Shown here piece by piece: positions 1 to 64,000 of a stretch of 64,000 bases of DNA. Every line of letters starts with the position of its first letter. Position 1 is the first letter of the stretch. Source of the stretch: Acetobacter aceti (GTDB lineage: Bacteria > Pseudomonadota > Alphaproteobacteria > Acetobacterales > Acetobacteraceae); assembly GCF_002005445.1 (NCBI RefSeq), contig NZ_CP014692.1:1922001-1986000 (forward strand), in the 5' to 3' direction. The notes beneath the pieces were generated by a model that searched no databases, was not told the origin of the DNA, and worked only from the letters and a program-made list of their open reading frames with translations. A program made the position numbers and the translations under genes.

Positions 1-2108
1 ATGAGCAGCACGGAAGACGCACGCTCAATCCGCCGTCCGAGGTCGAGGAACTGACGGCCACCGGACCGGACCATGCTTTCCGCGGTGAACCCGGACAGGG
101 TTGCGGAATACAGCAGCAGGTCATTGGTCAGCACCGACAGCAGATCCAGCATGCGGGATGGATCTGCACGACGAGGACGCCGATCCATCATTTGAAGGAT
201 CGCACCCGCACGATGGGAAATGAAGTCACGGACGTCCTGCGTCAGCCGATCAACCAGTTCCGGCACAAGACGGATTATCTTTCTCAGCACCCGGGCGAAG
301 AAACCGTCGGAGCTACCCACGGCGAACAGTTCGCGAACCATGCCGGCATACCCATATCCCGGCACAGGAGCTTCCTGCACGAGTCCCATGGTGCGCATCT
401 GCCGCATCAGGACTGCAATATCCGCCAGTTCCCGTGGGGATGGCTCAGTACCGGCCATATGCGTCATGACGACCCGCAGGAGGCGGGCGCCGCTCTCAAT
501 CTGCTCAAGATAACGTCCCAGCCAGAAGAAATCATCGGCCGCCCGGCTGGGAAGATCGCCCTGTGACCTTCGGATCGCCATCGGGCGCGCCCCGGAGAAA
601 GGGGTTTCCTGACGGGCAAAATGCTCATCCATCATGACCCAGACATCCTTGGTCGTCTGGTTTTCCCTGATCGGTCCAGCCGTGACGGCTTCTCCCGAGT
701 CAAACATGCGTGACACGCCACCGGGTAAAACCGACCAGCCACCCTCATCCTGAATCGCAAACATCCGCAGGACGATGGAACGCGGCACTATTTCCTTTTC
801 GCCGACACAGGGTGAAAGGGAGGCCAGAGGTTCACGGCAGGCAACGTAACGCCACGGCTCCGTCCGGACCTTCTCCCAGAGAAGGGCACGCTGTTTTTCG
901 TCCAGCATAGCCAGACGCTGAACGGGAAGCTCCTCCCCTATGGCGGAGACAACGGCCCAGTAGTCAGTGGTATCCTGATGCGACTGCGAACGCCCGAGCA
1001 GGAGCTGCTCGAGAAACACCCGGTTATCCGGCTGCCCCAGCCAGAGACTTTTCACATTTTCCAGACTGAGCGTTTCACCAAAAAGCCGCGATGCAATTTC
1101 AGGCAGAAACGACTGCACTCCAAGCGCTTCGATAAATCCGGCTCTGGGATCGTTGATCAGACGGACAGAACCGTTACGCGCAGCATCAAGCAGGCCAGCC
1201 ACGCCCGCAGCGCCTGTTCCATCCAGCTCAAGCGGATCAATCGAGTCAGCATTCTGCCTGACCAGCAGGACATCCACCTTTCGCAGCCCACGAACGGTCT
1301 TGAGCCACAGCTCTCCTTCCCGGACCGTAAGATCACCCGCTTCCACCAGCGTGCATCCCAGTTCCCGGGCAAGAATGACATGCTCGCTCCAGTAGGGACT
1401 GGTCGGTCCCGGCGTCAGAAGCGCCGGATGGGCTGTCTCGTTCATACCTTTCTTCTGAACACTGTCCTGCCAGCGCTCGAGGAAAGGGCCCAGCCTCTGC
1501 AATGCCGCCCCCGCGAACAGCTCGGGGATCGCCCTTGCCATCTGCCTGCGGTTTTCCAGCGCAAGGCCAACACCATTGCTCTGGCGCACACGATCCGCCA
1601 GCACACGCCACTGCCCATCAGATTCGCGGACAAGGTCCACGGCATAGGACGAGATGAAGTGATGAGGCGCAGGCTGAAGGGCGTCCACGTTTCCGCAGCG
1701 CAGAAAGCCTTTGTTGGCCCATACCAGCGCGGGAGGCAGCAGATGATCCGCCAGCACTCTGCGTTCGCCATATACATCCCGGAGAGTGGCTTCCAGAAGA
1801 CGCGCCCTCTGGATGATGCCGTCTTCCAGCCTGCCGAATTCGTCCGCCTTCAGGAGCAAGGGTATCGGATCGCACTGCGCTCCGATGAAACTGCCTTCAT
1901 TCCGGTTGTCCGCGGATTCCTCGACACGGGCAGATGGGGAAGGCAACAGCGCTCCGGTCTGATCGGCCAGGGCAAGCGCAATCTGCTGCTGACGCGACCG
2001 GAGTTCCTGATGTCCCAGATCGGAAATGGCGCTGAGAAGACGGCGCCACTGTGGGCGCACGCCTCCCTGTCCGTTGACCATCTCATCAATTGGAATCGCG
2101 CCACTCAT
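1..2108 (-). CDS. Circularly permuted ATP-grasp (type 2) / alpha-E domain fusion protein, 3' end outside window
   Basis: The minus-strand frame stays open from about 2153 to the left edge, so the C-terminus is missing. The first roughly 500 residues read as a circularly permuted ATP-grasp domain (DUF404/DUF407 type): there is an early VNGQGGVRPQW segment and a later GSVRLINDPRAGFIEALG stretch typical of the family. From about residue 519 an alpha-E domain (DUF403) begins with SRAADDFFWLGRYLEQIE. In most genomes these are two adjacent genes; here they are one polypeptide. The family is predicted to form amide bonds in a peptide-synthesis or protein-modification system; substrates are unknown. 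In-frame ATGs lie at 2153, 2141 and 2108. None has a convincing ribosome site; I chose 2108 because it sits just before the conserved region. It shares strand and context with the metallopeptidase and transglutaminase/DUF2126 genes upstream. Confidence 0.85.
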   Translation of the reverse strand, partial: MSGAIPIDEMVNGQGGVRPQWRRLLSAISDLGHQELRSRQQQIALALADQTGALLPSPSARVEESADNRNEGSFIGAQCDPIPLLLKADEFGRLEDGIIQRARLLEATLRDVYGERRVLADHLLPPALVWANKGFLRCGNVDALQPAPHHFISSYAVDLVRESDGQWRVLADRVRQSNGVGLALENRRQMARAIPELFAGAALQRLGPFLERWQDSVQKKGMNETAHPALLTPGPTSPYWSEHVILARELGCTLVEAGDLTVREGELWLKTVRGLRKVDVLLVRQNADSIDPLELDGTGAAGVAGLLDAARNGSVRLINDPRAGFIEALGVQSFLPEIASRLFGETLSLENVKSLWLGQPDNRVFLEQLLLGRSQSHQDTTDYWAVVSAIGEELPVQRLAMLDEKQRALLWEKVRTEPWRYVACREPLASLSPCVGEKEIVPRSIVLRMFAIQDEGGWSVLPGGVSRMFDSGEAVTAGPIRENQTTKDVWVMMDEHFARQETPFSGARPMAIRRSQGDLPSRAADDFFWLGRYLEQIESGARLLRVVMTHMAGTEPSPRELADIAVLMRQMRTMGLVQEAPVPGYGYAGMVRELFAVGSSDGFFARVLRKIIRLVPELVDRLTQDVRDFISHRAGAILQMMDRRPRRADPSRMLDLLSVLTNDLLLYSATLSGFTAESMVRSGGRQFLDLGRRIERASSVLL

Positions 2109-2200
2109 CCGATCGGTTCTAGGGTGTCGCACTCTCTCCATGCAATCCTGCATTGAAGAATGCGACAGATTTCCTGCATGAAACAATACAGATCAATGAC

Positions 2201-3295
2201 TTACTGTGGCGCGGAGATCACGGGTGGAAGAGGCAATCCATGCACGAGATCATGAACGAAACGCAGTTTTTCCGTGATGGAGGGCGTAATCACAAACGGA
2301 TAAAGGTCCGGCTGCCCCATTGAGCGGTTGAGCGCGTTCACTGCCAGCGTGAGCGGAGGCCAGGCCACCAGCAGTTCATCGAAGCTTGCAGCGCCGTAGG
2401 CGTCGAAATTGAAACTCTGGGACAGGCTGCCATCCTGCGCGACAGTGGGGCTTACCGCCACACCAAAGGACACCGCTGTCTGGAGCGTATCCACGATATG
2501 CAAATAGTGCGCCCATGTTTCCGCAAAATCTTCCCATGGATGGGTTGTGGCGTAAGAACTGACATAATGTTCCTCCCAGCCTGCCGGCGGACCATTCTCA
2601 TAATGCTGCTGAAGGGCTGCGCCGTAATCCTGTGTATGATCGCCAAACATGGCGCGACAGGCGTCCTCGTGACCCGCATCGCGCACCAGTATATTCCAGT
2701 AGAAATGCCCGACTTCATGCCGGAAATGCCCGAGCAGCGTACGATAGTGCTCACCCATTTCGACACGCATTTTCTCACGCTCGGCATCATCCGCCTCGCG
2801 TAGCGCTATGGTGATCTCGCCCTCGTCATGGCCCGTCATGACCTTCTCTTCGCCGTTTTCCGGGTCTTCAGGAAAACTGAACACCAGTCCGCCCGTCGGG
2901 TTCTCGGCACGGGTCGGTATGGGAAGGTTCAGCAGAAGAAGACTGTAGAAGAGGCGATGCTTGGCCTGCTCCAGACTTCGCCACAACTCCTGATTCCCTT
3001 CCTTGTTCAGGTCGGGGATGACGTGATTATAGCGGCACGCCATACAGAGCGCGTCAGAGCTTCCCTCAGGAACCAGCCAGTTGCAGACATCATATTCTGC
3101 ATTTGTGCAAAGGAAACGTGTGGGCGCCTGAGCGTCAATCCCTACGGCAAGCCAGCCATTGTCATCCGCATTCGGTTCAAGCGCCAGCAGCCTGCCTGTT
3201 TCCGTGCAATAACCCAGCCTGTGACCACATCTTTCACAGTGTGTATTCTCAAAAAAAAGAACCTGACCGCAACTCTGACAACTGAACAGCTTCAT
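2201..3295 (-). CDS. Zinc-ribbon putative zinc-binding metallopeptidase
   Basis: A 364-residue protein. The N-terminus has a two-pair zinc ribbon (CQSCG then CERCG), followed by a family-typical region that ends in a gluzincin-like HEVGH motif near residue 188 inside HFRHEVGHFYWN. This matches the putative zinc-binding metallopeptidase family that recurs beside ATP-grasp/alpha-E and transglutaminase genes in proteobacteria. No signal peptide is visible, so a cytoplasmic location is likely. The start at 3295 (MKLFSCQSCG) is preferred to the upstream 3322 ATG because the zinc ribbon begins right there. It lies between the DUF2126/transglutaminase gene and the ATP-grasp/alpha-E gene on the same strand. 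Substrate is unknown; processing or turnover of the peptide product made by the neighbours is a guess from context. Confidence 0.8.
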   Translation of the reverse strand: MKLFSCQSCGQVLFFENTHCERCGHRLGYCTETGRLLALEPNADDNGWLAVGIDAQAPTRFLCTNAEYDVCNWLVPEGSSDALCMACRYNHVIPDLNKEGNQELWRSLEQAKHRLFYSLLLLNLPIPTRAENPTGGLVFSFPEDPENGEEKVMTGHDEGEITIALREADDAEREKMRVEMGEHYRTLLGHFRHEVGHFYWNILVRDAGHEDACRAMFGDHTQDYGAALQQHYENGPPAGWEEHYVSSYATTHPWEDFAETWAHYLHIVDTLQTAVSFGVAVSPTVAQDGSLSQSFNFDAYGAASFDELLVAWPPLTLAVNALNRSMGQPDLYPFVITPSITEKLRFVHDLVHGLPLPPVISAPQ

Positions 3296-3322
3296 GACAG
3301 CACAATTTCCCTCTGCATCCAT

Positions 3323-3953
3323 CTGTCCGGTGAACGTGCTTCAGACGGTTTCGTTGCCAAAAGTCTCTGCGCAGCAATTCATTTTTTTCTATAATTATAT
3401 GTTTGTGAACGTAACTTTAATCTGCAAATGATTTTTCAGCGCGACCGTTTTTATTGCCGGACAGATTGAGAGAGCCCGGCCTTTAACGCCCCGACCTGCA
3501 TATCTCTCAACACCGCGACTGCGACGACAATTCAGACCCGCGCAGAGGACGACGAACTGATTTTTCTGGCCGTCCTCGCGGATGAAAACATGGCTTTCCT
3601 TTCCTGACGATCATTCCGCTCTCTCTTGCCGCATTTCCAATGTCACCAGCTTCTGAAATCAACTTGTGACCAATCGGAAGAAACGGGAAATTACGCCAAC
3701 CGATACTGTCGGGCGAACAGAAAACGCCAACAGGAGCGCGCAAGCTGAAGAGACTCCCGTCAGAACAGCCTTCTGGAGCCGTTTGATATTTCTTCTTACA
3801 GGAGCACAGAAGACGCCTTGTCGACGTTCAGATCGATCAACGCACAGGGTCGGGTCCGACAAAGATCACAAACAGGACATTTATTCCATTCGTTCCTGAT
3901 TAAATCAGGAATTTTCGAAAACTTTCTTTCAAAAAAGCTTCACTGACGGAACG
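3323..3953. other. Intergenic region without supportable gene
   Basis: About 630 bases between the metallopeptidase gene and the terminator of the transglutaminase/DUF2126 gene. Only short ORFs with no family-like composition are present. The part next to 3400-3440 is AT-rich and could hold the promoter of the metallopeptidase gene, but I see no clear -35/-10 pair. Confidence 0.5.
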
Positions 3954-3983
3954 CCGGCGGGGCATTGAAAAATACCCCGCCGG
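3954..3983 (-). terminator. Intrinsic terminator of the transglutaminase/DUF2126 gene
   Basis: A 9-bp perfect stem (CCGGCGGGG / CCCCGCCGG) with a 12-base AT-rich loop lies 11 bases after the stop codon at 3994. On the minus strand a T-rich stretch follows some 25 bases further on, so it is not a textbook stem plus U-tract. It suggests this gene is terminated separately from the metallopeptidase gene downstream. Confidence 0.6.
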
Positions 3984-3993
3984 TCACGGTTTT

Positions 3994-6900
3994 TCAGAAC
4001 CGTCTGAGGTCCAGCGTCCTCGGCTGCTCCAGCGACCGCTCCACATGCGGCTCCTTCATGGTCCCGGACGTATGACCAAACGGGAAGAAGCGGATGCGAC
4101 GGCGCGCCTCTGCCTCATTGGCGTTGACGGGGCGCGTCTCGTAACTCCGCCCGCCCGGATGCGTGACATGGTAGGTCATCCCGCCGATGCTGCGTCCGGT
4201 CCATGTGTCATAGATGTCAAAGACCAGAGGAGATTCGACTCCGATGGTCGGATGCAGCGAACTGGGCGGATTCCACGCCTTGAACCGCACGCCTCCGACA
4301 TATTCTCCCTGTCGCTGCGTACCGGTCAGCGGCACCGCGCAACCGTTGCAGGCGAGGATGTACCGCTCGTCCACCCAGCCGGAAACAAGGGCCTGCACAC
4401 GCTCGACAGAACTGTCGACATAGCGCGCCGTGCCACCGGCCACAGGCTCTTCCGCAAGGGTATTCCACGGCTCCAGAGCCGTGCGGAGCTCCAGCGTCAT
4501 CCCCAACTCGGTGATGGAGCCGATTTCCGGGAAACGGAACTGAAAATGAGGCTCGAACCACTCGGCTTCGATCGGCGCACCCAACAGACGGAGTTCGTCG
4601 ATTGCATCCCCGAAATCCTGCCTCACATAGTGCGGCAACATGAAATCATCATGCAGACGGGTGCCCCAGCGCACCAGACGGCGCTCATACGGCTTCTTCC
4701 AGAACGCCGCGACCGCTGCGCGCATCAGCAGCACCTGCGCCGCCGACATCCGGTGATGGGGCGGCATTTCGAATGCACGGTATTCCATCAGCCCCAGCCG
4801 CCCGGAACTGCTTTCCGGCGCGTAGAGCTTGTCGATGCAGAATTCCGTGCGGTGGGTGTTGCCGGTGATATCCGCGAACAGGTTGCGGAACAGCCGGTCC
4901 GTCAGCCATGGCGGCGTGAACACCTCCCGGTTGACCTGCCGGAACGCGATCTCCAGCTCATAGAGAGCATCCTGTCGGGCTTCGTCGATACGCGGATGCT
5001 GGGAACTCGGGCCAATGAACAGGCCGCTGAACAGATAGGACAGTGACGGGTGATTATGCCAGAATCCAGCCAGTGACTTGAGCAGGTCGGGCCTGCGAAG
5101 GAATGGACTATCCTCGGCGCTGGCCGCTCCCATCACCACGTGATTGCCGCCACCCGTGCCGACGTGACGTCCATCAAGCATGAATTTTTCCGCAATCAGC
5201 CCGACCTTACGGGCTTCCTCGTAAAGCTGGCTGCTGCGGGTCTCATACTCATCCCAGCTTGCTGCCGGATGCACGTTGACCTCGATCACACCCGGATCAG
5301 GCGTGATGGAAAAGGACAGCAGACGCGGATCACGGGGTGGCGCATAGCCTTCCAGCACGATCTTGCGCCCGAACTCGGCGGCTGTCGCCTCGACGGCGGC
5401 GCAGAGATCCAGCCAGTCCTCGACAGCGTAAAGCGGCGGGAAGAACACATGCAGGATACCGCCGCGGGATTCCACGGTAAGCGCCGTGCGGACGACATCA
5501 GGTTCCTCACGATTGACCTCCAGCAGATGCTCGCTGAGCGCCTTTTCAGTGCTGATCCGCCAGGGTTTGCGTACAGGGTAAGGCGGCAGCGCCGGAAGAT
5601 CGGAGAGTTGCGCGACCGGACGCTCAGGAGGCGCAACCGATCTTCTGATAAGATCAGGCACATCCGCACGATAGGTCTGCGCTGAACGCCGCGCGAAGGC
5701 CGGATGGGGCGGCAGACGGGGATGCGGTGCGAAAGGATCGACCGGAAACGACGGCTCGATATCATCGGCATCCGCCCAGGGCAGACTCTGAAGAGGAAGG
5801 CGGAAACCAATGGAAGAGTCGCCGGGCACAAGGAAGATCGTCTCACCCCGCATGAACCAGCGACCCGACTGCCAGCGTCGCACCCTATCCTGCACGGTCA
5901 CCCTGAGCGGCAGCACTGACCCGGATTCGCGCGACAACCCACGACCGAAGACACGCGCCAGACGCTCCCGTTCCATCGGGTCATTCAGCTTCGAGCCTTC
6001 CGCGAGCACGTTGGCTGGCAGGCGATGCTCTTTCCAGAGGTAGTAATGGATATCTTCGTACGCTGGCGTGACGAGTTCCGGATCAACCTGCAACCTGGCC
6101 GCCAGTGACTGGGCGAAACGTCTTGCATCATGCTCCGTGGCGTTGTCGGTATCGTCGTCTGACGCAAGCAGGCCACGATCAAGCCAGACCGGTTCCCCGT
6201 CGCGCCGCCAGTATGTGGTCAGCGCCCAGCGCGGAAGCTGCTCGCCCGGATAATGCTTGCCGAACAGGGTCATGTAGGTTGCGCCGGGCGACCAGATCGT
6301 CATGAGACGCCGTAACAGACGGTTGGCGTAAGCCCGTTTGGTCGGGCCGAGAGCCTCGATATTCCATTCAGGCGCATCCATGTCATCTGCGGCGATAAAG
6401 GTCGGCTCGCCGCCCATGGTCAGGCGGACGTCACCGTCTTCAAGCTGCCTTTCGACCGCCTCGCCCGCATCAAGAATGGCGTCCCACGTCCGCTCGTCAT
6501 ACGGTTTTGTCGTACGGGGTGTTTCGGCGACGCGCTTCACCTGCATGTCGAACCCGAATTCGGTTTCGCACAACTCGACACCGCCGGAGATCGGAGCAGC
6601 CGAACCGGGTTCAGGGGTCGCCGCGAGCGGGATATGTCCTTCACCCGTCAGCATGCCGGACGTGGCATCGAGCCCGATCCAGCCCGCGCCGGGAAGGTAG
6701 ACTTCGGCCCATGCGTGCAGATCGGTGAAGTCTCTGGCTGGTCCTTCCGGTCCCTCCAGAGGTTTTTCATCCGCAACGAGCTGGATCAGGTAACCTGACA
6801 CAAACCGGGCGGCGTAACCGAGGTTACGGAGAAGCTGAACGAGCAGCCAGGCGCTGTCACGGCAGGAGCCCTTGCCTTCTTCGAGCGTCTTTTCCGGCAG

Positions 6901-7407
6901 CCAGACGCCGGGCTCCATCCGGACGATATAGCTGATGCGTTTCTGCACGATCTGGTTCAGCGCCACCAGCATATCGACGGTGCGCTGTTTTTCCCCCGGA
7001 ATTTCAGCAAGCAGCGCCTTGAGCAGAGGGCCGGCCGGTTCCAGCTTTCTATAAGGAGCCAGTTCCTGATCCAGAACATGGTCGTAAGTAAACGGCCACT
7101 CTTCCGCATCGGGTTCAAGGAAGAAGTCGAAAGGATTGATGGTCGCCATGTCCGCGACAAGATCGACGGTGACATCGAAATGGGTGACGCGTTCGGGGAA
7201 AACCACGCGCGCCTGCCAGTTTCCCGAAGGATCCTGCATCCAGTTGATGAAATGAGGCTCCGGTTCGATGGTCAGCGCATAGGATAGGATATTTGTCCTG
7301 GCATGTGCCGCAGGTCTGAGGCGAATGACCTGAGGCCCCATCATAACAGGGCGGTCATAATGATACGTTGTCTTGTGAGTCAGCGCGACGTTCAGCGTCA
7401 TCGTCAT
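3994..7407 (-). CDS. Transglutaminase-like / DUF2126 putative amidoligase
   Basis: A 1137-residue two-part protein. The first 110 residues match the bacterial transglutaminase-like N-terminal region (TYHYDRPVMMGPQVIRLRP). A transglutaminase-like core follows, with catalytic Cys near residue 180 (GKGSCRDSAW), His near 228 (DLHAWAEVYLPG) and Asp near 244 (GLDATSG). The remaining 800 residues are DUF2126, which Pfam describes as a putative amidoligase. Full length is usual for the family. The protein probably acts in the cytoplasm because no signal peptide is seen. Two possible starts (7407 and 7401) differ by two residues. The gene diverges from a Nudix-like gene over 144 bases. The combination with ATP-grasp/alpha-E and a metallopeptidase is a known conserved neighbourhood of unproven biochemical role. 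Confidence 0.9.
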   Translation of the reverse strand: MTMTLNVALTHKTTYHYDRPVMMGPQVIRLRPAAHARTNILSYALTIEPEPHFINWMQDPSGNWQARVVFPERVTHFDVTVDLVADMATINPFDFFLEPDAEEWPFTYDHVLDQELAPYRKLEPAGPLLKALLAEIPGEKQRTVDMLVALNQIVQKRISYIVRMEPGVWLPEKTLEEGKGSCRDSAWLLVQLLRNLGYAARFVSGYLIQLVADEKPLEGPEGPARDFTDLHAWAEVYLPGAGWIGLDATSGMLTGEGHIPLAATPEPGSAAPISGGVELCETEFGFDMQVKRVAETPRTTKPYDERTWDAILDAGEAVERQLEDGDVRLTMGGEPTFIAADDMDAPEWNIEALGPTKRAYANRLLRRLMTIWSPGATYMTLFGKHYPGEQLPRWALTTYWRRDGEPVWLDRGLLASDDDTDNATEHDARRFAQSLAARLQVDPELVTPAYEDIHYYLWKEHRLPANVLAEGSKLNDPMERERLARVFGRGLSRESGSVLPLRVTVQDRVRRWQSGRWFMRGETIFLVPGDSSIGFRLPLQSLPWADADDIEPSFPVDPFAPHPRLPPHPAFARRSAQTYRADVPDLIRRSVAPPERPVAQLSDLPALPPYPVRKPWRISTEKALSEHLLEVNREEPDVVRTALTVESRGGILHVFFPPLYAVEDWLDLCAAVEATAAEFGRKIVLEGYAPPRDPRLLSFSITPDPGVIEVNVHPAASWDEYETRSSQLYEEARKVGLIAEKFMLDGRHVGTGGGNHVVMGAASAEDSPFLRRPDLLKSLAGFWHNHPSLSYLFSGLFIGPSSQHPRIDEARQDALYELEIAFRQVNREVFTPPWLTDRLFRNLFADITGNTHRTEFCIDKLYAPESSSGRLGLMEYRAFEMPPHHRMSAAQVLLMRAAVAAFWKKPYERRLVRWGTRLHDDFMLPHYVRQDFGDAIDELRLLGAPIEAEWFEPHFQFRFPEIGSITELGMTLELRTALEPWNTLAEEPVAGGTARYVDSSVERVQALVSGWVDERYILACNGCAVPLTGTQRQGEYVGGVRFKAWNPPSSLHPTIGVESPLVFDIYDTWTGRSIGGMTYHVTHPGGRSYETRPVNANEAEARRRIRFFPFGHTSGTMKEPHVERSLEQPRTLDLRRF

Positions 7408-7551
7408 CTTTCCAGATCGGTCCGTTAAGGATTAAACCTCACCTCTCGTCACTTCGACAGTCTTTTTCGTTACGATTCAAAAAAAAATTACCGATACCTC
7501 TCGAAAAAGACAGCATTCTGTCATGCACACATCCTGCCCTGAAGAGCCGAA

Positions 7552-8298
7552 ATGCCTGCCTCATCCGACAGTTCCGAAACCTCCTGCAATCTCGCTCATG
7601 ACCTGCGGGACTGGCGCTGCGAAGAGCTTCAGCCTGATGTCCGCCTGATCGTGAATGAGTCGGAACCTGAGTTGACGCCAGATGTGGAAAGGCATGTTCA
7701 GGCCATCTGGGACAAGGCCCGCGCTCTCCGTCCCAAACTTTTTAACGGGCGGATTTTCTGCATGGACAGAATCGCCCCTGACCGGATCGAAGGTCACTGG
7801 ACAGAATACCGTCGGGCGCTGGCTCAAATGGCGGAACCGACGATTTTCGGAGATACTCCGCTCCACCAGCTTGCTGTTTGCGGACTGCTTCGCTGCGCGG
7901 ACGGCGTCGTTCTGGGGCGACGCCATCCCTCGTCGCTTTATCTTGGCGGGTTCTGGCAGTCACCGCCTGCGGGAACGGTGGAAATGCGGAAAGAGGCGCA
8001 GTCTTTCTCTCTTGCCGACCAGATTCTGGCGGAAGCAGAAGAGGAGGTGGGCCTCACCCATCATGATGTCAGTGTCTCGGCTCCCCGCCTTGCTGTCACT
8101 CACTCCAGAACAGCCATTGTCGATATTGGCGTTCCCCTGACAACACCGCTTTCCTTTACTGCCGTTCAGGACAGATGGATGTCTCATGCCAACAGGGAAT
8201 ACGATCGGCTGACTGTGATTTCAGATGACCAGATTGAGGACTGGCGCCTGCGGGAAGACGTTCTGCCCACGACACGCGCCCTGCTCCACACGAAATGA
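7552..8298 (+). CDS. Nudix hydrolase-like protein with imperfect Nudix box
   Basis: A 248-residue protein. The C-terminal half has Nudix features: LLRCADGVVLGRRHPSSLY, then GGFWQSPPAGTVE, then a helix ending LAEAEEEVGL. The catalytic glutamates of the REUxEExGU box are kept, but the arginine is replaced by alanine and the loop before the helix is longer than usual. The N-terminal 90 residues (with WDKARALRPKLFNGRIF) resemble the extra domain of Nudix proteins acting on larger nucleotide-linked substrates, so I cannot name a substrate. It is transcribed alone, divergently from the transglutaminase/DUF2126 gene. The family call is good and the activity is uncertain. Confidence 0.7.
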   Translation: MPASSDSSETSCNLAHDLRDWRCEELQPDVRLIVNESEPELTPDVERHVQAIWDKARALRPKLFNGRIFCMDRIAPDRIEGHWTEYRRALAQMAEPTIFGDTPLHQLAVCGLLRCADGVVLGRRHPSSLYLGGFWQSPPAGTVEMRKEAQSFSLADQILAEAEEEVGLTHHDVSVSAPRLAVTHSRTAIVDIGVPLTTPLSFTAVQDRWMSHANREYDRLTVISDDQIEDWRLREDVLPTTRALLHTK

Positions 8299-8419
8299 GA
8301 CCTTTTGTTACAGTCATGTGTTTCATTCATGGCTGCAATACGATTTTCATTTACCGAAATGATCAGCAATGCTAGATTTGCTTCAGGATTAAGCCCCAAA
8401 CGAAACAGGAGCCCGTGCC

Positions 8420-8539
8420 ATGGTCACCCGCATTGCTCGTTTTGTCTCGAATGGCCTGATTGCCGTTCTGGTGGCGTCGAAGGACGAAGTCGGCATTTCA
8501 GTAACTGGCGCTACTCCGTCACAGCAAAAACCCTTCTAG
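8420..8539 (+). CDS. Possible small protein of 39 residues
   Basis: A short ORF beginning MVTRIARFVSNGLIAVLV. It is preceded by AGGAG about nine bases upstream, a good ribosome site. The N-terminal half is amphipathic to hydrophobic; the rest is polar. I recognise no family. It may be a real small membrane-associated protein or a chance ORF. It stands alone between the Nudix-like gene and a gene-poor region. Confidence 0.25.
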   Translation: MVTRIARFVSNGLIAVLVASKDEVGISVTGATPSQQKPF

Positions 8540-9188
8540 GTTTGCAACGCATTCGTTGGCGCAGAAGATGAATCTTGCTGCCATATGAATTGTGGACATC
8601 AATATATAAGCGCAGTGATTGTATCGTATGGCGATTCATTGCCAAACTTTGAATGTTATAAACATCCTTTTGATAAGATGGCGTTTTTATACAGATACCA
8701 GATGTAGGAAGGTTTTGATTTTCGATTGTTTTTCTTCGAAATGCAGGCAGCAATATTCCATCGTGGGGGAGCCGCCTGATTTTATTACAGCCATCTCCCC
8801 GCTCCCCCAACAATCTCTCCTGCCTTACCGGAGAGATTGATCAGAAGAATATACGAACATCTGAAGCTACTGACCTGACCCGCAGTCAGATAAAGGCTAA
8901 CAGATCTGCCTTGGCTATATCGACAAAATTACGGGGCTTTGAATTCAGTCAGCTTTTGTGCGTTCGATACGGCGGGAGGAAGCCTTTTTTTGAATAAAAA
9001 GTCTGATGTTTGGTAAGCTTTCAAGTGTATCGCATCAGCCACAAACACAAGCCCGTGGAAAAAGCATATTGATCTTCTCCATCTGCCGCTCAGACAGAAA
9101 AAACAACTCATTCACAAACTCATCCTCTACTGGCGAACCGGCGAATCACAATTGATCGTTCAGCCCAACAAACCAGCAGATCCTGATT
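8540..9188. other. Gene-poor region, no supportable feature
   Basis: About 650 bases of mixed composition with stops in all frames every few dozen codons. The 8900-9120 part has slightly more coding-like composition and may be an old decayed gene. I could not match its short translations to a transposase or any other family. Confidence 0.4.
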
Positions 9189-9488
9189 CTAATTGGCCGC
9201 ATTCTTGTTTTTTGCATTGAAAAACAAGAAAAAATACATCATGTACAATAGTTTAAAACAGTACAATAAGAACGAAAAATAATTATCAGTTTTTGTATGG
9301 TTTGACGGATGACAAAATGCACTGTACCCAAAATAATACTCTGGATCCTTATGATAAATTATATCATAAGGAAAATTAGAGTAAATTATAACGCCTAAAA
9401 ACGATGCAAATGGAATAAAGCCATATTTAAATTTTGAAAACCAAAGAATAACCAAAGAATAACCAAAGAATAACCAAAGAATAACCAA
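9189..9488 (-). pseudogene. Downstream half of a repeat-split membrane protein ORF
   Basis: This 99-codon reading frame has no ATG of its own at the 5' end: it begins at a TTG inside the 11-bp repeat array. It continues as a hydrophobic, aromatic-rich protein (KFKYGFIPFASFLGVIIY, then SFLLYCFKLLYMMYFF) that looks like two further membrane segments. It overlaps the upstream ORF (9427-9729) in another frame. One extra 11-bp repeat, or two fewer, would join the two into a single frame of about 183 codons (with one extra copy). Composition is very AT-rich, unlike the neighbours. No family is recognised. It could be the OFF state of a phase-variable gene or a decayed gene. Confidence 0.4.
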
Positions 9489-9729
9489 AGAATAACCAAA
9501 GAATAACCAAAGAATACATTAAAAATTCAAGAAAATAAAATATAAAATAAACAGACCCATCGACCATAATGTATTTATATTTTTTCAAATGAGTTATTTT
9601 TATTAAACATTCAATTTTTTTCAAATCCATTAAAACGTAAAATGAATAAAAAGAAACATAAATCAATACAAGACAGATCAAAGAATATGCAATATTTTTC
9701 GAAAAAACATTCATTTTAATATTTTCCAC
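9427..9729 (-). CDS. Hypothetical AT-rich membrane protein ending just after an 11-bp repeat array
   Basis: A 100-residue ORF starting MENIKMNVFSKNIAYSLICL. It has one strong N-terminal membrane segment, a Lys-rich loop (HLKKYKYIMVDGS), a second hydrophobic segment, then repeat-encoded residues of the pattern SLVILWLFFGY. It stops four residues after the repeat array (VFKI). The region is far more AT-rich than surrounding genes, which suggests horizontal acquisition. No family is recognised, and expression is unproven. An internal ATG (codon 6) is an alternative start. Confidence 0.4.
   Translation of the reverse strand: MENIKMNVFSKNIAYSLICLVLIYVSFYSFYVLMDLKKIECLIKITHLKKYKYIMVDGSVYFIFYFLEFLMYSLVILWLFFGYSLVILWLFFGYSLVFKI
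9439..9515. repeat. Seven perfect tandem copies of an 11-bp unit
   Basis: The unit AACCAAAGAAT occurs seven times head to tail with no mismatch (77 bases). Because 11 is not a multiple of three, each gain or loss shifts the reading frame. On the minus strand the array is open in every phase, since three copies make an 11-codon cycle without stops. On the plus strand every phase meets TAA. The array sits where two minus-strand ORFs of the same character overlap out of frame. Confidence 0.95.
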
Positions 9730-10041
9730 AATATAAATGAATAATAATAGAATTATTTAACATATATTTACAAAATCCCGAAATCTAGAAATGCGATTTA
9801 GATACACGACTGACAATCAGAAGATGACTGTTGCAGCGAGTGTCAACATACCCCAAGTTTTTGGGTGAAGTCTTTCTGTGAAAGCGAGGCGCTCCATATC
9901 TGCTCTCAACAAAGACCGTCAGAATATTTCTTCAAATCCATATCTACGGATCTTTTATCAAATACCCCCAGAGACAAACAAGAAACAGGTCATCCCTCTT
10001 CTCCACTATCCGCCAGACAGCGGAGAAGAAAACGATCCAGG
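9730..10041. other. Intergenic region, AT-rich to GC-rich transition
   Basis: About 310 bases between the AT-rich island and the end of sldA. The first 60 bases are extremely AT-rich and may carry the promoter of the membrane ORF. I see no terminator with a clear U-tract for sldA and no gene. Confidence 0.4.
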
Positions 10042-12243
10042 TCAGTGCGTATCAGGCAGAGCGTAGACAACCAGTTCATCGCTGACCGGTGTCATCATGA
10101 AGTGATGCCCTCCGGCCATGATCGCAACATACTGCCTGCCCTTGTACTCATACGTCATTGGTGTGGCCTGTCCGCCACCTGGCAGAACGGCGTTCCAGAC
10201 TTCCTTGCCTGTTTTCAGGTCGAAAGCGTGGATGAGGTTGTCTGTCGTCGCTCCAACAAACACCAGTCCCCCAGCCGTAATGACCGGACCACCATTGTTA
10301 GGTGTGCCGATTGTCAGCGGCAGGTAGGTTGGAAGCCCCCACGGACCGTTGGCGCGGGCGCTGCCCAGCGGATGTTGCCACAGCACTTTCCTTGTGTGCA
10401 TGTCGATCGCCGTAATCATGCCGTACGGCGGTTTGTTGCACATCATGTTGGTAAACTTGTTCCAGAAAGGCGTCACGACGATACCATAAGGCGTATCGGC
10501 CATTGCGCCATTTCCTTCGGCTCCACCAGCCTTGGGGTTGAAATGGGGGCTGTCGATCGGCAGCAGGCCGAGTTCATCGGCCCTGGTGCGGTCAACAAGC
10601 TGATCCCGCATCGGGGTGTTGTTCCAGTTGGCGATCAGGATACCGGTTCTGGCGTCATACGCCATGCTGCCCCAGTCGCTGCCGCCATTGTAGCCCGGAT
10701 ATTCAATCCATGGCCTGTTGATCTCGGGCGCAGTAAATTCACCCTCATATTTCGACTTGCGGAACAGGATACGGCAGTAAAGCTGGTCGATCGGGGTCAT
10801 GCCCCACATGTCGCTTTCCTTGAGATCAGGAAAACCAAGACGCGGCATACCGACCGACCAGGGCTGGGTTGGAGACCGCGGATCGTTCGGCACATCAGTG
10901 GCTGTCGGAGCCGGACGTTCCTCAACCGGCAGAACCGGTTTTCCCGTGCGCCGATCCAGCACGAACGTCTGACCTCGCTTCGACGGCACGATCAGCGCAG
11001 GAACAGTGCCATCCGCCGTCGGCATGTCGATCATGGTCACCTGAGAACCCATGTCGTAATCCCAGACATCCTTGTGCACGGTCTGGAAGACCCAGCGCGG
11101 CGAGCCGGTTTTGACGTCGATGGCGACAATGGAAGAGGAAACAGCATTTTCCTCGGGAGAGCGCATGGCGCTGTAATAGTCGGCCGCAGAATTACCCGTC
11201 GGCACGTAAACCAGCCCCAGCGCATTATCACCCGTCATGGTCGCCCAGGAATTCGGTGTGCCGCGACTGTAGTGCTCACCTTCTTTCGGCTCGCCATGGT
11301 CGTTGGGGCGGTTGACGTCCCAAGCCCACAGGAACCGTCCGGTTTCCGCGTCGTAACCACGGATCACACCGGACGGCGCCCAGCGTCGCTGACCATCAAG
11401 CACTTCCTGATTGGTCACAACAGCGCCGTTCACGACCGGCACAGGGGCGGTGATGGAGACGAATCCCGGCACCGACTCTCCCATCCCTTTCATGAGATTG
11501 ACTTCGCCGTGATAACCGAAGCCTTCGCACTTCCGCCCTGTCTCCGCATCGACCTCGATCAGACGCATATCCAGCGTGCCTTCGAGAATACGGTTGTGAC
11601 AGGGCTGTCCCTCAGGAACGGTCGAGGACGTGTAATAGGTTACGCCCTTGCAGGCCGCCGTGTAGGGAATGCTCTCGTATTTGACACCAGCCTTGAAATG
11701 CCAGACTTCCTTGCCTGTCGCAGGATCAATCCGCATCATGTCGTTCATGGCGGAACACATATAGAGCCCGTCACCGACCTTGATCGGCGTGGTCTCGGCC
11801 GCCCATTTGTTGGCCTGTCCCGGACCGGGCTTGCTACCCGTGTGATAGACGAACGCCTGCCTCAGTTGCCCCACATTTTCAGGCGTGATCTGATCCAGCG
11901 GGGAATAGCGCGTGGCGTTGCTGTCGCGGCCATAAGCCGCCCAGTCGTCGTGAGCAGGATGACTGCTTTCCTGATCCACTGCCGGAGTGGCTTCGCTGGG
12001 AGGCGCTGGCGGCCCGTCCGGAATATTCGCAGCATTCACACCGCCCGCCTGAGGCGCGCTGGGTGACGGTGCGCCATACCAGCTTCCGGGATGAGGCAGA
12101 GCATCCTTGCTGGCTCCACTCCTCTCGCCCGGTGGATCTTCATTCTTGGATGGAACCTGAGCCCATGACGCCGTTACAGGCGCAAGGAGAGACGGCAGCC
12201 CACAGACGATGGTTGCCGCCAGCAGAGTGGTTTTGCGCGTCAT
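10042..12243 (-). CDS. sldA: PQQ-dependent polyol (glycerol/sorbitol/arabitol-type) dehydrogenase, large subunit
   Basis: A 733-residue quinoprotein with an N-terminal signal peptide (MTRKTTLLAATIVCG to about ASWAQ), a Pro-rich linker, then a PQQ-dependent beta-propeller. Diagnostic stretches include WAAYGRDSNATRYSPL, NKWAAETTPIKVGDGLY, GESVPGFVSITAPVPV and VLPGGGQATPMTYEYKG. These follow Gluconobacter SldA closely along the whole length. The enzyme oxidises polyols such as glycerol, sorbitol or arabitol in the periplasm and feeds electrons to ubiquinone through its membrane partner SldB. The start at 12243 overlaps the sldB stop (ATGA), so translation is coupled. The same frame is open upstream to 12696, but that part lies over sldB and is not protein-like. 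The exact substrate preference cannot be read from sequence. Confidence 0.93.
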   Translation of the reverse strand: MTRKTTLLAATIVCGLPSLLAPVTASWAQVPSKNEDPPGERSGASKDALPHPGSWYGAPSPSAPQAGGVNAANIPDGPPAPPSEATPAVDQESSHPAHDDWAAYGRDSNATRYSPLDQITPENVGQLRQAFVYHTGSKPGPGQANKWAAETTPIKVGDGLYMCSAMNDMMRIDPATGKEVWHFKAGVKYESIPYTAACKGVTYYTSSTVPEGQPCHNRILEGTLDMRLIEVDAETGRKCEGFGYHGEVNLMKGMGESVPGFVSITAPVPVVNGAVVTNQEVLDGQRRWAPSGVIRGYDAETGRFLWAWDVNRPNDHGEPKEGEHYSRGTPNSWATMTGDNALGLVYVPTGNSAADYYSAMRSPEENAVSSSIVAIDVKTGSPRWVFQTVHKDVWDYDMGSQVTMIDMPTADGTVPALIVPSKRGQTFVLDRRTGKPVLPVEERPAPTATDVPNDPRSPTQPWSVGMPRLGFPDLKESDMWGMTPIDQLYCRILFRKSKYEGEFTAPEINRPWIEYPGYNGGSDWGSMAYDARTGILIANWNNTPMRDQLVDRTRADELGLLPIDSPHFNPKAGGAEGNGAMADTPYGIVVTPFWNKFTNMMCNKPPYGMITAIDMHTRKVLWQHPLGSARANGPWGLPTYLPLTIGTPNNGGPVITAGGLVFVGATTDNLIHAFDLKTGKEVWNAVLPGGGQATPMTYEYKGRQYVAIMAGGHHFMMTPVSDELVVYALPDTH

Positions 12244-12623
12244 ACCGCACTTCCTCTGAGAGATGTCTTGCGCTGGGTACGACGCAGAACCGGAATGGTG
12301 AGCAGCACAGCAATAGCGACAAGGCTGGGTCCGAACAGGCGGGGAAGAAGTCCCCAGCCATCCATTCCGACTTCCCAGAAAGCCCAGGGCCAGGTGCAGA
12401 GCCACGCCGCAAGGTAGACAAATGCTCCGGCGACATGTCCGAACACCATCAGAACACCACCTGTGATGATCGTCGCTCCGAAAAGCACGTAATATAAGGA
12501 GCCACCCAGAGTCGCCAGTTGCGCCCCCATGATGAGCAGGGGCAATCCAAGCAGGACAAGCAGAACTGCCACAGCAAATGTGGCCCACTCCGCCGCGCTT
12601 CTGGGACGGTGAACAGTTTCCAT
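12240..12623 (-). CDS. sldB: PQQ-dependent polyol dehydrogenase, membrane subunit
   Basis: A 127-residue protein with about four to five membrane helices (TFAVAVLLVLLGLPLLIMG, FGATIITGGVLMVFGHV, FVYLAAWLCTWPWAFWEVG, VAIAVLLTIPVLRR). It matches SldB, which resembles the membrane part of single-chain glucose dehydrogenase and anchors SldA to the membrane and ubiquinone pool. The start (METVHRPRSAAEW) has GGAG seven bases upstream. It is first in the sldBA operon and overlaps sldA by four bases. The 145-base divergent region ahead of it probably holds the promoter. Confidence 0.92.
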   Translation of the reverse strand: METVHRPRSAAEWATFAVAVLLVLLGLPLLIMGAQLATLGGSLYYVLFGATIITGGVLMVFGHVAGAFVYLAAWLCTWPWAFWEVGMDGWGLLPRLFGPSLVAIAVLLTIPVLRRTQRKTSLRGSAV

Positions 12624-12653
12624 GAAAAAACTCCGGCTGCGTTAACTCGCTGC

Positions 12654-12670
12654 ACCGGCATAACGCCGGT
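12654..12670. promoter_or_regulatory. Inverted repeat in the sldB upstream region
   Basis: ACCGGC and GCCGGT flank five bases, 31-47 bases upstream of the sldB start, in the divergent region with the secreted-protein gene at 12769. It could be an operator or part of a leader hairpin. A single occurrence cannot tell which. Confidence 0.3.
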
Positions 12671-12768
12671 CGGGATGAAGTGTTTCCATCTGGCAAAACT
12701 CCCTGCCGTGATTTACCGACGAACCAGATCGGGTGGTAAATCCTGATGACACTCTTTCGGAGAATGAA

Positions 12769-13284
12769 ATGCGGCGAATAAGCGTTGCTGCAGGACTACT
12801 GTTCTGCTTTTCGGCCCATGCGCAGGAAGCCATCACCACACCTGAGAGAATGGACGGGCCATGGGTGGCCTTGCATCATTCTTCCGATGGCGGCGAGCAT
12901 GTCGATGCCTGTATCCTCAAGGCCAGTGGACTGGCGCTTCAGTTCCAGGCGACACAAAAGGCTGCCTCCATTCAGGTCGCTGACGAAAGCGCCTCAAGCG
13001 GACAGTCCCTGCCTGTAACCTTGAAAGCCGGCAGCTTCTCAAGAACATTCCAGATGACATCGACAGCGTCAGAGAGCCTGTCAGCCCGCATCAAAGCTGA
13101 AGCCATGCGAACCATTCTGGACGCTTTCAGAAAAGCGCCGTCCGTGATCGTTCAGATCGGCTCGACCGATGGCGAGCCGATCCCTCTGGAAGGAAACACG
13201 CGGACTCTCGACGCCTTTCTTTCCTGCATGAAAACACATGCGTTCGACGGGCTGGAAAAAGGGGGCAGCAAAGTCCGGCATTAA
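12769..13284 (+). CDS. Secreted hypothetical protein
   Basis: A 171-residue protein with a cleavable signal peptide (MRRISVAAGLLFCFSAHAQ). The mature part is mainly beta-like, with Cys residues in DACILKASG and AFLSCMKTH that might pair in the periplasm. The late segment IPLEGNTRTLDAFLSCM recalls the invasion-associated-locus-B or similar small periplasmic families, but the match is not strong enough to name. The ATG at 12769 is chosen over 12733 because it has GGAG at the right spacing and starts the signal peptide. It diverges from sldBA. Confidence 0.6.
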   Translation: MRRISVAAGLLFCFSAHAQEAITTPERMDGPWVALHHSSDGGEHVDACILKASGLALQFQATQKAASIQVADESASSGQSLPVTLKAGSFSRTFQMTSTASESLSARIKAEAMRTILDAFRKAPSVIVQIGSTDGEPIPLEGNTRTLDAFLSCMKTHAFDGLEKGGSKVRH

Positions 13285-13357
13285 CGGACTCGCAGGTACC
13301 TACTTCCCGCACTCCCTTCTGGAAACGGACTGCAACGCCTTGAAGCGTCAGATAGCG

Positions 13358-13561
13358 TCAGATACCTATCCAGATGGCGGCCAGCACGAAAATGGCTCCC
13401 AACGTGACGAGAACCATCGTTCCGGCGGCATTGCCTGGCATGACAGCGGGAAGTTCAGCCACAAATCTTGCCGCGGCCAGCAGCATCAACGCGCCAACGA
13501 TAAACACCACTATCCTGACAATGGACGTGGAACTGATGGGAAAACGTCTGATCGGCCGCAT
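13358..13561 (-). CDS. Small two-helix membrane protein
   Basis: A 67-residue protein with two hydrophobic segments (IVRIVVFIVGALMLLAAARF and TMVLVTLGAIFVLAAIWIGI) joined by a short loop. The ATG at 13561 has GGAG seven bases upstream; the longer frame to 13612 lacks such a site. The function is unknown. It is convergent with the gene at 12769 and divergent from murJ. An ORF on the opposite strand has no such features. Confidence 0.5.
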   Translation of the reverse strand: MRPIRRFPISSTSIVRIVVFIVGALMLLAAARFVAELPAVMPGNAAGTMVLVTLGAIFVLAAIWIGI

Positions 13562-13771
13562 GGTGACTCCGGGTCCGCTCCTGTCCGGAAACTGGTGAGG
13601 AAGCAGTCCCATGCTCTATCAGCTCCCGGAGACAGGACAACCCTCGACTTCCGCTCTCTCTCATGCAGAAAACAGCAGGCGAGTGCCATGACGCTCATTC
13701 CGCACATATTTTTCTGCGCAAGCCCCAGAAGCTGTCTTCCCGATAACGGCAGGACACTCCTATAAGCATTC

Positions 13772-15334
13772 ATGCTCAAAGGGTTCCTCACTGTTGGCGG
13801 CTGGACCATGCTCAGCCGCATCCTCGGCCTTGTCCGCGATCAGCTTCTCGCCGCTTTCATGGGCGCCGGACCGATGCAGGACGCCTATCAGGTCGCGTTC
13901 CGTCTTCCCAACATGTTCCGGCGTCTGTTCGGAGAGGGTGCGTTCAACGCCGCCTTTGTGCCGCTCTTTTCAGCCGAACTGACAACGGAAGGGGATGACA
14001 CGGCCCGCACGATGGCGCGGCAGGTGTTTGGCGTTCTCCTGACATGGCTGGTGATCCTGTGCGTTCTGGGCGAGATTTTCATGCCCGCCGTTCTGCGCGT
14101 GATCGCTCCAGGCTTCGCCGAAAACGGGGAGCAGTACGAGCTTGCCGTTTCACTCAGCCGCATTACCTTCCCCTATCTTGTGCTGATCTGCGCGGCCGCA
14201 CTCGTGTCCGGCGTGCTGAATGGACTGCACCGCTTCAGCATGGCCGCAGCCGCCTATCTCTCGTTCAATGTCGTCGGGATCGCCGCCGTCCTTTTTGCAA
14301 CCCCGTTCTTTCCGGACGTCGCCCACACGGCGGCATGGGGCGTGACGGCATCCGGTTTCGTGCAGCTCGGCCTGCTCATGTACGCGGCCCGGAAAGCCGG
14401 TTTTGATCTCACCCCACTGCCCCCCCGCATCACGCCCAAGATCCGCCAGCTTGGACGACGGATGCTGCCTGGACTGATCGGCAGCGGCGTCACGCAGATC
14501 AACCTGACCATAGACACCATCATCGCGACCCTGCTTCCGGCCGGCAGCGTCTCGCTGATGTATTTTGCCGATCGTCTGAACCAGTTGCCTCTTGGCGTGC
14601 TCGGGGCCGCCGCCGGAACGACGCTCCTGCCGGTCCTGACCAGACATCTGGCTTCAGACGACATCGACTCAGCCCATGCCGCACAGAACCGGGCCATGGA
14701 TTACGTCCTGATGCTCACCCTGCCCTCCATGGCCGGACTGCTGGTTCTCGGCACGCCCATCATGCAGGTTCTGTTCGCGCATGGCTCTTTCAGCCTGCTG
14801 GACGCAGCCCTTTCCGCCCAGTCACTGCGGGCCTATGCGCTCGGCCTTCCTGCCTTCGTTCTGGCGAAGGTCCTGGCTCCGGCCTTCTTCGCGCGCGGTG
14901 ACACGTCCACACCTGTCAAAATCGGTTTCTTTACCCTGATGATCAACCTGATCCTCAACCTGCTGCTGATGAAACCTCTGGCGCATGTCGGGCCTCCTCT
15001 CGCCAGCAGTCTCGCGGCAATCCTGAATGTCAGCATTCTTGGAGCTCTTCTTATCCGGCGTGATGCTCTTCGTCCGGAGCCAGCCATGCTCCGACGGATT
15101 GCGCTGATGGGCCTGGCGGCCTCTGTCATGGCGTTGGCCTTGCTCGGGCTGAACAGCCTGCTCATCCTGCCTGCGTCACACGTGACATTCTGGCTGGCGA
15201 TCCTGCTGTCCTGTGAAGTCCCAATGGGCGGGCTGCTCTATCTGCTGTCTCTCCATCTGTTCGGCGTTCTGGATCTGGCGAATGCGCTTGATGGCCTGAA
15301 ACGCCGCCTGAATCGGAAACGTGGCAGGATCTGA
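13772..15334 (+). CDS. murJ: Lipid II flippase MurJ
   Basis: A 520-residue polytopic membrane protein of the MviN/MurJ family. The conserved start LSRILGLVRDQLLAAFMG is present, followed by AFRLPNMFRRLFGEGAFNAAFVPLF and the helical pattern of 14 expected segments. The later YFADRLNQLPLGVLG and APAFFARGDTSTPVKIG stretches are also characteristic. It flips lipid II across the inner membrane for peptidoglycan synthesis. Length is normal. It appears monocistronic; the next gene downstream is on the other strand. Confidence 0.95.
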   Translation: MLKGFLTVGGWTMLSRILGLVRDQLLAAFMGAGPMQDAYQVAFRLPNMFRRLFGEGAFNAAFVPLFSAELTTEGDDTARTMARQVFGVLLTWLVILCVLGEIFMPAVLRVIAPGFAENGEQYELAVSLSRITFPYLVLICAAALVSGVLNGLHRFSMAAAAYLSFNVVGIAAVLFATPFFPDVAHTAAWGVTASGFVQLGLLMYAARKAGFDLTPLPPRITPKIRQLGRRMLPGLIGSGVTQINLTIDTIIATLLPAGSVSLMYFADRLNQLPLGVLGAAAGTTLLPVLTRHLASDDIDSAHAAQNRAMDYVLMLTLPSMAGLLVLGTPIMQVLFAHGSFSLLDAALSAQSLRAYALGLPAFVLAKVLAPAFFARGDTSTPVKIGFFTLMINLILNLLLMKPLAHVGPPLASSLAAILNVSILGALLIRRDALRPEPAMLRRIALMGLAASVMALALLGLNSLLILPASHVTFWLAILLSCEVPMGGLLYLLSLHLFGVLDLANALDGLKRRLNRKRGRI

Positions 15335-15712
15335 TTATGGAGAACTGGGCTGAGTGGTTTTGCTTGCCGTATAGGGCTCTGAAACCAAGCAACGACGAGG
15401 CTGCTTCTGACTGATGATGTCCGCCTGTGCCGCTCAGAATCACACAGGCACATGCTGCCGCATAAGGAAGAGCTATTTCCGCTCAATTCCGCAAAAAGTT
15501 CATCAGAACAGTGATTACGCAGACAATACGCCGATCAGAACAAGAGATATTTTCAAAGAAAAAATCTCTTGTGACCCTGTATTGAACCTTCAGTATTGTT
15601 ATTTATTTTCAGTGTTGCAACACAAATAAATCAGCTACAGCATCCTGTTCTTTAAAAAGAACGCTCTCCACATAAACTCGGTGATATCAGGATGCCAACC
15701 GCTTCCCCCGTT
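15335..15712. other. Intergenic region without supportable gene
   Basis: About 380 bases between convergent murJ and the YfdX-family gene. A weak dyad near 15650 (GTTCTTTAAAAAGAAC) could contribute to termination. No protein-like ORF is present. Confidence 0.4.
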
Positions 15713-16408
15713 TTACTTCGCCGGCTGCGGTGAAGCCGGTTTCTTCCCTGCTGTCCCCAGAATATTATCTTCACTGACAAAACGAAGCGTCTCCTGCGCC
15801 TCGGTCAGCGCGGCGACAGCTTCGTCATTTTTCCCGCCCTCAAAGAGAACCGAGGCACGGTAAACATCAGCCGTGAAAGCCTGCTGCGGCGCGATGGCGA
15901 GCACGAACTGGACGTCCACACCTGCCTTTTCCAGCCCTTCAGCAGCAGCTTTCGGCTGTCCTTTCTTCATCAGGTCATTGGCCTCGGCAATGGCCTGCTG
16001 CTGGCCGGGAGACTGCTTCGCCTCAGACGAAATGACATATTGCCCAAGCACAGGCAGCCACAGCACAGGGCCCGTCGTGGCGACTGAAGAAGGCAGTCGG
16101 CCCGGATGCCCGGCGGGCACAGCAGCGGCAGGATGAAGCTCGTTCTCAGCCTTCAGAAACTGACGATTATCCTGCGTCGCCCGGGTCAGCGTCCGGTTGG
16201 CGTCAGCCAGTGCGTCGGTGGCGATCTTATGGTCTTTGGCGATAATCGCCCTGCGGGCCACATCCACGTCAGCAAAAGCTCTCAGGCCCTCCTGCGAAAG
16301 ACGACCGAAATCCTGATTAACCTGCCTCGCCGTCACAGGGGCCGCAAAAGCAGGCTGGGCACAGACTGCGGCAGTCACGAGAGCCGAGGTCAGAAAAGCG
16401 CGAATAGT
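15713..16408 (-). CDS. YfdX family periplasmic protein
   Basis: A 231-residue protein with a signal peptide (MTIRAFLTSALVTAAVCAQPAFA) and an all-helical mature part. Features of the YfdX family are the early VNQDFGRLSQEGLRAFADV, the central LPVLGQYVISSE and the final region with VYRASVLFEGGKNDEAVAAL. The role of YfdX proteins is not settled; the Escherichia coli member is under EvgA acid-resistance control. The start at 16408 is preferred to 16450 because the signal peptide begins there. It is monocistronic and divergent from the PepSY-type operon. Confidence 0.75.
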   Translation of the reverse strand, partial: TIRAFLTSALVTAAVCAQPAFAAPVTARQVNQDFGRLSQEGLRAFADVDVARRAIIAKDHKIATDALADANRTLTRATQDNRQFLKAENELHPAAAVPAGHPGRLPSSVATTGPVLWLPVLGQYVISSEAKQSPGQQQAIAEANDLMKKGQPKAAAEGLEKAGVDVQFVLAIAPQQAFTADVYRASVLFEGGKNDEAVAALTEAQETLRFVSEDNILGTAGKKPASPQPAK

Positions 16409-16583
16409 CATGAATTTCTCCAGGAAAACGATCACCATACATTGACCCATCCGGCTTCAGATAAAAGCCAGAGAGATGCAATACCGCCTACAGATTTTGG
16501 CATGGAACAGTTTTCAACAATTTCGAGGGCTGTTTCCCGGGATTATCCGCTTTACAGGATATGAAGACACCCCCCTATCAATT

Positions 16584-16602
16584 GCGAATAAATATCATTT
16601 AC
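16584..16602 (+). promoter_or_regulatory. Candidate Fur box ahead of the PepSY-type operon
   Basis: GCGAATAAATATCATTTAC matches the classical 19-base Fur consensus at about 12 positions when aligned by eye and has imperfect dyad symmetry. It lies 17 bases before the ATG at 16619, where a bound repressor would block expression. The downstream genes resemble iron-regulated sets, which supports the reading. Not tested. Confidence 0.35.
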
Positions 16603-16618
16603 AGAAACCGGCTCCACC

Positions 16619-16894
16619 ATGGCTTTCTCATCCTACTACCTGCCCCGCCTGCTGATTGCATCCCTTCTGGCCTACCCGGCGGGGCTGGTCGTCGCAACCT
16701 TCCTGCCCCAGTTGCTCCACATGCCTCGACCTGATTCCTTTTTCGTGGCTCAGGTTGGAGCGGTCATCGTGGTGCCCACCACGGTTCTGACCATCTTCGG
16801 AACACGCTCGCTCTGGGGAGGATTGCTGGCGGCGGTCGCGGTCATTGCCACCACAATGCTCATTGCGCTCCCGCTTGCTGCTTTTGGACCTTAG
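16619..16894 (+). CDS. Small membrane protein, possibly DUF3649-like, first gene of PepSY operon
   Basis: A 91-residue protein with three hydrophobic segments (LLIASLLAYPAGLVVATFL, QVGAVIVVPTTVLTIFG, GLLAAVAVIATTMLIALPLAAF). It sits seven bases before a PepSY-associated transmembrane protein and two genes before a small membrane protein. That order matches the DUF3649 / PepSY / DUF3325 set found near TonB receptors in other proteobacteria. The DUF3649 assignment rests on size, topology and order rather than a clear motif. A role in iron handling is inferred from this set and from the candidate Fur box. Confidence 0.6.
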   Translation: MAFSSYYLPRLLIASLLAYPAGLVVATFLPQLLHMPRPDSFFVAQVGAVIVVPTTVLTIFGTRSLWGGLLAAVAVIATTMLIALPLAAFGP

Positions 16895-16901
16895 TGACGC
16901 G

Positions 16902-18434
16902 ATGACAGTCACACATAAACAGAGCGTGCCCTCCCTGCGTATGCGCATGGGGTGGCTTCACGCATGGGTCGGATTTATTGCGGGCCTGATTCTGGTGTGT
17001 ATTTTCGCGACCGGAGCCATGGCCATCTTTGATACGGAACTCACTGAGTGGATGCAGCCGGAAACCCCATCCGCACAGCCCGGGATTCCCTCCGCCGCCG
17101 CGCTTGAGCAGGCCGCCGCCGTCGTTGCCGCCCAGGAAGGCAAGGAGAAGAACCGCATCTTTCTCAGCCTGCCTTCAGAGCGCGATCCGCTGCTCCATGT
17201 GAGCTACATGGAGCATGACGTCTTCAAGAGTAAGACCTTCCATCCCCAGACCGGACAGACTGTTCCTCTGCGCGAGACGGTGGGAGGGATGCTTTTCTTC
17301 TCCTTTCATTACACTCTTTATATGGGCCGCATGTTCGGTGTCATCTTCGTTCAGACGCTCACCATCGGCATGCTGGTCACGCTCGGCTCAGGAATCATCA
17401 TCCACCTGAAAGCCCTGCTCCCCAACCTGGTGGCCTTCCGCCCGCAATCCAGCAGCCCTCGTCCATGGATCGACGCCCATGTGATCGCCGCCGTGCTGTT
17501 CCTGCCTTTCATGTTCATGATCGCCTACACAGGCGTTCTCATTCATGCGAATCGCTTCTTCCCCAATACGGCTACAGAGCGTCCCAACCGCGACGAGCCG
17601 GACAGGAATGGTCATCGCCAACTGTCCCCCCTGCCGTCGCTTGCGCCCCTGCTGACGGACGCGGCTGGAACTTTCGGAGCAGACAAGCTCGGATTCATCC
17701 AGTTTTCTCCGAAAACAGTGACCGTCGTGCGGGCAGACAGTTCCCGGATCGGTATCAGCCGGGATCATATTGATTATGACCGCATCACAGGCGAACGCAT
17801 CGGTCTGGTCAGTAAAGACAGCCCGGCCGCCCGTACCTCCCAGTTTCTCAGTGGGCTGCATATGGCGCGCTGGGCTCCCATTTCCGTCCGCTGGCTCTAT
17901 TTTATTTCAGGCTGCGCCGGTTATGTGATGTTCGCCACTGGGCTGGTGATGTTCCTCATCAAACGCCGCCGCACAGCTACACAAAAGAACTCCCTACCGA
18001 TGGAGGTTGCGGAAGGACTGGCTCTGGGAACCGTGCTGGGCATGCCTCTGGCCTGCGCTGGCGTGCTCTGGATGAACCGGCTGCTTCCGGCTGATCTTCC
18101 CACCCGCGTTACGATTGAAGGATCGACACTGTTTGTCCTGTGGGGCGCACTGACAATCCATGCGCTTGGTCGGGCGTTCGGGCGCAAGGTGATGAAGGGA
18201 TGGATCGAGCAGAGCAGCCTGTTGTCCCTGCTGCTGTGCCTGCTTCCCGTCCTTGATCTTGCGACGCGCTGGAAATGGATCGCGGGGCAGGACCAGACGG
18301 TCTATGTCGCCGTCGATCTGACTGCCGTTGTTCTCGGTCTCATCGCCCTGCGGCTGTCGGTCGTTCTGAAGCGCAAGACCAACACCATCAACAATCTGCC
18401 TGAACCGTCTTTGTCAGAAGAAATCACGTCATGA
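16902..18434 (+). CDS. PepSY-associated transmembrane (iron-regulated) protein
   Basis: A 510-residue membrane protein. The first helix region reads MGWLHAWVGFIAGLILV, the usual PepSY_TM opening with a conserved His. A large periplasmic domain follows, then HYTLYMG, further helices, and the DAHVIAAVLFLPFMFMIAYTG helix with conserved His. The family is often iron- or siderophore-regulated and may be a reductase for ferric siderophores, although that is not proven for this protein. The ATG at 16902 gives the correct N-terminus; the frame is open to 16845 but overlaps the previous gene. It overlaps the next gene by four bases. Confidence 0.85.
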   Translation: MTVTHKQSVPSLRMRMGWLHAWVGFIAGLILVCIFATGAMAIFDTELTEWMQPETPSAQPGIPSAAALEQAAAVVAAQEGKEKNRIFLSLPSERDPLLHVSYMEHDVFKSKTFHPQTGQTVPLRETVGGMLFFSFHYTLYMGRMFGVIFVQTLTIGMLVTLGSGIIIHLKALLPNLVAFRPQSSSPRPWIDAHVIAAVLFLPFMFMIAYTGVLIHANRFFPNTATERPNRDEPDRNGHRQLSPLPSLAPLLTDAAGTFGADKLGFIQFSPKTVTVVRADSSRIGISRDHIDYDRITGERIGLVSKDSPAARTSQFLSGLHMARWAPISVRWLYFISGCAGYVMFATGLVMFLIKRRRTATQKNSLPMEVAEGLALGTVLGMPLACAGVLWMNRLLPADLPTRVTIEGSTLFVLWGALTIHALGRAFGRKVMKGWIEQSSLLSLLLCLLPVLDLATRWKWIAGQDQTVYVAVDLTAVVLGLIALRLSVVLKRKTNTINNLPEPSLSEEITS

Positions 18435-18751
18435 CCATGCTGACAGCGTCACTGTTGTTCAATCTTGTCCTGTGGAGCCTTTCGCTCGCCTGTCATGCCC
18501 GCTTGCAGAGCGGCTGGCAGAGACGCCGGAAGTGGTCTCCCTCCCGCCCCATCCGGCAGATCATGCAGGCAGGCAGAGCAGTTCCACCGATGGCCGGACT
18601 GGTCCTGTCGACTGTTCTGGCTGGAGCGGAAGGTGTCGTCGGATGGGTGGCGTGCGCCTCGCTCTCTGGCGTAATGATTGCTTCAGCCGACGCATGGTAT
18701 GCACAGACATCAAGACAAATTCGAGCGGAATCAGGCTCTAGGAAGACTTGA
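18431..18751 (+). CDS. Small membrane protein, possibly DUF3325-like, last gene of PepSY operon
   Basis: A 106-residue protein with an N-terminal helix (LTASLLFNLVLWSLSLAC) and two C-terminal helices (MAGLVLSTVLAGAEGVVGWV and following). Size, topology and position right after a PepSY transmembrane gene fit DUF3325. The start overlaps the preceding stop by four bases (ATGA), so the two are co-translated. Its 3' end overlaps the convergent DUF1795 gene by 14 bases. Confidence 0.65.
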   Translation: MTMLTASLLFNLVLWSLSLACHARLQSGWQRRRKWSPSRPIRQIMQAGRAVPPMAGLVLSTVLAGAEGVVGWVACASLSGVMIASADAWYAQTSRQIRAESGSRKT

Positions 18752-19205
18752 CCCTTTCTCCCAAACGAACGCTACGAAGCATGGACGCAAAGGTCTGCTC
18801 GAAGTCGGGAAAATCATCTTTGCCGACAGTCGCTGCTGATATTACAACTGCGGCATGATCCGAGTAAGCGTAATTGAACAGTTGGATAACAGGCATTCCC
18901 TCAGCTTTGCAGGAAATTCTGAGAGAAGCGGTCAGACGCTCCTTTACAGGATGACGGCAGGTTATTTCGACAAAATCATCGAGCGACATCTGCATCGCAA
19001 GAATCTGTCGATTGACGAATTCCTGAAGTCGCAAGACCGGATCTGATGGAAGATCATCAGGCAAAACCCGCCGTGTAATAACCAGATTGGGAGTAATCCC
19101 GGAGGTACCTGGACGTTCAGCCGTGAGAATGAGTGTCGAGGTGTCCCGCCAGCCCCGAGGACACACTATCGACATCTCCTGAATTGATGTCCTGACGCCA
19201 ACCAT
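18738..19205 (-). CDS. DUF1795/DcrB-family protein, probable EagR-like type VI effector chaperone
   Basis: A 155-residue cytoplasmic protein without a signal peptide. The pattern CPRGWRDTSTLILTAE, then PNLVITRRVLPDD, then LQEFVNRQILAMQ and a final DFPDFEQTFASMLRSVRL follows the DUF1795 fold (DcrB/EagR group). EagR proteins bind PAAR or Rhs effectors and load them on VgrG. Here it is third in an operon after a PAAR-lipase and an ankyrin lipoprotein; its start overlaps the preceding stop (TGATG). The longer frame to 19232 overlaps the ankyrin gene, so 19205 is chosen. The chaperone role is inferred from family and context. Confidence 0.7.
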   Translation of the reverse strand: MVGVRTSIQEMSIVCPRGWRDTSTLILTAERPGTSGITPNLVITRRVLPDDLPSDPVLRLQEFVNRQILAMQMSLDDFVEITCRHPVKERLTASLRISCKAEGMPVIQLFNYAYSDHAAVVISAATVGKDDFPDFEQTFASMLRSVRLGERVKSS

Positions 19206-19708
19206 CAGCGTTTCGCCCCCGGTGGTGGCCATTTCCCGTCTTTATCAAGAATAAGAATTTCGTCTGGATCGGGCGATGGAAAGGGATATCCTTGAGCTTT
19301 AAGTTTTTCAATTACACGCATACGGGCCTGATCTTCTTTCGAGCCCTTAAGAATACGGCTATCTAGAATATAACTAGCAGCAGTATCACCAAATTCACTA
19401 TGCGCCCAGATATTTGCACCGTGATCGATCAGGATTTCCACTACGGGCCACTGGTCTGTTGCAGCGGCAGCAATCATTGGCGTCGAATTGTCATCTGGAT
19501 TCCGTTCGTCTAGATTCTGATGTTTTTCAGCTAATAAGCGCACCGCATCAATATCAGATTCCATGACGGCCCCGTACATAGGCAGTATGTCCGAACGTCC
19601 TTTTTCGCCACTCACTGTATGATCCTTTTCTGAACATCCGGAGAGTCTGGAGCAACCGACCAGAGATATTGCGCTTACAAGACTCACAAAAGCACGTCTT
19701 CGCTTCAT
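19205..19708 (-). CDS. Ankyrin-repeat lipoprotein, putative immunity protein to the PAAR-lipase
   Basis: A 167-residue protein with a lipoprotein signal (MKRRRAFVSLVSAISLVGCS, lipobox LVGC). The mature part has ankyrin repeats: SDIDAVRLLAEKHQNLDERN, STPMIAAAATDQWPVVEILI and DHGANIWAHSEFGDTAASY. Ankyrin lipoproteins encoded just after PAAR-lipase genes are usual immunity proteins for periplasm-acting phospholipases. The start overlaps the effector stop by four bases (ATGA), so production is coupled, as expected for an effector-immunity pair. Immunity is inferred, not shown. Confidence 0.75.
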   Translation of the reverse strand: MKRRRAFVSLVSAISLVGCSRLSGCSEKDHTVSGEKGRSDILPMYGAVMESDIDAVRLLAEKHQNLDERNPDDNSTPMIAAAATDQWPVVEILIDHGANIWAHSEFGDTAASYILDSRILKGSKEDQARMRVIEKLKAQGYPFPSPDPDEILILDKDGKWPPPGAKR

Positions 19709-20796
19709 GGGCAGTCATTGGCAGCAAGACTACCTTCAATAGCTGCCTGACGTAGCTTTAGTGCATCCATCACAGATCCCATGAAGTGCAGCTTGACACT
19801 GCGCACCGCGTTATGGAGTCCCAGCGAAGAAACATTCAAAAGCCGGTCTTTCAAAGTATAGTGGTCAGCCGGATCAAGCGCCCATGTTCTGGTCGCAAGA
19901 GCGTGGGGCATACCAGGAATTCGTTGACTGGCATGCAGAACTTCTCCACGGACATAAATCATATCCACTTCGCTGGAAACGGGATGCGGCACGGTCCGGG
20001 CGTTCAGACCGGCCGGATTGATCGTCGTGGCCGGCAGACCGGAGGCTCTTGAGGCGGCACTCGCCATGCCACCTCCAAGCGAGTGTCCGGTCAGTTGTGC
20101 TCCTGTGCCGACAGGGGATTGTTGCACACGTCGTGCTATGAATTGAGCCTGATCGTAATAAAAAGTTTCCCGACCAATTCCTTGATTAAGATTGGCTCCC
20201 CAGTCCTGTTTACCTGACGTTCCTTTATAGGCAACAAGAGGTGCACCGGTTTTCTCATTTATGAATACAGCAGCGCGAAATTCGGTTGATTTGCCTGTAC
20301 GCCTGTCTATCGGATGCTCCAGCATAGCCTGACTGAGGCGGAGCTTGCGCAGATCATCTTCCGTTGCATTGCGATAACCGTCGGGAGGCTGGCGTTTTTC
20401 AGGAGGATCATATGCCGCGCTACTCGCCTGCGCATCTGTCATAAATCCAGCAAAAGTGGCTTCTTCGTTGCGAAGGGAAGTGCAAATTGTGGATTGGCGC
20501 GGTCCACCTATAAAAACATTGGAACTTCCGATGATGACAACACCACCGTGTTCCGTACGATCTCCCATACGGGCAGCAGGCTTCCCGTTGATGAATACCG
20601 AAGCCGAGCCTTCGCTAATCTTGTCCAGAGGACCATTGCAGGTTGCGATATCACCCACGCGAGCCGCTGAACGACCATTGATGAAAACATTTGGCGAGCC
20701 CGATGCAATAGGACCACCCACATGCGGCACCTGAGACGCCGTTTCTGGACAGGTGTGCATATCTGTAGTTCGGGCGGCGGGCTTACTTGAAGCCAT
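19705..20796 (-). CDS. PAAR-domain lipase, probable type VI secretion effector
   Basis: A 363-residue protein. Residues 1-110 form a PAAR domain with the repeating pattern SPNVFINGRSAARVGD, SASVFINGKPAARMGD and SSNVFIGG, plus HTCPE and ATCNG segments likely to bind zinc. The rest is a class 3 lipase/alpha-beta hydrolase: VAYKGTSGKQDWGANLNQ, then the nucleophile elbow TGHSLGGG near residue 237, and DHYTLKD before a terminal His region (LHFMGSVMDAL). It would cap a VgrG spike and attack phospholipid in a target cell. The start at 20796 has GGAGAG upstream; 20826 lacks this. No vgrG or core type VI genes are in the window. Confidence 0.85.
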   Translation of the reverse strand: MASSKPAARTTDMHTCPETASQVPHVGGPIASGSPNVFINGRSAARVGDIATCNGPLDKISEGSASVFINGKPAARMGDRTEHGGVVIIGSSNVFIGGPRQSTICTSLRNEEATFAGFMTDAQASSAAYDPPEKRQPPDGYRNATEDDLRKLRLSQAMLEHPIDRRTGKSTEFRAAVFINEKTGAPLVAYKGTSGKQDWGANLNQGIGRETFYYDQAQFIARRVQQSPVGTGAQLTGHSLGGGMASAASRASGLPATTINPAGLNARTVPHPVSSEVDMIYVRGEVLHASQRIPGMPHALATRTWALDPADHYTLKDRLLNVSSLGLHNAVRSVKLHFMGSVMDALKLRQAAIEGSLAANDCP

Positions 20797-21052
20797 ATTC
20801 TCTCCAATATATTTCGGGCCATCCATTCGTCTTTGTGTGACAGCTTCATGGTTTTGCTAAATTTTGGAAAGACGGGGTTCACTGCAAAACTTCACACTCC
20901 GAAAGACCGATCCAACCCACGTCTGCTCTTCAGACGGGTGATGAAGCGGAATAAGGATGTCCGCCCTGATCAGAAGACGTTATATCCGGGAGCGGGAAAC
21001 GCTCCTTGACACTTTCCCTCTGACCACACGCGAAACAAAGACAGTCGCCAAA

Positions 21053-21424
21053 TCAGCCTTTACTGGCGCTTGCCCCGGTATCGTTCGCAGGCTTCTCAAC
21101 GCTGGAAAGCACGGTTGAGACTGTGGAGCGCAGAACCTTCACAGTGACGTTCGGAGCTATTTCCACGTCGATTTCATCCATTTCCGGGGATGCCTTGCGC
21201 ACGAGCCCGATGATCCCACCGGACGTGACGATCCGGTCACCACGACGCATATTTTTCAGGCTCTCTTTCAGCTTCTTCTGTTTCAGCTGCTGGGGGCGGA
21301 TCATCATGAAATAGAAAATCACAAAAACCAGCACGTAAGGAAGCATCTGATACATGCCACTCAGGCCGCCTCCGGCACCACCAGCAGCCTGAGCGTAAGC
21401 AGGAGAAATAAGGAAATCACTCAT
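21053..21424 (-). CDS. yajC: Sec translocon accessory protein YajC
   Basis: A 123-residue protein with a single membrane helix (LPYVLVFVIFYFMMIRPQQ) and the conserved cytoplasmic segment LKNMRRGDRIVTSGGIIG. This is the standard YajC pattern. It associates with SecDF in the inner membrane. The N-terminus SDFLISPAYAQAAGG is typical for alphaproteobacteria. It diverges from the DUF815 ATPase gene, a common alphaproteobacterial arrangement. secD is not directly downstream here. Confidence 0.95.
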   Translation of the reverse strand: MSDFLISPAYAQAAGGAGGGLSGMYQMLPYVLVFVIFYFMMIRPQQLKQKKLKESLKNMRRGDRIVTSGGIIGLVRKASPEMDEIDVEIAPNVTVKVLRSTVSTVLSSVEKPANDTGASASKG

Positions 21425-21561
21425 TATGGTAACTTTTCGTCCGACGGGTTGCGGTCAGCCATAGCCGACTGATAGGCCGGGACCATAGATTTTGAGTGCG
21501 GTGCGTCAACCATGCTTTATGTCACCGCCTTCCACAACAGGACCGTTTTTCGGAAATCAAG

Positions 21562-22422
21562 ATGACAACAGATATCATGCCCGTTCTGGAACGTATCGCC
21601 TCCGCACTGGAACGTCTTGCACCGGCTACGGCCACGCTGGACGGCCTGGACGCTGCTGGAGCCTTCATCTGGCAACCTCAGCGCGGCAGACTTTCTCCTG
21701 TCCGCGCCGTCTCGCATGTCGCCCTGAAGCTGCTTCAGGGAGTCGATTCCCAGAAACATCTGCTTCTGAACAACACGGCGCATTTTGCAGCGGGACTTCC
21801 CGCCAACAATGCAATGCTGTGGGGCTCACGCGGCACAGGGAAGTCCTCCCTGGTGAAAGCCTGCCACGCGGAAATCAATGCAACGCTTCCCGAGAACCAG
21901 CATCTGATCCTGATCGAGATCGAACGCGAGGACCTTGGCACCCTCCCCGATCTGATGGATCTGCTCCGCGCATCCGGTCGCCGCTTTATCGTGTTCTGCG
22001 ATGATCTGTCGTTCGAGCGTGAAGATGCGGATTACAAGGCGCTCAAATCGGTCCTCGACGGCGGCATCGCCGGACGACCGGAAAATGTGCTGTTCTATGC
22101 CACCTCCAATCGACGTCACCTGATGCCGCGTGACATGATCGAAAATGAGCGCGCGACAGCCATCAATCCCTCGGAAGCGACAGAAGAAAAAGTCTCCCTG
22201 TCCGACCGTTTCGGTCTCTGGCTGGGTTTCCATGTCTGTCCGCAGGATGTTTATTTCGACATGGTCAGAGCCTATGCCAAAGAGCGTAACCTTCTGATCT
22301 CAGATGAGGATCTTTGTGCCCGCGCCAACGAATGGGCCATCACAAGAGGCAATCGCTCCGGCCGTGTCGCCGCCCAGTTCATGGATGACCTGACAGCGTC
22401 TCTGAAAAGCGGCAGTCAATAA
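21562..22422 (+). CDS. DUF815 family AAA-type ATPase
   Basis: A 286-residue protein. The Walker A motif is LWGSRGTGKSSLVK, the Walker B is FIVFCDDLSFE, and a sensor-like YATSNRRHLMPRDM follows, then DRFGLWLGFH. These are all hallmarks of DUF815. The N-terminus is a helical stretch (MPVLERIASALERLAP). The ATG at 21562 is chosen because the frame upstream (to 21496) is not conserved-looking. It is a predicted cytoplasmic ATPase of unknown role, usually beside yajC in alphaproteobacteria, as here. Confidence 0.9.
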   Translation: MTTDIMPVLERIASALERLAPATATLDGLDAAGAFIWQPQRGRLSPVRAVSHVALKLLQGVDSQKHLLLNNTAHFAAGLPANNAMLWGSRGTGKSSLVKACHAEINATLPENQHLILIEIEREDLGTLPDLMDLLRASGRRFIVFCDDLSFEREDADYKALKSVLDGGIAGRPENVLFYATSNRRHLMPRDMIENERATAINPSEATEEKVSLSDRFGLWLGFHVCPQDVYFDMVRAYAKERNLLISDEDLCARANEWAITRGNRSGRVAAQFMDDLTASLKSGSQ

Positions 22423-22557
22423 GTTTACAAGTTTTTGCCTGTTGATCTGTCTCACTTCACCGGGAGCGCCGAAGTGCTATAGGAAAATGACTTTATTTTT
22501 TATACCGTTACGAAAAGCAGTGCATGCTGTGCTTTATGAAATGTGAGCAGAGATACG

Positions 22558-23931
22558 ATGGACCAGCCAACCACGACCGAACTGCCTGATGACTTCGAAG
22601 CTTCCTGCGAAACACCCCCGGAAGCGAAGCGTAACCAGGCGGTCGATCTGCGTCGTATCCATTGTGATCCCGATTTCTGGTATCCTGTCGCCTGGTCCCG
22701 TGAGCTGAAGCGCGGCAAGACGATCGGCGTGCGTTACGCCGGGCAGCCCATCGCGCTGGTCCGGCCTGAAGAAGGCAATATCTTTGCTCTCGAAGACCGG
22801 TGCGCCCACAGACAGGTTCCCCTGAGCAAAGGGCGTGTGCAGGGACAGTCGGTTCAGTGCTGCTACCACGGATGGGCTTATGGCCGGTCGGGACGCTGTA
22901 TCGACGTCCCCTATCTCGGCAAGGGAAAGCTTCCAAACGGCGTGCGCACCTTCCCGGTGATCGAGCAGGACGGGCTGATCTTCGTGTTCCCCGGCGATCC
23001 GGAAAAAGCCAGGACGGTGCACCTTCCCGCCACGCTCGCCCGCGTGGATAACCCTGCCTACAAGACCCGTCGTTTTGGTCGTGAAGTCGGTTGCCACTAC
23101 AGCTTCATGCATGAGAACCTGATGGATATGAACCATCAGTTCATGCACATGAAGCAGATGGGGCAGATGCGTCCCCGGTTCCTCGGGCAGAAACGTGAGC
23201 CCGGTCTTGTCGAGGCACGCTACTCCTTCGCCCGCACCGGCGGCAAGCAGCCGCTTGGCGAGGCGCTGATCTTCGGCGAGCGCAGGGATGCTTCAGCCAA
23301 GCATCAGGATCGTGATGTCATGACGATCCGCACGACCTATCCGTATCAGACCCTGCATATCCAGACAGGCGACGAAGATCCCGTGATGGATCTGTGGATT
23401 GCCTACACACCGCAGGACAAGGACCAGCTGACGAACCGCACATTCGGCCTTCTGTCAGTGAAACGTCCGGGTATTCCGGGCCTGCTTGATCTCGCATGGC
23501 CTTTCCTCATCGCGTTCACCGAGCGGATTTTCGCGGAAGACCGTGAAATCGTCGAGCTTGAACAGAAGGCGTGGAACGAACTGGGAGGAGACCACAACCT
23601 TGAGGTTTTCCCGGTCATCAACAATCTTCGCGCGCTTCTGGCCGAGTGTGGCGTTCCTGCCGACGCCGGCAAGGTGAATGCGCCAGCCGCCTGCGCTCCC
23701 ACGTCCTGCAACAAGGCCAACCCACCTTCTGAAGCCGCTACCCGCCTTGTGGCAGTTGACGAGCCCCCTCCTTTCGCTCCCATTGCCGCAGCAAGTCCTT
23801 CGGCAGGTCAGGAAGCAGACAGCTCTGTCGAACAAACGACGACACCTTCTCCAGTGGCGCCGCCGAAACGGAAACGCCATCGGACCAGAAAACATCCCAG
23901 AGATGACTCCGTAACTCCTTCCGTTTCCTGA
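22558..23931 (+). CDS. Rieske-type aromatic ring-hydroxylating oxygenase, alpha-subunit-like
   Basis: A 457-residue protein. The Rieske cluster ligands are CAH near residue 81 and CYHGW near 100. The mononuclear iron region is HENLMDMNHQFMH, with the expected Asp, two His pattern. Residues 345-457 are a low-complexity Ala/Pro/Ser tail ending in a basic KRKRHRTRKH segment, which is unusual for the family. The substrate is unknown; no ferredoxin or reductase gene is adjacent. The next gene (GNAT-Nudix) follows after 16 bases, so they may be co-transcribed. The start at 22558 is taken over 22543. Confidence 0.8.
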   Translation: MDQPTTTELPDDFEASCETPPEAKRNQAVDLRRIHCDPDFWYPVAWSRELKRGKTIGVRYAGQPIALVRPEEGNIFALEDRCAHRQVPLSKGRVQGQSVQCCYHGWAYGRSGRCIDVPYLGKGKLPNGVRTFPVIEQDGLIFVFPGDPEKARTVHLPATLARVDNPAYKTRRFGREVGCHYSFMHENLMDMNHQFMHMKQMGQMRPRFLGQKREPGLVEARYSFARTGGKQPLGEALIFGERRDASAKHQDRDVMTIRTTYPYQTLHIQTGDEDPVMDLWIAYTPQDKDQLTNRTFGLLSVKRPGIPGLLDLAWPFLIAFTERIFAEDREIVELEQKAWNELGGDHNLEVFPVINNLRALLAECGVPADAGKVNAPAACAPTSCNKANPPSEAATRLVAVDEPPPFAPIAAASPSAGQEADSSVEQTTTPSPVAPPKRKRHRTRKHPRDDSVTPSVS

Positions 23932-23947
23932 GAATATCGAGGCAATA

Positions 23948-24961
23948 GTGACTTTTCCGGTCGAACCGCCAAGGCTTATGGCTGGAACATTCTGTCTGCG
24001 TGGCCTCCGGCCTGACGACGCGGGGGCCATTCATGCGCAGGTCAACGACTGGAATGTCATCCGGATGCTCAGCCGGCTGCCGTTCCCATATCCGCGTGAT
24101 CTGGCTGAACGCTGGATCACCAGCACGGTCGAGCAAGCGGAAAGCAGGACGGCCTATCACTTTGCGATCGAAAATCAGGCCGGTGCGGTCATCGGATGCA
24201 TCGGCCTGACACTCAGCCAGACTGATGGTCAGTATCGCGGCTCACTGGGTTACTGGATCGGGCGTGAATACTGGCGGCAGGGCATCGCCACCCTTGCGTC
24301 CGACCGTCTGTGCAGATGGGCTTTTGCGAACCTGCCGGTTGACACGATTGAAGCGTCCGTTGCGCAGGACAATGTCGCTTCGGTTGCCGTGCTGAACAAG
24401 CTTGGCTTCAGACAGACAGGCGCCACCACTCAGGTGTTCACCGCCAGAGGCGGCAATGTGAATGTCCTGTTATTCAGCGCGTCCCGTGAAAGCTTCGACA
24501 CTGCCCACCAGAACAAGCCTGCTGCAGAAACCGCCTCACTAACTGAACAGAGTGAAGAGCCCCGCCGTCTTGTGCTGGTTGTTGCCGCCATTCTGATTGA
24601 CGCCAACAACCGCATCCTTCTCGCCCGACGCCCTGAAGGCAAATCACTCGCAGGGTTGTGGGAGTTTCCGGGGGGGAAAATGGAACCAGGCGAAGCGCCT
24701 GAAGTCTCGCTGGTCCGGGAATTACAGGAAGAACTTGGGATTGACGCCAGCCACGCCTGTCTTGCGCCTTTCACCTTCGTGTCCCACAGTTACGAAACAT
24801 TCGATCTGCTGATGCCGATCTACCTCTGTCGGCAGTGGCAGGGACATCCGGAAGGCCGTGAAGGACAGAAGCTCGCGTGGGTCGAGGCTGGTGATCTGGA
24901 TCAGTATCCGATGCCGCCCGCCGATATTCCCGTCATTCCCTTTTTGCGTGATTTTCTTTGA
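23948..24961 (+). CDS. GNAT acetyltransferase-Nudix (MutT-like) fusion protein
   Basis: A 337-residue two-domain protein. Residues 10-175 are a RimJ/RimL-type GNAT domain (GCIGLTLSQ, GYWIGREYWRQGIATLA, ASVAVLNKLGFRQTG). Residues 190-337 are a MutT-like Nudix hydrolase with LLARRPEGKSLAGLWEFPGG and a complete Nudix box (G at about 241, RELQEELGI at about 256-264). MutT hydrolyses 8-oxo-dGTP. The fusion joins an acetyltransferase with a pool-sanitising domain in one chain. The start is GTG at 23948; the ATG at 23978 (MAGTFCLRG) is an alternative. The target of the acetyltransferase is unknown. Confidence 0.85.
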   Translation: MTFPVEPPRLMAGTFCLRGLRPDDAGAIHAQVNDWNVIRMLSRLPFPYPRDLAERWITSTVEQAESRTAYHFAIENQAGAVIGCIGLTLSQTDGQYRGSLGYWIGREYWRQGIATLASDRLCRWAFANLPVDTIEASVAQDNVASVAVLNKLGFRQTGATTQVFTARGGNVNVLLFSASRESFDTAHQNKPAAETASLTEQSEEPRRLVLVVAAILIDANNRILLARRPEGKSLAGLWEFPGGKMEPGEAPEVSLVRELQEELGIDASHACLAPFTFVSHSYETFDLLMPIYLCRQWQGHPEGREGQKLAWVEAGDLDQYPMPPADIPVIPFLRDFL

Positions 24962-25013
24962 GTGTTTAACACCTTACTGTTTTCACTGTTTACGAAAAAA
25001 CGAGATACCGGTC

Positions 25014-25769
25014 ATGAATCCCTCTTCAGCTCTTATCGTTATCGGCAACGAAATTCTTTCCGGTCGCACTCAGGATGCCAATATCCGCTTTCTGGCGACA
25101 CAGCTCGGCGATATTGGAGCACCGCTCAGGGAGGTTCGGGTCATCCCCGACGTACGGGAGACGATCATCGCTACCGTCAACGAGATGAAAGCACGTTACG
25201 ATCAGGTCTTCACGACGGGTGGGATCGGGCCGACCCATGACGACATCACCGCCTCGTGCGTGGCCGAGGCCTTTGGCGTTCCGCTTGAACTCCATGCGGA
25301 GAGCGCTGCCCTGCTGGAGGAGCATTACGGCACGGATCAGTTCACGTCCGCCCGCCAGCGGATGGCCATGCTGCCGCGAGGCGCAACCCCTATCAAGAAC
25401 ACAGCTTCCATCGCTCCAGGATTTTCAATCGACAACGTGCATGTCATGGCGGGTGTGCCGTCCATCATGCAGGCGATGTTTCATGCCGTGAGCCCGACCC
25501 TCAAACAGGGTCAGCCGATCCGGTCGAAAACCTGGCACGCGCTCGGCATCTATGAGAGCGTCATCGCCGCAGCTCTGGAAGCCGTCCAGAATCGTTATCC
25601 TGATCTGGATCTCGGCTCCTACCCGTTCAAGCGGCCCGACGGACGCGGTGGTGTCGCTCTTGTCGCCAAAGGCTCGGACCCCGCTCACCTCGAAGCCGCT
25701 TCGCAGGCGATCCATGACCTGATCGTTGCGACCGGAAAAACGCCAATAGAGGGTGAGCCCAAAGCCTGA
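25014..25769 (+). CDS. Molybdopterin-binding domain (CinA N-terminal-like) protein
   Basis: A 251-residue protein. It carries the MoCF-biosynthesis/CinA N-terminal pattern: IGNEILSGRTQDAN, LREVRVIPDVRETI, and FTTGGIGPTHDDIT. It lacks the C-terminal amidase domain of full CinA. Proteins like this are named competence/damage-inducible protein A or molybdopterin-binding protein; the reaction is uncertain. The ATG at 25014 starts the conserved domain, and the longer frame to 24858 overlaps the Nudix gene. It ends before a strong hairpin shared with accA. Confidence 0.85.
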   Translation: MNPSSALIVIGNEILSGRTQDANIRFLATQLGDIGAPLREVRVIPDVRETIIATVNEMKARYDQVFTTGGIGPTHDDITASCVAEAFGVPLELHAESAALLEEHYGTDQFTSARQRMAMLPRGATPIKNTASIAPGFSIDNVHVMAGVPSIMQAMFHAVSPTLKQGQPIRSKTWHALGIYESVIAAALEAVQNRYPDLDLGSYPFKRPDGRGGVALVAKGSDPAHLEAASQAIHDLIVATGKTPIEGEPKA

Positions 25770-25796
25770 ACAGCACTCTCTTAAAGCCCATAACGC

Positions 25797-25830
25797 AGGA
25801 AGGCCCGGAAACAACATTCCGGGTCTTCCT
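25797..25830. terminator. Bidirectional hairpin between the MoCF-domain gene and accA
   Basis: A 14-bp stem (AGGAAGGCCCGGAA / TTCCGGGTCTTCCT) with one G-T pair and a six-base loop lies between convergent genes. No strong U-tract follows on either strand, so efficiency is uncertain. Confidence 0.6.
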
Positions 25831-25851
25831 GTGATGTCACAACCCGAAAAA

Positions 25852-26823
25852 TCAGGTCAGCGCGCTGCGTCCCATGGCGAGGAATTTTTCACGCCTCTGA
25901 GCCACAAGCGCAGCCGCACCTTCGCTCAGCAGCGGCATCAGCTCCTCAGCAATCGACTGTCCAAGTTTCTCGACCATCGACTGGGGATCACGCTGCGCGC
26001 CTCCGACCGGCTCTTCGATGATCCGGTCGATCAGTCCGAGCTTCCGCAGGTCCTGAGCCGTCAGACGCAATGCCTCGGCGGCTGTTGCGGCCTGCTTCGG
26101 GTCACGCCAGAGAATCGACGCACAGGCTTCCGGTGAAATCACCGAATAAATGGCGTTCTCCAGCATCAGAACCCGGTCAGCCGTCGCCAGAGCGACAGCG
26201 CCACCCGACCCGCCCTCGCCGATCACGGTTGCAATCAGCGGCACAGACACTGTCAGGCAGGTTTCAATCGACCGGGCAATGGCTTCAGCCTGACCGCGGG
26301 CTTCCGCGTCAATGCCGGGCCAGGCGCCGGACGTATCCACAAAAGTGAGAATCGGAAGGCGGAAACGGCTGGCCATCTCCATCAGACGGATGGCTTTCCG
26401 GTAGCCTTCCGGACGCGCCATGCCAAAGTTATGCTGAAGGCGGGTTTCGAGATCGGAGCCGCGCTCTGTCCCGATCACCACCACGGACTGTCCGTTGAAA
26501 CGACCGAGACCTCCAATGATGGCCTTGTCATCCGCAAACTGCCGATCACCCGCAAGCGGCGTGAAATCGGTGATCAGGCCCCTGATGTAATCGAGGGTAT
26601 GCGGGCGCTGCGCATGGCGTGCGACCTGCACCTTCTGCGAAGGTGTAAGTTTGGCATAGAGACCACGGAGCTGCTTCTCGACCTTTTCAGAGAGGCGGCC
26701 GATTTCGTCAGAAATACTGACGCCATCACTCCCGCCGTCTGCTGCTGCGGCCGTGTTGCGAAGGCCATCGATCTTGGTCTCAAGTTCGGCGACCGGCTTT
26801 TCGAAATCCAGAAACTGACGCAT
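25852..26823 (-). CDS. accA: Acetyl-CoA carboxylase carboxyltransferase subunit alpha
   Basis: A 323-residue protein with the family opening MRQFLDFEKPVAELETKID, then ARHAQRPHTLDYI, FTPLAGDRQFADDKAI, and the carboxyltransferase core GEGGSGGAVALATADRV with SVISPEACASILWRD. It transfers the carboxyl group from biotin to acetyl-CoA in fatty acid synthesis, together with AccD. Length is normal. The start at 26823 is chosen because the frame upstream (to 26883) is not AccA-like. It lies 93 bases after xerD on the same strand, possibly in one transcript. Confidence 0.97.
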   Translation of the reverse strand: MRQFLDFEKPVAELETKIDGLRNTAAAADGGSDGVSISDEIGRLSEKVEKQLRGLYAKLTPSQKVQVARHAQRPHTLDYIRGLITDFTPLAGDRQFADDKAIIGGLGRFNGQSVVVIGTERGSDLETRLQHNFGMARPEGYRKAIRLMEMASRFRLPILTFVDTSGAWPGIDAEARGQAEAIARSIETCLTVSVPLIATVIGEGGSGGAVALATADRVLMLENAIYSVISPEACASILWRDPKQAATAAEALRLTAQDLRKLGLIDRIIEEPVGGAQRDPQSMVEKLGQSIAEELMPLLSEGAAALVAQRREKFLAMGRSALT

Positions 26824-26916
26824 GGTCGACGCCGATAGCACACTCACAGACAAATCCAAGCGTGCTGATCGTCCACTCTGCAATTTCTTGATGCGTTTTT
26901 CTTCGGGAGCGCTTTT

Positions 26917-27861
26917 TCAGGGCTCTTCCTGCCTGTCCTGACCCGCATCCCCATCCGGGAGTTTCCCCAGCGGATGATGCGATTCGACAACTGCCCGAAG
27001 ACGGTCCGCCTGCACATGGGTATAGATCTGGGTGGTCGTGATATCGGCATGGCCGAGCAACATCTGAAGCACGCGGAGATCCGCTCCATGCGCCAGCATG
27101 TGAGTGGCAAACGAATGACGCAGCACATGCGGCGACAGGCGTGCTGGATCGATTCCGGCTCGCGCACCAATATCTGCGAGAATTTTATCGAATCCCTGCC
27201 GCGTGATCGGACGTAAAGGCGTGCGGCCGGGAAAAAGCCAGAGACTCTTCTTCGCCCCGTCTTCCTGCAGCAGGGCCGTGACAGCTTCACGCGCAGGCTC
27301 CGACAGAGGCACAAGGCGCTCCCGGCCACCCTTGCCGCGAACCATCAGCATCCGGGCTTCCTCCCGGAACATGTCCCGTCTCAACGCCAGCAGTTCCGAG
27401 ATTCGCAATCCGGTGGAGTAGAGCAGTTCCAGCGCTGCGCGGCCCAGCAACAGGCGGCGACGCTGTGCGGGACTGTTGTCCGGCGCGCAGGCTGAAGCGT
27501 GGATCAGCGTCGAGACTTCGGTTTCCGTGAGAAATTTCGGGAGTGTCTGCCCGGGCGAGGGCGCATCGAGCTGGCTGGCCGGATTGTCGCGCCGCCGTCC
27601 CTCACGAAGCAGAAAGAGATAGAACTGACGGATACAGGAAATCCGGCGTGCGATGGTGCGGCGGGCCAGTTTGTCTGACGCCATGTCCGCGACCCATCGA
27701 CGCAGGGCCTCCACTGACGCCGTGGCCAGCGTTTCCCCTTCAGTCGCGAGACTCGCTCCGCAATGCTCAAGATCTCTTGTATAGGCGGCGAGAGTCGCCG
27801 GAGCCGCTGCCCGCTCAGCCGCCAGCATTTCCAGGAACGAATCGACTGTGTCCTCGGTCAC
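26917..27861 (-). CDS. xerD: Site-specific tyrosine recombinase XerD
   Basis: A 314-residue recombinase. The N-terminal SAM-like domain (DSFLEMLAAERAAAPATLAAY) is followed by the catalytic domain. Catalytic residues are Arg near 149 (STGLRISELLAL), the HxxR (SPHVLRHSFATHML) near 250, His in LLGHADITTTQIY and the nucleophile Tyr near 282. XerD with XerC resolves chromosome dimers at dif in coordination with FtsK. Proximity to accA is common in alphaproteobacteria. XerC is the alternative name; context and similarity favour XerD. Confidence 0.9.
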   Translation of the reverse strand: MTEDTVDSFLEMLAAERAAAPATLAAYTRDLEHCGASLATEGETLATASVEALRRWVADMASDKLARRTIARRISCIRQFYLFLLREGRRRDNPASQLDAPSPGQTLPKFLTETEVSTLIHASACAPDNSPAQRRRLLLGRAALELLYSTGLRISELLALRRDMFREEARMLMVRGKGGRERLVPLSEPAREAVTALLQEDGAKKSLWLFPGRTPLRPITRQGFDKILADIGARAGIDPARLSPHVLRHSFATHMLAHGADLRVLQMLLGHADITTTQIYTHVQADRLRAVVESHHPLGKLPDGDAGQDRQEEP

Positions 27862-27980
27862 ACCCGCCTCCCTGTTGCCGAAGTGGGTTCCCTGAACTCA
27901 CTCTCGCAAAAGACGCTGAACATTTCCTGCCAGAGAGCCTCATTCCAGAGCAGTTCATTCGCTCTCTGGAAACTCCTAGA

Positions 27981-28023
27981 GCATATCCAGTTTGAATGGA
28001 CACATTCGAACTGGTGAATATGT
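27981..28023. repeat. Imperfect palindrome A next to a small hypothetical gene
   Basis: Arms CAGTTTGAATG (27988-27998) and CATTCGAACTG (28003-28013) differ from perfect symmetry at one base and enclose GACA; outer CATAT and ATATG extend the dyad. It lies 18 bases from a second, different palindrome. Together they resemble an extragenic palindromic or miniature element. Confidence 0.5.
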
Positions 28024-28040
28024 TCGATAAACAATGAATT

Positions 28041-28080
28041 AGGGCAATTCCACTGAGCCAGAGTTCAGTGGAATTGCTCT
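28041..28080. repeat. Strong palindrome B (hairpin) overlapping a stop codon
   Basis: A perfect 13-bp stem (GCAATTCCACTGA at 28044-28056 and TCAGTGGAATTGC at 28065-28077) has an eight-base loop, and flanking bases extend pairing to 28041-28080. It touches the stop codon of the minus-strand gene 28079-28354, so it may also act as a terminator for it. Confidence 0.6.
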
Positions 28081-28354
28081 AGTGTGCCTGAGCCGGCGCA
28101 GGGGTGACCGTCAGCGGGACAGTCGTGGGCGGCGTAACTGGCGCTGGCGCGGCCCCCGGAGTCGGAATCACAGCCTGAGGCGGAACAACGGAAATCGGCG
28201 CTGGCTGCGTTGCTGCCGTCAGACTGGCGACAGAGAGTTCCTTGTGAACCATCTGCTGGCTTGCGGGCGGTCCAGACGACAGGCCCAGCGAGAGAAGTCC
28301 GCCAAAGATGACGACAGCAGCGGCACCGGCTGCGATAAGGACGATTCGGCGCAT
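28079..28354 (-). CDS. Proline-rich membrane-anchored hypothetical protein
   Basis: A 91-residue protein with one N-terminal membrane helix or signal anchor (VLIAAGAAAVVIFGGLLSLG) and an extended Ala/Pro/Thr/Val-rich tail (APVTPPTTVPLTVTPAPAQ). The tail is probably periplasmic and unstructured. No family is recognised. It diverges from aroKB over about 80 bases. Its stop lies on the edge of a strong palindrome. Coding composition looks genuine. Confidence 0.55.
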   Translation of the reverse strand: MRRIVLIAAGAAAVVIFGGLLSLGLSSGPPASQQMVHKELSVASLTAATQPAPISVVPPQAVIPTPGAAPAPVTPPTTVPLTVTPAPAQAH

Positions 28355-28438
28355 TACAGCCTCGATTCTTTCAGTCTCGCAGCCGGTAATATCCGCCGCG
28401 TTCCCACGATGACGTGTGTTCGCCCGCTCTATGTTACG

Positions 28439-30274
28439 ATGGCAGCCATGTCACGCCCATTCTTACCTGAACGGGGGAATGCAGCCCTGCCAGAGCAGAC
28501 GCCTGCCATGCCTCCCTCCCCGCCTCCGGACATGGTCACGGAGTCTGCGCCCTGTCTGCCGCTCAATCTGGACGCGGTTCGCAGCAGCACAGGCTTCGGT
28601 CCACTCTGCGGTCGAAGCATTCTGCTGATCGGCCTTATGGGTGCCGGAAAATCAACAATAGGTCGCCGCCTCGCCCAGCGTCTCGGGCTCGGTTTTGTCG
28701 ATGCCGACGCCGAGATTGAGCGCGCCGCGGGTTGCTCGATCAACGATGTCTTCCGCCTTTATGGGGAAGACGCGTTCAGAGATGGCGAACGGCGCGTCCT
28801 GAAGCGCCTGATCGACGGTCCCTCCCGCGTCATCGCGACGGGTGGCGGCGCTTTCATGAACGAACAGACTCGCGCCCTCATTCGCGAACGCGCCATCTCG
28901 GTCTGGCTGCGCTGCCCGCTGCATGTCCTGCTGAAACGGGTGAGCGGACGGACACACCGGCCCCTTCTGAACGGACCCAAACCGCGTGACGTGCTTGAGC
29001 AACTGATGCTCATCCGTCATCCGGTTTACGCTGAAGCCGATATCATCGTGCAATGTGGAGAAGACAACGTGGACAACGCCACAACCCGCGTCATCGAGGC
29101 GCTGGCTCTCAATCATCGCCCACGACGCCTGCCCGTGCAGCTTGAACGCAACCCTTACGAAGTCATCATCGGCACTGGCCTGATAGAGCGGGCAGGTGCG
29201 CTTCTGTCGGCAGTGCTGCCGCAGAAGCGTGTCATCGTGATCTCCGACACGACGGTGGCGGAACTCTATCTTCATCCCCTGCTGGAGTCTCTGGCGGACT
29301 CCGGTTTCGCCGTTCAGAGCATCGTGGTGCCGCCCGGCGAGCAGTCGAAATCGCTGAGCGAGTTCCAGCGTGTCACGGACGCCATTCTGGAACGGAAAGT
29401 CGAACGTCGGACGACAGTCATCGCGCTTGGCGGCGGAGTCATCGGCGATCTGGCGGGATTCGTCGCTTCAGCCACACTCCGCGGCCTGCCCTTCGTGCAG
29501 ATGCCGACAACGCTGCTGTCACAGGTCGACTCCTCCGTAGGCGGCAAGACCGGCATCAATACGTCCTGGGGCAAGAATCTTCTGGGCGCATTTCATCAGC
29601 CCGCGATGGTTCTGGCGGATGTTTCCAGCCTCGCGACACTGCCTGTGCGGGAGATTCGGGCGGGTTATGCCGAAATTGTGAAGGCCGGTCTCATAGGCGA
29701 CCCGGACCTGTTCACCTGGTGCGAGCGGCATGGCGCTTCTGTCATCTCGCAGGACCCGGATATGCTGGCTGAAGCTGTCGAACGGGCCTGCGCTTTCAAG
29801 GCCGCAATCGTGACCGACGACGAGTTCGAGGAGAAGCCTGAAGGCGGCCGCGCGCTTCTCAACCTCGGGCACACCTTTGGCCACGCCCTTGAGGCGGAGA
29901 TGGGTTACAACGGCGCCCTTCTGCATGGAGAAGGCGTCTCCATCGGCCTCCGTCTGGCTTTCATGCTTTCCGTGCGACTGGGTTACTGCCCTCAGGCAGA
30001 TCTCGATCGAGTGACCGCCCATCTGGATGAAACCGGCATGCCAGCGCGGATTTCCCAGCTTGAACGGCCCTTCGAGGCGCGCACGCTTCTTGACCACATG
30101 ACGAGGGACAAGAAGATGCATGACGGCAGACTCAAATTTGTTCTGGTCCGAGGAATCGGCCAGGCATTTACCTGCCGGGATGTCCCGTTACAGGCGGTTC
30201 ATGACGTTCTTGTGGAAGACGGATGTGCAGCAGATGCGATGCAGACACACGCTGACCGTGGAACTGACATCTAA
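28439..30274 (+). CDS. aroKB: Bifunctional shikimate kinase / 3-dehydroquinate synthase
   Basis: A 611-residue fusion of two shikimate-pathway enzymes. After a Pro-rich leader of about 55 residues comes AroK, with Walker A GLMGAGKST near residues 65-73, DADAEIERAAG and the GGGAFMNEQTR motif. AroB starts near 240, with PPGEQSKSLSEFQRV, ALGGGVIGDLAGFVA, TTLLSQVDSSVGGKTGIN and the metal ligand region LLNLGHTFGHALE. AroK phosphorylates shikimate; AroB forms 3-dehydroquinate. The two are usually separate adjacent genes; the fusion is known in Acetobacteraceae. ATGs at 28439 and 28448 are both possible; the leader makes the exact start uncertain. Confidence 0.92.
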   Translation: MAAMSRPFLPERGNAALPEQTPAMPPSPPPDMVTESAPCLPLNLDAVRSSTGFGPLCGRSILLIGLMGAGKSTIGRRLAQRLGLGFVDADAEIERAAGCSINDVFRLYGEDAFRDGERRVLKRLIDGPSRVIATGGGAFMNEQTRALIRERAISVWLRCPLHVLLKRVSGRTHRPLLNGPKPRDVLEQLMLIRHPVYAEADIIVQCGEDNVDNATTRVIEALALNHRPRRLPVQLERNPYEVIIGTGLIERAGALLSAVLPQKRVIVISDTTVAELYLHPLLESLADSGFAVQSIVVPPGEQSKSLSEFQRVTDAILERKVERRTTVIALGGGVIGDLAGFVASATLRGLPFVQMPTTLLSQVDSSVGGKTGINTSWGKNLLGAFHQPAMVLADVSSLATLPVREIRAGYAEIVKAGLIGDPDLFTWCERHGASVISQDPDMLAEAVERACAFKAAIVTDDEFEEKPEGGRALLNLGHTFGHALEAEMGYNGALLHGEGVSIGLRLAFMLSVRLGYCPQADLDRVTAHLDETGMPARISQLERPFEARTLLDHMTRDKKMHDGRLKFVLVRGIGQAFTCRDVPLQAVHDVLVEDGCAADAMQTHADRGTDI

Positions 30275-30444
30275 AAGCCACATAGATCGTGACAGAACCC
30301 GCGCCAACCGGCTGTGTTTCAGCATCAAAGCCGGGGAAAACGGGCATTGGAAGATCTTTTGCGGCAGCAGAAAGTTCATGACCCCAACATGAACTGTTGC
30401 ATATAAATCACGCCTATGGCGTGTAATAGGCGAAAGCCTCATCA

Positions 30445-30475
30445 GATGGGTTCCATTCACGGAACCCATCGTTTT
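30445..30475 (+). terminator. Intrinsic terminator after aroKB
   Basis: A perfect 10-bp stem (GATGGGTTCC / GGAACCCATC) with a six-base loop is followed by GTTTTA. It lies 170 bases after the aroKB stop and before the ompA-family gene, so it separates the two transcripts. Confidence 0.7.
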
Positions 30476-30559
30476 ATAGGGCTTTTAGACAGCCTGTAGG
30501 GGCAAGGGATCACACTTCACGGATCCAGCCCAAACAGTTGATATATTGAGGACGAAAAA

Positions 30560-31687
30560 ATGCGTCTCCGCAGTGCGTTACTCGCAACAACATTGATGGC
30601 AGCAGCACCGGTTGCTGCTTCCGCAACAACGATCACAGGACCGTACGTCAACGTCGGTGGTGGTTATGACCTGACACAGACCCAGCATGCCAGCACATGG
30701 GATGCGGGTTCGCAGAGCACGGTCAGCTCCAAGTACCGTCACCAGAACGGCTTCACCGGTTTCGGTGCATTCGGCTGGGGCTTCGGCAACGGTCTGCGCG
30801 TTGAGGTCGAGGGTGTTTACAACTACTCCGAAATCAACCACCGCAACGGTGCTGGCGTCGCCAACAACAAGACGCGTGGCAGCGACCAGTCCTATGGCGG
30901 CCTTGTCAACGTCCTGTATGACATCGACCTGAAGCAGTTCGGTATCGATGCGCCTGTCACACCGTTCGTCGGTGTTGGTGCCGGTTACCTGTGGCAGCAT
31001 TACAACCCGACTGACTCGAATTTTGCCAATGGCTCACGTTCACGTCTGGGCGGCACGAACGGCAGCTTCGCGTATCAGGGTATCGTCGGTGCGGCTTACG
31101 ACACGGGTGTTCCGGGTCTGCAGGTCACAACCGAATACCGCATGATCGGTCAGACATTCTCTGACGGTGCTTTCAAGACAACGGCGTATGCTCCTGGCGG
31201 CGCGAAGATCGGCAGTGGCAACACAAGCTTCGATCATCGCTTCAACCACCAGTTCATCGTTGGCCTGCGCTATGCGTTCGATACGGCTCCGCCGCCGCCG
31301 CCGGCTCAGCCTTACGTTGCTCCGCCGGCACCGGCTGTTGCTCGCACCTATCTCGTCTTCTTTGACTGGGATAAGTCCAACCTGACGGCTCGCGCTCGCC
31401 AGATCGTTGCAGAGGCAGCTCAGGCTTCCACGCACGTTCAGACGACACGCATCGAAGTCAACGGCTACACCGACAACTCGTCGGCTCGTGGTGGCGCTGC
31501 CGGTGCGAAGTACAACATGGGTCTGTCCCTCCGTCGTGCAAACGGCGTCAAGGCTGAGCTGATCCGTGACGGTGTCCCGGCTTCCGCCATCGACATCCAT
31601 GGTTACGGCGAAGCCCACCCGCTGGTTGCTACAGGCCCGAATACTCGTGAGCCTCAGAACCGTCGCGTGGAAATCATCCTGCACTGA
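30560..31687 (+). CDS. OmpA family outer membrane protein
   Basis: A 375-residue protein. A signal peptide (MRLRSALLATTLMAAAPVAASA) precedes an eight-stranded beta-barrel of the OmpA/OprF kind (YVNVGGGYDLTQ, GLRVEVEGVYNYSEIN, PFVGVGAGYLWQ). A Pro-rich hinge (PPPPPAQPYVAPPAPA) leads to an OmpA-like peptidoglycan-binding domain (VFFDWDKSNLTARARQIV, INGYTDN-type segment, QNRRVEIILH). Codon choice is strongly biased, in keeping with very high expression. It has its own terminators before and after, so it is monocistronic. It anchors the outer membrane to peptidoglycan. Confidence 0.93.
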   Translation: MRLRSALLATTLMAAAPVAASATTITGPYVNVGGGYDLTQTQHASTWDAGSQSTVSSKYRHQNGFTGFGAFGWGFGNGLRVEVEGVYNYSEINHRNGAGVANNKTRGSDQSYGGLVNVLYDIDLKQFGIDAPVTPFVGVGAGYLWQHYNPTDSNFANGSRSRLGGTNGSFAYQGIVGAAYDTGVPGLQVTTEYRMIGQTFSDGAFKTTAYAPGGAKIGSGNTSFDHRFNHQFIVGLRYAFDTAPPPPPAQPYVAPPAPAVARTYLVFFDWDKSNLTARARQIVAEAAQASTHVQTTRIEVNGYTDNSSARGGAAGAKYNMGLSLRRANGVKAELIRDGVPASAIDIHGYGEAHPLVATGPNTREPQNRRVEIILH

Positions 31688-31722
31688 TCCGCTTTCCGGA
31701 TCTTTCAGGAAACGCTACGAAG

Positions 31723-31751
31723 AAGGGCGCCTTTCGAGGCGCCCTTTTTTT
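31723..31751 (+). terminator. Intrinsic terminator of the ompA-family gene
   Basis: A GC-rich 8-bp stem (GGGCGCCT / AGGCGCCC) with a TTCG tetraloop is followed by a run of seven T. This is a textbook strong terminator 35 bases after the stop codon. Confidence 0.95.
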
Positions 31752-31789
31752 ATGTTCTCCGCTTATCCCTTCTTGCTTCAGGAAACACC

Positions 31790-32299
31790 GTGGCTGACCA
31801 GAAGTCTTCATTCCTGCGTTTATTCAGATTCGCAGTGGTCGGCAGTCTGGGTTTCCTCTGGGATACCGGTACCGTCTATGCCCTGCGCGATATCATTGGA
31901 CTGAACGCCGCCACTCTTGCCGCCTACTTCGTGGCCGCCAGCCTAAACTGGGCGATCAATCGTTTCTGGACATTTGGTGATATCGGACGTCACGATCATC
32001 CGGTGCTGCAATGGCTTCGTTTTCTTTCCGCCAACAGCCTGGGTTTTTTGTTCAATCGCGGCACGGTTTACGCATTGTTTTTTCTTTCTCCTTTCTGCGC
32101 AAGACACCCGGTGCTAGCGCTCGCCGCAGGCGCGTTTGCTGGTATGGGCGCCAACTTCAAGCTGAGCGAACGACTTGTCTTTCGTGAACGCCCACCCCAA
32201 TCCGTCATGGAACTTGCAGAAATTTCCGCCGGCATGACTGACGCAGAGCTTCCTCAGCGCGAAAGCGATGAAACGACATCGGTCAATCACCATCACTGA
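31790..32299 (+). CDS. GtrA family membrane protein
   Basis: A 169-residue protein with four membrane helices in the GtrA arrangement: FRFAVVGSLGFLWDTGTVYAL, a second helix with AAYFVAASLNWAINRFWTF, then the RFLSANSLGFLFNRGTVYAL segment and a last helix before LSERLVFRERP. GtrA proteins flip or help transfer polyprenyl-linked sugars. Here there is no neighbouring glycosyltransferase, so the partner is unknown. The start is GTG at 31790, with AGGAAA upstream. The C-terminal 30 residues are polar and end HHH. Confidence 0.85.
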   Translation: MADQKSSFLRLFRFAVVGSLGFLWDTGTVYALRDIIGLNAATLAAYFVAASLNWAINRFWTFGDIGRHDHPVLQWLRFLSANSLGFLFNRGTVYALFFLSPFCARHPVLALAAGAFAGMGANFKLSERLVFRERPPQSVMELAEISAGMTDAELPQRESDETTSVNHHH

Positions 32300-32542
32300 T
32301 GGCCCGGCATCCTGAAATTCATGAAACCACTTCCGGAAGTCAGAAACCGCAGCAAGGAGTGTCTGGAGAATTTTCTCACCATGCCTGCCCGGTCCGGGAT
32401 TTCATGAGGAATTGCAGAAGCAGGATACGAGCCATCTTTCCCTGCCCGCCCCGACTGCGCTAATGTTTCACCATCAGATATTTCTCTTGCTTACCGGCTG
32501 TCCATGACAGACGGCAGCCGCCACAGGACGCTTTTCCACACC

Positions 32543-35200
32543 ATGCCAACAACAAATGAAATCCGCTCCGCTTTCCTGAATTACTTTGCGTCCAACGAAC
32601 ATCAGATTGTCCCCTCGTCGTCGCTGGTTCCCAGCAATGACCCGACACTGCTGTTCACGAATGCCGGAATGGTGCAGTTCAAGAACGTCTTTACCGGACA
32701 GGAAACGCGCCCTTATTCGCGCGCAACAACTGCGCAGAAAGTCGTGCGGGCTGGTGGCAAGCATAACGATCTCGATAATGTCGGCTATACCGCCCGGCAT
32801 CACACCTTCTTCGAGATGATGGGCAACTTCTCCTTCGGCGATTATTTCAAGCCTCGCGCAATTGAGCTCGCGTGGAATCTGATCACAAAAGACTTTGGTC
32901 TCCCCAAAGAGAAACTCCTCGTCACCGTCTATTCGGAAGACGAGGAAGCTGCAGGTCTCTGGCGCAAGATTGCCGGTCTTTCTGATGACCGTATCATCCG
33001 TATCCCAACCTCCGATAATTTCTGGCGCATGGGCGACATCGGGCCGTGCGGTCCCTGCTCGGAAATTTTCTATGACCACGGACCAGATGTGTTCGGCGGA
33101 CCTCCGGGATCTCCTGACGAGGATGGTGATCGCTTCGTGGAGATCTGGAACCTCGTGTTCATGCAGTTCTTCGAGGATCCACCGGGCACGCGCACGCCGC
33201 TCCCCAGCCCCTCAATTGATACGGGCATGGGGCTCGAACGCTTTGCGGCCATCATGCAGGGAAAGCGCGATAACTACGATACCGATACATTCCGCTCTTT
33301 GATTCTGGCTTCAGCCGATGTGACATCACAGGATGCCGATGGCCAGTTCAAGGCAAGCCACCGTATCATCGCCGACCATCTGCGCTCCACCGCGTTCCTG
33401 ATCGCGGACGGCATCCTCCCCGCCAAAGATGGTCGTGGCTACGTGCTGCGCCGGATCATGCGTCGCGCCATGCGCCATCTGCACATGATGGGCACATCCG
33501 AACCGGTCTTCCACAAGCTGCTTCCAGCCCTCATCCAGCAGATGGGCACGGCCTATCCGGAACTCGGTCAGGCGGAAGCCCTGATCCGTGAAACGATGCG
33601 TGGCGAGGAAGAGCGGTTCAAGGCGATGCTGGGGCGCGGACTTTCCCTGCTCTCGGAAGAAACCGAAAAACTCTCCGCTGGCGGTGCATTGCCCGGTGAT
33701 GTGGCCTTCAAGCTTTACGATACGTTCGGCTTCCCGCTTGATCTGACACAGGATGCGCTCCGCGCCAGCGGTCATCTGGTGGATGTCCCCGGCTTCGAAG
33801 CCGCCATGAAAGTGCAGCGGGACCGTGCCCGTGCGGCGTGGTCAGGCTCCGGCGACACTGCCGTCGAAACCGTCTGGTTCGAAGCGCGCGACAGGTTCGG
33901 TGCGACGGAATTCCTTGGCTACACAGCAGAAACCGCGCAGGCGGAAGTGCAACTGATCGCCTCGGGTGGCGTCAGTGTTGAAACCGCCGGACCAGGCGCC
34001 GAGGTCGCAATCCTGCTCAACCAGACGCCTTTCTACGGTGAGAGTGGTGGACAGGTTGGCGACACCGGCGAGATCATCGCACCGGGCGTAAAGGTAGCCA
34101 TTTCGGATACCCAGAAAAAGCTCGGCGATCTTCTTGTGCATTATGGCACCGTGACGGAAGGCACCCTGAAAGCGGGAATGGCGGTCACGGCGCAGGTGAA
34201 CCATGCCCGTCGCTCCGCTACTCGTGCGCACCATTCCGCGACCCACCTTCTGCATGAAGCGATGCGTCGTCGTCTGGGCGACCATGTCATGCAGAAAGGC
34301 AGCCTCAATACGCCGGATCGCCTGCGCTTCGATGTCAGCCAGCCTCGCCCGATCACCCGGGAAGAACTGAACGACATCGAGGCTGAAGTGAATGCCCGTA
34401 TCCGGGAGAACACGGCTGTTACAACCCGGATCATGACGCCTGATCAGGCTTCGGGCGAAGGCGCGATGGCTCTGTTCGGTGAGAAATACGGCGATGAAGT
34501 CCGTGTCGTCTCCATGGGCGGCAAGGATGCTGATGGCAGCAAGCCTGCGTGGTCTGTCGAGTTGTGCGGTGGAACCCATGTCAGCCGCACAGGCGACATT
34601 GGCCTGTTCCGCATTTCCTCGGAAACAGGTGTCTCGGCTGGCGTGCGACGGATCGAGGCTCTGGCCGGTTCCGCCGCAGAGAGCGTTTCCGTCGCCAATG
34701 AAGAACGCCTTACCCAGATTGCCGCCATGCTGAAAGTGACAGTATCGGAAGCGCCTGAGCGCCTCGCCACGCTTCTGGATGAACGCAAGCTCATGGAGCG
34801 CAAAATCTCCGAGCTTCAGCGCAAGCTGGCGGCTGGCGGAAACGACGCGGCCAAGATTGAGACCATTGCAGGAATCCCTTTTGCCGGTCGCAATGTCGGG
34901 GAAACTCCCGCCAAGGAACTGAAGGGGTTGGCCGACACAATTGGCAAGCAGATTGGCGAAGGCGTCGTTGCTCTGGTCTCGACAGCCGACGGAAAGGCCA
35001 GCGTTGTCGTGTCCGTCAATCCCACGCTGCCGGAAGGCCTTGACGCGGTAACACTCGTCAAGGCCGCAAGCGCTGCTCTTGGTGGCAAAGGCGGTGGTGG
35101 ACGCCGGGATATGGCACAGGCCGGCGGCCCGGATGTCGAGGCTGCCGAGACCGCCCTCAACGCCGTTCGCGCAGGCATTGAAGCAGCAGTAAACGCCTGA
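32543..35200 (+). CDS. alaS: Alanine-tRNA ligase
   Basis: An 885-residue class II synthetase. The start [20 protein letters not shown] and the [21 protein letters not shown] segment (motif 1 region) are standard. The editing domain has [11 protein letters not shown] near residue 560 and the zinc-binding [13 protein letters not shown] near 674. The C-terminal DHHA1-type region ends [14 protein letters not shown]. It charges tRNA(Ala) and clears misacylated Ser and Gly. The start at 32543 is chosen over 32504 because it begins the conserved N-terminus. It appears monocistronic. Confidence 0.97.
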
Positions 35201-35227
35201 ACAGCAGGGTATAAAACAGTCAGAGAC

Positions 35228-35260
35228 ACCCGGATGATGCTTATTGCTTTATCCGGGTTT
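35228..35260 (+). terminator. Probable terminator after alaS
   Basis: ACCCGGAT and ATCCGGGT form an 8-bp stem with a 15-base AT-rich loop, followed by TT, 28 bases after the alaS stop. The long loop and short U-tract make it weak. Confidence 0.45.
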
Positions 35261-35667
35261 GAACGCTGAGCCATTTGGCGAAGCAGCTTTGTGCTCTGTA
35301 ATTGCCTTCATCTGACAGAGGCCCTCTGTGGGAATGATCACCACGGGGCTCGCCTGCAAAACTTTCGGCCCGCTGTCTGAAATTGCTCACTGAAGCCGCA
35401 TTGTGGTTTGATTACAAACAGACAGAAGGCTTTAACTTAAACCTCTGATAATAAAATATAAAAATATTTTCTGGTATTTTTTAGAGAAGCCAAACTCCAT
35501 AAGACTTTAAAATAAAGCCTCATCGCACGGGCGTATGGCCTACAGGGGAAACTGTGGGTAGCTTTTACAAGCGCCGTCACAGACTGTTCCGGGCAGGATA
35601 GGAAGTCAGACTTCACTGTCCCCACCGGTCCGACATGTTTTTCTGATGTCGGACCGGCAGGCTGCAA
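35261..35667. other. Intergenic region without supportable gene
   Basis: About 400 bases between alaS and the convergent fasciclin gene. The part around 35440-35490 is AT-rich. I see no ORF with protein-like composition and no RNA gene. Confidence 0.4.
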
Positions 35668-36429
35668 TCAGTGTGTCGCGGGTAGCGAAGTTGCCACTAC
35701 ACCCTTGGGAGCGGCGGGTTTCGTAACAGGCTGGGAAAGAAAAACAGGCGCCAGTGTTGACTGTGTAAAGTACAGGACACCATTCGACTGAGGAATACCG
35801 GTCACCCACAGGTGATTACTGGCGCCTGCAACATTGCTGATCATGGGCTGCCCGGATACCGGGTCCAGCGAGAAGGTGAGCGGAATGCCTGCAAGCGTAT
35901 TCAGGCTGAAAGCATGAGTGGGCGATTTGGTGACTGCGTCCTTTATCCGCTTCACAGGCCACTTTCCATTCACGATGGTATAGGAGATCAGCGCCTTCAG
36001 AGCCGAACTGTTGGACGGGTCAAGCAACCCGTTCCGGAACTGGGCCGAGTAATGCGCCAATGGTTCATTGGGAATGGCAAAGACCGTATAAGGCCCCTTT
36101 TCCTGCAGGACCGCGAAATAACCCGAAACGTGAAGCGCCTGAGCATAATTCGTCAACTCGATCGCCGCTGACACAGCCTCGGAAATCGGGCGGTCACAGT
36201 AAATCGGCGTTTCAGGGTCCGCATAGGCAATACGGCTGTCTGGCGCGTCTTTCTCTCCGGCAGGAGCGTAATTTCTGGTGCCAGACAGTGTCGGAGCCAT
36301 GAACGAACAGACGCTACCCACCTGCTTGTAGGAATCCTGCCGTGCCGTACTCTGGCATCCCCCGGCGAACAGCACCATCACCATAGCAGCGCCTGCCGCG
36401 CTCCACTGCACTGCCCGCTCTGGCCGCAT
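35668..36429 (-). CDS. Fasciclin (FAS1) domain lipoprotein
   Basis: A 253-residue protein with a lipoprotein signal (AAMVMVLFAGGCQS). A linker region leads to a FAS1 domain near residues 85-235: ISEAVSAAIELTNYAQALHV, YTVFAIPNEPLAHY, LKALISYTIVNGKWP and SNGVLYFTQSTLAPVF. FAS1 domains are adhesive or matrix-binding modules. The protein is likely held in the outer membrane. It is convergent with alaS and lies 155 bases after the Gly/Trp-rich lipoprotein gene on the same strand. Its specific role is unknown. Confidence 0.85.
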   Translation of the reverse strand: MRPERAVQWSAAGAAMVMVLFAGGCQSTARQDSYKQVGSVCSFMAPTLSGTRNYAPAGEKDAPDSRIAYADPETPIYCDRPISEAVSAAIELTNYAQALHVSGYFAVLQEKGPYTVFAIPNEPLAHYSAQFRNGLLDPSNSSALKALISYTIVNGKWPVKRIKDAVTKSPTHAFSLNTLAGIPLTFSLDPVSGQPMISNVAGASNHLWVTGIPQSNGVLYFTQSTLAPVFLSQPVTKPAAPKGVVATSLPATH

Positions 36430-36584
36430 ACCGATACCCCTAACTACAAAGCCTGTGCCCCCCGCCCGCGACGGTGGCTATTCTGTTACTCTTCTATGGG
36501 GTCCGGGTTTCGTATCTGTAAATCCCCCTCCAGACCACGGGGGAGGATTACATCTTTTTTCAAGTCTCTGGAAAGTGGAGAGAA

Positions 36585-37028
36585 TCAGCACCCGTCTCCA
36601 CGCATCGTCCAGCCACGAACCAGCCCCTCAGAGAGCTCGAACGTGGTCTGACAGACGGAGTTGTAATAGCTGGGGGGGAAGCCTCCGCCCATGCCCCAGC
36701 CCCCCATACCCCAGCCGCCCCAACCGCCCATGCCGCCCCAACCACCCCAGCCGGGGCCACCCCAACCAGGGCCGCCCCAGCCCCAGCCCCAGCCCATGCT
36801 GCCGGGATAGTACTGGGTTTCGTTGTCTATGTAGGCGAGGAACAGGTGGTTATTGGCCAGAAACGTCCGTGTCGGCACACCAAAGGCGCGGACGACATCC
36901 ACTTCCGTCTTGCCCACAAGCGCATCAAGCTGGCGACGCTGTTCCTTTGTGGGGCCGGAACATGCTGTCAGGGAGACCAGCATCAGAGAAGCGAGCGCCA
37001 GAGACGATCCAATACGCCGGATGACCAT
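36585..37028 (-). CDS. Lipoprotein with Gly/Trp-rich low-complexity segment
   Basis: A 147-residue protein with a lipobox (SLMLVSLTACSG). The N-terminal mature part, KEQRRQLDALVGKTEVDVVRAFGVPTRTF, resembles small lipoproteins of the SmpA/OmlA or DUF type that test a fold of two helices and a sheet. The middle holds about 40 residues of GGWG/GGPGWGG-type repeats, then a short polar tail with two Cys. The start at 37028 begins the signal; the frame to 37148 overlaps epmA. The function is unknown. Confidence 0.7.
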   Translation of the reverse strand: MVIRRIGSSLALASLMLVSLTACSGPTKEQRRQLDALVGKTEVDVVRAFGVPTRTFLANNHLFLAYIDNETQYYPGSMGWGWGWGGPGWGGPGWGGWGGMGGWGGWGMGGWGMGGGFPPSYYNSVCQTTFELSEGLVRGWTMRGDGC

Positions 37029-37110
37029 AACAAATTCCCCGATCATTTCTCCCGCACACTCAGGCTGGAGAGGGTGGCTACAGTGATTGGGATACGATGC
37101 TTGCGCGAAA

Positions 37111-38115
37111 TCATCCCATCCACAAGATATGTGAAAGGCATGGGGCACCCGTCGCCAGCATCACCAGCCGGTCAAACCCCAGCGCAATACCTGATGTTTG
37201 CGGCAGATAAGGCAAAGCCGCCAGTAGATTTTCATCCATGTTCCAATGCGGACGCCCTGGATAAAGCTCTGCCCGTCTCCGCCTGTCACTCTCGAACCGT
37301 TCTTTCTGTTCTGCGGAGTCAGACAGCTCCTCGAAAGCATTCGCCAGTTCGACTCCCCCGATATAAAGCTCGAATCGGAGCGCAACACGCGGATCTTTCG
37401 GACAACGACGCGCCAGAGCGGCCTGACTGGCAGGCCAATGCGTGAGAAAGGTCGGCCTGTCCCGGCCTATGACGGGTTCCACCCGCTCGAGAAGCAGTCG
37501 AAAGAAAAGATCCTCCCACTCTTCGCCCGCTCTCAGGGTGACACCAGCCTGTGACGCCAGTGCGCGCGCGTCATCGGCGGTGGCCAGAACATCCGCCCCG
37601 ACATGGCGCCTGAAAGCCTCCGCAACCGTCAGCCTCTCAAACGGTTCCGCAATCGGGATCACGCATCCATCGCGCCGGATGCTGGGAGGAAGCATCGTGC
37701 GGACAAATGCTTCCGTCTCGTCCATCAGGTCATCAAGACCGGCTCCCGGTCGATACCATTCCAGCATGGTGAATTCCGGCGCGTGCAGGGCGCTTCCTTC
37801 GCCATTGCGCCAGACGCGCGCGAGCTGGAAGATTTTCTCTCCCGTCGCGGCCACAATGCGTTTCATCGCAAATTCGGGACTTGTGTGCAGAAACAGCGGC
37901 TCCCGCTCACCCGTCGGAGTTTCGCGCTCCGTGGCGAAAACATGCAGATGCACTTCCTCGCCGGGTGTCGGGACCGCATACGGCGTTTCGACTTCCAGAT
38001 AGTCCCGGCCGTCAAAAAACGCTCGTAATCCCTGCATCATCAGGGCTCGACGACGCAGCAGAGGCAGACGTTCCGCAATGTGCCCGACATCTCCTCCTCT
38101 TCTTTCAGTCGTCAT
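37111..38115 (-). CDS. epmA: Elongation factor P lysyltransferase EpmA (PoxA/GenX)
   Basis: A 334-residue class II lysyl-tRNA-synthetase-like protein lacking the anticodon-binding domain. Motif 2-like FEMKR-type segment appears as HTSPEFAMKRIVA and QLARVWRNGEG; motif 3 is GIALGFDRLVML. It attaches (R)-beta-lysine to a conserved Lys of elongation factor P, relieving ribosome stalling at Pro runs. The start at 38115 (MTTERRGGD) has AAGGA five bases upstream. It diverges from epmB, which makes the beta-lysine, so the pair encodes two steps of one pathway. EF-P and EpmC are not in the window. Confidence 0.9.
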   Translation of the reverse strand: MTTERRGGDVGHIAERLPLLRRRALMMQGLRAFFDGRDYLEVETPYAVPTPGEEVHLHVFATERETPTGEREPLFLHTSPEFAMKRIVAATGEKIFQLARVWRNGEGSALHAPEFTMLEWYRPGAGLDDLMDETEAFVRTMLPPSIRRDGCVIPIAEPFERLTVAEAFRRHVGADVLATADDARALASQAGVTLRAGEEWEDLFFRLLLERVEPVIGRDRPTFLTHWPASQAALARRCPKDPRVALRFELYIGGVELANAFEELSDSAEQKERFESDRRRRAELYPGRPHWNMDENLLAALPYLPQTSGIALGFDRLVMLATGAPCLSHILWMG

Positions 38116-38209
38116 CGCTGTCCTTATATATTTTTCAACCGGCATTCTGTGACGCCGGGCAACTCTGCTGTCCACCATACCAGGCAAGCGTGCAACCGAC
38201 ACGCCCCAC

Positions 38210-38247
38210 GCTCTACGTTGCCCAAACAGCTCTACGTTGCCCAAACA
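38210..38247. repeat. 19-bp perfect tandem duplication in the epmA-epmB promoter region
   Basis: GCTCTACGTTGCCCAAACA occurs twice head to tail (38210-38228 and 38229-38247), 25 bases before the epmB start. It might double an operator, or be a recent slippage event. Confidence 0.85.
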
Positions 38248-38271
38248 CATGCAAACCCCTAGAAGCGCGCC

Positions 38272-39351
38272 ATGTCCCCGTCAGGCTCCCCCATTATAGG
38301 CATCAGGGCGAATTCCGCCCAAGCCCGCACGCTCCGCTCACCGGAAGAGCTGCTCGGGGCCGGTCTTGTCGAGAGGGAACAGCTACCGGCCATCACCCAT
38401 GTGGCGGAGCGTTACGCCACAGCGATCCCTTCCGCCTTCATGGAACTGATCGAAACGCCCGACGACCCGATCGGCCTGCAGGTCATACCCTCACCCGATG
38501 AACTACAGACCGCCCCTCATGAACTCGCCGATCCGATCGGCGACGACGCCCTGTCGCCAGTCCCCGGCATCGTCCATCGCTACGCCGACCGCGCCCTGCT
38601 CAAACCGCTTCTGATCTGCCCGCTCTATTGCCGTTTCTGTTTCCGGCGCGAGCATGTCGGCCCCGACGGCGGCCTCCTCGACGAAGAAGCCTTGACCGTC
38701 GCGTTCAGGTGGCTGCGGGAAAATACCGCCATTCGTGAAGTGATTCTGACCGGTGGCGATCCGCTGATGCTCTCTCCACGACGACTGGAGCATATCATGC
38801 GGGAACTGGCTTCCATCCCCCATGTCACGACCCTGCGAATTCACAGCCGTGTACCACTGGCCGCCCCCGAAAAAATTTCGGACGCGCTTCTGGACGCCAT
38901 GGATACCGACAAGGCGGTCTGGCTGGTCGTTCACGCCAATCATGCGCGGGAGTTCAGCCCTGCCGGACGTGAAGCCCTGAAAAAAATTCAGCGCAGAGGC
39001 ATTCCCGTTCTGGGGCAATCAGTTCTTCTGCGAGGCGTCAACGACAGTGAGGACGCTCTGGAAGGACTGTTTCGGGCCATGGTCGAAAGCAGGATGAAGC
39101 CCTACTATCTGCATCAGCTCGATCCCGCACCCGGCACCGCGCGCTTTCATGTTCCCATTGCGGAAGGACGCCAGCTTCTCGCGGGATTGCGTGGTCGTGT
39201 GACCGGGCTGGCCTGGCCGACCTACGTGCTGGATATTCCGGGAGGATATGGGAAGGTTCCGCTGGGACCGGACTATCTTGAGCCGTCCCTGAGCGCGGTC
39301 AGCGATCCGAACGGACAGAAACACACCATTCGCACGCCGGACAGTCTGTAA
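38272..39351 (+). CDS. epmB: EF-P beta-lysylation protein EpmB (lysine 2,3-aminomutase family)
   Basis: A 359-residue radical-SAM enzyme. The 4Fe-4S cluster motif CxxxCxxC is CPLYCRFC near residues 116-123. Further signatures are ILTGGDPLMLSPRRL, LRIHSRVPL and PYYLHQLDPAPGTARF. It converts (S)-lysine to (R)-beta-lysine, which EpmA then attaches to EF-P. The short length (lysine 2,3-aminomutases of catabolism exceed 400 residues) and linkage to epmA favour EpmB. It follows a 19-bp tandem duplication in the shared upstream region. Confidence 0.93.
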   Translation: MSPSGSPIIGIRANSAQARTLRSPEELLGAGLVEREQLPAITHVAERYATAIPSAFMELIETPDDPIGLQVIPSPDELQTAPHELADPIGDDALSPVPGIVHRYADRALLKPLLICPLYCRFCFRREHVGPDGGLLDEEALTVAFRWLRENTAIREVILTGGDPLMLSPRRLEHIMRELASIPHVTTLRIHSRVPLAAPEKISDALLDAMDTDKAVWLVVHANHAREFSPAGREALKKIQRRGIPVLGQSVLLRGVNDSEDALEGLFRAMVESRMKPYYLHQLDPAPGTARFHVPIAEGRQLLAGLRGRVTGLAWPTYVLDIPGGYGKVPLGPDYLEPSLSAVSDPNGQKHTIRTPDSL

Positions 39352-39394
39352 AAGTGGATCTGTGTGGCAGCCGAAGCCGCCACACAGACTGGCA

Positions 39395-39784
39395 TCACAT
39401 GTGAGTCGTGTCTGGCGCAGTCTGACCCTGTGGAGCCGGACCAGTGGTCTGCGGCGCACTGGTGCCGGGGTTCATTGTTCCCGGCTGGGTGGAGTGCTCG
39501 ACGTCATAGGCCGTGGCTTTCTCGGCGTAGGTGCCTTTTGCGCCAGGATGCTCCTTGTCATACAGAGCCGCCTTGGCACGGGATTCCTTGCGGTAGCGAT
39601 GACGGACATACATGCCGGTCACACAGCCGCCCATCGCGCCCAGAATTCCGTGATGATTGGCCACGTGGCCACCCACAGCTCCAGCGGCGCCATACTTGAG
39701 GCAGCCGCCGGGTTCGGCATGCGCCGCCGGAACCACACCGACAGCCATCACAGCCGCGAGGGAAAGGGAGAGAAGTTTTTTCAT
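39395..39784 (-). CDS. Small exported protein with glycine-rich segment
   Basis: A 129-residue protein with a signal peptide (MKKLLSLSLAAVMAVGVVPAAHA). A glycine-zipper-like stretch follows (YGAAGAVGGHVANHHGILGA, GGCVTGMYVRHRYRK), then a polar tail rich in Thr, Pro and Gln. Two Cys may pair in the periplasm. It resembles small exported glycine-zipper proteins common in acetic acid bacteria, of unknown role. It is convergent with epmB and divergent from the DsbA-like gene. Confidence 0.65.
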   Translation of the reverse strand: MKKLLSLSLAAVMAVGVVPAAHAEPGGCLKYGAAGAVGGHVANHHGILGAMGGCVTGMYVRHRYRKESRAKAALYDKEHPGAKGTYAEKATAYDVEHSTQPGTMNPGTSAPQTTGPAPQGQTAPDTTHM

Positions 39785-39993
39785 TGCAGCGCCATTTCAA
39801 AAATCAGGTTCCGCCGCAGCAGAACCAACTCTCCGAGTTTGCCCCAGAATTGCGGCGAAAACCAGAACAACGACAATACTTTGTAACATTTCACGCCTAT
39901 TGATGGTCCGTCCGGGCTTGACGTTCTCCCATGAGACCGGTCATGACCTCCGGCAGTTTTATCAAGTGGCCCAGTTTTGCGGAGTTCCATGTC

Positions 39994-40617
39994 ATGTCGC
40001 TTACACGCCGTGCCCTGCTTGCACTCACCGTTCCGGCCACGTTTGCTCCGGGTCTGATCGGGCAGGCCCTGTCCGCCGCCCCGGCCGATCCACGCATGGC
40101 GCCCCGCGCGTTCGGCAATCCGAACGCCAGGGTGGTGGTTGAGGAATGGTTCTCCTTCACCTGCCCGCACTGTGCCCGGTTCGAACTCGATGTGTTCCCG
40201 GAAGTCCGCAAAAAGCTGATCGACACAGGCCGCATCCGCTATGTCTTCTGCGACTTCCCGCTCGATCGCACGGCGCTGATGGCCACGCAGGTCGCCCGCA
40301 GCCTGCCGCTTGAGCGTTATGAGCCGTTCATGACGTCGCTGTTCTCAAACCTCGACCGCTGGGCGTATGGCGAGAACGTCAATCCGGAAGACCAGCTTCG
40401 CAAGATGGCCGGTCTCGCGGGCATGTCACCGGCCGAGTTCGACGCCGCAGTCAATGATGTCGCGTTCCAGAACGCCATCCTCGCCGAACAGACACGCGCC
40501 GAGAAAGACTACAAGATCGACAGCACTCCGGCCTTCCGTTTCAATAACGAGGTCTATCGTCAGGGTGAACTGACCTATGATGCATTCGAAAAGAAAGTCA
40601 TCGCGGCAGGCGGCTGA
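39994..40617 (+). CDS. DsbA-family thiol:disulfide oxidoreductase with Tat-like signal
   Basis: A 207-residue thioredoxin-fold protein. The signal starts MSLTRRALLALTVPATFAPG, a twin-Arg (TRRALL) pattern. The active site is CPHC near residue 55-58 (FSFTCPHCARFELDVF), and the cis-Pro loop is IDSTPAFRFNNEVY. It would oxidise or isomerise disulfides in the periplasm. The 207-residue length fits the DsbA/ScsC-like group. A DsbA-like gene just before smc is a common alphaproteobacterial order. The start at 39994 is chosen to begin the signal peptide. Confidence 0.87.
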   Translation: MSLTRRALLALTVPATFAPGLIGQALSAAPADPRMAPRAFGNPNARVVVEEWFSFTCPHCARFELDVFPEVRKKLIDTGRIRYVFCDFPLDRTALMATQVARSLPLERYEPFMTSLFSNLDRWAYGENVNPEDQLRKMAGLAGMSPAEFDAAVNDVAFQNAILAEQTRAEKDYKIDSTPAFRFNNEVYRQGELTYDAFEKKVIAAGG

Positions 40618-40697
40618 GACTTCCACCGGGCTGACAGTCTGACGACGAACGCTGGACACATCGTGTCTGACACCTTCACATCTGCCCGGGTCGCGGG

Positions 40698-43600
40698 ATG
40701 AGCGCACGCTTCGTCCAGCTACGCATCGCGGGCTTCAAAAGCTTTGCCGACCCGGTTTCCGTGGATATCCTCCCCGGCCTGACCGGTATTGTCGGTCCGA
40801 ACGGCTGCGGCAAATCCAATGTCGTGGAAGCACTCCGCTGGGCCATGGGCGAGAGTTCCGCCCGCTCCCTTCGCGGCGGCGAGATGGACGATCTCATCTT
40901 CGCCGGCACAACCAGCCGCCCTGCCCGTAATCTCGCTGAAGTCACGCTGGTTCTGGAAAACGCCAGGGGTCTTGGTCCCGGCCCGTTCGCCGGGCAGGAC
41001 GATCTGGAGGTGTCCCGTCGCGCCGAGCGTGGTTCCGGCAGTGATTACCGGCTGAACGGCAAGGCCATCCGTGCCCGGGACGTGCAGACCCTGTTCGCCG
41101 ACCTCGCTTCGGGCGCGCGTTCGTCGGCCATGGTCAGTCAGGGCCGCGTGGCGATGCTGGTCGGCGCACGTCCTGAAGAACGACGGACCATTCTTGAGGA
41201 AGCCGCGGGCATCACCGGCCTGCATGCGCGTCGGCATGAAGCCGAACTCAAGCTGCGCGCCACCGAAACCAACCTGACCCGCGCCGAAGACCTCCGGACC
41301 CAGTTGGAAAGCCGCCTTGAAGGGCTGACCGGTCAGTCCGAGCAGGCTTCCCGATACCGGGAACTCTCCTCCAGTCTGCGTGATGCGGAAGTCTCTCTGC
41401 TGGCATTGCTTCATGCCCGCGCACGCCAGCAGGTCGAACGAGCCAAACTGGCTGCCGTGCAGGCGCGCGCAGCCCTGATCGCCGCCGAAGACGCCTCCGA
41501 AACATCCGTTCTTGCGGACTATGAAGCCGAAAAGTCTCTTCCCGCCATCCGTGAAGCGGCGGAACTCGCCCGCACGGCGCTGGAACGGCAGAAAGTCGCG
41601 GCGGAAAGCGTGGCGCTTGAGGAACAGCGCGCCGCTCAGGCTGCTGAAGCCGCCGCGGAACGCCTCAGGCAGAGTGAGGCGGATCGTGATGCAGCCCGGT
41701 CGCGGCTTGAGGATGCTTCCGCCACGCTGGCCCGGCTAGAGGAGGATATGGCGGCGCTTCAGGCGGCCCGAGCCAGCCTGCCTGACCGACAGGCGGAAGC
41801 GGAGGCAAGTCTCACCGGACTTCAGGCAGCTTTGCAGGAAGCCTCCGAGAGACTGGAACGGCTGACGGCGGAAGCCACAGCGGCGCGGGCACGCTCCGAG
41901 CAGGCTCTGGCGGCTCTTGAGGCCGCGACCCTGCGCCATACCCGTCTTTCGGAAGATCATGCCGTGCTGAAAAGGCAGATCGAAGCGTTGCAGGCAGAAT
42001 GTCCTGCGCAGGAAGCTCTGAACGAAGCGGAGACGTCTGTTCAGCAGGCCGCGGCAACTCTGGCGGCCTGTCGGGAAGCGGCGGACGCGGCAACGCAGAA
42101 GCGTTCAGAAACACAGGTCGCGCTCTCCATCGCCCGCAATGCTGCGGATGCGACGAAAGCCCGGCATATCGAATGTGAAAAGGCCGTTGCGACAGCGACG
42201 GCCTCGCTCAACGGCCTTCGGAAGGACCGTGACGCGCTGGCTCTCCGCAAGGAGCAGACAGAACGCGAACTGGTGCCTGACACGCAGCGGAGCGCACTGG
42301 CGCAGGCTGTGACCGAGGCCGAAGCCGTACGGACACAGGCAGTCGCTGCGCTGGAAGCGGCGGAAGCCGAACGGGCAGCCGCCTCCACAGCCCTTGTCGA
42401 GGCGCGTGGCCGGATGCAGGAGGACAACGCTACCCGCGCCTCGGTCGCCGGCGCCGTTCAGACAGCCGAATCAGCTTTTCGACGCGCAGAACAGGAAGCC
42501 GGAACTTTTGCCCGTGATCTGGCGTCCGCCGAACAGAACGCCGTTCCGGATACTGTTCTGGAACAGGTCCAGAACGTCCGGGCGGAAGAAGAAAAGCGTC
42601 TCGCGGACGCCGAAACAGCTCTGGCCAACGCGGAGGAGGCTGCAACTCAGGCGGCAGCAGAGGCTCAGGAAGCCGACAGCATACTTGGCGCCCTGAAAGC
42701 GGAACTGACCCGTCTGAAAGCGCAGATTGAGGGATTGTCCCAGGCTCTCGGCGCTGATGAAGATGCTGACGAAGCCGCCCCTGTTTCCGGGCAACTGGAT
42801 ATTCCTGACGGTCTGGAAGTCGCCGTTGCCACTGTCCTGGCCGAAGGGCTTGATGCGCCGGATGCTGCTGTCGCCCCGGACTCTCCACGCTCATGGTCAT
42901 CACTGGGGCCGCTCGCGTCCCCTCGAGCCCTGCCGGTTCAGGCGACTTCCCTTGCCTCCCTTCTTCCCGCAGTGCCGCCTGCCCTGTCCCGCGCGCTTGG
43001 GCAGGCAGGACTTGTGGCTACCGTGGCAGACGGCGATGCGCTCGTATCCGCGCTTCAGGCGGGGCAATCTCTCATCACGCGGGATGGTGCGTTCTGGCGC
43101 TGGGATGGGTATCGTATTGTCGCCGGTCAGCCGAGCGCCGCCGCTCAAAGGCTGGCCCAGCGCCGTATTCTGAAGGAAACGCAGCTTCGTTTCGACGAGA
43201 GGGGCTCCGACCTCCCTGCTGTCGAACAGCAGGCCGCCAAGGCGGCTCAGGCCCGCAGTGAGGCGACTGAAGCGGTCCGCACGGCCCGTATGGCGCGGGC
43301 TACTTTTGAAGGTTCGCTCGGGAAGGCCCGTGCGGCGGAAGCGGAAACATCCCGCCGTCATGCCGCCGCCCGCGCCAGACTCGATGCCGTGCGCCCACAA
43401 TATGAGCGTGCGACACAGGCTCTCGCCGCCGCCAGACAGGCTGTTGTGGGTGCGCAGGCCACGCAGGCGGCGCTCCCTGCGCCGGAAGTGCTGCGTCTGG
43501 CGCATGAAGAGGCGAGATCCCGCGACCAGAAAGCCACCCAGATGGAAGCCGCGGCACGGGACTCCCGCCGCAAGGCTGATGCCGCTTTCGAGCAGGCGCG

Positions 43601-45251
43601 GCGGGTACAGCAGGAAACCGAAACACGCCACGGCAGCGCCGAATCCCGTCTCGCGACCATGCTGCCGGAACTGGCGCGCCTTGATTCCGAGCTGGTGAAG
43701 GGAGAGGAGACAGTCGAAGCAGCCCGTCTGGCTCTGGCAGCCACTTCCGATCCCGCATCAGCCGCCGCTACATTGCAAAAGGCCGGGACGACGGCTCAGG
43801 AAGCGGAACAGGCTGCCGTTTCCGCACGAGCGAAGCTCGATGCTGCGGGTCAGGATGTGACCCGGCTCGAAACGATCCACCGCGCCATGCAGGAAAAGGC
43901 GCTGGAGATACGCTCGCGACTGTCCGCCACGGAACCTCGTCTGGCTACGCTAGGTGTCGAACTGGCCGAAGCTGCTGAAACTCTTGCAGCCGCTGAACGG
44001 ACCTGTGCGGCGGCTGTCGTTGACGATCATATCTCCGATCCGGTTGAAGCGTTGCGCCAGACAATCACTGAACTGCGCCTTGAAGAGCAGATTGGTCGAG
44101 AGGCACGGGCAGCTCTTGTCGCTGAGGCAGGGGCGCTCGCCAGCCGGGAATCGGCGCTCCAGGACTCGCTCTCCGAATGGACGGCGCGGGCAAGTGCGGC
44201 AAAGGAGCAGATGGCGGAAGCCCAGAGTCGTTTTGATGTCGTTTCCGCAGAGCATGAAACCCTGACGGCTCTCCCTGATGAGGCCCGACAGCTTCGTGAG
44301 CGGACAGCGGTCGCGCTGGCCGCAGCCGAAGAGAAATTTGTAACAGCGAACACCGCGAGAGAAGCCGCAGAAACCCGATTGAAGGATGCTCAGGAAGCAA
44401 GACGGCGGACCGAAGGTGAACTGGCGACCGCCCGGGAAAACCTGCTGAGAAGTGAAGGCAAGAGTGAGCAGGCTCAGGCCATTCTCGATCAGTTGCTGGC
44501 CGAGACACCCGAGCCTCCCACAGTGCCTGTTGGAGATCTCACGGAATCCGCGGAAACAGGGCTACGCCGCAAGATTTCCCGCCTGACCCGCGAGCGCGAA
44601 GAGCTTGGCCCCGTCAATCTGCGAGCCGACATCGAGGCGCAGGAGGCGGAACGGCAGATCGAGGTGATCCGGCGCGAGCATGGGGAGATTGAAGCCGCGA
44701 TTGCCCGTCTGCGTGGATCGATCGGGAGCCTCAACAAGGAAGGGCGTGAGCGCCTGATGGCGGTCTTCACGCAGGTGGATCACCATTTCCAGTCCCTGTT
44801 CTCACGCATGTTCGGTGGAGGCCGCGCCCATCTGGGTCTTGTCGGCAGTGATGATCCGTTGCAAGCTGGGCTGGAGATCTATGCCCAGCCTCCCGGCAAG
44901 AAGCTTGCCACCCTGTCGCTCCTGTCCGGAGGCGAGCAGGCTCTGACAGCCCTGTCGCTCATCTTTGCAGTTTTCCGCTGCAACCCGGCTCCGATCTGCG
45001 TACTGGACGAAGTCGACGCTCCACTTGATGACGCCAATGTCGGCCGCTTCTGTGCGCTGCTTGGCGATATGGTCAACGAAGCAGGAACACGTTTTCTCGT
45101 GGTGACACATCATCAGCTTACAATGGCTCATATGGACCGGCTCTACGGCGTAACCATGCAGGAACGCGGTGTGAGTCGCGTGCTGTCCGTCGATCTGGAC
45201 AAGGCCGCCGCCATGGCCGGCGAACGTAAAAAGGAAGAGGCTCATGCCTGA
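40698..45251 (+). CDS. smc: Chromosome segregation protein SMC
   Basis: A 1517-residue ATPase. Walker A is GPNGCGKSN near residue 33-40; the signature LSGGEQALTALSLIFAVF lies near 1409 and Walker B VLDEVDAPLDDAN near 1435. Two very long Ala/Glu/Arg-rich coiled coils flank a hinge at about 695-820. Bacterial SMC is usually 1150-1200 residues; the excess is in the coiled-coil arms. It compacts and separates the chromosome with ScpA/ScpB. It overlaps the following gene by eight bases, so the two are translationally linked. Confidence 0.95.
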   Translation: MSARFVQLRIAGFKSFADPVSVDILPGLTGIVGPNGCGKSNVVEALRWAMGESSARSLRGGEMDDLIFAGTTSRPARNLAEVTLVLENARGLGPGPFAGQDDLEVSRRAERGSGSDYRLNGKAIRARDVQTLFADLASGARSSAMVSQGRVAMLVGARPEERRTILEEAAGITGLHARRHEAELKLRATETNLTRAEDLRTQLESRLEGLTGQSEQASRYRELSSSLRDAEVSLLALLHARARQQVERAKLAAVQARAALIAAEDASETSVLADYEAEKSLPAIREAAELARTALERQKVAAESVALEEQRAAQAAEAAAERLRQSEADRDAARSRLEDASATLARLEEDMAALQAARASLPDRQAEAEASLTGLQAALQEASERLERLTAEATAARARSEQALAALEAATLRHTRLSEDHAVLKRQIEALQAECPAQEALNEAETSVQQAAATLAACREAADAATQKRSETQVALSIARNAADATKARHIECEKAVATATASLNGLRKDRDALALRKEQTERELVPDTQRSALAQAVTEAEAVRTQAVAALEAAEAERAAASTALVEARGRMQEDNATRASVAGAVQTAESAFRRAEQEAGTFARDLASAEQNAVPDTVLEQVQNVRAEEEKRLADAETALANAEEAATQAAAEAQEADSILGALKAELTRLKAQIEGLSQALGADEDADEAAPVSGQLDIPDGLEVAVATVLAEGLDAPDAAVAPDSPRSWSSLGPLASPRALPVQATSLASLLPAVPPALSRALGQAGLVATVADGDALVSALQAGQSLITRDGAFWRWDGYRIVAGQPSAAAQRLAQRRILKETQLRFDERGSDLPAVEQQAAKAAQARSEATEAVRTARMARATFEGSLGKARAAEAETSRRHAAARARLDAVRPQYERATQALAAARQAVVGAQATQAALPAPEVLRLAHEEARSRDQKATQMEAAARDSRRKADAAFEQARRVQQETETRHGSAESRLATMLPELARLDSELVKGEETVEAARLALAATSDPASAAATLQKAGTTAQEAEQAAVSARAKLDAAGQDVTRLETIHRAMQEKALEIRSRLSATEPRLATLGVELAEAAETLAAAERTCAAAVVDDHISDPVEALRQTITELRLEEQIGREARAALVAEAGALASRESALQDSLSEWTARASAAKEQMAEAQSRFDVVSAEHETLTALPDEARQLRERTAVALAAAEEKFVTANTAREAAETRLKDAQEARRRTEGELATARENLLRSEGKSEQAQAILDQLLAETPEPPTVPVGDLTESAETGLRRKISRLTREREELGPVNLRADIEAQEAERQIEVIRREHGEIEAAIARLRGSIGSLNKEGRERLMAVFTQVDHHFQSLFSRMFGGGRAHLGLVGSDDPLQAGLEIYAQPPGKKLATLSLLSGGEQALTALSLIFAVFRCNPAPICVLDEVDAPLDDANVGRFCALLGDMVNEAGTRFLVVTHHQLTMAHMDRLYGVTMQERGVSRVLSVDLDKAAAMAGERKKEEAHA

Positions 45252-46062
45252 TCCTGACACACAGGACTCGATAGACGATCAGAAACGGGAAGGGTCTTTT
45301 CTGACCCGCTCCTGCCGTCGGAATATCCTTATCGGGTTATCTGTGATTGCTGTTGCCGGTGGTGGATTACTGTGGCGTGACTCGCATACCGATGCGCTCC
45401 TGACCCGCATTCACCATGGTCTGGTCATCTGCGCGAGCGGGAAGGCGGCCACAACTACCCTTCCCTTCCCGACATCCGGAACCGACAGGATTCTGGCGAA
45501 GCTCCCACCGCCGACCTCAGAGATGCTCGATACACCCGGCCTGCCAACGATGGTCGCTCTGGACGTTGTCAGAAATGATGATGGTAAACTGGCAATCGCT
45601 GGCGACGCTTCTCTTCCGTTGCATGATGCGCTCAAGCTCTCCTACAGGCGACACGAACTGGTCATGCTGTCGATCCGCGACATCCCGAGTTCTGAAGTGG
45701 TAAAGGAACTGAGAGCAACCGGGATGAGGAAAAGGGCCGTCCTGATGACGCATGATCTGATCAGTGCTCATGACGCTCTGGTCGCCGACCGCTCCGTCGT
45801 CGTTGCCATGCCGGTTCAATCCTCTCGGGATGCACATCTGGCGAAGCAACTGGCAGGGCGACATCCTTACGCTCTTTATCTGCCTGCCAACGCCTCTTCC
45901 TCGCTTTTTGAAGTGGCTCATCGTGACGCTGACGCCGTCATCGCCTCCAGTCCTGATCCCACCAGCAATATCACCGCGACCCGAAGATTGCTGGATGAAC
46001 CGGTGGACATAGTGATGACTGAACATCCCGAGCGACTAGCCAATGTTCTCGGTGGTTCCTGA
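45244..46062 (+). CDS. Membrane-anchored degenerate GDPD-like protein
   Basis: A 272-residue protein with one N-terminal membrane helix (NILIGLSVIAVAGGGLLW). The rest has a TIM-barrel-like order recalling glycerophosphodiester phosphodiesterase: DGKLAIAGDASLPLHDALKL resembles the GDPD segment with HD before the T-x-L region, and DIVMTEHPERLANVL resembles the terminal VDGIITDxPxRL motif. The catalytic HRG...E and HD His residues seem lost, so it is probably inactive or altered. It overlaps smc by eight bases. The family call is inference. Confidence 0.6.
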   Translation: MPDPDTQDSIDDQKREGSFLTRSCRRNILIGLSVIAVAGGGLLWRDSHTDALLTRIHHGLVICASGKAATTTLPFPTSGTDRILAKLPPPTSEMLDTPGLPTMVALDVVRNDDGKLAIAGDASLPLHDALKLSYRRHELVMLSIRDIPSSEVVKELRATGMRKRAVLMTHDLISAHDALVADRSVVVAMPVQSSRDAHLAKQLAGRHPYALYLPANASSSLFEVAHRDADAVIASSPDPTSNITATRRLLDEPVDIVMTEHPERLANVLGGS

Positions 46063-46364
46063 GAGCACCTGACGATGGTATTCTGGCGGTCAAGCCCAAA
46101 GTTATCGCCAAATATTTCTCAAGATAAATCGCTCAGACATATCAAGATTTTTCTCCTGATTTCTTTTTCATCAGAAGACTTACAAAGAAAATTTTGAACG
46201 GGACTGAAACAGTCCAGATTCGTCAAAATGCGGTTCTCACTCTGAAAAAGACACAGCATTTGGCCACACACAGCTTCCTGCATTAAGAACTGGAAATCCT
46301 GCTTTAAATAAAACAGGATTCTATACCTATCTTCTCACATACCACCCAGAAAAAAAGTAATGCC

Positions 46365-46708
46365 GTGAAATACAACTGGATTGCAGTTGGCTTACTGTCC
46401 GGTTTTCTGCCAACTGTCAGCACCTTTGCTGCGGGCCGTGCCGCGCCTCGAAATGCTTTCGATGAAGTTTACTGCACAAGCAATCAGTTTTCGCAGACAG
46501 ACCGTGCCTTCACAAATTCCTGAATACCAGCCCGCAGGCCAAACTCAAGCAAGGGCGGTTGGCATCGATCAAAAATCGTGATGATGCTTGCAGTTTTACA
46601 AAACCCAACGGCTTTTATGTCGACCTGACATGTGCCATCGGCATGCCCCCAGGAGCGTCTGGATTTTCTGAAAGAACAGGAAAGAAATTACTGAATCGCT
46701 GGCTGTAA
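46365..46708 (+). pseudogene. Frameshifted small secreted protein remnant
   Basis: A GTG-started frame gives a signal-peptide-like N-terminus (KYNWIAVGLLSGFLPTVSTF) and runs to a stop at 46521 after 52 codons. From 46520 a second frame continues (LNTSPQAKLKQGRLASIKNR, then CSFTKPNGFYVDLTCAIGMP) to a TAA at 46706. Both parts have protein-like composition and join at a one-base shift. This suggests a disrupted gene of about 115 codons. No family is recognised, and a sequencing error cannot be excluded. Confidence 0.4.
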
Positions 46709-46886
46709 CGACAACGAAATAGGTAAACGAATACTCGTTTCTTAACGGGAGTGAATTCCAGCTTTTCAATCGAATACGGGCCAGATCAGTTTTTACAACC
46801 CTGATGACCTATCCAACTCTCGTTCAACCTCTCTACAGATACTGTCTGAGCGCCATTTCGTCACATCCGATTCCGTCATCAGGCCA

Positions 46887-46919
46887 AAGAAAAAGGGAGG
46901 ACGAAACCGCCCTCCCTCT
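46887..46919 (-). terminator. Intrinsic terminator of groESL
   Basis: On the minus strand AGGGAGG and CCTCCCT form a 7-bp stem with a ten-base loop, followed by TTTTTC, 30 bases after the groEL stop. Confidence 0.8.
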
Positions 46920-46946
46920 TCCGGAAACAGCGTCTGAACGACTGGA

Positions 46947-48632
<1,686 letters not shown>

Positions 48633-48646
48633 TCAGAAGCCGGTGA

Positions 48647-48940
48647 TCAGCCGGCGATCACGCCCATGATGTCGCTTTCCTTCATGATCAGCAGCTCTTC
48701 ACCACCGATCTTGACTTCGGTGCCGGACCACTTGCCGAACAGCACGCGATCACCAGCCTTCACATCGAGCGCCACGATCTGGCCCTGCTCGTTGCGTGCG
48801 CCTGGACCAACGGACACAACCTCGCCTTCCATCGGCTTTTCCTTGGCCGTGTCAGGGATGATGATGCCACCAACTGTCTTTTCTTCGCCTGTAAGACGGC
48901 GAACCACCACACGATCGTGCAGGGGACGGAATTTCGTCAT
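48647..48940 (-). CDS. groES: Co-chaperonin GroES
   Basis: A 97-residue protein: [20 protein letters not shown], the mobile-loop region [13 protein letters not shown] and the [20 protein letters not shown] segment are typical. It is the lid of the GroEL chamber. The start at 48940 begins the conserved domain; the frame to 48955 adds five unlikely residues. It is first in the operon, 89 bases after the CIRCE element. Length is normal. Confidence 0.97.
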
Positions 48941-49028
48941 TATGGATTGCTCCACATTCTATCTGAGGACGACGCCCTCGTTATTAAAGCAACGTCGCCG
49001 CGTGCCACGCGCTCTACGCCGCGGTGCG

Positions 49029-49055
49029 TTAGCACTCCCACCCCGGGAGTGCCAC
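49029..49055 (-). promoter_or_regulatory. CIRCE operator of groESL (HrcA site)
   Basis: TTAGCACTC, nine bases, then GAGTGCCAC. The consensus is TTAGCACTC-N9-GAGTGCTAA; the left arm is perfect and the right arm matches at seven of nine. It lies 89 bases before groES, so HrcA repression with heat release is expected. Confidence 0.88.
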
Positions 49056-49095
49056 GTATGGAGATAGGTGCTCCCAGAGAGGGTGTCAAGAAGGT

Positions 49096-49122
49096 TCGGC
49101 ACTTTTCTCTCGAGAGTGCCAG
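49096..49122 (-). promoter_or_regulatory. Second, degenerate CIRCE-like site
   Basis: TCGGCACTT, nine bases, then GAGTGCCAG. Arm spacing equals that of CIRCE, with six of nine matches in the left arm and six of nine in the right. It lies 40 bases further upstream of groES than the strong site. It may be an auxiliary HrcA site or an ancestral duplicate. Confidence 0.4.
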
Positions 49123-49302
49123 TCACAAGAATTTAAAAAGATTTTTTTAAATCATCGACAGAGAAATAAGGATATTTTCACCTTGATTTGGCTGGCATGG
49201 AACCTATCCCGGTTTCTTCAAAAACCCCCGATCATCCGCATGATGTGGCAGGCAAATCTTCCGTAGCCGCAGACCTTGAGCTTATCCCCACGGAAACACC
49301 CG
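49123..49302. other. Intergenic region between groES operator and LysR gene
   Basis: About 180 bases with no gene, lying between the operator region of groESL and the 3' end of the LysR gene. The part just upstream of the operators (49130-49180) is AT-rich and likely holds the heat-shock promoter, but I cannot fix its -35/-10. Confidence 0.4.
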
Positions 49303-50244
49303 TCAAGCAGGGCGTCCTTCTGCCTGAGCAATAATCCATTGATAAAAGGCAGACGCCTCTCTGCTCGTTCGACGATGAAGGGTGAGAACATAACCGTTCT
49401 CGCTTTTGGCGGGCGTCGACCAGAGCTTCACCAGTTGTCCGCTCTCCAGCGCCTTATCAATCAAGGGCCTCCAACCCAGTGCGATGCCCTCGTCCTGACA
49501 GGCAGACTGCATGAGAAGCGGGAAATGACTGAAGGTATGGAATACATTCAATCTGCTGTTCCGAGTCTGCGCGCCATCGACGATTTCGTTCCGAAACCAG
49601 CTCTCCCAGTTCAGCCACAGCGTACCGTCACCCTTCAGATGCAGAAGATGCGCTTTTCTGATCTCTTCCAGCCTATCAAATGGCCCGTGGCGTTCCAGAT
49701 AATTCCGGCTGCAGACGGGATAGACTTCTTCCTGAAAAAGCATTTTCCGTTGAAAAACCGAATCATCTCCCCTGATTGGGCCGGCTTCAAACAGGATGGA
49801 GACATCAGGTCGGAAATCGCCAGATACTGTCTCAGACAGATTTCTCGTCGTGACGATCTGGACTTCCACACCCGGACAAAGCCGCTCGAAATCTGACAGA
49901 CGCTCCATGAGCCAGGTAGCGCCAAAGCCATAATCCGTCACCACGGCAATCTGTCTTCGACCCGCCTCCACGGCAGCGATCTCTCCCAGACAGTCACGGA
50001 TACGTCTGGTGCTCTCCGTCGCCGCCTCGAACAGCAAACGACCCGCTTCCGTCAGAACCACCCCCCGATGTCCACGCGTGAACAGTTCGTGGCCGATCAC
50101 CCGTTCTATCTGCCCGATCTGCCGGCTGACATTGGGTTGCGTGACGCCGAGTTCAGCGGCGGCGGCACTGAAACTCCCCAGTCTGCCCACCGCCTCAAGC
50201 AGGCGAAGATGGGCAAGCACATATTCCACTACATAAGGTGTCAT
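49303..50244 (-). CDS. LysR family transcriptional regulator
   Basis: A 313-residue regulator. The N-terminal winged helix reads LRLLEAVGRLGSFSAAAAEL and GVTQPNVSRQIGQIERVIGH, followed by LFTRGHRGVVLTEAG. The C-terminal substrate-binding domain starts near residue 90 and includes RDCLGEIAAVEAGRRQIAVV. The effector is unknown. It diverges from the truncated TonB receptor gene with a 300-base gap, so it could once have controlled that gene. Length is normal. Confidence 0.9.
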   Translation of the reverse strand: MTPYVVEYVLAHLRLLEAVGRLGSFSAAAAELGVTQPNVSRQIGQIERVIGHELFTRGHRGVVLTEAGRLLFEAATESTRRIRDCLGEIAAVEAGRRQIAVVTDYGFGATWLMERLSDFERLCPGVEVQIVTTRNLSETVSGDFRPDVSILFEAGPIRGDDSVFQRKMLFQEEVYPVCSRNYLERHGPFDRLEEIRKAHLLHLKGDGTLWLNWESWFRNEIVDGAQTRNSRLNVFHTFSHFPLLMQSACQDEGIALGWRPLIDKALESGQLVKLWSTPAKSENGYVLTLHRRTSREASAFYQWIIAQAEGRPA

Positions 50245-50571
50245 AATTCAGAGTTATATCACACATAATAAATGCACTACATCACAAACAATCAAATTTT
50301 ATGGTTAATAGATTAATACACCATCAGGACGCGACATTGCACGCTCCTTACGGAACCAGATCGATGCCTTACCTAGACGATAGTGCCGTTTTCCAACCAA
50401 TAATCCAAATCCACAGCCATCTGCACAGCATCATAATCCACTATAAAAAAATGGAAAATACCTCCCTCAACCATACCACGAGAACCTGTCGATAAAGCCA
50501 CGTCCGCCCTCTTCTCCCACAAAATGCCCGAACAACCATCGCGCATGTATTTTCCTAAAAGGCCTGTGGCT
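50245..50571. other. Divergent intergenic region between LysR and TonB receptor genes
   Basis: About 330 bases, AT-rich near 50245-50310, where ATAATTCAGAGTTATATCA and TCACACATAATAAATGCAC hold partial dyads suitable for LysR-type binding. No confident promoter and no gene. Confidence 0.35.
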
Positions 50572-52077
50572 ATGGAATTCAATATTCTTCTGAACGGTAC
50601 GGTCGCAACGGCCCTTCTCGTATCCGCCAACTCCGTCGCTGTCGCCGCCCCTGACACCACGCATAAAGCAGGGCATCAGAGCAATGCGGAGATACCGCAC
50701 GCTACGCCGCACAGACCGGCTGCCAGTCCGAAAGCCATCAAACAAAAAGACCCTGAACAACTGACCGTCAGCGCGCGACGCTCATACGCGCGAGGAATCA
50801 CTGAAACGATTTCCTCGGAAGTGCTTTCCAGATCTGTTCCGGGAACAAACCCGCAGAAAGTGCTCGCAACTCTTCCGGGCGTAATGTTCCAGTCTGCTGA
50901 CCCACAAGGTCTGGATACATGGTCTGCCCAGTTCTACATGCACGGATTCCTGCAAAACCAGATTGGCATGACACTTGATGGCATACCCCTCGGCGATCAG
51001 GAATTCCGGTCGCTCAATGGACTGAATAGTACTGCCGCCATTGCGTCCGAAAATGTCGGTCACATCACTATGTCAGAGAGCGCAGGAGCGGAATCCGTAG
51101 CCAGCACGTCAAATCTTGGCGGTTCCCTGGAATATTTCTCCGCCGATCCAAACCACGAACGCCACCTGACAACAGCACAGACTTTCGGAAGCAACGCCGC
51201 CTATCACACTTTCATTCGTGCAGACAGCGGCGACCTGAACCAGATCGGCTCACGCTTCTATGTCTCCTATATGAGAAACAACACCGACAAATGGAAAGGT
51301 GGAGGCAACCAGTTCGCGCAGCAGGTCAACGCGAAATTTCTCCAGCCCATTGGCCAGGACAGCCGGATTTCAACCTTCTTCGACTGGTCCGATAAGGATC
51401 TCTACAATTATCAGGACATGTCCTTCGACATGCTGAAGAACGGCGGCTACAGACTTGATAATTTCGTCGGAACGCCCGACGGTTACGCCAAGGCCTACCG
51501 ACTGGCGCAGTCCCTCAACAATCTGCCCGGCGGCGCTATTCCCCCCGGTTATTCACGGATGTCCGATCCTTGGGATGCGTCGTATTACGACGCCGTCACC
51601 GCGGAACGGGATTATCTCGGCGGTCTGACTGCGGATTTCTCCCTGACCCATGCTCTACGCTGGAAAACAACCATTTACGGACACGGTCAGTACAGACGTG
51701 GCGGCTGGACATCTCCTTATCTCACTTCACCCAACGGAGCGCCACTGGCTGAGCAGATCAACGCCAGCAACACACAGAGATACGGTTTCACATCCGCATT
51801 GACCTACACGATCGCCCGCAACGATATCAGCGCTGGCGTCTGGTACGAAAACTTCCATACCCAGATTGGACGTTACGGCATTGAGCAGCCTCTCCTCGGA
51901 GAAGGATCGCCCATCAATGCGCTCGGTACCCTACCTGCAGGCTATCAGGATTTCTGGTCACAGACCTTCAACTCCAACAGCTTTCTCACCGCTTCAGATG
52001 GGCGTATGGAGTATGGTGGAATTACTGGCTTACGCCGTAACGATGCTGTTCATCGCGCCCCATGTCGTCCTCCTTAG
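50572..52077 (+). pseudogene. TonB-dependent receptor, C-terminally truncated by fusion to MFS gene
   Basis: The first roughly 475 residues are receptor-like: a signal peptide (MEFNILLNGTVATALLVSAN), a plug domain (LSRSVPGTNPQKVLATLPGV, FYMHGFLQNQIGMTLDGIPL, STSNLGGSLEYFS) and beta-strands up to about QTFNSNSF. Receptors of this kind are about 750 residues, so some 250 C-terminal residues are missing, and the last 25-30 codons read through MFS DNA out of frame. The product would lack much of the barrel and the terminal strand and cannot insert properly. Starts at 50545 and 50524 are also possible. A divergent LysR gene may once have controlled it. Confidence 0.75.
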
Positions 52078-53008
52078 CCCCCGACGGCTGGCGCTTGCGG
52101 CGGGAGCGCTGATCGGCGCAGCGCAGTTTTCTTCTTCCCTGCTGCACGGTTTTATTCCGCTTCTGGTCACGCGGGTGGCTTGCGGCCTGGGCTTCGGACT
52201 GGCCAATACAGCCCTGAACCTGACGGCGGCCCGCACGAACAGTCCCACTCGTGCGATTTCCATAGGTCTGGCCATTCAGACGATTATCTACACGCTCATC
52301 AACCTCTCTCTTCCTGTGGTTGGGACGAACCATGGAACACCGGGTATGTTCGTCATGCTTGCTGTTCTGGCCATGCTGTTCACCCTCGCAGGCGGAAGTT
52401 TCCTGCCGGATCGACCAGGCACGTCAAATCTTCAGTCACCGGTTCAGTGGAATGAGCTGAAAAGCAGCGGCCGAATTGTCCTGATAGCAATCTCGCTCTT
52501 CAGCTTCGGCAGTCTGGCGCTATGGCCCTTTATCGAACGCGCCGCTCATGAAATCGGAATATCAGCAGTCACCTACGGTCGATATCAGAGTATTGCGACA
52601 CTGGCCTGTGCGATCAGCAACACCATTTTCGGCATTCTGGCGCAGCGTATCCCTCGTCGGTGGAGCCTGCCTGTCTCGCTGCTTATCTGTGGATTGTCCT
52701 GCGCCGCACTTACGCTCGTTTCCAACGAGGCAGGCTTTGCCATCGCACTCATCGTGTTCAATGTCAGCTGGCTGATCGCCTATCCGCTCATACTCAGCGT
52801 CGCTTACCAGATCGATGCAGGCGGCCGTCTCGCCGTGCTGTGCTCATCGGCCTGGATCATAAACATGGCGGCAGGCTCCCTCGTCACGGGCGCGATAGCC
52901 CAATGGCTGGAAAGCTATGTTCTCGTTGGCCCGCTTGGCCTCATCTCATGTGTCGGGGCCTTCCTGCTCCTTCGCCCTCTTGTCCTCTCCCCATGTCGGC
53001 GGTCGTGA
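51998..53008 (+). pseudogene. MFS transporter lacking its N-terminus, fused to TonB receptor remnant
   Basis: From 51998 the frame reads MGVWSMVELLAYAVTMLFIA, which aligns with the second helix of an MFS transporter. Further helices follow to LGLISCVGAFLLLRPLVLSP, about ten or eleven in all. The first helix and a ribosome site are missing; upstream in this frame (to 51866) the sequence is the TonB gene read in another frame. One deletion of the receptor's 3' part and the transporter's 5' part explains both. A truncated protein might be made by reinitiation. No substrate can be named. Confidence 0.7.
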
Positions 53009-53214
53009 ACAGAGCAGGCGACGCTCCGCGCAGTTTGCACAGCGCCCTGTTGAACGGCAGGCAAGAACCCTGAGAGATCTGCCCTTCTCTCCCTTACGCA
53101 GGGATGAAGACCGGCGGCATCGGGCCAATACCCCGCCCGGTCCCCGAACAGGCTCTGTCTCTCGCTTCCGAAGCGTTTCTGGTACATCCTTGGTGCGAAT
53201 CGAAAACTGAAATC

Positions 53215-53373
53215 ATGTCAGGAATCATGCGCCGCGCTCTGTTTCTGGGCTTTTGTAGCCTCATTCTTTCCGGCTGTTCCTGGTTCGGGGACTCCACCAA
53301 TCATCACCTCACGCAACAGCAGCAGTGGGAAGCGCTTGGCTACAAGGATGGCCTCAAGTCGGTGAAACACTGA
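53215..53373 (+). CDS. Small lipoprotein of 52 residues
   Basis: MSGIMRRALFLGFCSLILSG precedes a lipobox Cys (LSGCSW). The mature part is about 30 residues (GDSTNHHLTQQQQWEALGYK). The frame upstream to 53104 lacks features. Function unknown; membrane-anchored peptides of this size are common in acetic acid bacteria. It stands alone between the transporter remnant and an MFS exporter. Confidence 0.5.
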   Translation: MSGIMRRALFLGFCSLILSGCSWFGDSTNHHLTQQQQWEALGYKDGLKSVKH

Positions 53374-53503
53374 TCACAGCCCTGCCTGCCACCACAGACA
53401 GAGTCCTGTTCACCCGTCTGTGATGGCGCTGTGCGAGCCAACCCCGTTTTCTCCTGCGTTGTCCTGTTCTGAGAATCCTTCCGATGGGGATAAGGTCAGC
53501 GGG

Positions 53504-54880
53504 ATGACAGTTTCACCCACCTCACATTCCACGCCGAACGGCCTTTACGGCGCAGCACGCTTCAAGGCGATGACAGCAGTCTGCCTTGCCGTTCTACTGG
53601 CTCAGATCGACTACGCCATCGCCAACATCGCTCTGCCCGACATCGGTGCTGATCTGCATAGTTCCGCTTCAGATACGGTCTGGGTTGTGAACGCCTATCA
53701 ACTGGCCAGCCTGTCATCCCTGCTGCCACTGGCCGCTGCCGGTGCGTGGATCGGCTATGCACGCATGTGCATGATGGGGATCACACTCTTTATCCTGGCC
53801 TCTGTCGGATGCGCCCTTGCCCCAACGCTTCCGCTGCTGACCATTGCCCGCGCCATACAGGGATTTGGCGCAGCCTCCATGCTCGGTGTTGTTTCCGCCC
53901 TGATCCGTTTCATCTACCCTGTTGAGGAACTCGGAAAAGGTGTTTCCGTGAACACCCTGATCGTGGGCGTGGGCATGGCCCTTGGTCCAACGGTTGCTGG
54001 CATGATTCTGGCTGTCGCGCACTGGCCTTGGCTTTTCTGGATCAACCTGCCCATTGGCGCTCTGACTTTTGTGCTGGCGGCGTCCTCCCTGCCCGTGACC
54101 CCCCGGCAGAAAGAAATGCCGGACCCCATAGGCGCCGTGCTCTGCATCATTGCAGTCACGGCGCTGGGTCTGGGAGGAAACTCCGTCGCGCACTCCGATG
54201 GCGCCATGCTGGCCTGCGCCATGCTGGTGGTTGGCGTCGCGACAATGAGCGGACTCATCCGCAAGGAATCCAGTAGTCTTCAGCCAATCCTGCCTATAGA
54301 TCTCCTGCGTGGAATCGGCTTCAGGATCGCCTTTATCGTGGGTATCATCGCGTATATCGGCTCGAATCTGTTCATGATTTCCATGCCCTTCACGCTCCAC
54401 GATCATTACGGATGGAGCGCAACCGCCACCGGCCTGCTCATGACACCCTGGGCATTCGGGCTGATCGTTTCCGCTTCCGTCACACGCCGCATCGCAGACA
54501 GGATTCCTGCAGGAATCCTGTCCTCGATCGGTCTTGTCTTCGTCATGCTCGGCTTTATCGCACTCCGCTTTCTGCCGGACATCCCCACAGCATTCGATGT
54601 CGCCTGGCGGATCGGCCTGGCCGGGTTCGGGTTTGGTGTCTTTCAGGTTCCCAACAACCGGGCGATGTTGCTGTCCGCTCTTGCCGGACGTGAAGGGGGA
54701 GCGAGCGGTATGGTTCAGGTCTCCCGTCAGAGCGGCCAGACTTTTGGAGGTATTGGAACGGCGCTCATCCTGCGCCTCGTGCCAATGAACGGCAGTCTTG
54801 TCTGCCTTGACGGTGCAGCCTTCTGCACTGCCGTCGCGGCCCTGCTCAGCGTCTCGCGCATGGTTACCGGCAGAAAATAA
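53504..54880 (+). CDS. MFS transporter, DHA2 (EmrB/QacA) type
   Basis: A 458-residue transporter with about 14 helices. Typical elements are LAQIDYAIANIALPDIGADL in helix 1, WVVNAYQLASLSSLLPLAAA in helix 2, ARAIQGFGAASMLGVVSALI in helix 4-5 and GMALGPTVAGMILAVAHWPW after it. Members export drugs and other small molecules with protons. No adjacent membrane-fusion gene is present, so it probably acts alone in the inner membrane. The start at 53504 gives the conserved beginning; 53420 is in frame but not conserved. Confidence 0.88.
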   Translation: MTVSPTSHSTPNGLYGAARFKAMTAVCLAVLLAQIDYAIANIALPDIGADLHSSASDTVWVVNAYQLASLSSLLPLAAAGAWIGYARMCMMGITLFILASVGCALAPTLPLLTIARAIQGFGAASMLGVVSALIRFIYPVEELGKGVSVNTLIVGVGMALGPTVAGMILAVAHWPWLFWINLPIGALTFVLAASSLPVTPRQKEMPDPIGAVLCIIAVTALGLGGNSVAHSDGAMLACAMLVVGVATMSGLIRKESSSLQPILPIDLLRGIGFRIAFIVGIIAYIGSNLFMISMPFTLHDHYGWSATATGLLMTPWAFGLIVSASVTRRIADRIPAGILSSIGLVFVMLGFIALRFLPDIPTAFDVAWRIGLAGFGFGVFQVPNNRAMLLSALAGREGGASGMVQVSRQSGQTFGGIGTALILRLVPMNGSLVCLDGAAFCTAVAALLSVSRMVTGRK

Positions 54881-54970
54881 CCCTTCGTTGCGGTCTGCCC
54901 GTGCTCCCTGTAAAATTCCCCATATCCCAGACGGTTGCTTCCACCGTCCCCTCAATGGATCGTTTCATAG

Positions 54971-55789
54971 ATGACACAGTCTGACACCGCAGGAGTTTCC
55001 ATCAATCTGAACAGCCTGTGGAAGCAGATGGTGCAGGAATCTCAGGTCTGTTGCGATCCGCTCGTGATGGGGCTGCTATCAACGGGCATCAAGAACCACT
55101 CCGGCTTCGCTATCGCCATGTCTGCTCTCATCGGTCGCAAGCTTGGCGACCATTATGTGAATAGCGAGCAACTGACCGCCCTCGTGCTTGAGTGCTATGA
55201 AGACACACCTGACGCGATTGTCGCAGGTGCCGCCGACCTTCAGGCCATCCGTGACCGTGACCCGGCCTGCCCCGACTACGTGACCCCCTTCCTGTTCTTC
55301 AAGGGGTTTCACGCGGTCCAGTGTTACCGGGTCGCCCACTGGCTCTGGAACGGCAATCGCCGCCACCTTGCGCTCCATCTGCAAAGCCGCGCCTCCGAAC
55401 TGTTCGCCGTCGACATCCATCCGGCCGCCACTCTGGGACGACGCATCCTGTTCGACCACGGAACCGGGATCGTGGTTGGTGAAACGTCCATTATCGAGGA
55501 CGATGTCTCGCTGCTCCAGGGAGTGACCCTGGGAGGCACCGGTAAACATGCTGGAAACCGCCATCCCAAGATCCGGCGCGGCGTGCTGATCGGCGCCGGG
55601 GCCAAGGTTCTCGGCGCGATTGAAGTCGGTGAAGGCGCCAAGATCGGAGCCGGTTCCATCGTCCTGGAAGCCGTCCCGCCCTACACGACCGTCGTGGGTA
55701 ATCCGGCCCGCAAAGTGGGAACCCGTCTCAAGGAAATGCCATCCCTGACGATGGATCAGACATTGCCGCCGATTGATTACATTATCTGA
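54971..55789 (+). CDS. cysE: Serine O-acetyltransferase
   Basis: A 272-residue protein. The N-terminal helical domain (LWKQMVQESQVCCDPLVMGL) is followed by the catalytic left-handed beta-helix with hexapeptide repeats: DIHPAATLGRRILFDHGTGI, VVGETSIIEDDVSLLQGVTL, GGTGKHAGNRHPKI. The catalytic His and Asp are visible (FDHGTGIV, DIHP). It makes O-acetylserine for cysteine synthesis. It is convergent with folP with only ten bases between. Confidence 0.95.
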   Translation: MTQSDTAGVSINLNSLWKQMVQESQVCCDPLVMGLLSTGIKNHSGFAIAMSALIGRKLGDHYVNSEQLTALVLECYEDTPDAIVAGAADLQAIRDRDPACPDYVTPFLFFKGFHAVQCYRVAHWLWNGNRRHLALHLQSRASELFAVDIHPAATLGRRILFDHGTGIVVGETSIIEDDVSLLQGVTLGGTGKHAGNRHPKIRRGVLIGAGAKVLGAIEVGEGAKIGAGSIVLEAVPPYTTVVGNPARKVGTRLKEMPSLTMDQTLPPIDYII

Positions 55790-55799
55790 TCCGCAATGA

Positions 55800-56831
55800 T
55801 CAGGCCGGTGAGAAACACCCTTCCCACACACGCACGGCCTGCATCATCCCCGCACAGTCATGAACACGCAGGATTGTGTCTCCAAGCGCCAGTCCCGGCA
55901 ATGACGACGCGATAGTTCCCGGGTCACGCCCGCTCGCGTCGCTCACCCCTGCCAGCGCCCCGATCATGCGTTTGCGTGATGTGCCCAGAAGAATCCGGCA
56001 TCCAAGATTGGCGAACAGCGGCAGTCTGCGGATCAGTTCGGCATTCTGTTCCGTGGTTTTTGCAAAACCTATTCCCGGGTCAACAAGAATACGGTCTCGG
56101 GAAATACCGGCTTTCTCCGCGTCCGCAATTCTGTCGCCAAGCTCCCTGACCACATCAATCGCTACATCCCGATAGGTGGTGAGACTGCCCATCGTTTCCG
56201 GCGTGCCGCGCATATGCATCAGGGCGACCGGGCAGGATCGGCTCACCAGAAGAGGAAGAGCATCCGGATCGTGCGTGAGCGCCGTCACATCATTGATAAG
56301 CGTGGCTCCGGCATCCAGCGCAGCCTCCATGGTGCGTGCGTTACGGGTATCGACGGAAAGGCAGGCTCCCCGTCGGGACATTTCCAGTAACAGCGGTTGA
56401 AGCCTCGCCCATTCTTCATCAGCAGACACAGGAGCAGAACCGGGACGCGTGCTTTCTGCTCCGACATCCAGAATGCGCGCCCCGTCATGCGTCAGTTTTT
56501 CAGCATGAGCCACTGCCGCTTCGGGATCCACATATCGACCACCATCGCTGAAACTGTCCGGCGTCACGTTGAGGATACCCATCACGACAGGGCCGGACGG
56601 CAGACCTGCGTCGGCAGGCTTTACTGTGATACGTTCCAGTTCCGCGTGCCACGATCCAGGAATGCGATCGATCGGGATCGGGTCGGAAACCTTCTCTTTT
56701 TCAATGAGTGTCGCAAGCGTGAAGGCTGTCCTGCCTCCCGCCAGAGGTAACGCCACTCCAGCCTTGATGACGGCTTCGGCAGCAGGACCATGCACAAGAC
56801 CAGCAGGCTCGATAAGACGCGTGGTGTCCAT
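55800..56831 (-). CDS. folP: Dihydropteroate synthase
   Basis: A 343-residue enzyme. The catalytic barrel begins near residue 80 with VVMGILNVTPDSFSDGGRYV, then DVGAESTRPGSAPVSADEEW, LINDVTALTHDP and DPGIGFAKTTEQN; LLGTSRKRMIGALAG near the end binds pterin. About 75 N-terminal residues precede it and look poorly conserved. It joins pterin pyrophosphate with p-aminobenzoate, the step blocked by sulfonamides. It follows ftsH, separated by a terminator. Confidence 0.95.
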   Translation of the reverse strand: MDTTRLIEPAGLVHGPAAEAVIKAGVALPLAGGRTAFTLATLIEKEKVSDPIPIDRIPGSWHAELERITVKPADAGLPSGPVVMGILNVTPDSFSDGGRYVDPEAAVAHAEKLTHDGARILDVGAESTRPGSAPVSADEEWARLQPLLLEMSRRGACLSVDTRNARTMEAALDAGATLINDVTALTHDPDALPLLVSRSCPVALMHMRGTPETMGSLTTYRDVAIDVVRELGDRIADAEKAGISRDRILVDPGIGFAKTTEQNAELIRRLPLFANLGCRILLGTSRKRMIGALAGVSDASGRDPGTIASSLPGLALGDTILRVHDCAGMMQAVRVWEGCFSPA

Positions 56832-56878
56832 GGTTACACTCCGACTGGTTTAACTCATGTATCTGTATATTCCGGGCA

Positions 56879-56910
56879 CAAAAAAAGGCGAGGACACCAG
56901 CCCTCGCCTT
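56879..56910 (-). terminator. Intrinsic terminator of ftsH
   Basis: AAGGCGAGG / CCTCGCCTT gives a 9-bp stem with an eight-base loop, followed by a run of six T on the minus strand, 20 bases after the ftsH stop. It separates ftsH from folP. Confidence 0.85.
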
Positions 56911-56928
56911 TTCATGAAGCTCCCGGAT

Positions 56929-58863
56929 TTAGCCGGGCTGGGGAGAGGCATCTCCCAGAGAAGATGGCACATCGGGAGCAGCCGGTTTGCCAATCACCGG
57001 CGGCACTGAAGAGCGTCGATTTTCAGGCATGGTGTCATCGACGACAACCCGTTCGATCGGCTCGCCGCGCAGGATCTGCCGGATTTCCTCGCCACTCAGG
57101 GTTTCATATTCCAGCAGAGATTCCGCCAGACGATGCAGTTCATCAATGTGATCGATCAGCAGCGTCTTGGCGCGATGATACGCGGAATCGATCAGATTTT
57201 TGACTTCGGAATCAATCGACCGCGCCGTCTCTTCCGAGATGTTCTTGTTCTGTGTCACGGAGTGACCGAGGAACACTTCCTGACCATTATCGCCATAAGC
57301 GATCATGCCCATCTTTTCGCTCATGCCCCATTCCGTGACCATCCGGCGGGCCTGATCGGTCGCCATCTTGATGTCACCGGACGCACCGCTCGTCACGTTA
57401 TCCGGGCCAAAGATGATTTCTTCAGCAGCACGGCCACCCATCGCGAGATCGAGTTCAGCCACACATTTCGCACGGCTCTTGGAGTAACGATCCCCTTCCG
57501 GCAGGCTCATCACCATACCAAGGGCGCGGCCACGCGGAATGATGGTCGCCTTGTGAACAGGGTCCGTGCCCGGCGTCAGGATCGAGACGAGTGCATGGCC
57601 ACCTTCGTGATAGGCCGTCATCTTCTTCTCGTCGTCGCTCATGACCAGCGAGCGGCGCTCGGTGCCCATCAGCACCTTGTCCTTCGCGTTCTCGAACTCA
57701 AGCATCGCCACAGTGCGCTTGCCCTGACGCGCAGCCAGAAGAGCGGCCTCATTGACCAGATTGGCCAGATCGGCGCCGGAGAAGCCCGGCGTGCCACGCG
57801 CGATGACTTTCGGATCAACATCAGAAGCCAGCGGCACCTTGCGCATATGCACACGCAGGATCTGCTCACGACCGTTCACATCCGGGTTCGGCACAACAAC
57901 CTGACGGTCAAAGCGGCCCGGACGCAGCAGCGCAGGATCAAGCACGTCAGGACGGTTGGTCGCGGCGATGAGGATCACGCCTTCGTTGCTCTCGAACCCG
58001 TCCATCTCGACCAGCATCTGGTTGAGGGTCTGCTCACGCTCGTCATTACCACCACCGAGACCGGCGCCACGGTGACGGCCCACGGCATCGATTTCGTCGA
58101 TGAAGATGATGCAGGGAGCGGCTTTCTTGCCCTGCTCGAACATGTCACGGACACGCGACGCGCCAACACCCACAAACATTTCCACGAAGTCGGAACCGGA
58201 AATGGTGAAGAACGGAACATTGGCTTCACCGGCAATCGCACGCGCCAGCAGCGTCTTGCCTGTACCCGGAGGACCGACGAGCAGAACACCCTTGGGGATC
58301 TTGCCGCCCAGACGGGTGAACTTCTGCGGATCTTTCAGAAATTCAACAATTTCCTCCAGTTCGCTCTTGGCTTCCTCGATACCAGCGACATCAGCAAAGG
58401 TCACCCGACCCTGCTTTTCTGTCAGCATCTTCGCACGGGACTTGCCGAAGCCCATGGCCCGACCGCCGCCCGACTGCATCTGACGCATCATGAACAGCCA
58501 GACCGCGCCCACCAGAAGAAACGGGAACCAGTTCAGCACGATCCGCAGGAAGGGATTGCCTTCAGCCTCAAGCGGCTTGGCGACCACTTCCACGCCTTTG
58601 CCCGTCAGACGGGACACGAGACCCGTATCCTGAGGCGCATAGGTCTCGAAAGACGTGCCGTTAGTCAGCGTTCCGGAAATATTGTGTTCCTGAATGACAA
58701 CCGAGCGCACTTCGCCTTTATCGACATCACCGATGAAGTCGGAATAGGCGATCTGCTGCGCGGCATGCTGCGCCCCGGTGGGCTGGAACATGTTGAACAG
58801 GAACAACAGCAGAACAATGATGCAGACCCAGAGGGCAAGGTTACGTCCAAAATTATTGATCAC
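56929..58863 (-). CDS. ftsH: ATP-dependent zinc metalloprotease FtsH
   Basis: A 644-residue membrane protease. Two N-terminal helices flank a periplasmic domain. Walker A is GPPGTGKT near residue 198, Walker [12 protein letters not shown] near 252, and the SRH region has [19 protein letters not shown]. The zinc motif is HEGGH near residue 418 ([10 protein letters not shown]). The last 40 residues are Pro- and Ser-rich. It degrades misassembled membrane proteins and short-lived regulators. It follows tilS by 131 bases. Confidence 0.97.
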
Positions 58864-58994
58864 GACATCCGTTCCATACTGTTCCTATACGCGTCCGTTC
58901 CTGTGGCGCTGATCTCATGAGACCGGTTTCACGCGACGAATGCAATCCTGTTCATGCTGACATTGGGTCTTCACACCCTGCATGAAAGTGGCTC

Positions 58995-60293
58995 TCAGGT
59001 TAAATATGCGTTCATCCAGCGGCAAGTTGCCGTAACCGGCGACGATGGAACGAAGTCAAACGCCACTTTTGCGAGCATCCCTTCGTCCCCCAGCCCCAGA
59101 TGCGGCACGCACAGCCGCTGCCCTTCCTTCCAGAGAGCAGGAAGCGTCGCCGTCACAGCCGCAGGCAGACCCGCGCGGTCTTTACGGGAGATTCCCTGTC
59201 CTGCCGCCCCCATCATGATGCCTTCAGGCAGACCTTCTGCACAGCGAAGCACGAACCGTCTGTCCCAGCACCCACCATGGCGAGCCGACACCGGAGCCTG
59301 CATGGCTGCCATTTCCCTGACGAGCAGCCATTGCTCCTGACGATCTCCACCAGCTCGTCCGCGCATGAGTCTTGCACCTCCTACTGTGACGGGCAGTTTC
59401 TGCTCGCAAATGCTTCTCATCGCGGAGAGTGACGGCAGATAATCACTGCCTCCAACACAGCGGACCAATGCTGCGAGAGTATGGGCCGATGGCAGCGCCT
59501 CTCCCGGAGCCGCCCATCCCCAGGACATGCGACAGCCCGTCTCGACCAGTTCATCGATGATTGATTTCTCGAGACCGATACGATCTTCGGAGGCTCTTCC
59601 GACCTGTCGCAGCAATGCCTGTTTTTCTGCCGAAGCAAGGTGTTTCCTGACCCTTACCCGTTCAGCGCGTTCATTTTCATTTGAGGGGTCATCGCACCAG
59701 GAAAGACCTGCCTGACGCAGTGTATTTCGAAGGGCCTGACGGGAATATCCCAGCAGGGGCCGCACAATCCGGACATCATCGCGTTCAGAGACCCACGCCA
59801 TGCCAGAGAGACCCGGTCCACTGCCACGCTTCTGTCTCATCGCCACGGTTTCGACCTGATCATCAGCCTGATGAGCGACAAGCAGGTCAACTGCGCCCAC
59901 GCGGCGGCACGCCCTGATGAGCGTTTCATAACGGGCGTCACGGGCCCGTCGCGCCAGCGCCGAACCGTATGGCAGATCCTGAACCTTGAGGAGTTCGGCC
60001 GGAATTCCCAGTGTGGAGAGAGTTTTAAGCGCGCTGGCGGCTTCAGCCGCAAACTCGGGCCGCAGTCCGTGATCGACAACAAAGGCGATCAGGCGCTTTC
60101 GCCAGGATGCGACTAGCCAGGCCAGTGCGATGGAATCCCCACCACCAGAAACCGCGAGCGCTACCGGCGGAGCATCGGGTCCATCGGGAATCCACGGACC
60201 CAATTTTCGCATGATCGTCTGAAAACCGGTTCGCGAAATACCGTCATGACCGGTGAACGTCAGAAGATCGTCCTCTCCTGACAGGCCGGTCAT
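58995..60293 (-). CDS. tilS: tRNA(Ile)-lysidine synthase
   Basis: A 432-residue N-type ATPase. The P-loop is VSGGGDSIALAWL near residue 48, and the VDHGLRPEFAAEAASALKTL and LLVAHQADDQVETVAMRQKR segments are typical. It forms lysidine at position 34 of tRNA(Ile) so that AUA is read as Ile. The start at 60293 (MTGLSGEDD) is taken; 60356 overlaps cpoB. It lies 13 bases after cpoB, so the two are probably co-transcribed. Confidence 0.92.
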   Translation of the reverse strand: MTGLSGEDDLLTFTGHDGISRTGFQTIMRKLGPWIPDGPDAPPVALAVSGGGDSIALAWLVASWRKRLIAFVVDHGLRPEFAAEAASALKTLSTLGIPAELLKVQDLPYGSALARRARDARYETLIRACRRVGAVDLLVAHQADDQVETVAMRQKRGSGPGLSGMAWVSERDDVRIVRPLLGYSRQALRNTLRQAGLSWCDDPSNENERAERVRVRKHLASAEKQALLRQVGRASEDRIGLEKSIIDELVETGCRMSWGWAAPGEALPSAHTLAALVRCVGGSDYLPSLSAMRSICEQKLPVTVGGARLMRGRAGGDRQEQWLLVREMAAMQAPVSARHGGCWDRRFVLRCAEGLPEGIMMGAAGQGISRKDRAGLPAAVTATLPALWKEGQRLCVPHLGLGDEGMLAKVAFDFVPSSPVTATCRWMNAYLT

Positions 60294-60306
60294 GCCAGAG
60301 TCACCT

Positions 60307-61191
60307 TCAGGAGCAACCGCCCTGCTTCGTGAAGTACGCCGCCGACTTCGCAACACGTTCGGAAGGATTCGGAAACTCTGATTTCAGTTTGGCCAGAGCC
60401 TGACAGGCGGCTTTCTTGTTTCCAAGACTGATGAGGGCGGAGCTGACACCCAGCAAGGCATAGGGTGCTTTCGCTCCTTTAGGAGAGAGCTTGTAGGCGT
60501 CATAATAGGCAACCGTGGAATCACGATACTGCTTCTGCCCGGCCAGAGACTGTCCCAGCAGATACTGGGCATCGATTTTTACGCTGCCTTTTCCATGGGC
60601 AAGAGCAGACTGGGCGCTGTCCTGCGCCGCGCTGTAATCGTGTTTCAGAAGAGCCGCATTTCCCGCCTTGAGAGCATCTTCCGGCGTCTGCGCCGCGTCA
60701 CTTGTGGCCGGTGCATGAATTTCTTTCGCTTCTTCTTTTTTCCCCGCAGAGGAAGAGGACGCCATCGCACCGGCAGCCGCGCCGCCGCCATTCTGGGCGG
60801 CGAACTGCATGTCGCTCATCTGCTTGGAGAGAGAAGCGTTCTGCTCCTTGAGCTGATTGGTCATTTCCTCAAGCTGTCCGCGCATATCGCGTTGCTGCGA
60901 CTCCAGCGTATTCACTCTGTCGAGCAACTGGGCGACAAGATCGCCGCTGGCGCCACTGTTCCTGCTGCCCACAGCTTCAGGCGCCGGCAACGAACCTGAC
61001 GAGGATGCGCTGCTGCTCTGAACCTGCGATAGTTGCTGGCGCAGTTCCATGATCTGATCCTGGAGCGCAATCCCTTCCCGGCTTGATACCTGAGCATGCG
61101 CTACAACCGGCGCAAAAGACAGGAACACGGTCGCCGCCATCAGGCGTGTCATCCGGGATGGGTTCCGGAACGGGTAAGAAAATCCTGTCAT
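60307..61191 (-). CDS. cpoB: Tol-Pal system coordinator CpoB (YbgF)
   Basis: A 294-residue periplasmic protein: a signal peptide (TRLMAATVFLSFAPVVAHAQ), an N-terminal coiled coil (IMELRQQLSQVQ, then VNTLESQQRDMRGQLEEMTN), a Gly/Ser/Ala linker and a C-terminal TPR region (KAGNAALLKHDYSAAQDS, QYLLGQSLAGQKQYRDSTVA). It couples Tol-Pal to peptidoglycan synthesis in cell division. An ATG at 61152 is an alternative start. It is separated from pal by a 349-base gap containing pal's terminator, so it may have its own promoter. Confidence 0.92.
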   Translation of the reverse strand: MTGFSYPFRNPSRMTRLMAATVFLSFAPVVAHAQVSSREGIALQDQIMELRQQLSQVQSSSASSSGSLPAPEAVGSRNSGASGDLVAQLLDRVNTLESQQRDMRGQLEEMTNQLKEQNASLSKQMSDMQFAAQNGGGAAAGAMASSSSAGKKEEAKEIHAPATSDAAQTPEDALKAGNAALLKHDYSAAQDSAQSALAHGKGSVKIDAQYLLGQSLAGQKQYRDSTVAYYDAYKLSPKGAKAPYALLGVSSALISLGNKKAACQALAKLKSEFPNPSERVAKSAAYFTKQGGCS

Positions 61192-61464
61192 GACAAGTCT
61201 TGTGCGGCTGAACAGCCGTCTCCCTCTGGCGTTGTTCCTGCCATCCCGGCGTCTGTGAATTTCATTACGAAATCACAGATTACCAGAGGCCGGTGAAACA
61301 TCTGCTCATACAATCCGCAGACAATCATCTATCTTGTTATTTTAACATGATTCTCCGTCCAACTAGCAAGCCGCTCCCGGTTACATGAAGTATCCGCTCG
61401 TTCGAAACTTCAATTGCCGTAGAGGAACACAGCCCATCAAAAGAAGAATCATCAAACTGTTTTA
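61192..61464. other. Intergenic region between cpoB and pal
   Basis: About 270 bases with no ORF of interest. It probably holds the cpoB promoter; the AT-rich part near 61310-61345 (ATCTTGTTATTTTAACATG) could contribute, but no clear -35/-10 pair is seen. Confidence 0.35.
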
Positions 61465-61508
61465 AAAACGAAAGGCCGGACAGGCGCGTATGCGCCTGTC
61501 CGGCCTTT
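61465..61508 (-). terminator. Strong terminator of pal
   Basis: A perfect 17-bp stem (61471-61487 with 61492-61508), loop of four bases, followed on the minus strand by CGTTTTTAAAA. It lies 32 bases after the pal stop. Confidence 0.93.
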
Positions 61509-61540
61509 CAATCAGCACGACAAAACCGTTCCGACAGAAA

Positions 61541-62020
61541 TTACTGAACGGATGTGATCGCGTTACGGTTCTGAGCCCAGACGTCTTCACCTTCACCTGT
61601 CGCTGTCGGACGATCCTTACCATAGGAAATCGTTGTCAGACGCGAGCTGGCAGAGCCCTTCGCAACGAGATAGTCGCGAGCGGCGTTTGCACGGCGCTGA
61701 CCCAGCGCAAGGTTGTATTCTTCAGTGCCACGGTCGTCGCAGTTGCCGGCGATCTGCACTGCAACCTGCGGATACTTCGAAAGCCAGTCAGCCTGCTTGT
61801 CGAGAGTCGTTTTGGCGTCAGCGGAAAGACCGCTCTGGTTCAGCTCGAAGAAAACGCGGTCGCCCACATTTGCAACGAGATCAGCTTCGCTTCCCGGCAC
61901 CGGGCCGCTTGGCTGTACAGCAGCGCCTGATCCGGTGTTAGCACCGGTGTTGGTGTGATCATTAGAGCAGCCAGCAAGAAGCGCCGCTACACCGAGCGCA
62001 CCAAGAAGTTTCAGTCTCAT
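61541..62020 (-). CDS. pal: Peptidoglycan-associated lipoprotein Pal
   Basis: A 159-residue lipoprotein (signal KLLGALGVAALLAGCSND, lipobox LAGC). The OmpA-like domain has VFFELNQSGLSADAKTTLDK, AGNCDDRGTEEYNLALGQRR and ARDYLVAKGSASSRLTTISY. It binds peptidoglycan and the TolB propeller. The start at 62020 begins the signal. It lies between tolB and cpoB in the standard order but with its own strong terminator. Confidence 0.96.
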   Translation of the reverse strand: MRLKLLGALGVAALLAGCSNDHTNTGANTGSGAAVQPSGPVPGSEADLVANVGDRVFFELNQSGLSADAKTTLDKQADWLSKYPQVAVQIAGNCDDRGTEEYNLALGQRRANAARDYLVAKGSASSRLTTISYGKDRPTATGEGEDVWAQNRNAITSVQ

Positions 62021-62266
62021 TTGTTTGATCCTGAGATCAGTTCCCAAAGCGGAACATAAGGGGATGGGATAAGTAGAAACGGGCCAGTTTTATCGTCTCC
62101 GGCAACAGAAAACCTGCTCCATATACAGAAGCGGTTTCCTACCGGAGGTTACCATCTCGTAAGCCACATTGCTGAAGACGCGTCAAGCGCCATCAGCATA
62201 TGCCTTACTGTTTTGCATATCCACCCTGCATGAAAGACACTATCAAAAGCGTGAAGACTTCTGCCG

Positions 62267-63640
62267 TCAGACGTTCAGGGGTGACCAGGTCGGTCCGGAA
62301 CCCCCTTCCGGTGTCGGAATTGCCTGCTCATGAAATCCGGTAATATCAATCGTATGAATGGCGGCGCCACCGTTGGGCCCACTGCGAGAGAAGGCCAGAA
62401 CACGGCCATTCGGGCAGAAACTTGGTGACTCCACAGTATAGCCCTGTGTCATGATGCGTTCGCCGGTTCCATCAGGATTCATGACGCCCAGCGAGAACTG
62501 TCCCCCTGAGATCCGTGTAAATCCGATCAGATCACCGCGTGGAGACCAGACAGAATCGCCATAATGACCGCTGCCATAGGACAGTCGGCGCGCCGATCCC
62601 CCGCTGGCGCTCATGATGTAGAGCGCAGGGGAGCCCCCCTTGTCCGAGTTGAACACAATCTGGGACCCATCAGGGCTAAAGCTCGGACTGACGTTAATCG
62701 CCCCGCCCGATGACGTGATCTGACGCTTGGCGCCGGACGCGATATTGACCGAATACAGGTCAGAACCGCTTCCTTTCGCCACAGGAACGACAAGGGAACT
62801 ACCATCCGGGGAATAATGTGGTCCCAGAGGAACGCCGTTGAAGTCGCCTATGATCCGCTGATGACCGCTGGCAAGATCAAACACATAGATCCGGGGCACA
62901 CTGGATGCGTAGGAGAGAAAAGCGATCTGGTCCCGCACCGGGCTGAAAGCGGGCAACTTGGTCTGCGTGCTGCTCAGGATACGGCAGTTCGCACCATCCT
63001 GGTCCATCACGGCCAGCCGCATACGAGGCTGGTGCACGGAACCTGAACGGGAGATGAAACCGATGCGGGTGTCGAAATAGCCTTTCTCACCCAGCATACG
63101 CTCGTAAATGACGTCGCCTATGATGTGGGCGATCCGACGCCAGTTGGCGGCATTGGTCGTATAGGCCGTTCCCTGAATCTGCTGACCCGCCAGAACATCC
63201 CAGAGACGGAATTCAACCCGGATGCTGCCGCTTCCTGAAAAGCCGCCCGTTACGGCCGCATGAGCGCCCATAGCCTTGTAGGGCGCGAAATCAGGCGTGC
63301 CGGACATGGCTGAACCCGGAAGAACCTTGAACAGACCCGTATTGGAAAGATCGTTGGTCACAACCTGCGTGATCTGCTCGCCAACGCCGGGACCGAATGA
63401 CGGAATGACGATGGGAATAGGAGCCGTTCGCGCCTGATCAACCGTGATCTCCGCTTCAGGCGCATCGGCCGCCCAGGCGGAAAGAGGCGTTGCGGTCAGC
63501 CCGCCGACCAGTCCTGCTCCCATAGCCAGACCGCCGCCAAGAAGGGAGCGGCGGCGCATTCCATTCGGACCAAACGCTTCCGCAAGAGCTTCGGCCTCAT
63601 GATCCGGAAGATAGCGGCTGGAAATCGAAACCATGGTCAT
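62267..63640 (-). CDS. tolB: Tol-Pal protein TolB with Tat-like signal
   Basis: A 457-residue periplasmic beta-propeller. The N-terminal domain is PIPIVIPSFGPGVGEQI and SNTGLFKVLPGSAM; propeller repeats include SPDGSSLVVPVAKGSGSDLY and SFSPDGSQIVFNSDKGGSPA. A 26-residue leader precedes a twin-Arg signal (RRRSLLGGGLAMGAGL at about 29-44), unusual for a Sec-dependent family. It interacts with Pal and TolA. Starts at 63640 and 63634 are close; one at 63565 (MRRRSLL) would remove the leader. It lies 22 bases after tolA. Confidence 0.93.
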   Translation of the reverse strand: MTMVSISSRYLPDHEAEALAEAFGPNGMRRRSLLGGGLAMGAGLVGGLTATPLSAWAADAPEAEITVDQARTAPIPIVIPSFGPGVGEQITQVVTNDLSNTGLFKVLPGSAMSGTPDFAPYKAMGAHAAVTGGFSGSGSIRVEFRLWDVLAGQQIQGTAYTTNAANWRRIAHIIGDVIYERMLGEKGYFDTRIGFISRSGSVHQPRMRLAVMDQDGANCRILSSTQTKLPAFSPVRDQIAFLSYASSVPRIYVFDLASGHQRIIGDFNGVPLGPHYSPDGSSLVVPVAKGSGSDLYSVNIASGAKRQITSSGGAINVSPSFSPDGSQIVFNSDKGGSPALYIMSASGGSARRLSYGSGHYGDSVWSPRGDLIGFTRISGGQFSLGVMNPDGTGERIMTQGYTVESPSFCPNGRVLAFSRSGPNGGAAIHTIDITGFHEQAIPTPEGGSGPTWSPLNV

Positions 63641-63662
63641 GTGTCCTCTCTAATCCTGCGGC

Positions 63663-64000
63663 TTATGGCCGGAAGACGAATTTCAGAGTCTGGGTCTTGC
63701 CCAGCAGATTCTTCGGAATCGGCAGTTTTGAACAGGTCGGACTGAGCACTGCCGCCCGTGCCCGCTCGGCAAGAGCGCGGTACGACGAATCGCCATTCAT
63801 CTTCGCCTGCGTTTCGGGCGCAAAAGTGACAATGCGCGCTTCACCACTTGCATCGACCGTCACGACAAGGTGAGCCACAAAAGTCGCATAATCCTTGGCC
63901 GCGGTGTCTTCAGTATAGCAGCGACGCACCTCTCCACCGATGGCGCGCTGGTCACCCGCGCTCATCTTGCCTGTGATGTCACCGTTCGGAGACCCTCCCC
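63663..64000 (-). CDS. tolA: TolA C-terminal domain, 5' end outside window
   Basis: The frame is open to the right edge, so the N-terminal helix and long stalk are missing. What is seen is the TolA/TonB C-terminal domain: DQRAIGGEVRRCYTEDTAAK, FVAHLVVTVDASGEARIVTF and NLLGKTQTLKFVFRP. The early part before it (GSPNGDITGKMSAG) is a linker. TolA couples the TolQR motor to TolB and Pal at the outer membrane. It lies 22 bases upstream of tolB. Confidence 0.85.
   Translation of the reverse strand, partial: GGSPNGDITGKMSAGDQRAIGGEVRRCYTEDTAAKDYATFVAHLVVTVDASGEARIVTFAPETQAKMNGDSSYRALAERARAAVLSPTCSKLPIPKNLLGKTQTLKFVFRP

Follow-up and report, generated by a model that had tools for sequence, protein, structure and literature searches.

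A perfect 11-bp tandem array between out-of-frame halves of a putative membrane-protein gene in Acetobacter aceti, a candidate repeat-mediated switch

Two hydrophobic minus-strand open reading frames in the chromosome of Acetobacter aceti meet out of frame at seven perfect copies of an 11-bp repeat, in an AT-rich insertion, and the locus may act as a repeat-mediated on/off switch of a membrane-protein gene. This reading, which supposes both changes in copy number and expression of the gene, is given a probability of roughly 0.45. All coordinates, unless a locus is named, refer to the window, that is, the whole stretch of 64,000 nucleotides that was analysed. The features on which the reading depends are the following:

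9439-9516, minus strand: 11-bp tandem array of seven perfect copies (AACCAAAGAAT on the plus strand, ATTCTTTGGTT on the minus strand)
9427-9714, minus strand: upstream half-ORF, stop included, of 95 aa from the ATG at 9714 or 100 aa from the GTG at 9729
9189-9488, minus strand: downstream half-ORF, 99 aa from a TTG start, consisting of array-encoded residues, about 83 further residues and a TAG at 9191-9189

The array is the top-scoring of seven tandem repeats reported by TRF in the window (period 11, 7.1 copies, 100% matches, score 156). The earlier note had placed the seven perfect copies exactly where both hydrophobic ORFs overlap out of frame, and both TRF and the ORF list, in which 9427-9729 and 9189-9488 share the array but are read in different frames, agree with it. 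Since 11 is not divisible by 3, a full codon cycle takes three copies, which yield one hydrophobic peptide of 11 residues, the same in all three minus-strand phases (YSLVILWLFFG, rotated). Inspection likewise bore out the claim that the array is open in every minus-strand phase and closed on the plus strand, where each unit carries one TAA, and the predicted product of the join is correct, one added unit giving 541 + 11 = 552 bases, or 184 codons, for 183 residues plus stop. The upstream half-ORF contains, in order, one transmembrane stretch, the array-encoded hydrophobic residues and FKI-stop just beyond the array. The downstream ORF ends with its stop inside the right-hand target repeat of a neighbouring insertion sequence (IS).

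In 20 sampled stretches of the same genome (400 kb of 3.73 Mb) no TRF array of at least 3.5 copies was found, the top-scoring repeat there being a 3-copy 23-bp repeat. The exact two-unit word matched this genome at the array alone (6 overlapping hits) and was absent from the viral_contigs collection and, beyond this genome, from the genome_contigs collection. With up to 3 mismatches allowed, the three-unit word occurred in one of 49 genus genomes, namely this one; the genome collections cover one genome per species.

When the array is left out, both of its flanks are open on one common strand, a configuration that arose in 3 of 20,000 dinucleotide shuffles; taken singly on the minus strand, the left flank was open in 378 and the right flank in 101 of the 20,000. 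The locus has the make-up of a contingency gene: the array is perfect, its unit is not divisible by 3 and it lies inside an ORF, the flanks are stop-free, one phase joins the halves, and an intact homologue spans the join, with significant similarity in the downstream half only. The two ORFs are very probably halves of one membrane-protein gene whose frame is broken in the present assembly, as far as can be judged from sequence, and the encoded protein would most probably be small, with 3-4 transmembrane helices.

The intact homologue was found in a sister species, designated G013:

L059:1234-1737, plus strand: diverged homologue, a single uninterrupted ORF of 167 aa with no perfect array

The absence of any homologue was part of what the earlier note would have counted against its proposal of a phase-variable membrane protein; the search returned this relative, in which one intact ORF spans the join. 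Searched without the array against 397 family genomes, the downstream half gave a sole hit at E ≤0.01 outside its own genome, one among 396. The E-value of 5.8e-4 holds for one genome and amounts to about 0.2 over all 397, so the homology rests mainly on the pairwise comparison, which was made after the hit. In this comparison, the downstream half is collinear with residues 68-162 of the homologue over some 95 residues, the array-encoded ones included. Apart from short gaps, the local BLOSUM62 alignment is continuous between LFFGYSLVILWFS/LFFIYSVFIINFS and the C-terminal LFF..K, and it scores 96, against a mean of 42.8 in hydropathy-preserving shuffles (z 7.0, 0 of 2000 as high); identity is 29 of 88 ungapped positions, or 20 of 67 without the array part. 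Direct phmmer comparison of the aligned stretch gave 19.2-20.2 bits in both directions, and the array residues left the bias-corrected score unraised (20.1 bits with them and 20.2 without). Composition-adjusted BLASTP aligned the last 42-43 residues alone, with E 2e-5 when the array part was included and 8e-6 when it was not, and with the protein reversed, as a control, no hit in 200 genomes was better than E 0.093. For the upstream half and the array, the likeness occurs in the expected order (D...CL..I...KYI...FL.Y...LFF.YS) and is non-significant (z 1.3-1.9), the best stretch of the upstream half scoring at most 2.6 bits against the homologue in phmmer.

Diverged as it is, the intact homologue is well supported. 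Four helices are indicated by its hydropathy, and the hydrophobic stretches in the two halves are compatible with this arrangement, the third helix being sub-threshold here. About two thirds of the positions differ and the codons are open in both genes, implying that both genes were long under selection, so that the frame break is recent or reversible. A weak 11-bp pattern of 2.5 copies (L059:1437-1463, TRF score 40) lies near the site of the homologue that aligns with the array and may be due to chance in AT-rich DNA.

Beyond G013, no further homologue was accepted among the 397 family and 385 class genomes. Hits of the A2 profile in two of the 397 family genomes (G259, G205) and two of the 385 class genomes (G541, G682) were noise-like (E 0.007-0.016), with stops in three of the four, the fourth covering 60 residues within a frame of 520 aa. 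A match to the upstream half in G365 (E 0.0055, 40% identity) contains an internal TGA and was set aside. When the G013 protein was searched against 49 genus genomes, five more hits were obtained (E 0.02-0.74), all of them frames of 50-62% GC with short likeness only, and the array locus was not listed at E ≤1; the genus search had probably missed that locus at its first look. Neither the half-ORFs nor the homologue had a significant match in Pfam, PHROGs or PADLOC, nor had the half-ORFs in NCBIfam; the upstream half drew two PHROGs families of unknown function at E 0.05-0.06, and a single match of the homologue among PDB sequences (E 0.023) was taken as chance. No relative was detected in genome_contigs with the upstream half, in viral_contigs with either half, the homologue or the A2 alignment, in the plasmid collection with the downstream half or the homologue, or in the phage collection with the upstream half or the homologue. 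Rfam and tRNA scans of the window were empty.

The locus lies in a distinct stretch of DNA that adjoins the remnant of an insertion sequence:

about 9193-9858, no strand: AT-rich island with a GC content of 0.256 (9193-9860), missing at the same site in three sister species
8540-9188, no strand: decayed IS5-family element that has lost 197 bp internally and carries six small indels, adjoining the island

Both parts of the suggestion that a stretch far more AT-rich than its surroundings represents acquired DNA were supported. The GC content of 0.256 compares with 0.469-0.662 in the other 1-kb bins of the window (surroundings about 58%), and the island is an insertion, the same convergent gene pair being about 173-192 bp apart in the sister species G028, G018 and G013. 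In two of these three, the alignment of the spacer resumes at 9859 (scores 54 and 36, significance not computed) and in the third only at 9984, so the right edge of the island is approximate. The region sits between the convergent ends of a short plus-strand ORF ending at 8539 and of a minus-strand gene ending at 10042, which resembles PQQ-dependent membrane dehydrogenases (TIGR03074, 774.9 bits, under the cut-off of 832.65). Altogether, 12 loci from relatives and one further locus of the same genome were compared; 4 of the 12 are collinear on both sides, and in the fourth of these relatives, G034, the same gap is taken up by about 3.1 kb with other genes. Among them are a gene with a diacylglycerol-kinase domain and another with a sulfatase domain (L039:4588-7112), so insertions may be frequent at this intergenic position. 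Two matches of 39-48 bases between island DNA and same-class genomes, recovered from 60 relatives at E 5e-4 to 7e-4, were considered chance likeness of AT-rich DNA.

The IS remnant is bordered by CTAG (8536-8539) and CTAA (9189-9192), a 4-bp target duplication with one difference. A plasmid search with 8541-10041 matched the IS alone, in 11 records (Acetobacter 6, Gluconobacter 2, Zymomonas 2, Kozakia 1); 10 are annotated as transposase or IS5 family, the remaining one is without a feature at the match, and identity to the best plasmid relatives is about 70%. With its 197-bp deletion and six small indels, the element encodes no intact transposase, and the divergence of its own branch is about 0.33-0.40 substitutions per site. 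The IS also accounts for the second match of 8700-10060 in the same genome, where a better-kept relative lies near 1,677.8 kb (L048:3858-4259 and nearby). The target repeat is no proof that the island preceded the IS, since up to 10 bp at the start of the former spacer (0-10 bp) fit either side. A second IS fragment to the right of the island, proposed from the resemblance of 9818-9837 to 8562-8581, was unsupported (best E 0.28).

Both the gene at the array and its homologue are AT-rich inserts between convergent genes, at different chromosomal sites. When the neighbourhood of the homologue was compared with its copies in five relatives, the insertion measured about 600 bp relative to G034, which has some 11 bp there, and about 660 bp relative to G018, which has none; the gap at this site is about 282 bp in the A. 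aceti genome, as compared with 795 bp, and about 1,263 bp in G028, and in G025 the left flank alone was matched. The two neighbours of the homologue are convergent, one carrying an HD-associated domain and the other having the look of a glycosyltransferase. The AT-rich single-gene insertion extends over L059:1106-1704, and the last codons of the homologue lie in DNA common to other species.

According to the proposed switch, the island would have brought in one horizontally acquired orphan gene, its product being the small membrane protein of 3-4 helices described above, and the 11-bp array would have expanded within the codons of its second hydrophobic stretch. At seven copies the frame would shift past the array and translation would end about three residues on (FKI-stop), the present genome representing the OFF (truncated) state. 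Perfect arrays of such length are expected to slip and, since this one is perfect and spans 78 bp, units would be gained or lost by slipped-strand mispairing. As one phase in three joins the halves, a change in copy number would toggle the full-length protein in some cells. The array is presumably unstable and the gene presumably expressed, and the locus would then switch, with whatever benefit this may confer.

A distinctly possible alternative is that the gene was recently killed, slippage having occurred in a foreign gene of no benefit that is now decaying; the array may then mutate and yet switch nothing useful. The sequence is equally compatible with a recent knock-out and with phase variation. 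The island is missing at the same site in three sister species, the downstream half was found in only one of the 396 other family genomes searched, a decayed IS lies next to the island and no family match suggests a role, all of which would suit a dead gene. The stop-free state of both flanks argues the other way. Under neutral decay with the composition of the island, both flanks remained open in 2442, 192 and 3 of 5000 cases at 0.02, 0.1 and 0.33 substitutions per site, respectively, and with the host composition in 3027, 480 and 31 of 5000, 0.33 being the low end of the estimate for the adjoining IS remnant. A dead gene would therefore have to be recently dead, unless the island postdates the decay of the IS. 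An island as old as the IS would argue for selection, but as the two insertions may have come in either order, no weight is placed on this point.

On another, unlikely view, the acquired AT-rich DNA is non-coding, with both ORFs open by chance and the array a neutral minisatellite. The codon-position GC of the locus (0.224/0.149/0.209 and 0.253/0.265/0.301) lacks the usual coding signature, as would be expected of such DNA; that of the homologue, whose frame has 30% GC, is likewise without it (0.299/0.281/0.305). The lack of family matches points in the same direction, as does one of two inverted repeats in the downstream half-ORF:

9346-9372: inverted repeat of 11 bp with a 5-nt loop, within the downstream half-ORF
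9202-9230: inverted repeat of 11 bp with a 7-nt loop, towards the end of the same half-ORF

The RNA fold of 9340-9385 has a z of -4.1, with no equally stable fold in 200 shuffles; the hairpin is strong on either strand and odd in a coding stretch, and like the flat codon-position GC it also counts against the switch. The fold of 9202-9230 is ordinary (z -1.5, 19 of 200 shuffles equally stable). Against chance openings stand the rarity of open flanks in shuffled sequence (3 of 20,000) and the collinear match of 95 residues to an intact ORF. Over 9000-10100, the terminator scan gave no terminator-like site, and 7 promoter-like sites compare uninformatively with 4.0 (sd 2.0) in shuffles.

An elaboration of the switch, judged improbable, is that the array acts doubly, turning the membrane protein on and off and also altering its topology. 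Every copy number would lengthen a membrane helix and one phase in three would reach the conserved C-terminal half; neighbouring ON states would be 11 residues apart, so that the helix might vary in length, or the protein even in how often it crosses the membrane. The orphan gene family would then move about as AT-rich inserts of one gene each, placed between convergent genes.

We regard as very unlikely the view that the upstream ORF (about 95 aa) is a complete gene whose hydrophobic tail length is tuned by the array, the downstream ORF being a relic: the upstream ORF does possess its own ATG and its own stop, but the intact homologue runs on through the join, and the significant similarity belongs to the downstream half. 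Ribosomal frameshifting within the array, which would produce one protein from both halves at the present copy number, would take advantage of two frames that overlap and are open through the array; however, the array RNA is unstructured (fold z +2.25), so no stimulator is seen there, and the unit has no homopolymer run above three bases, leaving this mechanism with little to recommend it. Least credible is an iteron or partition-site remnant of a plasmid serving as a protein-binding site: 11-bp direct repeats in AT-rich DNA do resemble some plasmid iteron or parC sites, yet no rep or par gene was recognised by inspection among the ORFs of 6000-14000 (some of which were family-scanned), the plasmid search matched the IS alone, the two-unit word is absent from the viral and genome collections, and the ORF that contains the array has a homologue elsewhere.

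Much work has been done on repeat-driven switches in animal-associated pathogens and, to our knowledge, little in acetic acid bacteria, whose genetic instability matters to industry. As in the contingency loci of Haemophilus, Neisseria and others, a perfect repeat with a unit that is not a multiple of three lies in an ORF, and the gene here is otherwise open and out of frame at the present copy number. Unlike those loci, whose repeat units usually measure 1-8 bp, the unit here is 11 bp, the array sits mid-gene in a transmembrane segment, the host is an acetic acid bacterium and switching is a proposal drawn from one genome.

In substrains of A. pasteurianus IFO 3283, five genes are described as containing hyper-mutable tandem repeats (Azuma et al., cited in PMC4686929); some of them are reported as variation among substrains of one strain, and another A. 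pasteurianus strain is cited as stable over nine years (PMC4686929). In Kozakia, a colony change is described as not reversible (PMC5553594). The A. pasteurianus repeats resemble the present array in lying tandemly within genes, in a bacterium that is probably related, and differ in having been seen to vary, the array here being known from one genome. Among the entries listed in a limited search of the open-licence literature, none reports an 11-bp frame-switching array in acetic acid bacteria. The locus is a credible candidate for a switch of known kind, with one newly found homologue in its support. With a confirmed switch, heterogeneity within a population could be followed by a simple marker of PCR size, and an orphan membrane protein would have its first lead to a function, while a dead gene would represent ordinary slippage in acquired DNA.

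Two further observations concern other parts of the window. A perfect two-copy 19-bp repeat (38210-38247) lies in the first codons of the minus-strand ORF 37111-38250 and also just ahead of the plus-strand ORF 38272-39351. When 40001-64000 was compared with plasmids, the best 15 of 439 records matched about 46942-48937, corresponding to GroES/GroEL where annotated.
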